Shown: positions 1 to 42,597 of the stretch, one piece after another
Layout: every line of letters begins with the position of its first letter
Numbering within the stretch: position 1 is the stretch's first letter
Assembly: GCA_016873195.1 (NCBI GenBank)
Contig: VGXW01000006.1
Coordinates: 1-42,597, forward strand
Source: Planctomycetota bacterium
GTDB taxonomy: Bacteria > Planctomycetota > UBA1135 > UBA2386
Reading direction: 5' to 3'
Length of the DNA: 42,597 nucleotides
The notes under the pieces: generated by a model
The model's database searches: none
What the model was told of the DNA's origin: nothing
The model's input: only the letters and a program-made list of their open reading frames with translations
Translations under genes and position numbers: made by a program

Positions 1-3000
1 TTTTCCGACGACGTCGCGGCGCTGCTCTACCAGCCCGAAAAGGAACCGCCGAAACCCGCGGAGAAGAAGGACGGTGAGGCGAAGCCCGGCGAGCCGGGCA
101 AGACGGAGCCGGCGAAGGCCGAGTCCGCCAAGGCCGAGGAGCCGAAGACCGAGCCCGGCAAGACGGAACCGGCCAAGACCGAGCCGGTAAAGACCGAACC
201 GGCGAAGACGGAACCCGCCAAGGCCGAGGAGCAGAAACCCACCGAGCCGCGCGCCGAAGGCGCTCCGCCCGAGGGCGAGCGCGGTGGCCGCCGCGGCGGC
301 CGGCGTCCCGGCGGCGCCCCCGGCACCGAGCCCGGCACCCCGGGCCGGCCCGGCGGCGAGGCGACCCCGCCCGCAGACCCGCTCGAGAAGAAGCGCCCCG
401 AGGGCAGCGAACTCGTGATCCGCGACCTCGCGACCGGCCAGGAGCGCAAGCTGCAGGACGTGGTCGCCTACGGCCTGTCGCGCCGTTCGAAGTGGCTCTG
501 GTACCACACGTCGGCGAAGAAGCCGGCGAAGGACGCGAAGTACGGTTTGTTCGTGGTGCCGCTGTCGGGCGGCGAGCCGATCCATCTGCTCGACGGCACC
601 GTGCACGTCAGCAGCGTCACGTGGACGCGCAGCGAGGACGCGCTCGCGTTCACGTCGGACAAGGAGGACTTCGCCGCGGAGAAGCCCAGGAGCGACGTCT
701 GGCTCTGGGAAGGCGGCCCCGGCCCCGCGCGGCGCATAGTGCACGAAGGCACCGTGGGCATGCCGCCGGGCAAGCGCCTCACGGGCGGCATCTCGTTCTC
801 GCGCGACGGCTCGGTGCTCGAACTCTCGGTGCAGAACGTGCCCGAGCCCGATCCGCTGCCGATCCTGCCCGAGGACAAGGTCACGCTCGACCTCTGGAAC
901 TGGCGCGACGGCAACCTGCAGACCCAGCAGCAGAAGGGCGGCGGCCGCGACCGCAATGCGGCCTGGACCGCGGCCTATCACCGCGACCTCGACCGCTTCG
1001 TCGTGCTCGGCGACAGCCGCCTGCGCTCGCTGCGCTTCGTCGGCCCCGACGGTTCGCGGTGCCTGGGCACCGACGGCGAGCCCTACGACAAGGAAGTCAG
1101 CTGGGACGGCCGCTATCAGGACGTCTACCTCGTGAACTCGTTCGACGGCAGGCGCGAGAAGCTGCTCGAGAGACTGCGCGGCAACGTGTCGAACTCGCCG
1201 GGCGGTCGCTACCTCGTCTGGTTCGGCCCCGACTATCACTGGTGGAGCTACGACGTCGCCTCGGGCACCCGCCGCGACCTGACGGGCCACCTGCCGGTCG
1301 CGTTCCACAAGGAAGACGACGACCACCCCGAGCCCGACAGCGCGCACGGCCTCGCGGGCTGGACCGAGGGCGACGGTGCGGTGCTGATCTACGACGAGTT
1401 CGACCTGTGGAAGATCGCACCGGCGACCGGCGAAGCGGTCTGCGTCACGGACGGCTACGGCCGCGCGAACCGGCTGCGGCTGCGCGTGCAGCCGCTGCCG
1501 CGCGCCGACGAGAGCGAGTACTCGCCGGCGCAGTTGCTGTTCACCGCGGTGCAGCTGGACTCGATGGCCGAGGGCCTGTTCGTCGACTCGCTCGATCGGC
1601 TGCAGAAACCTACGCGGCTCTACCTCGCCGACAAGAACGTCGCCGACGTGACGCGGCCCAAACACAGCACGCGGTTCTTCTTCGTCCTGGGCAGCTTCGC
1701 CGAGTTCCCTGACCTGTGGACCGCCAATGCCGACTTCTCGAGCCTGCGCAAGCTGACCGACGCGAACCCGCAGCAGAAGCAGTTCCGCTGGGGCAAGGCC
1801 GAGCTCGTGCGCTGGATCGACGGCGACGGCAAGCGCACGCAGGGCATCCTGGTCAAGCCCGACGGCTTCGACCCGCAGCAGAAGTACCCGATGATGGTGT
1901 CGTTCTACGAGCGCATGACGCAGGGGCTGCACAACTACGTGGCGCCGGCCCCCGGCACGTCGCCGAACGCGAGCTACTACGTCAGCAACGGCTACCTGTG
2001 GTTCATGCCCGACGTGCGCTACGAAGTCGGCTACCCGGGGCTGTCGTGCGTGAAGTCCGTCGTCTCGGGCGTGCAGAGCCTCGTCGCGCAGGGTTTCGTC
2101 GACGAGAGGGGTATCGGCGCCTCTGGCCACAGCTGGGGCGGCTACCAGACGGCGTTCCTGGTCACGCGCACGAACATCTTCGCCGCGGTCGAGTCGGGCG
2201 CGGCGGTGTCGAACATGATCTCGGCCTACGGCGGCATCCGCTACGGCACCGGCATGTCGCGGCAGTTCCAGTACGAGAAGACGCAGTCGCGCATCGGCGG
2301 CACGCCGTGGCAGTACCCGATGCGCTACTGGGAGAACTCGCCGATCTTCTTCGCCGACAAGGTGGAGACGCCGGTGCTGCTGCTGCACAACGACCAGGAC
2401 GGCGCGGTGCCGTGGACGCAGGGCATCGAGTACTTCACGGCGCTGCGGCGGCTCGGCAAGGAGGTCTACCTGTTCAACTACAACGGCGAGGACCACGGCC
2501 TGCGCAATCGCGCGAACCAGAAGGACTGGGCGCGGCGCATGGCCGAGTACTTCGCGCACCACCTGAAGAAGGAGCCGGCACCGAAGTGGATGACCGAGGG
2601 TGTGCCCTACCGCGAGCGCGATGCGGAGAAGCTGCCCTACGCGCCGAGCTACATCGACGCCTACGTGAAGCCGGCGCCGGTGAAGGCCGAGGCGCCGCCG
2701 GCCCCGGCGAAGGCCGAGGGCAAACCGGCCGAGGCGAAGGGCACGGCGAAGGACGGAGCCGCAGCGCCGGCCGAGGCACAGGCTGCGCCCGCGGTGCGCA
2801 GCGGCGGCAGGGCGCCAGCACCAGCACCCAAGCTCGCCAAAGGGGCGCAGGCCCCCGACTTCGCGGTCGGCGACGAGTCCGGCAAGGTGCACCGGCTCGC
2901 CGACTACCAGGGCCGGTTCGTGCTCGTGTGGTTCTATCCCAAGGCCGACACGCCCGGGTGCACGGCCCAGGGTTGCGGGCTGCGCGATCAGTTCGCCGAG

Positions 3001-3273
3001 TTCGAGCGCCGCAACGTCGCGGTGTTCGGCGTCTCGGTCGACGATGGCCCGGCGAACGCCGCGTTCCGGCAGAAACACGGCTTTCCGTTCCCGCTGCTGT
3101 GCGACACGGATCGCGCGCTGGCGGTCGCCTACGGCGCGGCCGCCGACCAGCAGGCGCGCTCCGCCCGCCGCATCGCGGTGCTGATCGGCGCCGACGGCAA
3201 GGTCGTCGAGTACTGGAACGAGGTCGATCCGCGCACGTTCGCCGCGACGGCGGTCGCGGCGCTGCCTCTGTGA
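1..3273 (+). CDS. S9 prolyl oligopeptidase family protein with C-terminal PrxQ/Bcp-type peroxiredoxin domain (5' end outside window)
   Basis: Frame 1 is open from base 1. Ser elbow GASGHSWGGYQ, Asp in NDQDGAVPW, His in GEDHGLR. After an Ala/Pro/Lys linker, a peroxiredoxin domain with PKADTPGCTAQGCGLRD. Stop TGA 3271-3273. Confidence 0.93.
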   Translation, partial: FSDDVAALLYQPEKEPPKPAEKKDGEAKPGEPGKTEPAKAESAKAEEPKTEPGKTEPAKTEPVKTEPAKTEPAKAEEQKPTEPRAEGAPPEGERGGRRGGRRPGGAPGTEPGTPGRPGGEATPPADPLEKKRPEGSELVIRDLATGQERKLQDVVAYGLSRRSKWLWYHTSAKKPAKDAKYGLFVVPLSGGEPIHLLDGTVHVSSVTWTRSEDALAFTSDKEDFAAEKPRSDVWLWEGGPGPARRIVHEGTVGMPPGKRLTGGISFSRDGSVLELSVQNVPEPDPLPILPEDKVTLDLWNWRDGNLQTQQQKGGGRDRNAAWTAAYHRDLDRFVVLGDSRLRSLRFVGPDGSRCLGTDGEPYDKEVSWDGRYQDVYLVNSFDGRREKLLERLRGNVSNSPGGRYLVWFGPDYHWWSYDVASGTRRDLTGHLPVAFHKEDDDHPEPDSAHGLAGWTEGDGAVLIYDEFDLWKIAPATGEAVCVTDGYGRANRLRLRVQPLPRADESEYSPAQLLFTAVQLDSMAEGLFVDSLDRLQKPTRLYLADKNVADVTRPKHSTRFFFVLGSFAEFPDLWTANADFSSLRKLTDANPQQKQFRWGKAELVRWIDGDGKRTQGILVKPDGFDPQQKYPMMVSFYERMTQGLHNYVAPAPGTSPNASYYVSNGYLWFMPDVRYEVGYPGLSCVKSVVSGVQSLVAQGFVDERGIGASGHSWGGYQTAFLVTRTNIFAAVESGAAVSNMISAYGGIRYGTGMSRQFQYEKTQSRIGGTPWQYPMRYWENSPIFFADKVETPVLLLHNDQDGAVPWTQGIEYFTALRRLGKEVYLFNYNGEDHGLRNRANQKDWARRMAEYFAHHLKKEPAPKWMTEGVPYRERDAEKLPYAPSYIDAYVKPAPVKAEAPPAPAKAEGKPAEAKGTAKDGAAAPAEAQAAPAVRSGGRAPAPAPKLAKGAQAPDFAVGDESGKVHRLADYQGRFVLVWFYPKADTPGCTAQGCGLRDQFAEFERRNVAVFGVSVDDGPANAAFRQKHGFPFPLLCDTDRALAVAYGAAADQQARSARRIAVLIGADGKVVEYWNEVDPRTFAATAVAALPL
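85..245 (+). repeat. 15-bp-period degenerate tandem repeat encoding KTEPA/KAEPx low-complexity insert
   Basis: Repeated aag-acc-gag-ccg-gcg units encode ...KTEPGKTEPAKTEPVKTEPAKTEPAKAEEQ... within the S9 propeller region. Confidence 0.8.
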
Positions 3274-4019
3274 GCGCCGCGTTCCGCGCGCCCGCGGACC
3301 TGCAGCTCGTGCTGACCTGCGAGCACGCGTCGAACGCGGTGCCGGCGGAACTGCACGGGCTCGGGCTGCCGGACCGCGTGCTCGCGTCGCACCGCAGCTG
3401 GGATCCCGGGGCCTTGCCGATCGCCGAGGCGCTGGCGGACGGGTTCGGCGCGGCGCTCGTCGCCGGCCGCTGGTCGCGGCTCGTCGCCGACTGCAATCGC
3501 AGCGCGGGGCATCCGCGCGTGATTGCGAACCGGATCGACGGGCGGCCGGTGCCGGGCAACGTGGGGTTGTCGCGCGCGGAGCGCGAGCAGCGGCTCGCGA
3601 CGTTCTGGCGGCCGTATCGCGACGACGTGTTGGTCTACGTGACGGCGGCCGCGCGGCGCGGGCCGGTGCTGCACCTGAGTCTGCACTCGTTCGTGGAACG
3701 GCTGCGCGGCGTCGAGCGGCGGAACCACGTGGGGCTCTTGTTCGATCCGGCGCGGCCGCGCGAACGCGCGGTCTGCACGGAACTGCGCGCGGGGCTCGCG
3801 GCGGCCGGACTCCAGGTGCGCTTCAACTTCCCGTACTTCGGCCACACGGACTCCGTCGTGACGTGGCTGCGCGGCGAGTTCCCGGCCAGCCGCTACCTCG
3901 GCATCGAGGTCGAGTGCAACCAGCGGCTGTCGCGCACCGCGGCGGGGCAACGGCGGCTGGCGGTGGCCCTCGTGCGCGTCGTGGGCGCGCTGCTGCCGCG
4001 CCGACCGCGGCATTCGTGA
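3270..4019 (+). CDS. N-formylglutamate amidohydrolase family protein
   Basis: GTG start overlaps the upstream stop (GTGA). LVLTCEHASNAVPAEL, SWDPGA, LSLHSF and GIEVECNQ are family-like. Confidence 0.8.
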   Translation: MSAAFRAPADLQLVLTCEHASNAVPAELHGLGLPDRVLASHRSWDPGALPIAEALADGFGAALVAGRWSRLVADCNRSAGHPRVIANRIDGRPVPGNVGLSRAEREQRLATFWRPYRDDVLVYVTAAARRGPVLHLSLHSFVERLRGVERRNHVGLLFDPARPRERAVCTELRAGLAAAGLQVRFNFPYFGHTDSVVTWLRGEFPASRYLGIEVECNQRLSRTAAGQRRLAVALVRVVGALLPRRPRHS

Positions 4020-4223
4020 CGCCCCGCAGAGCCTGTTGCCGTCTCCGCTACGGCGCAACAGAGCCCGGATCCTCCGCCGCGGTGGTCCTGCGGGGTGGTC
4101 CTGCCGGGGCGCAGCGGTATCCTCGACAGGCACCAGGGCGCATGCGTCTTGCGCCGGCTCCCGTCCTGGGGGCCCGACACCGGGCCCGGTTCTTCGGTTT
4201 TCTCGCTCGTTTCAGGAGTCGAC

Positions 4224-6143
4224 ATGAAACCGATCACTTCCGCCGCAATCGCAACTCTGCTCGCGGTCTCCGCCGTCGCCCAGAACCAGATCCCGATCCC
4301 ACCGCACGCGTCGGTCTACAACGGCTTGAGCCGCGGCTTCAACTACACCTCGCCCACGCCCCACATCATCGTCGGGCTCGGCCTGCCATACGACGCACGG
4401 CAGAGCGGCGACACCGCCAGCTACCTGGTCAGGGTGAACGGCATCGTGGCGCTCTACAGCACCGGCAACACCGGTTCGATCACGACGGGCCTCGTTGTCG
4501 CAACGGGCGACGTGGTCGACATCATCGGCAACTGGTCGCCGGCGGTGCCCGGCTACTCCACCGCGCACAACTCGTACGGCAGCAGCGCGCCCTACGCCTC
4601 GTCGGTCAACGGCGTGCCGGTCACGCTGAATCGCACCGGCTGGCAGTGGGATATCGGTGACCCCGCCTACATCAATGGTACCTACGTGACGCCGACGACG
4701 GGCTCGATCGGCCGTGTGTTCGTCACCACCAGCTGTGCCCGCTTCGTCCCCGACAGCGCCCCGACGACCGGCGTCGCCAGCATGATCCCGTTCGGCGCCC
4801 CGGTGCCGAGCACACTGTCCTCGGTGTTCGGGTCGAACAACAGCGGGAACTCCGGCGGCGCGGTCTACTTCGACATCACGCCGGCGACGAACCTCTACCT
4901 GCACGGTCTCGAGGTCAACACGTCGGCGCTGGTGGGCAGCGCGATCACGCTCGATGTCTACACGCGTTCCGGCACCTGCTCCGGTTTCGAGGGCAGCGCA
5001 GCCGGCTGGACGGCGCGCACCGCCGGCCACGGCGTCTCGGCCGGCTTCGACCAGCCGAGCCATGTCGACTTCAACGCCGGCCTCTACCTGGCTGCGGGCC
5101 TCACCCACGGCGTCGCCGTGGTCGCTCGCGATTTCGCCCATTGCTACACCATCGGCAGCGGTACCTACGCCAACGCCGACCTGACGTGGACCACGGGCTC
5201 GGCCACCAACACGCCGTTCACGGGATCCCTGTTCTCGCCGCGCACAGTCAACGCGACGCTGATCTACCACCGCGACGACGCGGGCTGGCACAACCAGATC
5301 ATGCAGCTGGTGCTGCGCCAGAGCGACCTCGGCGGGGCTGGCAACATCACCGGCCTCGCCTTCGCGCCGACTTCGTCTGGTCGCCACTACAACCGCTGCC
5401 TCACGATCAGGATGACACACAAGCCGGCCGGCTACGTGCTCGCCACCACGTTCGCGACCAACATCACGAACGCTACCACCGTGCTCGACAAGGTCGACTA
5501 CGTCTGGCACAACACGGCCGACCACTGGAACGAGATCGGCCTGACGCAGCCGTTCGCCTACGACGGCTCTGCCGACGTCGTGGTCGAGATCCTCGCCCGC
5601 GGCAACCACCAGCAGACCGGCTCGCTCGGCAACTTCCGCCGCGGCACCCGGCCGTGGCTCTACGCCGTCGGCTGGCCGTGGACCTCGCAGCCGGCGACGG
5701 GCACGCCGGGCAATACCGCGACGAAGATCCGCGCCAACTTCAGCTGCGCCGAGGCCGGCATGTTCGGCACGTCGTGCGGCCCGATCCGCGCCGAGCCCTT
5801 CGGCACGCCGGTGTTGGGGAGGACCTTCCGCTTCGACATCCATGGCGCGGTGCCCAACAGCGGCGCTTGCGTCGGGCTCGGCTTCAACTCCAGCTTCCCG
5901 TACCCGCTGAGCCTGAACTCGTACGGCTTCCCGAACTGCTATCAGTGGAACGACCTCGTCGCCACGAACTTCGTGGTGGTGCCGTCCTCGGGCCACTCCT
6001 GGTCCAGTATCTCGATCCCGGTCAACCTGGCGTTCGACGGGGTGATGATCTTCGGCCAGTGGTTCAACCTCGACACCACACAGCCCGGCGGCGTCACGGT
6101 GTCGAACTACATCCGGATGATGATCGGACAGCAGGACCCGTAG
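4224..6143 (+). CDS. Secreted hypothetical protein with C-terminal beta-sandwich-like domain shared with other secreted proteins in the window
   Basis: SD-like caggag before ATG. Signal peptide [23 protein letters not shown]-terminal pattern [22 protein letters not shown]...LGFN...[26 protein letters not shown]. Confidence 0.75.
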
Positions 6144-6256
6144 TGCCGCGCGCCCGGGTCGCGACCCGGCGTTCGCGGGCCCGGTCGGCACGTGGCCGCC
6201 TCCGGCCGCGAAGCCGTTGGCGGCGCCGCGCGGCACGGCTAGCCTTCGCCGCACCG

Positions 6257-7969
6257 ATGCCGCGCCGCGCCGTGTTCTGGGCGATCGCCCTCTGTGCCGT
6301 CGCCGCCGCTGCCGCGCAAGCCTGGGCGCTGCGCTGGACCTGCGACGACGCCTACATCTCGCTGCGTTACGCGCAGCACTTCGTCGCGGGGCACGGGCTC
6401 GTCTACAACCTCGATCCGAACGAAGCGCCCGTCGAGGGCTACACGAACTTCGCGTGGACGATGTGGCTCGCGCTCGGCATGCAGCTCGGCTGCACGGGCG
6501 ACCTGATCGAGATCTGGTCGATGGTCTGGGGCACGATCTTCCACGGTGGCACCGTGCTGCTGCTCGCGGCCGCCGCGTGGCGCGCGAGCGGCGGTGCCGC
6601 GCTCGCGCCGATCGCGGCCTGCGGCTACGCGGCCCTGCACCACGCTGCCTCGCTGGCGCCGGCCGGGCTCGAGACTGCGCTGTTCACGCTGCTCGCGACC
6701 GCGATGCTGCGGCTGTGCCTGCTGCTGCGCAGCGCGCGCGAAGCGTGGCTGCTCGGCTTCCTCGGCGTGCTGCTGGCGATGACGCGGCCCGACGGGGCCC
6801 TGTTCGTCGCCGTCGCCGGCCTGTTCGTGCTGCACGACGCGTGGCGGCGCCGCTCGGTCCGGCTGCTGCTCGGCTACGCGCTGCCGTTCCTGCTCGTGTT
6901 CGTGCCCTACCTGCTGTGGCGGCGCCTCCACTACGGCGACTGGGTGCCGAACACCTTCCACGCGAAGTCGGCCGCGGACCCCTACCCGAGCCAGGGGCTC
7001 GCCTACGTGTGGGAGTTCGGCAAGTGCTACTGGGCGCTGCTGCCCGTGCTGGCCGTGCCGCTCTACTGGGTCCTGCGCAGACCCGACCCGCTCGCCTCGG
7101 TTTCGCCGTTCCTCGGCCGGCGGCCGTGGCTCGCGATCCTCTGCTTCGTGGTGCCGTACACGGGCTTCGTCGTCTGGGTCGGCGGCGACTTCATGTTCGG
7201 CCGGTTCCTGCTGCCGATCCTGCCGGCCCTGCTGCTGTCGCTCGACCTCGCCTGCCTGCGCTGGCGGCCGCTCTGGCTGCAGCCAGCACTCGGCGCGGCA
7301 CTCGCGGGTGGGCTCCTGCTGCGCGCGGAACCACCGTGGCTCGGCGTCTACGACAACCCGCACGGCTTCTCCGACAACCGCGCCATCTCGGTCAAGGAGT
7401 TCGCGCCGGGTCTGCCGTGGACCGAGGCGATGCGGTTCGCCGGGAACTACCTGCGCGGCGTCTGCGCGGGCCTGCCCGTGCGCGTTGGCATCGTCGGCAG
7501 CCACGCGAACCTCGCCTTCCGCGCCGAGGTGCCCGTCGCCGTCGAGTGCGCCGCGGGCCTCACCGATGCGCGCATCGCGCGCACCGAGGTGGCGGTGCGC
7601 GGCACGCCGGGCCACGAGAAGGGCTGGGCTCTGCACCTCGACTACCTGATCCGCGAGCGGCGCCTGCACTTCATGCTCGACCTCTCCTTCAAGACCGGCG
7701 ACCTCTGCGATGCCTGGCGGGAGGTGACGTTCCCCGTGCTGCCCGCGCGGCTCGTCACCTACGACCGCGCGCTGCTGCAGGAACTGAAGCGCCGCGACCC
7801 CAACATCGTGTTCACGGACGTCGAGGCAGAGCTCGACGCCTACCTCGCCGAACTGCCGAAGAAGACCAAGGCGGAAGTGGCGCGCGACTTCGAAGCGCTG
7901 CGCGGCTTCTACTTCGACGTCAACGACGACCCCGCGCGCAAGCGCAGGTTCGAGGAGTTCCTGCGGTGA
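6257..7969 (+). CDS. Polytopic GT-C-type glycosyltransferase-like membrane protein (AftB/LphB-like), copy 1
   Basis: [25 protein letters not shown]...[48 protein letters not shown] and multiple TM segments. Confidence 0.75.
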
Positions 7970-9648
7970 GCTGCGCTCCGCCGCCGCTGCTCGGACGGGG
8001 CCCGCAGCGCCTGCTGCTCGCGGGTCTCGCGCTGCTCGCGATGGCGCTCGCCGTCTCGCGGTGGTGGGTCTGCGACGACGCGTTCATCAGCCTGCGCTAC
8101 GCCGAGAACCTCGTCGCGGGCAAGGGCCTCGTGTTCAACGAAGGGGAGCACGTCGAGGGCTACTCGAACTTCCTGTGGGTGCTGCTCGCGGCGGCGGCGC
8201 AGGGGCTCGGCCTCGACCCGGAAGCCGCCGTGCAGTGGCTCGGCGTGCTCTGCCTCGGCGCGCTCGTGTTCGTCACCGCGTGGACCGGCCGGCGCCTCGT
8301 GCCCGGACAGAGTTCGTTCCTGCCGCTCGCGGCGATCGGCACGGCGCTGCACCACCACCTGCAGGACTTCGCGACCTGCGGCCTCGAGACGCTCGGCTTC
8401 GTGCTCGCGGTCACGGCGCTCGCGGGCGTGCTCGCGGGGGCCGAGCGGCCGCGCGACTTCGCGCTGGCGGGCCTGCTGGCGGTGACCGCGGCGCTGCTGC
8501 GGCCCGACGGTGCGCTGTTCCTTGCGCTCGCGGGCGTGCTCGCGGTGCTGGCGAGCCTGCGCCAGCGGCGGTGGGGGCCCGCAGTCGCCAACGCGCTGCC
8601 CGGCCTGCTCTTGTTCGTACCGTTCCTGCTGTGGCGCCACGCCTACTACGGCGACTGGCTGCCGAACACCTTCTACGCGAAGTCGGCGCACGACCCCTAT
8701 CCGGGCCAGGGCTGGTTCTACGTGCGATCGTTCCTGAACGGCTACTGGGTGCTGTGGCCCGCGTTCGCGGCGTTGCCGGCGCTCTTGCTGCTGCGCCGGC
8801 GCGGCGGCGCCATGCCGCTGGTCGCGGGGCTGGCGCTCGCCTACTTCGGCTTCGTGATCTGGGTCGGCGGCGACTTCATGTTCGCGCGCTTCTGCCTGCC
8901 GGTGGTGCCGCTGCTCTACCTCGTGTTCGAGGGCCTCACGCGGCGCTACGTCGTCGGCCCCGCGCGCTGGGTCGCCGTGGCCCTGGTGGCGGCCGGCGCG
9001 CTCTCGTGGCAGCCGCGCGCGGACATGCAGGTGCCCGGGCAGACCGTGCAGGGCGTCGCCGACGAACGCGCGCAGTACCCGCCCGAACGGGTCGCCGCGA
9101 TCCGCGCTGCGGGCCGCCGGCTGCGCGAACTGCTCGGCGACACGGAGCTGCGCGTGGCCTTCTCGGGCACGCAGGCGATGCTGGTGCACGACGCGCAGGT
9201 CGCCTACGCGCTCGAGGCGGTGACGGGGCTCACCGACCGGTTCCTCGCGCGCCAGCCCGTCGGCGAACGCAGCGACGTCGGCCACGAGAAGGGCATCTTC
9301 CGCAGCTGGCCGACGACGGACTACGCGCTGCAGACGCAACGCGTGCACCTGTTCCTGTTCGACTGGCCCGCGCAGATCGCGCTGTTCCCGTTCCTGCGCC
9401 TGTCGATCGACGGCGACCGCTACACCGTCGTGCGCTGGGATCCGGCGGTGATGCAGAAGCTGCTGGGCCGCCCCGGCGTGGCGGGCACTGACCTGCCGGC
9501 ATGGATCGACGAATACGCCAAGGCCATCGACGGCCAGGACAGGGCGGCGGTCGCGTTGCTGCTGCAGGCGCTCGACCTCGTCTACTTCCGCTGGAACGAG
9601 GACTCCCTGCGGCGCAGGGTCTTCACCGAACGGCTGGCGCGCGGATAG
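7966..9648 (+). CDS. Polytopic GT-C-type glycosyltransferase-like membrane protein, paralogous copy 2
   Basis: GTGA 4-bp overlap with upstream gene. [25 protein letters not shown]...[47 protein letters not shown]. Confidence 0.75.
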
Positions 9649-9773
9649 TCGGTGCGGCCGCTGGTCCGGTGGCCGCGGCTCCCGGGCCCTTGGCGCGCGC
9701 CCGAGGGCCGGCGAACATCCTGCCGCCGGCCGCCGGGCCGGATCCGTTCGTCGATTCCCCCTCGCCCGATCCG

Positions 9774-10673
9774 ATGACCGCCACGTCCGGCCGCTTCCTC
9801 TACGGCACCTCCAGCTGGTCCGAACCGAGCTGGGACGGCGTCTTCTACCCGCGCGGCACGAAGCCCGGCGACCGGCTGGCGCACTACGCCCGCCAGTTCC
9901 GCACCGTCGAGGCCGACTCGACCTACTACGCGATCCCGCCGCGCGAACGCGTGCTCGGCTGGCGCGACAAGACGCCGGCCGGGTTCGTGCTCGCCGCGAA
10001 GTTCCCGCGCTCGATCGTGCACGCCGGCCAGGGCGAACGGCCCGACGGCACGCGCGTGCTGGTGCCCGAGCACCATGCGCGCGACACCGGACGCTTCCTC
10101 GAGGCGATGGCGGGGCTCGGCGACAAACTCGGCCCGCTGGTGCTGCAGTTCCCCTACTTCAACCGTTCGGCGTTCGCCTCGCTGGACCCGTTCCTCGAGC
10201 GGCTCGACGCCTACCTGGCCGGGCTGCCCGGTCCGCGCAGCGGCGGCCCGCGGCTCGCCGTCGAGGTGCGCAACAAGAACTGGATCCAGGCACCGCTGCT
10301 CGCCTGCCTGCGCCGGCACGGCACGGCGCTGGCGCTCGTCGACCTCGCCTACCTGCCCCCGCCGTGGGAACTGCCCGCCGGGCTCGACCTGCTGACCGCC
10401 GACTTCGCCTACGTGCGGCTGATCGGCGACCGCAAGCTGGTCGAGGAACGCACCGGATCCTTCGACCGGATCGTCGTCGACCACGGCGATCGGCTGCGGC
10501 ACTGGGCGGACCACCTGCGCGAAGTGATCCCGCGCGCCAGGCAGACGTTCGCCTACGCGAACAACCACTTCGCCGGCCACGGCCCGGCGACGATCCGCGA
10601 ACTGGCGCAGCTGGTGGGGCAGGAGTGCGCGCCGCTCGGTCCAGAGGAGGCCGGCTGGGTGGGGCGCGGGTGA
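9774..10673 (+). CDS. DUF72 domain protein (YecE-like)
   Basis: LYGTSSWSEPSWDGVFYP, YARQFRTVEADSTYYAIP, LVLQFPYF, AVEVRNKNW, FAYANNHFAGHGPATIREL. Confidence 0.88.
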   Translation: MTATSGRFLYGTSSWSEPSWDGVFYPRGTKPGDRLAHYARQFRTVEADSTYYAIPPRERVLGWRDKTPAGFVLAAKFPRSIVHAGQGERPDGTRVLVPEHHARDTGRFLEAMAGLGDKLGPLVLQFPYFNRSAFASLDPFLERLDAYLAGLPGPRSGGPRLAVEVRNKNWIQAPLLACLRRHGTALALVDLAYLPPPWELPAGLDLLTADFAYVRLIGDRKLVEERTGSFDRIVVDHGDRLRHWADHLREVIPRARQTFAYANNHFAGHGPATIRELAQLVGQECAPLGPEEAGWVGRG

Positions 10674-10689
10674 ACCGCGCCCGGCGCGG

Positions 10690-12399
10690 CTACTTCTTCA
10701 GCACCGCGACCAGCGCGGCGAGCAGCAACGACGCCACGCCGCCGAGCCCCACGACGAGGATCGGGTCGCGCCACGGCGAGGCGGCGCCGCCGGTGGGATC
10801 GGCCGGTTCCGGCACTCCGGCAGCGGGGGCGCCGTGGTCTTCCGCCGCGGGATCGGCGGGGTGGTCGGCGCCGGGCGGCGGCGCGACCACGGTCAGATCC
10901 TCGTCGTTCGCCGGCGGCTGCTGCGGCACAGGCACCTCGCGGCCGTGCTGCGGTGCCGTCGCGGCGCCGTGCTTCTCCTGCGGCGCACTGCCCGCGTGGC
11001 GCGGCGGGGCGCTTTCGCCAGCCGGGGCCGGAGGCGGCGCGGCCTCCGGTTCGGCCGCGTCCTTGAGCCAGACGATCTCGCCCGACGCCAGGTCGTAGAC
11101 GGCCGGCAGCATGGCCAGGCGTCCCTGCTGCTCGAGGTCGCGCAGGATCGCGCTGCGCGAGCGCGCCTCGACGACCACGCGCTGCACGTTGGCCCGCACC
11201 GCGAGGTCGACGAGGGCCTGGCCCGTGGCTCCGCCGCGGCGCGCCTTCTCGACCGGTGGCTCGAGGCGCGCCAGCAGCGCGCGCAGGTTCGGGGTCAGCT
11301 GCTGGCCTTCGGGGTGTTCGGCCGCGGCGGCGACGGCGCCGCACCGCGTGTGGCCGAGCACGACCAGCAGCGAAGCGCCGAGGTCGCGGGCGCCGCGTTC
11401 GATGCTGGCGAGCACATGGTCGTTGAGCGCGTTGCCGGCGACGCGGATCACGCACAGCTCGCCGAGACCGGCGTCGAACAGGTGCTCGGGCGCCACGCGC
11501 GAGTCGGCGCAGCACAGCACGATCGCGAGCGGGCGTTCGCCGTGCGTCAACTGCTCGCGGCGCGTCACGGAGAGGTCGCCGGCCGGCAGGCCGTCGCCGA
11601 GGAACCGCCGGTGTCCCGCCTGCAGCAGGCGCAGCGCCACGTGCGGCGGCGCGGCCACCGGCACCGGGGGCAGCGCGCGCAGCGCCGCGCTGGCCGGTTC
11701 GGCGGGCAGCGGCCGGTTCGGCAGCCACTCGACCTCGCCGCTCAGCAGGTGGTAGCGCGCCGGCACCATCTTGAAGCGGCCGACGCGCGCGAAGCGGCGC
11801 AGCAGCGGGCTCCGGCGCAGGCACTCGGTCACCGTGAGCTGCGCGTGCTCCTCTTCGCACGCGTCCGTCAGTTCCGCGCCGGCGAGTTCGCGCTTCTGCA
11901 CCTTGCGCACGGCCGGCTCGATCTGTTCGAGCAGGCCCTGCAGCACCGCGCTCGGCGCGGGTTCGGGATGCTCCTGGCCGGCCGCGGCGACCTGGGCCAC
12001 GGCGGCGGCGACGGCGTCGCAGCCTTCGTGGCCCAGCACGACGCAGAGCGGCACGCTCAGGTGGTCGACCGCGTACTCGATGCTCGCGATGGTCTCCGGA
12101 TCGGCCGCGTGGCCCGCGACGCGGATCACGAACAGTTCGCCGAGGCCGGCGTTGAACACGTGTTCGGGCACGACGCGGCTGTCGGCGCAGCACAGCACGA
12201 TCGCGAACGGGCTCTGCCCGCGGGCCAGCGTGCGGCGCACGCCCTCGCCGAGCGGCTGCGGCACGGACCGGTCGGCGGCGAACCGGCGGTTGCCGTCCTG
12301 CAGGGCGCGCAGCGCCTCGTCGGGAGTTCGCTGCGCGGCGAGCGGCGCGGCGATCGCGATTGCCAGCCAGGCCAGGGCCTTCTGCGTGGTGCATGCCAT
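10690..12399 (-). CDS. Exported tandem beta-carbonic anhydrase, two catalytic domains and a C-terminal TM anchor
   Basis: Signal peptide [36 protein letters not shown]...GHEGCDAV (domain 1), [13 protein letters not shown]...GHTRCGAV (domain 2). C-term [24 protein letters not shown]. Confidence 0.87.
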
Positions 12400-12715
12400 G
12401 GAGTGCGTCTCCCGGTCGTCGGGTTCCGCGGCGGGCATCGGCAGGCGCTGTGGGGGAACTGCACGGCGTCGGGCACCGGACCGTGGCACGGCCGCTCCGC
12501 GGCGCCTGCGGCGCTGCAGCACCGGCCCGCGGCGGGCATTGACGTGGTCTGCGCCGTCGCTACCCTTCTTCGCCTTCCATCCCGGGCCCTGCTGCCCGCG
12601 GACCGTTCCCGGCGCGCCTGCGGCTGCTCCGGGCGCCCTGGCAACCAGAGCCGCGCGGCACATCCGAGCGTGCCTTCTCCGCATGTCTTCCCCGACCCCA
12701 CCGACCCGCCCCGCC

Positions 12716-14809
<2,094 letters not shown>

Positions 14810-14836
14810 GTTCCACCCGCCGCGGCGCGGCTCGAT

Positions 14837-14922
14837 AGAAACCGCCGCAGCGGCGCCCGAGCGCGTGGTTTCGTCCGTTGCAGGTCGCCGCGTTGCGGCG
14901 GTGGGAACCTCAGTCCGGCGGC
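14837..14922. repeat. Palindromic intergenic repeat, copy R1
   Basis: agaaaccgccgcagcggcgcccgagcgcgtggtttcgtccgttgcaggtcgccgcgttgcggcggtgggaacctcagtccggcggc; near-identical to 15786-15870. Confidence 0.9.
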
Positions 14923-15236
14923 GAGACGCCGGCGTGGGCCACGACGAGCAGCACGCAGGGCTCGGCCCCGCCGCCCGCGAGCGCGACCGGCGCGTGGCCG
15001 GTTCCTGCCTCGTGCACGCGGACCTGTCCGGCGCGGTGCTCGCCGGACTCGTCGCGGTAGCCGCCCTGCAGCACGAGCGTTTCCTCGCGGCCGCGGTGCA
15101 CGTGCGCCGGGCAGCCGCAGCCCGGCTCCATGCGCACCAGCAGCACGGCGCGGCCCGATCGTTCGTCGCGGCAGTAGCGGTGCACGGCGACGCCGTCGTG
15201 GCGTGTCGCGCAGAAAGGGATCGCGGCCAGATCCAT
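14910..15236 (-). CDS. Small cupin domain protein (start could also be 15257)
   Basis: MDLAAIPFCATRHDGVAVHRYCRDERSGRAVLLVRMEPGCGCPAHVHRGREETLVLQGGYRDESGEHRAGQVRVHEAGTGHAP: cupin PxHxH...E motif. Confidence 0.78.
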   Translation of the reverse strand: MDLAAIPFCATRHDGVAVHRYCRDERSGRAVLLVRMEPGCGCPAHVHRGREETLVLQGGYRDESGEHRAGQVRVHEAGTGHAPVALAGGGAEPCVLLVVAHAGVSPPD

Positions 15237-15255
15237 CCCGGTATGGTGGGCGGGC

Positions 15256-15759
15256 ATGAGTTCGCCGCCCAGAGAAAGCTGGTCGATCCAGATCGAGAAG
15301 GACTACCTGAAGTTCAGCGCTGCCCACTTCCTGATCTTCCCGGACGGGACGGCCGAGCGGCTGCACGGGCACAACTACAAGGTCTACGTCGGCCTGCACA
15401 CCGACCTCGACGCGCACGGCCTCGTCGTCAACTTCAAGGAGATCAAACCGATCGTGCGCGCGCTGTGCGACGAACTCGACGAGCACTTCCTCGTGCCGGG
15501 CCAGCACCCCGAGTTGCGGGCGCTGCGCCAGGGCGAGGCCTGCGAGATCCGCTACCGGGAACGTCGCTACCTCGTGCCGGCCGGCGAGGTCGTCGTGCTG
15601 CCGATCGGCAACACGAGCGCCGAGAACCTCGCCGCGTGGTTCGGCCGGAACCTGCGCGAGCGCCTGCGTGGCCGCTGGCCTTCGCTGCAGGTGCGGGAAC
15701 TCTCCATCGCCGTCGAGGAGACGCCGGGGCAACGCGGCATCTGGACCCTGCGCGAGTGA
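15256..15759 (+). CDS. 6-pyruvoyl-tetrahydropterin synthase/QueD family protein, PTPS-III-like (ExxHGH)
   Basis: DYLKFSAAHFLIFPDGTAERLHGHNYKVYVGL; conserved His metal ligands, Glu-x-x-HGH with no Cys at the QueD position. Confidence 0.85.
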   Translation: MSSPPRESWSIQIEKDYLKFSAAHFLIFPDGTAERLHGHNYKVYVGLHTDLDAHGLVVNFKEIKPIVRALCDELDEHFLVPGQHPELRALRQGEACEIRYRERRYLVPAGEVVVLPIGNTSAENLAAWFGRNLRERLRGRWPSLQVRELSIAVEETPGQRGIWTLRE

Positions 15760-15785
15760 CCCGCGCTGCGGGCCGCGGCTTCAGC

Positions 15786-15870
15786 AGAAACCGCCGCAGC
15801 GGCGCCCGCGCGCGTGGTTTCGCCGGTTGCAGGTCGCCGCGTTGCGGCGGTGGGAACCTCAGCCGGCGGC
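15786..15870. repeat. Palindromic intergenic repeat, copy R2
   Basis: agaaaccgccgcagcggcgcccgcgcgcgtggtttcgccggttgcaggtcgccgcgttgcggcggtgggaacctcagccggcggc. Contains GAAACC...GGTTTC, GCCGC-A-GCGGC and CGCCGC-GTT-GCGGCG inverted repeats. Confidence 0.9.
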
Positions 15871-16164
15871 CTCGGCTTCGCCGGCGCCGGTGCGGTAGCC
15901 GTGGAGCCATCGCGCAAGGCCCCTCGAGCAGTTGCGCACCGTGTGGCGCGTTCCGGCCGGGATCTCGAGTTCGTCACCCGGCAGCAGGCGCACGGTCCTG
16001 CCCGGCATCTCGACCTGGATCTCGCCCTCCAGCAGCAGGACGCGCTCGTCGACATCGTGCTGGAAGTCGTGCCATACCTGGTCGGGGGGATCGACCCAGA
16101 GTTCGCACGTGAAACCATGCGTCGCCCATTCCGCGCGTACCTGCGGCCGCTCGATCCTCGGCAT
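15859..16164 (-). CDS. Small cupin domain protein
   Basis: SD gggagg 10 nt before ATG. MPRIERPQVRAEWATHGFTCELWVDPPDQVWHDFQHDVDERVLLLEGEIQVEMPGRTVRLLPGDELEIPAGTRHTVRN. Confidence 0.85.
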   Translation of the reverse strand: MPRIERPQVRAEWATHGFTCELWVDPPDQVWHDFQHDVDERVLLLEGEIQVEMPGRTVRLLPGDELEIPAGTRHTVRNCSRGLARWLHGYRTGAGEAEAAG

Positions 16165-16470
16165 CTGCGTCGAACCTCCCTGCCGGCCACCCGGGGTCCG
16201 CGACCGATCGATTCCGCCCGAACCGACGTGGTGCAGCCGCGGAGCGGAGTCCCTGGTGGTTTCCCGCTGCCAGGTTGCGCCAGCAACGGTCGACCGAATC
16301 GAAGCACGCCGCATAGGGAAAGGAAAGCCCCCGCGAAGAACCTCTCTGCGGGTCGCGAACCCGGAGGTGGAGGGGCGCTCGGCCGGGTGGTCTTGTGGTG
16401 AGCCGGCGCCGGACGGACTAGCCCGGGTGCCCCACGAAGTAACGCCGCTGTCCGGTCCGCGTCGAGCGCA

Positions 16471-16510
16471 CGGAAAAGACACGGAGCGCGCCGTTGCCGG
16501 CACGCTCCGT
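16471..16510 (-). terminator. Intrinsic terminator on minus strand
   Basis: ACGGAGCGTGCCG-GCAA-CGGCGCGCTCCGT (13 bp with one G.U, GNRA loop) followed by GTCTTTTCCG. Confidence 0.7.
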
Positions 16511-16775
16511 TGTGCATGGGAGAGTGGAAATGAGTCCTGCCTCCAGGATCCGCGACCAGCGAGCGCGAGACGTGCCAACCAGCTCGCTGACCGATCAGCA
16601 GCACCTTGGGCTTTCACCCTGGAACAGACCCCTCTGATTCGCGGTGCCGTCTCGGCGTCCGGATGCTCACAGCGGGATCCTGGAGACAGGAAAGAGCTCC
16701 GCGGGGAGGCATGGTCCCCACGGAACGACCCTTGGACGTTCGCTCGCTCGCGCGAGGTTCCGTGGCAGACCCGAA
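16471..16775 (-). ncRNA. Candidate structured RNA (independent sRNA or structured 3' UTR)
   Basis: Minus strand: stem A CCACGGAAC/GTTCCGTGG (16765-16757/16726-16718); stem B CCUGUCUCCAGGAUCC/GGAUCCUGGAGGCAGG (16690-16675/16551-16536); stem C CAGCGAGC/GCTCGCTG (16589-16582/16564-16557); terminator hairpin. No plausible protein in any frame. Confidence 0.5.
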
Positions 16776-16813
16776 TTCCGGCCCAGGCCGCTTGTCGCAG
16801 AAACGTAACCCGG

Positions 16814-18151
16814 TCAGGCGAAGCGCGGGCGCGCCGGCTCCCCGGTGGCGGCGATCGCCCGCACGTGCTCCTGCACCTGCATCGCGCGTCGCACGCACTG
16901 GTCGCTGTTGTGGTACTCGTAGCGACCGAAGCGGCCGAAGGTGATGTAGCCGCTGTGGTCCCACCAGCGGCGCACGCGCGCGATCCGCTCGGCGAAGGCG
17001 AGATCCTGGTCGATGTAGGCGTACTCGTTGTCGCACCACTCGGCCAGCACGACCTGTTCGGGCCTCAGGAAAACTGCCCGGCCCAGCGCCGCGACGACAC
17101 CGCGCAACCACGCCGCGTCGGGCCGCAGTTCGCCGCGGTGGGTGACCTCCGCGAGGAACGAGCCGTGGCCCGCGGGCGCGTTGTGCGGGGAGTAGTTGCT
17201 GAAGTAGGTGACGCGGTTCGTGGGCCCCTGCTCGGGGAACGGCAGGTAGACCCACGAGTGCGGCGGCAGCGGCTCGTCGAGCCGCACGCCGATCATCACG
17301 TTGACCAGCGAGATCGGCCGCAGCGCGCGCACGTCGGCCCGCACGTCGGCGGGCATCTCCGGGAACGCCCCCTCGATCTGCGGCAGCGGCACCGTGTTGA
17401 CGACCAGGTCGAACTCCGTGCCGTCGACCCGGAACCGGTCGCCGGACCGCTCCACGCGCCGCACGGCGACGCCGCACTGCAGCTCGAAACCGCCGCCGTC
17501 GACCGTGCCGCGCACCATCGTCTCGAACCCGCCGTGCCTGGGGAACCAGAACACCGACTGGTGCACGTAGCCCTCGGTGTCGAGCCCGACCGCCGACTTC
17601 AGGACGTCCTCGATCGGCGCCTCCGGCACGCGCCCGGCGACCCAGCCGCTCGACATCGCGCGCAGGTCGCACTTCCAGATCTTCTCGTTGTAGGGGACCA
17701 TGAAGTGGCGCGCGAAGCCGTCCCCCATGCGCCAGTGGATCCAACCGTGGAAGTCAGGCGGGCACGGCGCGCCGGTCCGGCGCTGCACGTAGGCCTCGAC
17801 GTAGCCGGCGACGCACTCGACGATCGCCTGCTTCGTCAGGTGGCCGACGCCGTTCTCGAACGGGTAGGGCACCCAGCGGTCGTGCCAGCGGATCTTCGTG
17901 CAACGCTGCGTGCGCACCGTCGCGGCCTCGCCGCCGCAGCGCGCGAGCTGCCAGTCGAGCACGGGCTTGTCCTTCGAGAAGACGATGTGGCCGCCGGCCT
18001 CGTCGAACACGAACTCCCCGTAGCGCCGGCTGCGGCAGAGGCCGCCGGGACGTTCCGCGTGCTCGAGCACGGTCACGCGGTGGCCGTCCGCGGCGAGCAG
18101 GCGGGCGAGGGCGACACCGGAGATGCCGCCGCCAAGGATGGCGATCTTCAC
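16814..18151 (-). CDS. FAD-dependent protein, UDP-galactopyranose mutase / protoporphyrinogen oxidase-like
   Basis: N-terminal MKIAILGGGISGVALARLLAADGHRVTVLEHAERPGGLC Rossmann dinucleotide motif; FMVPYNEKIWKCDLRAMSSGWVAGRVP. Confidence 0.82.
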   Translation of the reverse strand: MKIAILGGGISGVALARLLAADGHRVTVLEHAERPGGLCRSRRYGEFVFDEAGGHIVFSKDKPVLDWQLARCGGEAATVRTQRCTKIRWHDRWVPYPFENGVGHLTKQAIVECVAGYVEAYVQRRTGAPCPPDFHGWIHWRMGDGFARHFMVPYNEKIWKCDLRAMSSGWVAGRVPEAPIEDVLKSAVGLDTEGYVHQSVFWFPRHGGFETMVRGTVDGGGFELQCGVAVRRVERSGDRFRVDGTEFDLVVNTVPLPQIEGAFPEMPADVRADVRALRPISLVNVMIGVRLDEPLPPHSWVYLPFPEQGPTNRVTYFSNYSPHNAPAGHGSFLAEVTHRGELRPDAAWLRGVVAALGRAVFLRPEQVVLAEWCDNEYAYIDQDLAFAERIARVRRWWDHSGYITFGRFGRYEYHNSDQCVRRAMQVQEHVRAIAATGEPARPRFA

Positions 18152-18300
18152 GCGATGGACTCCAGCGGCATCTTCGTCACGAGAGGGCGACTCTCTATAC
18201 CGCGCGCGGGCGGGCCGGCGAACCCCCGGTCACCTGGCGGCTGCGGAATCCGCGGCCCCGCCGAGCAATCGCCGGCGGCCCGGCCCATGATGCCGGCCCC

Positions 18301-19488
18301 TTGGCCGCCGCCCCACCGCCGCCGCGCCCCGCCGACGAACTGCCGCGCGCGCAGGAGCGCCTGGCCGTCGCGGCGCTCGCGCTGGCGGCATTCTCGCTGA
18401 ACCTCAACACGAACGTGCTCGGCGCGCTGCTGCCGTTCCTGCCGCAGGAACTCGGGCTCGGCGAACGGGGTGCTGGCTACCTCCTCGCCGCAGCCGCGCT
18501 CGGGTCGGCGTGCGGCGCACTCGGCACCGGCCCGCTGGCCGCGCGGGTTGGCCGGCGGCCGGCGCTCGTCGGCGGCCTCGCGCTGTTCGTCGTCGCGAGC
18601 CTCGGCCACCTCCTTGCCGGCTCGCTGTGGCAGCTCGTGGTGCTGCGCGCGCTGGCGGGCCTCGCGGTGGGCCTCGCCTACGCGGCGGCCTCGGCGCTCG
18701 CGGCCGAGATCGCGCCCTACGCGCGGCGCGGCGCGGCGATGGGCTGGTTCACCGCCGGCATGTTCCTGGCGATCCCGGTCGGCATGCCGCTGTCGGTGCT
18801 GCTCGCCAAGGCCGGTCACTGGCGCGGCATCTTCGCGGTGCAGGCGGCGCTCGCCGCGCTCGGCGTCGCCATCGCCCTGCGCGCCGTGCCGGTCCGGGCG
18901 GCGCCGGAGCGGCCCGGGCTGCCGTTCGACCTGCTCGCGCGGGCGCCCGTGCGCGCGGTGCTGGCGGCGACCATGCTGCACGTCGGCTCGTTCTTCACCA
19001 CCGTGCAGCTCGCGGCGGCCTGGCTCGACGCGACCGGCGTGGTGCCGAAGGCCCACCACGTCCACCTCTGGGTCGGCCTCGGGCTCCTGTCGTGCCTCGG
19101 CAGCGCGTCGTTCGGTCGACTGTGCGACCGCACGGGCAAGCGCCGGTTCGTGCTGGCCTGCTCGCTGCCGCTGGCCCTCTGCTTCGTCGTGCTGGCCGCC
19201 GGACCCGCGCCGGCCTGGCTGCTGCCCGTCGGCGCCCTGCTCTGCCTGCTCGCCGCGGCGCGCACCGGCCCGCTGCAGGCCCTGCTGTCCGGCCTGGCGC
19301 CCCCTGACCGGCTCGGGGCGCTGATGGGCGTGCGCGGCGCGGTCATGCAGCTCGGCGTCGTCGCCTTCGCGTTGGCCTCCGGTCCGATCGCCGCAGCGCT
19401 GCAGTTCCCGGGCGTGCTGCTGCTGGCCGCCGGCTGCCAGCTCGCCTCCTTGCTGCTGGTCCGCCGGTGGGGGGCCGAGGGCCGATGA
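18301..19488 (+). CDS. MFS transporter (TTG start likely)
   Basis: Many hydrophobic segments; GPLAARVGRRPALVGGLALF (loop 2-3 signature) and FGRLCDRTGKRRFVL. Confidence 0.82.
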   Translation: MAAAPPPPRPADELPRAQERLAVAALALAAFSLNLNTNVLGALLPFLPQELGLGERGAGYLLAAAALGSACGALGTGPLAARVGRRPALVGGLALFVVASLGHLLAGSLWQLVVLRALAGLAVGLAYAAASALAAEIAPYARRGAAMGWFTAGMFLAIPVGMPLSVLLAKAGHWRGIFAVQAALAALGVAIALRAVPVRAAPERPGLPFDLLARAPVRAVLAATMLHVGSFFTTVQLAAAWLDATGVVPKAHHVHLWVGLGLLSCLGSASFGRLCDRTGKRRFVLACSLPLALCFVVLAAGPAPAWLLPVGALLCLLAAARTGPLQALLSGLAPPDRLGALMGVRGAVMQLGVVAFALASGPIAAALQFPGVLLLAAGCQLASLLLVRRWGAEGR

Positions 19489-19594
19489 GCCCCCGCGCGT
19501 GCAGGTCGACTCTGCCGCGGCGACATCCCTCGGCCCGCTCTTGCCACACGGCGCGGCCAGCTTGCGCTCTCTGCGCCTTTCTTGCGGACCTCCC

Positions 19595-20686
19595 ATGCAT
19601 CGTCATCTCGTCACGTTCGTGCTGCTCGCGGCCGCCTCCTTGCCCGGCTGCGTGACGCAACAAGACTCGTACTTCCTCGGCAGCGACAACTACGTGCTCG
19701 CCACGCACGAGGACCAGGACGGTGGCCGCCGCAACTACGAGCTCGTGATGGCTTCGGCGCGCGGCGACGCGAGCCTCAGGATCCGGCGCGAGTTCGACCG
19801 CGAACGGCCGTTCCTCGGCCTGCAGGTGCTCGAACTCGACAAGCGTGCCGCCGAGCAACGCGGTGTGCGACCCTACACCGGCCTGCTCGTGAAGGGCACC
19901 TACCCGAAGTCGGGCGCCGAGGTCGGCGGCGTGATGGCCGGCGACGTGCTGCTGTCGCTCGATGGCAGGGAGACCGTCTACCTGGCGCACGTCGCCGACG
20001 TCGAAGCGTCGCTGCGCGCCGGGCAAGCGGTGGCGGCCAAGGTCCTGCGCGGCCAGCAAGAGATCGAACTCACGCTGACCGCGCCGCCGCGCAAGGAACG
20101 CGTCGAGGACGTGCAGGACGTCGCGCTCGAGGTCCCGGCCACGCACCGTCCCTACGCCGGCGTGAACCTGCGCGGCATCCCCACGACCTGGACGGAGAGG
20201 ATCTACGGCGATCCGCGCCAGGCGATCGTCCTGACCAACGTCGAGGTCGGTTCGCCGGCCTGGGTCGCGGGTTTCCGCGGCGGCGACGTGATCCAGAAGG
20301 TCGACGGCTCGCCCGCCCCGAACGTGCACGAGCTGGCGCGCGAGATCGCCCGGCGCGGCGAACGGGAGGAGACGATGCGCTGGGCCGTGGTCCGGGGTCC
20401 CGGCGAGGCCTACGAGGCCGAACTGCAGCTCCGCGACTACAGCGGCGAGACGAACATCTGGTTCCCGCTGGTCTTCTGGCTGCAGAACGGCACCTTCTCC
20501 GACAAGTGGAGCGTGGGGCCGTTCGGGCTCGTCATGAGCAACCGCAACCACTACCTGCCCGATTCGCGGAGCCGCGTGGCGAGGACGCGGAACGTCTGGA
20601 GCGCGCTCCTGAGCCTGATCCGCGTGGAGACGGGGCCGCAGGAGACCAAGGTCCGGTTGCTCTGGCTGATCCACTTCGACACGTGA
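19595..20686 (+). CDS. Lipoprotein with two PDZ-like domains
   Basis: Lipobox LLAAASLPGC. YTGLLVKGTYPKSGAEVGGVMAGDVLLSLDGRE and AIVLTNVEVGSPAWVAGFRGGDVIQKVDGSPAPNVHEL. Confidence 0.78.
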   Translation: MHRHLVTFVLLAAASLPGCVTQQDSYFLGSDNYVLATHEDQDGGRRNYELVMASARGDASLRIRREFDRERPFLGLQVLELDKRAAEQRGVRPYTGLLVKGTYPKSGAEVGGVMAGDVLLSLDGRETVYLAHVADVEASLRAGQAVAAKVLRGQQEIELTLTAPPRKERVEDVQDVALEVPATHRPYAGVNLRGIPTTWTERIYGDPRQAIVLTNVEVGSPAWVAGFRGGDVIQKVDGSPAPNVHELAREIARRGEREETMRWAVVRGPGEAYEAELQLRDYSGETNIWFPLVFWLQNGTFSDKWSVGPFGLVMSNRNHYLPDSRSRVARTRNVWSALLSLIRVETGPQETKVRLLWLIHFDT

Positions 20687-20731
20687 CGGAAGGCCGGTCC
20701 CGGGTGGCTTGCGGCGGCCGCGCCGCTACAC

Positions 20732-21556
20732 GTGTGCACCACCGAGCCCGTGCCGACCTACCTGCTGACGATCGCCTACGACGGCACCGCCTACCGCGGC
20801 TGGCAGCGCCAGGACGGCCAACCGACCGTCCAGCAGCAGCTCGAACAGGCCTTCGCGGCGATCGACTGCCCCGCCGTGCACGTCGAGGCCGCCGGGCGCA
20901 CCGACGCCGGCGTGCACGCGGTCGGGCAGAGCGCCCACGCGGTGATCGGGCGCGACTTCCCGCCCGACAAGCTGCAGCTCGCGCTGAACGCGAACCTGCC
21001 GCCGGACGTCGCGGTGCAGGCCGTGCGGCGGGCGCCGGACGGGTTCCACGCGCGGTTCTTCGCCCGCGGCAAGCGCTACGTCTACCGCTGTTGCGTCTCC
21101 CCGGTGCGGCCGGCAATCGGCCGCACGCTCTACCACTGGGTGCGGCGGCCCGTGGACCTGCAGGCGATGCGGGCGGCGGCGCGCTGCCTGCTGGGTCGGC
21201 ACGACTTCCGGTCGTTCGCCACGAACCCGGGCTACGCGCGCACGCGCGGCACGGTGCGCACGCTGCAGCACCTGCACCTGTTCGCGCGGCCGTACGGGTT
21301 CGACCTCGCCGTGCAGGGTGACGGGTTCCTCTACAACATGGTGCGCGCGATCGCCGGCTCGCTGCTCGAGGTCGGCTACGGCAATCGGCCACCTTCCTGG
21401 CTGGCCGAGGTGCTGCAGGCGCGCGACCGCCGGGCTGCGGCGGCCACGGCGCCGGCGGGGGGGCTCTACCTGGTGCGCGTGCTCTATGCTGCCGATCTGT
21501 CGCCGGCTGGCGTCGAACCGGGCCGCGAACCGGACCTCGACTCCGCGGAAGAATGA
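20732..21556 (+). CDS. truA: tRNA pseudouridine synthase A
   Basis: YLLTIAYDGTAYRGWQRQDGQPTVQQQLEQAF, VEAAGRTDAGVHAVGQSAH, GDGFLYNMVRAIAGSLLEVG. Confidence 0.95.
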   Translation: MCTTEPVPTYLLTIAYDGTAYRGWQRQDGQPTVQQQLEQAFAAIDCPAVHVEAAGRTDAGVHAVGQSAHAVIGRDFPPDKLQLALNANLPPDVAVQAVRRAPDGFHARFFARGKRYVYRCCVSPVRPAIGRTLYHWVRRPVDLQAMRAAARCLLGRHDFRSFATNPGYARTRGTVRTLQHLHLFARPYGFDLAVQGDGFLYNMVRAIAGSLLEVGYGNRPPSWLAEVLQARDRRAAAATAPAGGLYLVRVLYAADLSPAGVEPGREPDLDSAEE

Positions 21557-21644
21557 CGCGGTCGAAAGGACCGGGGCCCCGAACGGCCACGGCGAATACT
21601 CGCCGCCGCCCGCCGCACGACGGCTTCCAACGCACCCGATTCCC

Positions 21645-23450
21645 ATGAACGCCTCCACGCTGCCTCGTCTCCTCTTCGTCTTCGGGCTCGGCTCGCTGCT
21701 GCTGGCCCAGACCCAGTCGCCCGCGCGCGCCGTCGAAGACGCGCTGCCGGCCTCCACCTACGCCGCCGTCCGCTTCGGCGGCCTGCAGGCCTGCGCCGAC
21801 GCGGCCGCGGCGGTGCCGATGTCCGCCGTCGTCGACGGGTTCCTCGCCAGGCTGCCACAGCAGACCCGGGCCCGCTACTTCGACCAGGGGCTCGACGAGG
21901 CGAGCCAGAAGGTGCAGGCGGCGCTGCAGCGGGTCGGCGTGGCGCCGGCGGACCTGCGGGCCGTGCTCGGCCGGCCGATGGTGCTCGCGATGGGCCGGCT
22001 GACGATCGAGGGCCTCGGCCCCTCGCTCGCGCTGTTGATCGACGCGGGCGACTGCCAGCCGGCGATCGACCGGCTCGTCGCGGCCGTCGAGGGCCTCGCC
22101 GCGCAACGGGGCGCTCCGTTCGATGTCGCCGAGGTGGAGGTCGGCGGCGCCAAGGTGAAACGCGCGGCGCTGCGCGGCGAGATGCCGCAGATCCTGTTCG
22201 GCAGCGTCGGCGGGTTCTTCGTCGTGACGAACAGCCGCGGCTACCTGGGCGAGATCGCCGAGGTCCTGCACGGTCGCCAGCCGAAGCTCGCCGCCGCGTC
22301 CTCGCTCGCCGCGTGCCGTGCGCAGTTGCCGCAGCCCGCGCTCGCGTCGGCGTACCTGAACACCGCGTCGTTGTGCGCGATGCTCGACGCGCACCTGCCC
22401 TACGAGGCCGCGGACCTGGCCAAGGCGCTCGGCCTCGGCCGGCTCGACGGCGTCTACCTCGGCACCTCCGCGTCGCCGCTCGGCGGCTGCGATGCGCTGC
22501 ACGTCGGCATCCGGGGCAGCGTGGACGGCCTCTGCAAGGCGATGGTCGGCAAGCCCGTGGACCTGTCGTTCGCGCGCCTGTGCTCGTCGAACACCGTCGC
22601 GTTCGGCGCCGCGAGCCTCGACGTGCCGGCCGCGGTGGACGCCTTCCGCCGGCTGCTCGAGGTGCTGCCCGCCGCCATCCGCGAGGAGCTGCGGCGCGAC
22701 ATGGGCCGCGACCTCGCGCGCGAGCTGCGCCAGCTCGGCACGTCGCCGCAGCAGGCCGATGCGACGCTGCGCGCCTTCGGCAACCAGCTTGCCTTCGCGA
22801 TCGGCCTCGAGAAGGGCCCCGTGCCGAAGCCCGAACTGCTGGTGCACGTCGCGGTGCGCGACGGTGCGCGCGTGCAGTCGCTGCTGCAGAAGCTCGAGGC
22901 GGCGATCGTGCGCGAGGCCAAGGTCGAGTGGAAGACGCGCAAGGTCGGCGAGACCGACGTGCGCTTCTGCAACGTCGAACTGCCCGACGCGGAGTTCCAG
23001 CTGTCGCCGTGTTACGCGCTGCTCGGCGACGGCCTCTTGTTCGGCAGCGACGTGCAGGCGCTGGTCCGCGCGCTGCGGCAGGGCGAGAAGCCCGACGAGA
23101 GTTTCGCGGCGCAGCCGGACTTCCAGGCACTCGCCAAGGAGTGCGCCAGCACCTCCGGCGTGCTGCACCTGCGGCTGTTCCGCGCCGCCGAGCTCGGCTG
23201 GCGCACGGTCGAGCAGCTCGGCTACCCGCAGCTCGACAACCAGCGCGAGGAGGTCGGGTTCGGCAGCGACGCGCTGCCCGACGCGCAGACCCTGGCTGCG
23301 GCGCTCGGCACCAGCACGCTCGTCTACCGGGTCGACGAGACCGGCATCCTGCTGCGCAGCCACGGCACGCTCGGCTTCGGCTCGCTGCTCGCCGCGCTCG
23401 GCGCGGCGGCCGACGAGGTGCTGCACCGCGCGTGCGGCAAGATCTACTGA
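21645..23450 (+). CDS. Secreted protein, DUF3352-like
   Basis: Signal peptide MNASTLPRLLFVFGLGSLLLAQ|TQ. ALPASTYAAVRFGGLQACADAA with internal repeat-like halves. Confidence 0.65.
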   Translation: MNASTLPRLLFVFGLGSLLLAQTQSPARAVEDALPASTYAAVRFGGLQACADAAAAVPMSAVVDGFLARLPQQTRARYFDQGLDEASQKVQAALQRVGVAPADLRAVLGRPMVLAMGRLTIEGLGPSLALLIDAGDCQPAIDRLVAAVEGLAAQRGAPFDVAEVEVGGAKVKRAALRGEMPQILFGSVGGFFVVTNSRGYLGEIAEVLHGRQPKLAAASSLAACRAQLPQPALASAYLNTASLCAMLDAHLPYEAADLAKALGLGRLDGVYLGTSASPLGGCDALHVGIRGSVDGLCKAMVGKPVDLSFARLCSSNTVAFGAASLDVPAAVDAFRRLLEVLPAAIREELRRDMGRDLARELRQLGTSPQQADATLRAFGNQLAFAIGLEKGPVPKPELLVHVAVRDGARVQSLLQKLEAAIVREAKVEWKTRKVGETDVRFCNVELPDAEFQLSPCYALLGDGLLFGSDVQALVRALRQGEKPDESFAAQPDFQALAKECASTSGVLHLRLFRAAELGWRTVEQLGYPQLDNQREEVGFGSDALPDAQTLAAALGTSTLVYRVDETGILLRSHGTLGFGSLLAALGAAADEVLHRACGKIY

Positions 23451-23471
23451 CTCACCCTGGCCCGCGTCCGA

Positions 23472-24560
23472 TCAGACCCGGCACAACGCGACCTTCAGCG
23501 GCGGCCGCCCGTCGAACGACGGGAAGTCGCCGTCGACCGGGATCGGCTCGAGCTCGCGCAGCGGTCGTCCCGCCTTGGCCGCGCAGCGCCGCAGCAGCTC
23601 GTGCCAGTCCGCGGCGGCGACCTCGGGCACGTGGTTGGTCGCCAGCATGGCCCCGCCCGGCGCCAGCGCCAGCAGCGCTGGCTTGCACAGCGTCTGGTAG
23701 TCGCGCACGACGTCGACCGTGCCGAACGCGCCCTTCGCGAAGCGCGGCGGATCGAGCACGACGAGGTCGAAGGGCCGCGGCTCGATGCGCAGGAACGGCA
23801 CGCGGCTGCCGCGCCGCTGCACCGGCATGCCGGCGAGCTGGCGCAGCACGGGCAGGCAGTCCGAACGCACGAACCGGCACCGGGAGGCGACCTCGTTGCG
23901 CCGGGCGGCGAGCCGGCCGACCGCGAGCGCGCTCGGCGCGAAGTCGACGTTCCACACCAAGGTGGCCCCGGCGACCGCGGCGGCGACGCCGGCCCCGCAC
24001 GTGTAGGCGAACAGGTTCAGCACCGACCGGCCGCGCGCGAGTTCGCGCAGCTTCGCGCGGCCGTTGCGCAGATCGAGGAACAGCCACGGATCCTGGCCGC
24101 GGTGCCGCGCGCGGATCGGGAAGCGCACGGCGGCTTCGCGGCACTCGTGCTCGGCGAGAGCCGCGGCGTCCGGCACGTGCTCGGTTCCGGCGGGTGGAGG
24201 CTGCTTGCCGCGGTGGTTGCACACGATCGGCAGGTCGAGGCCGAGTTCCCGGTTGGCGGCGCGCTGCAGCGCGGCGACGGCGGTTGCGTCGAGCGGCGCG
24301 CGGAACGTCTGCACGAGCAGGAGGCCGCCGTAGCGGTCGACCGTGAGGCCGGGCGCGCCCTCGGCGACGCCGTGCCAGAGGCGGTAGCCATCCGTGCCCT
24401 CGACGTGGAGGCGCGCGAGCAGCGCCGCGCGCGCGCCGATCGCGCGCTGCAGCCCGGCTTCGAGACCGGCGGGCGGGGCGGGTCCTGCGGCTGCTCGACG
24501 ATCTCGTAGAGGCCGTTGCGGTCGCCGCGGATGCGTCCCTTCTGCTCGAGCGCCTGCCAC
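23472..24560 (-). CDS. Class I SAM-dependent (RlmI-like) rRNA methyltransferase; true 5' end uncertain, see frame-junction finding
   Basis: YRLWHGVAEGAPGLTVDRYGGLLLVQTF, VLNLFAYTCGAGVAAAVAGA, FDLVVLDPPRFAKG. Confidence 0.82.
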   Translation of the reverse strand: MAGARAEGTHPRRPQRPLRDRRAAAGPAPPAGLEAGLQRAIGARAALLARLHVEGTDGYRLWHGVAEGAPGLTVDRYGGLLLVQTFRAPLDATAVAALQRAANRELGLDLPIVCNHRGKQPPPAGTEHVPDAAALAEHECREAAVRFPIRARHRGQDPWLFLDLRNGRAKLRELARGRSVLNLFAYTCGAGVAAAVAGATLVWNVDFAPSALAVGRLAARRNEVASRCRFVRSDCLPVLRQLAGMPVQRRGSRVPFLRIEPRPFDLVVLDPPRFAKGAFGTVDVVRDYQTLCKPALLALAPGGAMLATNHVPEVAAADWHELLRRCAAKAGRPLRELEPIPVDGDFPSFDGRPPLKVALCRV

Positions 24561-24772
24561 ACCTCGGGCGGGTATTGCGCCGGCGGCCGCACCGCGCAGA
24601 TTCCCGAGTGGCGGCCCGCGCTGGTCGCTTCGTGGCCGAGCCGCGATTCGTCGTCGAGCCGCGTCAGCTTGAGGCGCTTCTTGAGCGCCTTCATCGCGCG
24701 GTGCAGCGTCTCCTTGGTGAACGAGCCGTCGGGGTTGCGCTCGACGAGGTTCTTCGGTTCGCCGGGTTCCAT
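24465..24772 (-). CDS. Conserved small domain MEPGEPKNLVERNPDGSFTKETLHRAMKALKKRLKLTRLDDESRLG...GLYEIVE, with no stop codon in frame near its expected end
   Basis: Frame of ORF 24017..25264(-). Coding-like sequence ends near GLYEIVEQPQ; beyond that the frame is out-of-phase readthrough of the methyltransferase. Confidence 0.6.
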
Positions 24773-24848
24773 GCCCGGATCATCGCCGCGCCGCGGACCC
24801 CGGCCAGTCCGGGCTTGCGGTTTCGGCACCGCCCGGTACGGGGAGCGC

Positions 24849-25118
24849 ATGACCGATGGCAAGGAACTCGAACGGCTGCGCAAGCGGCTGCGCCGGCTGG
24901 TCGGCGACGCGACCGGCGACGTCGCCGTGCCCGCCGCCGACCTGCGCACGGTGCTCGACGAACTCGGGCGGCTGCAACAGGGCAACGACCGGCTGCGGCG
25001 GCAGAATCGGCGCGTGCGCCTGCGGTTGTCGCGCGCCGGACTCGCCGAGGACGAGGGCGCGTCGCCCGCGGACGGGCCGCCGGCAGACGGCTCCGCGGAA
25101 CCGGAGGCCCGGTCCTGA
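24849..25118 (+). CDS. Small coiled-coil hypothetical protein
   Basis: MTDGKELERLRKRLRRLVGDATGDVAVPAADLRTVLDELGRLQQGNDRLRRQNRRVRLRLSRAGL; coding-like amino-acid pattern. Confidence 0.5.
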   Translation: MTDGKELERLRKRLRRLVGDATGDVAVPAADLRTVLDELGRLQQGNDRLRRQNRRVRLRLSRAGLAEDEGASPADGPPADGSAEPEARS

Positions 25119-25256
25119 CGCGCATGCCCGCCGGCCGCACCGCGCGGATCGTGCGCCGGGCCGGCATCGCCGCGGGCTGCGCACTCCGGCCCGCGCGCGG
25201 CCATTGGGCCGGCCGCAGCCGTCGCGTATCCTCCGGCCACCGTTCCCGGAGGCCCC

Positions 25257-26159
25257 GTGTCCATCGCCCAACGCCTGCGTCCGTTCCTGCACGTCCTCGT
25301 GTTCGCGCTGCTCGGCGCCGCCGCCGGAGCGCAGAAGAAGGATGGCCCGGTCGAGATCCGCTACCCGGTGCCCGAGCGCATCGAGCGCGCGGCGAAGGCG
25401 GACGACAAGGGACTGCTGCAGTGGGAGGAGTGGAAGGAGCCGCAGTGCCAGACCTGCACCGGCACGGGCAAGACGAAGTGCGCGACCTGCGAACGCTACC
25501 CGGACGAGTGGACCAACTGCATCGAGTGCAAGGGCACCAAGGAGGCGACCTGCCGCGCCTGCGGCGGCCTCGGCCACCAACCGGATCCGCTCGACAAGGT
25601 GATCTGCCCCGGCTGCAGGGGTTCGGCCTACCTGGCGTGCACGATCTGCCCCGGCAGCAGCGGCTTGATCACGCCCCAGGGCGGCGGCGGCAGGCCGCAG
25701 AAGTGCCCGGCCTGCCGCGGCGACGCGGGCGCGAAGTGCTCGATCTGCAACGGCACACGCTTCGTCGAGATGGCGACGCTGAAGCCGAGCCTGCGCGAGG
25801 CGAACGCGGCGACGCTGGCCAAGGCGCTCGCCGCGGCAAACCAGGCGCTCAACGCGCTGACGGCGTTCCACCCGCCCGCGGACGTGCGCAAGGCGAACAA
25901 GGAACTCGCGAAGGTGCTCGGCGGCGGGCAGGCGTTCTTCCCGCCGATGAAGCGTGCCCCCAAGGCGTTCGAAGACCACATGGCTCGCATCGCCGGCGGC
26001 GCGAACTACCAGCACTACGAGGAGGCGGCAGGCCAGGTGCAGAGCGCGTGGAAGTCGGGCTTCGAGTACTACCTGAAGCACCAGAAGCGCATGCTCGAGC
26101 TCGCGCACAAGCGCGCCGAGGCGAACGAGAAGCTGCTCGCCGACACGAAGGGCAAGTGA
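25257..26159 (+). CDS. Exported protein with DnaJ-type cysteine-rich zinc-finger region
   Basis: Signal peptide ...VLVFALLGAAAGAQ|KK. Eight CxxC motifs: CQTC, CATC, CIEC, CRAC, CPGC, CTIC, CPAC, CSIC. Confidence 0.75.
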   Translation: MSIAQRLRPFLHVLVFALLGAAAGAQKKDGPVEIRYPVPERIERAAKADDKGLLQWEEWKEPQCQTCTGTGKTKCATCERYPDEWTNCIECKGTKEATCRACGGLGHQPDPLDKVICPGCRGSAYLACTICPGSSGLITPQGGGGRPQKCPACRGDAGAKCSICNGTRFVEMATLKPSLREANAATLAKALAAANQALNALTAFHPPADVRKANKELAKVLGGGQAFFPPMKRAPKAFEDHMARIAGGANYQHYEEAAGQVQSAWKSGFEYYLKHQKRMLELAHKRAEANEKLLADTKGK

Positions 26160-26230
26160 CCTCGCGCGGCCTGCGCGTCGACCGGCCGGAGTCCCTTCGC
26201 GCGCTCGCGTGAATCGACCGCGGCCCGGCC

Positions 26231-27262
26231 CTAGCCGTGCAGCCACACGCAGTGCCGCCAGCGCCACAGCAGTGCTGGCCCGAAGGCGAGTGCCGTGTAG
26301 AGCGCGAGGCCGGCGAGCGCGCCCCACGCCGCGCGCCGCGCGCGCGCCGCGGCCGGTGCGGCGAGTTCCGGATGCCGCCGGCCGACCTGCTGCGCGAGCC
26401 ACGCGGCCGGCCCTTCGCCCAGCACCAGCAGGATCGCGAGGAACAGCGGATAGCCGGCGAGCCCGTGCCTGCCGAGGAACAGGCACCACGGGCAGTGATG
26501 TTGCAGCACCCCGTAGTGGTAGGCGGCCCAGACCCGGACCAGGGCGAGCGCCGCGATCGGCGCGAACCCGAGCGCGGCGAGCGCGAGCAGCCCGGTGCGC
26601 AGCGGGGAACGCACGCCGGACCGGCCGAGCACCGCGAGCGCCGCGAGCAGCAGCGCGCCCGCCGCGGCCAGCGAAGCGACCACCCAGGGTGCCACGGCGG
26701 GGCTCGCCGGGGCCGCCGGCTCCGCGCGCAGCTGGCCGTAGACCAGCGCACAGCAGTCGACCGGCCGGTGCACGTCGAGCGCCGCGAGCGCGCGCGCGGT
26801 GTCGAGTCCGGCCAGCACGGCCACCGGCACCGCCAGCAGCAGCAGCCGCGCCACCGTCGGCAGCAGCGGCGAACGCACCGCGTGGTCGTCGAGCCGGGCG
26901 AACAGCCGGAAGGCGCCGAGCAGCGAGAGCGCCAGCAGGCGCAGCGCGAGCGCGCGTTCGCCGCGGCCTGCGGTCGCCTGCAGCACGCCGGTGCCGCACA
27001 TCGCGCCGGGCACGAGCGCGGGCAAGACGCTGGCGACGAGGACCACGAGCACGAGCGTGCCGAGCAGGACGAGCAGCGCGGCGGCGTGGCCCGCGAGCCG
27101 GGCGACCTCGGCCTGCCGTTCGAGCCGCAGCTGCGCCTGCGTCGCGGCGCCGGGCTGCCAGCCGGCGGCGATCCGCGCGGCGATCCAGCCCGCGAACAGC
27201 AGCAGCAGCAGCGCCGCGAGGTCGCAGCCGAGCACGGCCAGCGCGAGCGGGTGCGGGATCAT
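26231..27262 (-). CDS. Polytopic membrane protein with HHCPWC motif
   Basis: Multiple TM segments. Cys motifs MCGTG, VDCCALVYGQ, VLQHHCPWCLFLGRHG. Overlaps ABC ATPase stop by 4 bp. Confidence 0.7.
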   Translation of the reverse strand: MIPHPLALAVLGCDLAALLLLLFAGWIAARIAAGWQPGAATQAQLRLERQAEVARLAGHAAALLVLLGTLVLVVLVASVLPALVPGAMCGTGVLQATAGRGERALALRLLALSLLGAFRLFARLDDHAVRSPLLPTVARLLLLAVPVAVLAGLDTARALAALDVHRPVDCCALVYGQLRAEPAAPASPAVAPWVVASLAAAGALLLAALAVLGRSGVRSPLRTGLLALAALGFAPIAALALVRVWAAYHYGVLQHHCPWCLFLGRHGLAGYPLFLAILLVLGEGPAAWLAQQVGRRHPELAAPAAARARRAAWGALAGLALYTALAFGPALLWRWRHCVWLHG

Positions 27263-27942
27263 CCGCCGGCCTCGCCGACGCGGCGGCCCGCGGCGAGCCG
27301 CACGAGCTGATCGCAGAGGCCGCCGCCGAGCACGCGCGGATCGTGGCTCGCGAGCACGACGACCGCGCCGCGGGCGCGCGCCGCCGCCAGCTGTCCGAGC
27401 ACCAGCCCGAGGTGCGCATCGTCCTGGTGCGCGCTCGGCTCGTCGACGAACAGGAACCCGGGTTCGGCGACCAGCGCCCGCGCGAGCGCGATCCGCTGCC
27501 GTTCGCCGCCCGACAGCTCGCCGGCCGGCCGCTCCGCCAGCCCCGCCACGTCGAGCGCCGTCAGCACGCGGAGGCAGGCCGCGCGCTTCTGGTGCGCGGG
27601 CAGCGGGCGCGGCACCAGCGGCGCCAACACGTTCTCCGCGGCGGTGAGGCCGTCGATCAGCTCGGCGCCCTGGAACAGGATGCCAGCACCGCGCCGCCAG
27701 CGGTCGCGGTGCCGCGCCGTCCAGCGCGAGACCGCTGCGCCGTCGGCGAGCACCTCGCCGGCACTCGGCCGCAGCAGCCCGGCCAGCACGTGCAGCAGCG
27801 TCGTCTTGCCGGCCCCGGTGGCGCCGCAGAGCGCCGTCACCGTGCCGCCCTCGGCGCGCAGGTCGATGCCGTCGAGCACGGCGCGCGCGCCGCCTTCGGC
27901 CGGGCGCAGCACCACGACCCGCCGGCACTCGAGCACGGTCAC
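27259..27942 (-). CDS. ABC transporter ATP-binding protein (MacB/LolD-like)
   Basis: Walker A CGATGAGKTT, signature LSGGERQRIALARALV, Walker B FLFVDEPSAH. GTG start overlaps permease stop. Confidence 0.92.
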   Translation of the reverse strand: MTVLECRRVVVLRPAEGGARAVLDGIDLRAEGGTVTALCGATGAGKTTLLHVLAGLLRPSAGEVLADGAAVSRWTARHRDRWRRGAGILFQGAELIDGLTAAENVLAPLVPRPLPAHQKRAACLRVLTALDVAGLAERPAGELSGGERQRIALARALVAEPGFLFVDEPSAHQDDAHLGLVLGQLAAARARGAVVVLASHDPRVLGGGLCDQLVRLAAGRRVGEAGG

Positions 27943-29111
27943 GATTCGCCTCCGCGCAGCAGTTCCTGGGGGTCGACCGCCGCGCACCGCAGTGCTGGCA
28001 GCAGGGCGGCGCACAGCCACGGCGCGAGCACGGCGCCGCCGACGCCGAGCATGACCTGCAGCAGCCCGCCCGGCGTCAGCACCAGCGCCGGCGCCCGTCC
28101 GGGCCACGCGAACAGCCACTCCGCGGGCCAGCTGCGTCCCGGCCAGAGCACGAGCCAGCTCGCGCAGCCGAGCCCGAGCAGCACCGCGGGCAGTGCCGGG
28201 ACCAGTGCGGCGAACAACTGCAGGCGCACGAGGTCGCCGGTGCTCCAGCCCAGCGCCTTGTAGAGGCCGAGTTCGCGCCTGGCGCTGCGCCCGCGCCGCA
28301 ACACCACGACCAGCAGCAGGCACAGCGCCAGCGTCGCGGGCACCAGCAGCAACAGCCGCAGCGAGCCCGCGCGCGCGAATCCGGCGACGGCCGCGCCGAT
28401 CGCCTCGGTGCGCGTCGTGACGCGGACCGCGCCGGGAAACGCGGCAGCGAGTTCCCGCGCCACCGCCGCCTGTTCGGCCTCCTGGTAGACCCAGACGGCG
28501 AGGTCCGAGACCATGCCGGGGCCGAGCCCGAGCAGTTCGCGCGCGTCGTCGGCGTGCAGCAGCACCGCGTCGTGCAGCGCGAGTCCGCTGGCCGGGCCGA
28601 GCCGTCCGGCCACCAGCAAGCGCCGTTCGCCGCCGGCGGCCACCAGCGTGATGCGTTCTGGCTCCGGCACCGCAGCCGTTGCCGCGTCCGGACCGTCGGG
28701 CGGCACGCCGGGACCGACGATCGCCTCGCCCCTCGCCGGCGCCTGCCCCAGCGCTCGGAACTCCACCGGATCGACGACGCCGATCGCGGTGACCGCGGTG
28801 CCGCCGGCCGAACGCGCCGTGCCCCAGATCCGCGGCCGCGCTCCGGTGACGCCGATCACCGCGCGCGCGGTCCGGGCCGCCGGTTCGGCCGCGAGCGGCG
28901 ACCAGCCGGCGGCGTCGACGCCACGCACGACGAGGCTCGGTCCGGCGCCGAGCAGTTCGCGCGCGGTCGCCGCGAACGAAGCCTCCAGCAGCAGCACGGT
29001 CGCGCTCGCCGCGACGAGGGCGAAGATCGACAGGCCCGTGAGCCAGGCCGTGCCCGGCTGCCGCGCGAGCTGGCGGCAGGCCCACCCGAACGTTCCGAGC
29101 GGCGGGTTCAT
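27939..29111 (-). CDS. FtsX/MacB-like ABC transporter permease
   Basis: N-terminal TM, long extracytoplasmic domain, three C-terminal TMs; RRELGLYKALGWSTGDLVRLQL. Confidence 0.8.
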   Translation of the reverse strand: MNPPLGTFGWACRQLARQPGTAWLTGLSIFALVAASATVLLLEASFAATARELLGAGPSLVVRGVDAAGWSPLAAEPAARTARAVIGVTGARPRIWGTARSAGGTAVTAIGVVDPVEFRALGQAPARGEAIVGPGVPPDGPDAATAAVPEPERITLVAAGGERRLLVAGRLGPASGLALHDAVLLHADDARELLGLGPGMVSDLAVWVYQEAEQAAVARELAAAFPGAVRVTTRTEAIGAAVAGFARAGSLRLLLLVPATLALCLLLVVVLRRGRSARRELGLYKALGWSTGDLVRLQLFAALVPALPAVLLGLGCASWLVLWPGRSWPAEWLFAWPGRAPALVLTPGGLLQVMLGVGGAVLAPWLCAALLPALRCAAVDPQELLRGGES

Positions 29112-29377
29112 CGCGGCTCCGGCGCGCCGGGCAGGAAGCGCAGGTCGACCGCGGGGTGCAGGGCCCCGGGCGAACGCGCCGCGGTGCCGGCCGGCGCGAA
29201 CGCGAGCGCCGTCAGGTCGAGCGCGCGCACGCTGGCGCCCAGCAGCGCGCGGTCGGCCCCGCCCAGGCGCACGACCGCGGTCCCGGCTACGGCGGCCGCG
29301 AACGCGCCGAGCCAGAGTCCGAGCACGCGCCGGCGTGCGCGCGCGAGGCCGGCGAACAACTCGTCAGCGCCGGGCAT
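29108..29377 (-). CDS. Small single-TM hypothetical protein in nosL-like operon
   Basis: MPGADELFAGLARARRRVLGLWLGAFAAAVAGTAVVRLGG...; overlaps both neighbours. Confidence 0.55.
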   Translation of the reverse strand: MPGADELFAGLARARRRVLGLWLGAFAAAVAGTAVVRLGGADRALLGASVRALDLTALAFAPAGTAARSPGALHPAVDLRFLPGAPEPR

Positions 29378-29909
29378 CGTGCTCCGGTGCGGCGCGCTGC
29401 GCGCGCTGCAGCAGGCTGCTGTCGAGTTCGTGCAGGCGGAACACCACGGTGCCGCCGTGCCGCTCGCGGAACTTCGCCAGCGCCGCGTCGCCCTGCAGCG
29501 GCACGATCCTGCGCCCCATCGGTCCGACCGCGTCGCTGCCGGCCACCCAGTGCACCTCGGCCGCGTCCACGTGCTCGCCGGTGAAGTAGTCGACCGCGCG
29601 CGCGCGCGCGATCCGCCGCGTGCCCGCGGCGAGGACCTCCTGCGGCGCGAGCCAGGCCTGCAGCATGCAGCCGGCACAGCAGAAGTAGTGCGCCGTGCCG
29701 TCGTCGAGTTCGATCGCGGCGACGCCCTTGCTGTCGTCGGTCGTCATCGCGCAGATCGGGCAGCGGTCGGCCGGCCCAGGGTGCATGCGCCCGGCGGCGT
29801 CGATGCCGCGTCGGGCGGGCGCCAGGCGCACGAGGTCGCCGGTCTTCCCTCCGCACGCCGCGGCGAGCAGGGCGAGCAGCGAGCAGGACCAGCGTGCGGG
29901 CGCGGGCAT
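29364..29909 (-). CDS. NosL-like copper-binding lipoprotein
   Basis: Lipobox LLALLAAAC. DRCPICAMTTDDSKGVAAIELDDGTAHYFCCAGCMLQAW, VDYFTGEHVDAAEVHWVAGSDAVGPMGRRIVP. Confidence 0.75.
   Translation of the reverse strand: MPAPARWSCSLLALLAAACGGKTGDLVRLAPARRGIDAAGRMHPGPADRCPICAMTTDDSKGVAAIELDDGTAHYFCCAGCMLQAWLAPQEVLAAGTRRIARARAVDYFTGEHVDAAEVHWVAGSDAVGPMGRRIVPLQGDAALAKFRERHGGTVVFRLHELDSSLLQRAQRAAPEHDARR
29595..29610. repeat. (CG)8 dinucleotide tract inside the nosL-like gene
   Basis: ccgcgcgcgcgcgcgcgat; encodes IARARAV on the minus strand. Confidence 0.8.
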
Positions 29910-29985
29910 CGGGTGTCTCTGGATCGCGGCGAGCGACGCAGCATAGACTCGCGCCACGGGCACCTCAATCCGAGCGCCCTGCCCC

Positions 29986-30651
29986 ATGCCGAACGACCTC
30001 TGGAGCCTCGACTACGCCTCGATGGCGCTGCTCGGCCTGTTCGGCGCCGGCCACTGCGTCGGCATGTGCGGGCCGCTGGTGATCGCCCTTCCGGGCCGGG
30101 CGGGCGGCGTGCTGCCGCACCTCTGCTACCACGCCGGGCGTGCTGGCACCTACACCTGCCTCGGCATCCTGCTCGGCGCGCTCGGCGGCGCCGTCGCGCA
30201 CCTCGGCGCCGTCGCCCGGTTGCAGGTCGGGCTCAGCGGGCTCGCGGCGCTGTTCCTCCTGCTGTTCGGCCTCGTGCGCATCGGCCTCGTGCCGGAGCCC
30301 GCGCTGCTGCGCGTGCCGAACGCCACGCTCGGGGCGGGCTTCGCCAGGGCGCAGCAACTCGCTCGCGACGCCGGTCCGATCGGCATGGTGCCGCTCGGCG
30401 CGCTGAACGGGCTCCTGCCGTGCGGGCTGTCCTACGCCGCGCTGAGCCGCGCGCTGCCGGCCGGCGGCCCGCTGCAGGGCGGGCTCCTGGTCGCGGCGTT
30501 CGGCCTCGGCACGCTGCCCGCACTGCTGCTGCTCGGCACCGCCGCCGGCACCGTGCTGCGCCGGCACCGCGCCATCGCCGACGTGCTCGCCGGCGTGCTG
30601 ATGATCGCGATGGCGGTCGACCTCGGTGCCGGCGTGGTGCTGGCCAGATGA
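29986..30651 (+). CDS. Sulfite exporter TauE/SafE-DsbD_2 family membrane protein
   Basis: LFGAGHCVGMCGPLVIALPG...LCYHAGRAGTYTCLGILLGALGG...GALNGLLPCGLSYAAL. Confidence 0.85.
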   Translation: MPNDLWSLDYASMALLGLFGAGHCVGMCGPLVIALPGRAGGVLPHLCYHAGRAGTYTCLGILLGALGGAVAHLGAVARLQVGLSGLAALFLLLFGLVRIGLVPEPALLRVPNATLGAGFARAQQLARDAGPIGMVPLGALNGLLPCGLSYAALSRALPAGGPLQGGLLVAAFGLGTLPALLLLGTAAGTVLRRHRAIADVLAGVLMIAMAVDLGAGVVLAR

Positions 30652-30683
30652 CCGCGCGCCACGCGGCTGCCGCGGCACCCGAT

Positions 30684-31769
30684 CTACTGGCCCGGGACCG
30701 ACAGCGCGACCGGCAGGCCCTGCTCCGGCGCGATCCACAGGTTCGTCGCCGTGTACTCGAACAGCAGCGGCGCCTTCGGGTCCGCCGCGGCCACCTTGAC
30801 CAGGGTCTTGGTTCCGGCGGGCAGGGTCAGCGCGGCCGGGCCGACCTCGCCCCGGCGCGCGAGCACGAAGTCGACGTCGCAGTCGTTGGCCAGGCCCAGG
30901 AAGACGTGTTTGTCGGTCCGCAGGTACGGGCCGTCGATCCGCACCGAGGCCGCGAACAGGGGCGCGAGCAGGTCCTGATGGCCGATCAGCCGGTCCTTGT
31001 ACCAGACGACCGTGCGGCCACCGCGCAGCGCCTCGCGCAGCGCGGGCAGGCTGCGCGCCGCGGCGAACGCGAGGGTCATCGTGCGGTGCGCGCCGGCCGT
31101 GTTCGCCTCGGCGCGGTCGGGCTCGTGCAGGTCCGAGTTGCCGATCATGGTCAGGCCCTTCGCGAGGCACCACCGGTGCGCCTCCGGGTAGTAGTGGTCG
31201 CCGTTCGCGATCTCCATGCCGTGCAGCCAGCCGCGCTCGTGCAGCTGCGTGTGCACGTCCAGCCACCTGCCGCGCTCGGGCCCCTTCCACTCGTGGTGGT
31301 TCCAGAACGTGAACGCACCCTGCGCGTTGGCCCGTTCGAAGACGGTCAGCAGGTCCTTGTCGTCGAGCGGCTTCACGCTCTCGAGGAAGATCGCGTTGAA
31401 GTGGCCCGGCGGCGTTTCGCGCGTGATCTCCGCGCCCATCGGGAACAAGAGCCCGCGCTGCAGCGCCCGCTCGCGCGCCAGCGCGAACGAGCGGCCGTGG
31501 TTGGTGGGGACGTCGTCCCGGTGCGGCTGGTACTCGATGTGGTCGGTCAGCGCGATCGCGTCGAGGCCCACGCGCCAGGCCTCGTCGACGCGCACCGTCG
31601 GCCACACTTCGCCGTCGGAGAACACGCTGTGCAGGTGCAGGTCGCAGGCGAGGACCACCTGACCCGGTGGGGCGGGGAAACGCAGTTCGCGGCGCGTCTG
31701 GGCCGGAGCGAGAGCGGCGAGCGCCGGCCCGGCGATCAGGGACAGGAGCAGCGACGGGCAGCGGTTCAT
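30684..31769 (-). CDS. Secreted PHP-domain (CehA/McbA-like) metallohydrolase
   Basis: Signal peptide ...AALAPAQ|TR. VLACDLHLHSVFSDGEVWPTVRVDEAWRVGLDAIALTDHIEYQ, GAEITRE, FWNHHEW, GNSDLHEP. Confidence 0.85.
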   Translation of the reverse strand: MNRCPSLLLSLIAGPALAALAPAQTRRELRFPAPPGQVVLACDLHLHSVFSDGEVWPTVRVDEAWRVGLDAIALTDHIEYQPHRDDVPTNHGRSFALARERALQRGLLFPMGAEITRETPPGHFNAIFLESVKPLDDKDLLTVFERANAQGAFTFWNHHEWKGPERGRWLDVHTQLHERGWLHGMEIANGDHYYPEAHRWCLAKGLTMIGNSDLHEPDRAEANTAGAHRTMTLAFAAARSLPALREALRGGRTVVWYKDRLIGHQDLLAPLFAASVRIDGPYLRTDKHVFLGLANDCDVDFVLARRGEVGPAALTLPAGTKTLVKVAAADPKAPLLFEYTATNLWIAPEQGLPVALSVPGQ

Positions 31770-31963
31770 GGGCGGGTTCCGTTGGCTCGGGAATCAGCGA
31801 GCAGGCAAGGGCGAGGATGCAGGCAGGATGCCTGCCAGGCGCTCGCGCGCCATGGGGTATCGCGCGCAGCCGGACCGTGGCGAAGGCGCATGGGCGCTGC
31901 GCCCCGGAGTGTTGCGGCGTTCTCCGTAGGGAACGCGCGCGTGCCAGGGTCTAGACCTGGGGC

Positions 31964-32563
31964 ATGCCCGAACCCCCCTCCGCTCTCCGTGCCCCCGCCA
32001 GCGTCGACGTCGTCGACGCGATCTACGACCGGCGCTCCGTGCGCAGCTACCTGCCGCAGCCGGTGCCCGCGGACACGATCCGCCGCCTGCTGGCCGCCGC
32101 CGTGCAGGCGCCGAGCGCGATGAACAAGCAGCCCTGGGCGTTCGTCGTGGTCCAGGACCGGGCGTTGCTGCAACGCCTGTCCGACCGCAGCCGGGACCTG
32201 CTGCTGGCGGGGCTGACGCCCGGTTCGCCGTTCTGGAAATACAAGGAACAGTTCGAGGCCCCGGGCTTCTCGGTGTTCTTCGACGCGACGACCTTGATCG
32301 TGATCTGCGCGTCGCCGGCCGAGTGGCCGCCGAACGAGGACTGCTGCCTCGCGGCCCAGAACCTGATGCTGGCCGCGCACGGTCTCGGGCTCGGCACCTG
32401 CGCGATCGGGCTCGCGCGGCAGGCGGTCGACGAGCCGGTGTTCCGACGCGAACTGTGCATCCCCGACGACCACCGCCCCGTGCTGCCGATCGTCGTCGGC
32501 TTCCCGCGGGCGCCGGTCGCGCCGACGCCGCGGGCGGAGCCGAAGGTGTTGCGCTGGCGGTGA
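31964..32563 (+). CDS. Nitroreductase family protein
   Basis: VVDAIYDRRSVRSYLPQPVPADTIRRLLAAAVQAPSAMNKQPWAFVVV, NLMLAAHGLGLGTCAIG. Confidence 0.92.
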   Translation: MPEPPSALRAPASVDVVDAIYDRRSVRSYLPQPVPADTIRRLLAAAVQAPSAMNKQPWAFVVVQDRALLQRLSDRSRDLLLAGLTPGSPFWKYKEQFEAPGFSVFFDATTLIVICASPAEWPPNEDCCLAAQNLMLAAHGLGLGTCAIGLARQAVDEPVFRRELCIPDDHRPVLPIVVGFPRAPVAPTPRAEPKVLRWR

Positions 32564-32750
32564 GGGAGGCGGAGGCGCCGTGCGCTGCGGCCGCGATCTG
32601 CCCGGGCCGCGCGCGGATCGGGCCCGGCTCGAGCCCCGTGCGAGCATCTTCGGGACGCGCTGCCACCCTGGCCGGCACGAATCACCGCCATCGCGCCCCA
32701 GCCGGACCGACTATCATGGCGCGACCTTCTCCCGCACCCCTGGAGCCACC

Positions 32751-34790
32751 ATGCGAATCTGCGCCGCCCCGTTCCTCACCGCGCTCCTTCTCACCGCCAC
32801 CGCCACCGCCCAGGCCGGCTGGCTCGGCCTGAACCCCGCCATCCGTCCGCCCGCGCGCGCCATGGCGGGCCTCGCCGCGATGACCCTGCAGAACAAGTGC
32901 GTGCTGTTCGGCGGCGAGGTCACCGAGAACGGCGCCACGCTCAACGACACCTGGACCTGGGACGGCTCCGCCTGGAGCCAGCTCGCGATCCCGGGCCCGC
33001 CGGCGCTCGAGGGCTTCGTGATGGAGTACGACCCGGTCCGCGACCGCGTCGTGCTGTTCTCGGGCTGGAACGGCGCCCAGTACCCGCAGCAGACCTGGGA
33101 GTTCGACGGCGCCGCCTGGGCGCTGCGCACGCCCGCGCTGAGCCCGCGCGGCCGCGACTGGTCGGCCGCCGCCTACGACCCCGTGCGCGGCAACCTCGTG
33201 CTCTTCGGCGGCCACGATTGGTCGGTCGCCGGCACCACGCTCGCCGACACCTGGACCTGGAACGGCACGAACTGGACCAGCCAGACCGCCAGCGGCCCGG
33301 CGGCCCGCCAGGGCCACGCCATGGCGTTCGACCCGGTGCGCAACACGGTCATCCTGTTCGGCGGCACCGGCGCCGGCAACGACATGTGGGAGTGGAACGG
33401 CACCGCCTGGTCGCCGATCGCTCCTGCCACCGTGCCGCCGCCGCGCGTCTGGCATCGTCTGGTCGCCGACCCCGCGCAGAACCGCGTGTTGATGATCGGC
33501 GGCCTCTGGGGCACCGCGAAGCTCGACGACGTCTGGCAGTGGAACGGCATCGACTGGCAGCAACTCACCACGATCGGCACGCGGCCGCGCGGCGGCTACC
33601 TCGCCTGCGCGACGCGCGACCCGGTCACGGGTGCCGTGCTGCACTTCGGCGGCAGCGTGATCGCCGCCCCGCAGCGGGTGCTCTCCGACGACGCCACGAA
33701 ACTGCTCGTCGCCAACGCGACGGGCTGGGCCGTCGAGGAGGAGTACGGCACGGGCTGCGGTGCGGCCGCCGACTACGCGTCCTACTACGAGCAGTTCGCG
33801 GCCGGCACCTTCGACCTCGGCGGTGCCTCCGGCACGGAGAACGTGGTCGTCAACACGTTCGTCGGCAACGGCTACCTCGTGGTGCCCGGCGTGTCCGCCT
33901 GGCGCGCGCCGCAGACGCCCGACCTCGCGCTCGGCGACGATGCCGTGTCGGGGCCGCTGTCGCTCGGTTTCCCGCTCGTGTTGCCCAACTCCGTGGTGAC
34001 GCAGCAGGTGTGGGTCTGCTCGAACGGCTACGTCTGGTTGACGGCGACCGGCGCGGCGGACTTCTCGCCGACCGTCGCCGAGTTCCTGGCCCAGGGCGCG
34101 CGCCTCGCGCTCTACTGGACCGACCTGCGGCCGGTGGCCGGCGGCGGCAGCGGCACGATCCACTTCGACACCGACCCTGCGAACGGCATGGCCTACGTGA
34201 CGTTCGTCGGCGTGGCCGCCTACTCGGGCGGCAGCACGATCGACGTGCAGCTCGCGATCTCCGCCAACGGCAACCTCGAGGTCCGCTACGGTGCCGAGAC
34301 GATGCGCACGAGCACGCAGGCCGCGCTGGTCGGCCTCACCCCGGGCAACGGTGCGCTCGACCCCGGTGGCACCGACCTCAGCCTGATCGGCACCACGCCG
34401 ATCCTGACGAAGCCCGATCTGTTCCGGCGCGACCTCGCGCTGTCGTCCGGGCGGCCGGTGCTCGGCAGCACGGCGAACCTCGTGACGAGCAACATCCCGG
34501 CGGGCAGCCTCCTGAACGCGTTGCTGTTCGGGCTGCTGCGGATCGACCCGGGCATCAGCCTGGCTCCGATCGGCATGCCGGGGTGCTTCCAGTACGGCTC
34601 GCAGGACGCGTCGGTGCTGTTCGTGGGGCCCGGCACCTTGGCGACCTTCCCGTTCGCGATCCCCGCGGGGCCGGCGTTGGCGGGCGTGTCGATCAAGGTG
34701 CAGGGCGCGGTCTACGACCCCGCCGGCGGCCACAACACGCTGGGCGCCCTGGCCAGCAACGGCGTCGAGCTGAAGCTCGACAGCAACTGA
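32751..34790 (+). CDS. Secreted Kelch-repeat-like protein with C-terminal beta-sandwich-like domain
   Basis: Signal peptide MRICAAPFLTALLLTATATAQ. Repeats DPVRDRVVLFSGWN..TWEFDG, DPVRGNLVLFGGHD..DTWTWNG, DPVRNTVILFGGTG..DMWEWNG. Confidence 0.85.
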   Translation: MRICAAPFLTALLLTATATAQAGWLGLNPAIRPPARAMAGLAAMTLQNKCVLFGGEVTENGATLNDTWTWDGSAWSQLAIPGPPALEGFVMEYDPVRDRVVLFSGWNGAQYPQQTWEFDGAAWALRTPALSPRGRDWSAAAYDPVRGNLVLFGGHDWSVAGTTLADTWTWNGTNWTSQTASGPAARQGHAMAFDPVRNTVILFGGTGAGNDMWEWNGTAWSPIAPATVPPPRVWHRLVADPAQNRVLMIGGLWGTAKLDDVWQWNGIDWQQLTTIGTRPRGGYLACATRDPVTGAVLHFGGSVIAAPQRVLSDDATKLLVANATGWAVEEEYGTGCGAAADYASYYEQFAAGTFDLGGASGTENVVVNTFVGNGYLVVPGVSAWRAPQTPDLALGDDAVSGPLSLGFPLVLPNSVVTQQVWVCSNGYVWLTATGAADFSPTVAEFLAQGARLALYWTDLRPVAGGGSGTIHFDTDPANGMAYVTFVGVAAYSGGSTIDVQLAISANGNLEVRYGAETMRTSTQAALVGLTPGNGALDPGGTDLSLIGTTPILTKPDLFRRDLALSSGRPVLGSTANLVTSNIPAGSLLNALLFGLLRIDPGISLAPIGMPGCFQYGSQDASVLFVGPGTLATFPFAIPAGPALAGVSIKVQGAVYDPAGGHNTLGALASNGVELKLDSN

Positions 34791-34854
34791 GGCAGCCGGC
34801 GGCCAGGAGGGCCGGGTGGGCGCGAGATCTGCAGGCGGAACGCCCTTGCCGAGT

Positions 34855-35130
34855 CGGGTCTCGCGCTGACCTGGGTGCGACAGCGGCGGCAGCAGGGATG
34901 TCTCGATCATCCACGAGGCGCGCGCGGTGGTCTCGCGGAGCGCCGGCAGCGGCAGGGCCAAAGCCGTCGCGCTGGCGATCCCCGGCACGTCGAAGATGCT
35001 CGATCCGATCACGTCGGCGAGCGCGACGTGGTCGCTTCGCCGGCGCGCCGCGATCCGTGACGTCACGGGCCCTGTCGTGCCCGGCTCGGCCGCGACGATC
35101 GTCGAACCGATCGCGGTGTCTGAGCTCCCG
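34855..35130 (-). pseudogene. Degenerate remnant of a cation/Ca2+ (Na+/Ca2+) antiporter C-terminal half
   Basis: Minus translation SSDTAIGSTIVAAEPGTTGPVTSRIAARRRSDHVALADVIGSSIFDVPGIASATALALPLPALRETTARASWMIETSLLPPL resembles CaCA S(D/E)xVIGLTIVAxGTSLPELxTS...VAIGNVxGSNIFN with a decayed acidic motif. Confidence 0.55.
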
Positions 35131-35370
35131 GGCGCAGACGCGACGCCGTGCCGTGGCCGGGCGCGTGCGATCCGCAGGTCAGCAGACCGTCGCCAGCCGC
35201 GACCGAGGCGGATGGCGCGGGCGGGCAGGCTGCACCGGTGTCGGATGGAATGGAGACGGGTTGCCCGGGCAGGCTGTTGCCAAGTGCTGACCCGACCCAC
35301 CCCACTTGGGCGTATCGACGGGGTGGCTCGAAGGTGTTCTCCTTCTTGCGGCCCTTTTCGGGAGGAACCG

Positions 35371-38300
35371 ATGCGACCTGCTTCTCTTCGGCTGCGCGGT
35401 GCCACGCGGCACGGCGTTCGCGTCTGTCTGTCTGTCTGTCTGTAGCGGGCTTCTCGGGTAGCGCAGCAGCCCAGCAGGTGCCGAATCCGGCGCGGAGCGT
35501 TCACCCCGCCATCGCGGACCCGGCCTCCGGTGCGTTCCGGCAAGGTCCGGCGCCGAAGTTCGCCTACATCGATGGCCAATGGAACCACGGGGAGGGCTTC
35601 GCTCAGGGCACGGGCGACCCCGACTACGGTGGCTGGTTCTTCCACGACGACGGGAGGAACGTCACCAGCGCCGACGTCCATCTCACGGTGAGCAGTTGGC
35701 AGGACTATGTCTACCGGAACGAGGTGCACCTGCAGGCCAACAACCGCCTGGTCGACCGCCTGCAGGGCTACCTGCGGCCGGCAGGTCTGGCCCTGCCGCG
35801 GGAGCACCCGCGCTACGGCGCCCTGAGCTTCGATTACGTCGACACCGGCGCCTTCGAGATCTTCCGGCCGCAAGGAGTGCCGTACGCCAACCAGAAGGTC
35901 CTGATCGTGATCCAGTGCTGGGGGTCGAGCGTGTTCCCGAGGGTCTACGTTGGCCAGGATCCGAACAACACAGCCAGAGCCATGTTCGTGGACAGCCTCT
36001 ACTGGTGGAACACCTACTTCGGCTACTTCAGCCCGGACGGGCTCGTGCGAGGCGAGTTCGGGAGCACGGATCCGACCACGATCGGGTCCTCAGCCGCCCC
36101 AGGAACTCCGCTGGCGAAAACCCTCTTCCAACAGAACACCGCTGACGACAAGGTCCTGCGTGACCAGCCCCACGCCGTCGCGACTTGGTCCAACACGCCG
36201 TACCAGACGCTGTACTATCCGATCTCCGCCTACCCCGTGCTCAGCGTGATGCACCGGCAGACAGAACTGAACGAGCAGCGCTACCTGCAGCTCGCGCAGG
36301 CGATCAAGTGCCTGCTGCAGGAGAGCACGTTCCGCAACCCGCTGGGTGCCGCGAATGCTCTCACAGCCCAGCAGGTCGAGGACCGGGTCGTCGTGGTGTT
36401 CGCCGGCGGCAGCAACGGTGGGCTGCAGGCCTCGTTCGCGACGCTGCGGCACCCCGAGATCGTGCACGGCTGCTACGCGCAGGTGATCAGCTCTGGCATG
36501 CAGCGGCTCTACGGCGACCAGGATCTCGGTTGGGCCTACAGCGAACTCAGCGTGGCGACAACCCCCGGCGCGATGGTCGGGCCTGGCGACTTCCTCGACT
36601 GGAACCATTATGCATGGGGGCAGGGCCGGGAGATCTACGATCTCTCCGTCCTCCGCCGCTTCTTCCGCGGCGAGACCTACCGCCCGACCTGCTTCTACGT
36701 CAGCGACGAGGACATCACGTCGACGGGCACGGACTGGGTCCGCGTGGCGAACGGCGGGTCCGGCGCTTCGGGCACCTGGGTGCCGTATGGGGAGCGACAG
36801 AGCACGTCGACTTTCGGCAACCCAAGCTACAACACGCTCGCCTGGCTCGTGGGCGACAAGGCGGGCCACGGTTACGGCTGGGCGAAGAACCCCTACAACC
36901 AGCAACCGACGCTGTTGCTGGACGACATCGTCCACGACGTCGCGTACCGGGCGGTGAACCAGCGGATCTGGCAGGGCTCGACGCCGGTTCCGGGTCCCGG
37001 ACCGAAGTTGGGATCCGGCGTCGACGAACCACACGAGTGGTTCTTCGGCCGGGCAACCCCCGTCCCACTGCCAGCTCCCCAACCAAACGACCCGCTGGTG
37101 CGCGACGACTCCTTCATGGCGACCAGCCAGCCGGGGAACGCGGGAACGCACCTGGGCAGCGAGGAGGCGATGCTGGTGCGGGACGGGCGCGTCTACGTGG
37201 GCAGCGCCGAAGGGCTTGTCACGAGCTTCGTCGTGGACGACCTGGATCCGCGCCGACCACTGGTCGTGTCCCGGCCGAGTGGCCTCCAGGGTGCGCAGAG
37301 CGTGCAGCTCGGCAGTCGCGCTTTCGCGCTGGCGGCGTTGCCGCAGGGAGGTAGCTGGTCGCTCCTCGTCGGCACGCGGCGACACCTCTACAAGCTCGAT
37401 CCGGTGTCGCTCGCCGTCCAGCAACAGGTATCGTTGCCGTGGGAGGTCGCACAGCCGCGGGGGATGAAGGTCGGCGACGTCCTGCCCGGTCACGGCGGGC
37501 CCGAGGTGGTGTTCCGCACCGTGCACGGTGGGCTCGTCTTCTACGGCGTCAACCTGACGCCACTGTTCGAGTGGCCGGAACCGGGCATCGACGACTTCGT
37601 GCTGCAGGGACCGATCGTGACGATCCAGTCGAGCCGGCGCGGGGTCCTGGCGAACGTGGTGTTCGACAGCAACAACCACGCGTCGCTGACTGCCGCGTCG
37701 AAGCCGCTCCAGACGGGGCCGTACGATCCTCCCTGCCAAGGCACGCCATGTGACCTCGAGTTGATGCTGTTGAACCTCGGTGGGTACGTGTATCCGGGGG
37801 TCGTGACCCTGACGCACCAGGACACCGACGGCGTCGCGGTGCGCGCCTACACACCGGACCAACTGCTGCGATTCCCGTTGCAGACAACGGACAATCTGGG
37901 CGGGTACCCGATCGACATTGCAACGTGTCGCGAAGGATATCCGCCGCAACAGCAAGGCGACCAGATCATCGGCGAGCACCTGCTGGTGCTGACGCATGAT
38001 CGATTGCGGCTATTCAACCAGGGCGGCCAACCGCTCGCAGAGATGAACATCACGGAGTCGTGGTCGCAGGCGAATGACGACCGCTACTACCCGTTCACGT
38101 ACCAACCATGCGCCATCGCCGTGGGCGACTTGGTCGACAACCCGGGGGGCACCTATCCCGACGAGGTGGTGATCGCCACGGCAGCGGGCCACCTCGTGTG
38201 GCTGCACGTTGACGAGGTCCTGGCGTGCGCTTCGACCAACGGCAAACTGCCGCCCGCGTGCGAGGTGGTTCTGGCGTCGAAGGGCGGTGTGAGAACCGAC

Positions 38301-39659
38301 GTGCAACCGCGCACGAACCAGGCGCTCTCCGCGACCTGGCCGATCGCAGCGTTCGAGAACGTCCCGGAGCAGGCCGACGAATTGCACCTCTGCGACCAGA
38401 GCGGCGCATACTGGAAGGTTGGGCCCTCGGGTACCCTGCAGATGTGGGATTGCGACGGGAGGGCTGTGGGACTGCGCGGATGGGCGCAGTATGGAACGGT
38501 GTCTCGCTTCGGTTATGGCTTCCCGTCGGAGTACGCTCAGGCATTCAACTTCCCGAGCAATGCCACCTTGCGGGCCTGGGTTACGCCACCATGGTGTCCG
38601 GTCCGAGAGTATCTAGCCGTCTATCAGGATATCAACATCAATCCCTTCAATTGGTATCCCGGCCAATCCCTCTTCGGAACCTACCACGGCATGTTCATGT
38701 TCCGGTATGGGGGTTGCCTGCTTGGCAGCGGCGCAAAGACCGAGGCTTGGTTCTGGTCGGATAACACGGGCAGAAGCCCTCGCTTGCCCGGCAGCAACAC
38801 GACCCTGGAGATGGGGCCCTGGGCGAACCACGTGACCGGCTTGAGGATCGAGGACGCAACTGGCGTGATTGACGGCGTGTGGGAATCGACCGGAAGTCCT
38901 GGGACGACCAACTCGGCCGGCTTGGGGAGCGGCACTCCGTACCACAATCTCCGGAACAACTCCAACGAGGTGTCTTCGATCACCCATCAGGGCTGCGTTG
39001 CCGTCAAGGTGGGGGAGTCGAATCATCAGGAAACGCTGGTGGTGCTCGGTTGCCCAGGCGGCCGAGTGCGTGTGATCGAGCCGGGTTCGAACTCCTGGAG
39101 CACCGGCGGGCTGAACATCCACCAGCTCGGCACCGTGTACAGCGCATCGCAGGATCTCGGGTTTGGCGGCGCGGCGTTGGCGGCACGGGCCGACACCGCC
39201 AACCCCAACCAGGTGACGATCTGGTTCGGCACGCTCTACGACCCTGTGGCACACCCGCAGCAGTACTCGACACCGTACGGGATCCTGGGGAACTCCGAAC
39301 TCGCGGTCGGCGCGGTGCACAAGTACACCTACACCAAGGGAGGGGCGTTCAGCAGTCCACAGACCTTCCCGCTCGCTCCCAGCGCGACGCATCCACGGGG
39401 CGCGTACGGGGTCGTCGGGATGCTGCTGACGAATCTGCTGCCGCAGTCTCCAGTCGATGTGGACGAGCTGATCGTGGCGACGATGTCCGGCGATCTGATC
39501 GTATTCAATGCCGACACCATGCAGGAGATCTGGCGCACCCACGTGTGGGGATCGATTGGATTCTACAACTCGATGGTGGCGGCTGACCTGGACAACGACA
39601 ACAAGAAGGAACTGTACGTCGCGGGCTCGCGCGGCGTGTGGCGATTCGTGCGACCATAA
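35371..39659 (+). CDS. Large secreted serine-hydrolase-like/beta-propeller protein; authentic start appears out of frame in this sequence (phase-variable candidate)
   Basis: SD GGGAGGA then ATG 35371. The ATG frame ends TAG 35443-35445 just after (GTCT)n; the large ORF continues in frame 0 to 39659. GGSNGG nucleophile-elbow-like motif; VAADLDNDNKKELYVAG FG-GAP-like end. Confidence 0.75.
35422..35443 (+). repeat. Tetranucleotide repeat (GTCT)5 + GT
   Basis: gtctgtctgtctgtctgtctgt, directly followed by ag to form TAG. Confidence 0.97.
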
Positions 39660-39675
39660 TGACGAAGGAATAGCC

Positions 39676-40950
39676 ATGCACTTCTACTTCTACCTGCAAG
39701 CGTTGGTCTTCTTCGTACTGTGCGTGAACGTGCCGGCGCAACGTATCTGGCGGGTTCATAGCGGCGGAGCTGCCAACTGTGACTTCACGGACTTGCCTGC
39801 CGCGGTAGCGGCGGCTTCTCCTGGGGATACGATCTGGCTGCTATGGGACAGCCAGGTTGCCGGAGCGTACTCGGGCGCTACGATCAACAAGCCGCTGACG
39901 GTGCTGGGGGTGACGAGCTACGGCGGGCCGGGATCCAGCTACGCATGCTGGTCGCGGATAGAAGGACTCATAGAGGTGGTCGGGATCCCGGCAGGCAGTC
40001 GTGTAGTGTTGGCGAATCTCGCTGTGATGAACCCCAACTCCAATGCGGTTCCGTATCCTCCACACGGGATTCGTGTTGCAGATTGCGCCGGCACGGTCCT
40101 TCTGGAGGGGGTGAAGTACACGGGCATGGGATACAGGGAATCCGTCATGCGCTTCGAGCGTTGCGCTGACGTGACGTTGCGCAATTGTACCTTCGAACTC
40201 AGCGGCGAGGCGGTGACGGTGGTCGACAGCACGATGTTGATCACGGAGTGCCGCCTCTACTGGGAGAACCTGTCGATCTGGGTGCCACAGACGCACTGGT
40301 ATCTGCAGACCGACTGCGCCCTGCGCGTGCGCAATTCGCATGTGACCACCGTCGACTCCATCCTGTTCGGCGCCGATCAGCAGATCCCGTGGAACTACTC
40401 GAACTACTACTGCTGGCCCGCGGCGTACGTCGAGAGCGGCACCCTCGACATCGGACCACCGACGGTCATGTATGGTGGCCTGTTCGGCAGCAGCGAGTAC
40501 ACGAGTCTGCTTTCGTTACCGGGTGCCGTCGTGCGCAAGGACCCGCGCGCGACCGTGCGAGCCGGCAACCTGGGCCAGGTGAACCTGCCCATCGTCTACA
40601 TGCATGCGACCATGCACAGTTGGCTCCGCGCCGGGGAGCCCTACCGTGCCGGCGTCGCCGGTCCGCCGGGCGGGTTCGGCCTGATGGCCGTCGGCAGCGC
40701 GCTGCTGCCACCGGTAGCCCTGCCGCCGTTCGGCCCGCTGGCGATGGACCCCGGCTCGATTGCCGTTCTGGGGCTGCAGGCGCTGCACCCGCAGACCGGC
40801 TGGGCCGACTGGGCGCGCCAGTGCCCGCTCACCGTGCCGATCGGCCACGTGTTCGCCTTCCAGGCCGCGGTGCTGGCGCCGGACGGCACGATCAGCCTGA
40901 CCATCCCCTCGCCGTTCACGATCCAGTGGCCGATCGGGATCGCGCCGTAG
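39676..40950 (+). CDS. Secreted right-handed beta-helix-like protein
   Basis: Signal peptide ...VFFVLCVNVPAQ|RI. DLPAAVAAASPGDTIWLLWDSQVAGAYSGATINKPLTVLG, FERCADVTLRNCTFE. Confidence 0.75.
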   Translation: MHFYFYLQALVFFVLCVNVPAQRIWRVHSGGAANCDFTDLPAAVAAASPGDTIWLLWDSQVAGAYSGATINKPLTVLGVTSYGGPGSSYACWSRIEGLIEVVGIPAGSRVVLANLAVMNPNSNAVPYPPHGIRVADCAGTVLLEGVKYTGMGYRESVMRFERCADVTLRNCTFELSGEAVTVVDSTMLITECRLYWENLSIWVPQTHWYLQTDCALRVRNSHVTTVDSILFGADQQIPWNYSNYYCWPAAYVESGTLDIGPPTVMYGGLFGSSEYTSLLSLPGAVVRKDPRATVRAGNLGQVNLPIVYMHATMHSWLRAGEPYRAGVAGPPGGFGLMAVGSALLPPVALPPFGPLAMDPGSIAVLGLQALHPQTGWADWARQCPLTVPIGHVFAFQAAVLAPDGTISLTIPSPFTIQWPIGIAP

Positions 40951-41058
40951 ACAGCGCCCCGACAGGCAGAAGACCCGGCTCGGCCGCCACCACCCGCCCC
41001 ACCGCCACACCGCCACCGCCGCGCTGCGCTGGCCCTCCGCGCGCGGTAGGCTCCGCGG

Positions 41059-42597
41059 ATGCTCCGCCCGTTCCTGCTGCCCGCGCTGCTCTGCGCCGCC
41101 GTTCCGCTGTCCGCCCAGGGCAAGGTCAACCCCTCGCTGGTGCGCGCGCCGGCCGACGATCCCACGGCCGCCGCCGTGCGCCGGTCCGGCATCTCCGGGG
41201 CCGTCGCCAAGGCGCGGCCCGCGATCGTGCACGTGTTCGTCGAGGTCGACGGCGAGCGCGGCAGGTTCGCGATCGAACGTTGCAGCAGCGGCGTGGTCGT
41301 CGACAGCAGCGGGCTCGTGCTGACCCTGCACCGGCTCGTGCAGGAGAGCGTCGGCGCCACGGACAAGCGCCTCTGCGTGCAACTCGACGACGCCACCCAC
41401 ACGCAGCTGCCGGCGACCGTCGCGAAGACCGACGCCGACACCGGCCTCGTACTGTTGCGCGTGACCCCGCCCGAGAACGGCCTCGCACACGTCGAACTCG
41501 GCCCCGACCGGCCCGCGACCGGCCAGCCGCTCGCGGTGCTGGCCTGCCCCGAGGGCAAGGACGTGCTCGGCTTCGCGGGCGTCGCGAGCCCGGCGCTCGC
41601 GGACGTGCAACTCGGCGGCCGGCGCGCGGCGGCGAAGGACGTGTTCCTCACCGACAGCAAGCAGGACCAACGCTGCGACGGCGGCGCCGTGATCGACGCC
41701 GAGGGGCGGCTGCTCGGGCTGTTCGACGCCGAGCGCGTGCTGCGCGACCCGAGCGAGCCCACGCTCGAGGACCTGAAGAAGCCGAGTTTCGGCGTCGTGC
41801 GCCCGGCCGGCGCCGTGCGCAGGGCCTTCGCCGCGGAGTTCGCCGGGCCGGCGGCGAAGAACCCGGGCCTGCGCGCGGCCCCCGCGCCGAGCCCGACCAT
41901 CGCGGCCGTGGCGCGCGTCGCACCGTCGGTGCTCGGTTTCTTCGGCGGCGAGGGGGACTGGCCCGTGCTGCCGGCCGACGATCCGGGCGCCGTGCAGCGG
42001 CGCGCCGGCCTCGGCTCCGCGGTCGCCGTGGCCAGGGACCTCGCGATCACCAACGCGCACCTGTGCGCCGGCAAGGGCGGGCGCCTGCGCCTGCCCGATG
42101 GCCGCACGCTGCCGGCCGCGGTCGTGAAGAGGAACGAACCGGCGAACCTCGTGCTGCTGCGCGCCGAACTGCCCGCGGGCGTCGAACTCGTGCCCGCGCC
42201 CGCCGCGGCCGACGACGACGTGCAACTCGGCGAGACCGTCTACGCGCTCGGCAACCCGCTCGGCAGCGCGGTGGTCGTCACCATGGGCGTGGTCTCCGCG
42301 CGCCGCGGCCGCGAGGGCGGGCGCATCCAGGCCGACCCCAACCTCGGCAACCAGAACGGCGGCGGCGCGTGCGTCGACGCCACCGGCCGGCTCGTCGGCA
42401 TCGCCGACGGCGGCGCGATCGATCCGCTCGAGCTGGCGTTCGCGATGCGCGGCGACCGCGCGTCGGCCGAGACCAACCTGTCGACCTTCGTCGGCATCGC
42501 GCGCGTGCGTTCGCTGTTCGCGACGGAACTCGCGGGCGCGCTGCCGGCGACCGCCGGCGACCGGACAGCGCGCACGAGCCCGCTCGTGCGCATGGTC
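41059..42597 (+). CDS. Secreted protein with two tandem trypsin-like (HtrA-fold) domains; runs off window end
   Basis: Open from ATG 41059 to 42597. Signal peptide MLRPFLLPALLCAAVPLSAQ|GK. CSSGVVVDSSGLVLTLHRLV...TGLVLLRV...CDGGAVIDAEGRLLGLF; GLGSAVAVARDLAITNAHLC...NLVLLRA...NGGGACVDATGRLVGIAD. Not in the supplied ORF list. Confidence 0.8.
   Translation, partial: MLRPFLLPALLCAAVPLSAQGKVNPSLVRAPADDPTAAAVRRSGISGAVAKARPAIVHVFVEVDGERGRFAIERCSSGVVVDSSGLVLTLHRLVQESVGATDKRLCVQLDDATHTQLPATVAKTDADTGLVLLRVTPPENGLAHVELGPDRPATGQPLAVLACPEGKDVLGFAGVASPALADVQLGGRRAAAKDVFLTDSKQDQRCDGGAVIDAEGRLLGLFDAERVLRDPSEPTLEDLKKPSFGVVRPAGAVRRAFAAEFAGPAAKNPGLRAAPAPSPTIAAVARVAPSVLGFFGGEGDWPVLPADDPGAVQRRAGLGSAVAVARDLAITNAHLCAGKGGRLRLPDGRTLPAAVVKRNEPANLVLLRAELPAGVELVPAPAAADDDVQLGETVYALGNPLGSAVVVTMGVVSARRGREGGRIQADPNLGNQNGGGACVDATGRLVGIADGGAIDPLELAFAMRGDRASAETNLSTFVGIARVRSLFATELAGALPATAGDRTARTSPLVRMV

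Follow-up and report, generated by a model that had tools for sequence, protein, structure and literature searches.

Repeat-driven phase variation has been described mainly for host-associated pathogens and commensals. In the opa genes of Neisseria, a (CTCTT)n repeat in the leader-peptide coding sequence sets the reading frame, and several loci per genome switch independently (PMC3745409). In Helicobacter pylori, CT repeats in the 5' signal-peptide region of oipA, and likewise of sabA, change the frame through slipped-strand mispairing (PMC10564699, PMC2715451). The contingency loci of Haemophilus influenzae use tetranucleotide units in the 5' coding region, which shift the frame (PMC2651432). 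The locus described here lies in a 42,597-nucleotide stretch of planctomycete DNA (the window) and carries a (GTCT)n tract at the start of a hydrolase gene. It is very probably a translational phase-variation (contingency) locus. With opa, the window locus shares a signal-peptide repeat that sets the frame of an exported protein; with the Haemophilus loci, it shares the 4-bp unit and the 5' coding location. The latter, in a host-restricted pathogen, mostly concern LPS genes and have longer tracts. The CT unit of oipA recurs in most of the planctomycete members found. In contrast to opa, the window locus has a different unit, belongs to a free-living planctomycete and concerns large secreted enzymes instead of outer-membrane adhesins; the likeness, known here from sequence alone, is drawn with no claim of homology. 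The GTCT unit also distinguishes it from oipA and sabA, to which both the proteins and the phylum are unrelated. The mechanism would thus be of a known kind, with no new mechanism proposed, and the setting in free-living Planctomycetota would be new; no report of phase variation or repeat switches of such kind in Planctomycetes was found in the open-access literature searched.

The 5' end of the hydrolase gene combines an SD-like motif, an ATG, the tract and the remainder of a signal peptide (Table 1). The repeat lies within the signal-peptide coding region, as judged by eye and by simple rules (n-region, core and AxA-type site), and the perfect (GTCT)5.5 tract begins 48 nt past ATG 35371. Read from this ATG, the frame encodes MRPASLRLRGATRHGVRVCLSVCL and then terminates at the tract end, and the 1,404-codon frame is in a different phase; the hydrolase gene is OFF as assembled, the assembly being a MAG consensus. 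Because the ATG frame and the ORF are in different phases, they are joined by a net gain of one unit or a loss of two units. Since the third frame is closed as well, either wrong phase terminates at once, within five codons of the tract. The unit number, judged by sequence, would decide whether ATG 35371 is joined to the ORF. An earlier note on this DNA had picked the same ATG, with GGGAGGA, as the best start, placed a TAG directly after (GTCT)5.5 with the large ORF in another frame, and predicted that +1 unit or −2 units restores the frame into QVPN and on to 39659. The coordinates and frames bear out each of these points. Its proposal that the repeat both sets the frame and encodes the h-region also agrees with the tract, which reads as a V-C-L-S cycle in all three phases. 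Neither a sigma-70-like promoter nor an intrinsic terminator was found near the hydrolase gene start, and planctomycete promoters may differ.

Table 1. Features of the (GTCT)n locus and of the encoded protein (window coordinates)
Feature	Position	Strand	Basis or remark
Whole open frame, mechanical listing	35148–39659	+	portion before 35422 without support as coding
Shine-Dalgarno-like GGGAGGA	35360–35366	+	4 nt ahead of ATG 35371; read from sequence
ATG and basic n-region of signal peptide, MRPASLRLRGATRHGVR	35371–35421	+	same position as in-frame ATG of repeat-free L003 and L004
(GTCT)5.5 tract	35422–35443	+	100% match; proposed slippage site; codes for VCLS-repeating h-region
TAG terminating the ATG frame, assembled (OFF) state	35443–35445	+	straddles tract end
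Remaining signal peptide in ORF frame, AGFSGSAAAQ	35445–35474	+	AAAQ/QVPN cleavage region; QVPNP aligned to mature start of L003 and L004
TAG shutting the third frame	35459–35461	+	5 codons past tract
Alpha/beta-hydrolase-like domain	35475–37085	+	weak Pfam Peptidase_S9 match; conserved residues; structure model
Candidate nucleophile Ser (GGSNGG)	36411–36413	+	residue conservation
Candidate acid, in DED	36705–36713	+	residue conservation
Candidate His	36867–36869	+	residue conservation
C-terminal beta-propeller region, probably two propellers	37086–39656	+	weak FG-GAP repeat at end

A start elsewhere in the ORF frame, which the earlier note had set against its own reading, would make the protein constitutive and the repeat irrelevant to the frame. 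The frame does extend upstream of the tract without a stop for 298 nt and offers an ATG at 35250 and a GTG at 35334. However, all nine ATG, GTG, TTG and CTG codons that precede 35445 in the ORF frame lack an SD-like motif, and starts of this kind would add N-terminal extensions of 30–100 residues. The repeat-free orthologues (L003 and L004; genomes G017 and G023) begin at an SD-ATG that matches ATG 35371 and lies in frame, 25–30 residues ahead of the conserved QVPN. The ATGs of the orthologues are preceded by AAGGAG or GGAG motifs equivalent to GGGAGGA, and in several relatives (L005, L007 and L021) a stop interrupts the ORF frame upstream, at the tract or near it. Translation from another start is very improbable.

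The predicted product consists of an N-terminal hydrolase-like region followed by beta-propellers. The N-terminal region bears a weak resemblance to S9 prolyl oligopeptidase-type and other alpha/beta-hydrolase folds. The Peptidase family S9 profile (PF00326) scores 18.8 bits, under the curated cut-off of 22.6, and the GGSNGG, DED and His residues are invariant among 10 homologues. A model of the hydrolase region with moderate confidence (pLDDT 66) matched S9 and PETase-type folds with E values of 1e-6 to 1e-5; only the fold class is claimed, because the Foldseek TM-scores are low over the full length. The GxSxGG motif, the candidate Asp and His residues and the fold-level similarity would be shared with S9 prolyl oligopeptidase-like alpha/beta-hydrolases, but the usual S9 order is reversed here, with the hydrolase N-terminal and the propellers C-terminal. 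The gene has homologues in 17 of 101 related genomes, all members of the same family, and the six close homologues are full-length or nearly so and 42–53% identical. The homologue records that carry names are MAGs of Planctomycetota recovered from lakes, groundwater and samples of wastewater type. The homologue in G029 (C103, L006) combines an SD-ATG with an ORF that lacks a repeat and is interrupted by two in-frame TGA codons, through decay, assembly error or another cause. Immediately upstream of the hydrolase gene, the window contains an ORF for a Kelch beta-propeller protein (32580–34787, + strand). Near the window start, imperfect 15/45-bp in-frame repeats (90–236) encode a Lys/Pro/Ala/Glu-rich sequence.

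The (GTCT)5.5 tract is a non-triplet tandem repeat of unusual length, exceeding chance expectation. In the 1.23 Mb of its own genome surveyed (22% of the genome, 73% GC), no other tetranucleotide tract containing A or T is as long: it spans 22 bp and the next 15 bp, and five Markov shuffles gave a maximum of 16 bp. Repeats are nearly missing elsewhere in the surveyed part, and the 18-mer GTCTx4.5 has no further exact match in the 34 genomes of the family. The tract is short relative to many proven contingency loci, and as a hydrophobic core VCLS is weaker than LSLSLS plus AALS. The genome of the window encodes MutS; in known systems, mismatch repair damps dinucleotide slippage more than tetranucleotide slippage.

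Orthologues of the hydrolase gene carry other repeats at the same site. The tract is (GCCTGCT)3.3 in G027, (GGAA)4.8 in G032, (TC)15.5 in G030 and (TC)17.5 in G013, all out of phase with the ATG. Three paralogues in G008 carry (TC)13.5 and (CT)18, both out of phase, and (TC)23.5, which is in phase. Six of the seven repeat-bearing orthologues are thus out of phase with their ATG. It is difficult to account for independent 2-, 4- and 7-bp repeats at one site of one gene family unless a tract able to slip serves a purpose there. Programmed ribosomal frameshifting or transcriptional slippage, by which the protein would be made from a fixed tract length, would fit the frequency of out-of-phase states. 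Nevertheless, units that need different shifts share the site, in-phase members exist, both off-frames contain early stops, and a conserved slippery heptamer or stem-loop was not seen by eye; an origin of the protein by such recoding is extremely unlikely.

In G030, a (TC)7.5 copy on contig C133 was considered as an ON copy of the OFF gene on C216 and was rejected, as it matches only the first 56 residues past the tract and is unrelated thereafter. C133 (L176:9888–11498) and C216 (L177) share a duplicated 227-bp 5' module of the window-type gene (SD, ATG, (TC)n and first codons), which in C133 now runs into unrelated sequence. The duplicated module may be a relict fragment or raw material for switch swapping between genes.

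A phase tally of the 33 repeat genes with a clear SD-ATG gave seven in frame and 26 out of frame (binomial P(≤7) = 0.095 at an in-frame expectation of 1/3), the effective number being below 33 because several members are paralogues. The tally omits G030:C133 as a relict, G013:C145 for lack of an SD-ATG and G339:C19 because its two candidate ATGs differ in phase. These counts are compatible with random phase and incompatible with fixed in-frame tracts. In 73% of 30 repeat genes, both wrong frames meet a stop no more than 20 codons from the tract, compared with 7% of random positions within the same ORFs and 3% of 67 repeat-free genes of secreted-like type (Fisher p 4e-13). The secreted-gene control, chosen by simple rules, may include false ORFs, which makes the within-gene control more trustworthy. 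In several members, codons such as CTG AGT GAY past the tract provide both stops.

A further explanation is that the gene is simply broken, by a fixed frameshift or by an assembly or consensus error at a repeat that does not switch. The window derives from a single MAG, errors would fall at the repeat, and the assembled state is out of frame. Against this, 1,404 codons are open, with 46–53% identity to relatives and the catalytic residues kept, and the 22-bp tract is shorter than a typical read. Moreover, this site is occupied in independent MAGs by other repeats that are likewise out of phase, and errors would not put differing repeats at one site. Selection on OFF copies elsewhere also argues against breakage. 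Two pairs, each with both copies OFF as assembled, gave dN/dS values of 0.20 (G004 C78/C102) and 0.27 (G008 C8/C46), by which these OFF paralogues are under purifying selection. The G004 pair had been considered as strain haplotypes, but the two are paralogues with 81% identity. The comparison of the window gene with G027 gave 0.43, near saturation. The long conserved ORF and the dN/dS of 0.20–0.27 between related OFF copies indicate that the window's gene is kept functional by selection and is no pseudogene, and a broken gene is quite improbable.

Copies from relatives differ in unit number. Two near-identical copies in G385 carry (CT)16.5 in the OFF state (C10) and (CT)19 in the ON state (C24), and a 16-bp difference at the tract is their sole internal indel in about 930 aligned bases. 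A (GGAA)6.8 copy in G018, ON, and a (GGAA)5.5 copy in G004, OFF, are 89% identical over the 247 bp available. In these comparisons, the repeat number alters faster than its surroundings and alters the state. The unit number, which the earlier note proposed to compare in related strains, thus differs between copies from relatives (G385, G004/G018 and G008); for the window's species itself, no further strain was found. The anatomy and out-of-phase state of the window locus, the same-site repeats in orthologues, the near-random phase, the purifying selection and the turnover in number and state among relatives together support the reading of the earlier note that a phase-variable locus was caught OFF.

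In the proposed phase-variation mechanism, slipped-strand mispairing at (GTCT)n would gain or lose 4-bp units, presumably at an appreciable rate within the population. One phase in three would link ATG 35371 to the 1,404-codon frame. This ON phase would yield an alpha/beta-hydrolase/beta-propeller protein, probably exported, whose signal-peptide core is supplied by the repeat. In the other two phases, a TAG within five codons would leave only a peptide of roughly 24–30 residues; the assembled majority state is OFF. Switching a costly, exposed protein may bring a bet-hedging gain.

Similar tracts occur elsewhere in the family and the phylum. Tracts of (TC)9 are present in 17 of the 34 family genomes, many of them directly after the SD-ATG of large secreted ORFs, which include penicillin amidases (two in G010), galactose-oxidase-like proteins (two in G004) and a subtilase (G023). 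The pattern GGAG-ATG-(TC)9 was matched in 10 of 395 Planctomycetota genomes, versus none for the reversed control pattern; the encoded LSLSLS cores lead into long ORFs, and dockerin or DUF7948 domains occur in some of these. A second class consists of (GGAA)n tracts, which are sited in n-regions and encode charged GRKE; three further tracts of this unit (L262, L265 and L266) were left out of the count because they could not be placed with confidence at gene starts. The unit swap of the window's gene family is repeated in a second secreted family (FHVYVDP..GDN; 33–35% identity between members; L260, L261, L263, L195, L187 and L188), possibly a beta-helix, in which G015 and G046 have (TC)n, and G013 and G022 have (GGAA)n. 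The view of the earlier note that such loci are unexpected in this kind of genome does not stand, since signal peptides with (TC)n or (GGAA)n tracts are met repeatedly in the family and the phylum.

The repeats could also have a neutral origin, in which selection for a Leu/Ser/Val-rich core promotes low-complexity DNA and switching is without adaptive value. (CT)n gives LSLSLS, a usable core, in every frame, and slippage would then be a by-product. This reading does not fit the (GGAA)n tracts, which encode no core, or the strong enrichment of early stops in both wrong frames. The near absence of repeats elsewhere in the window's genome and their concentration on large secreted proteins also speak against it, and a purely neutral origin is unlikely.

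Some (CT)n tracts in the family lie in a different context. Of 48 distinct (CT)≥7 tracts, eight are directly preceded by TTGA (TTGACT, −35-like), versus about 0.2 expected (L032, L041, L045, L068, L069, L156, L157 and L166, from genomes G028, G002, G021 and G022). In five of these eight, the last T and the five following bases read TAnnnT, compared with 3 of 28 other tracts. This arrangement suggests that (CT)n in promoter spacers is a second, transcriptional kind of phase variation. In G010:C201 (L076:5746–5889), (TTCC)7.8, shorter GTCT- and GGCT-type repeats and (TC)19 cluster in the roughly 150 bp that precede an ORF for a small exported protein.

Taken more broadly, the data lean somewhat towards a dispersed, repeatedly re-invented phasome in free-living Planctomycetota. 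Many giant secreted enzymes and surface proteins would be switched by signal-peptide repeats ((TC)n, (GGAA)n, GTCT and a 7-mer), with stops in both wrong frames to ensure a clean OFF state, and (CT)n between the TTGACT and TAnnnT promoter boxes would tune other genes. Unrelated repeats would replace each other in orthologues while the switch stays, so that switchability itself would be selected.

The comparative signature of same site, differing repeats, random phase, both wrong-frame stops and a conserved ORF is found in uncultured planctomycetes from lakes, groundwater and wastewater, where it concerns giant secreted hydrolases. The opa/oipA-like kind of switch appears to be widespread in this environmental phylum. 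Assembly leaves most such genes out of frame, with their start and signal peptide lost, and annotation pipelines would have a reason not to call them pseudogenes. With swapped repeat units in orthologues, selection on switchability itself becomes directly testable. If the switching is true, it would represent bet-hedging of extracellular enzymes in free-living bacteria, in the form of a cheater/producer polymorphism or in response to phage or grazer exposure.
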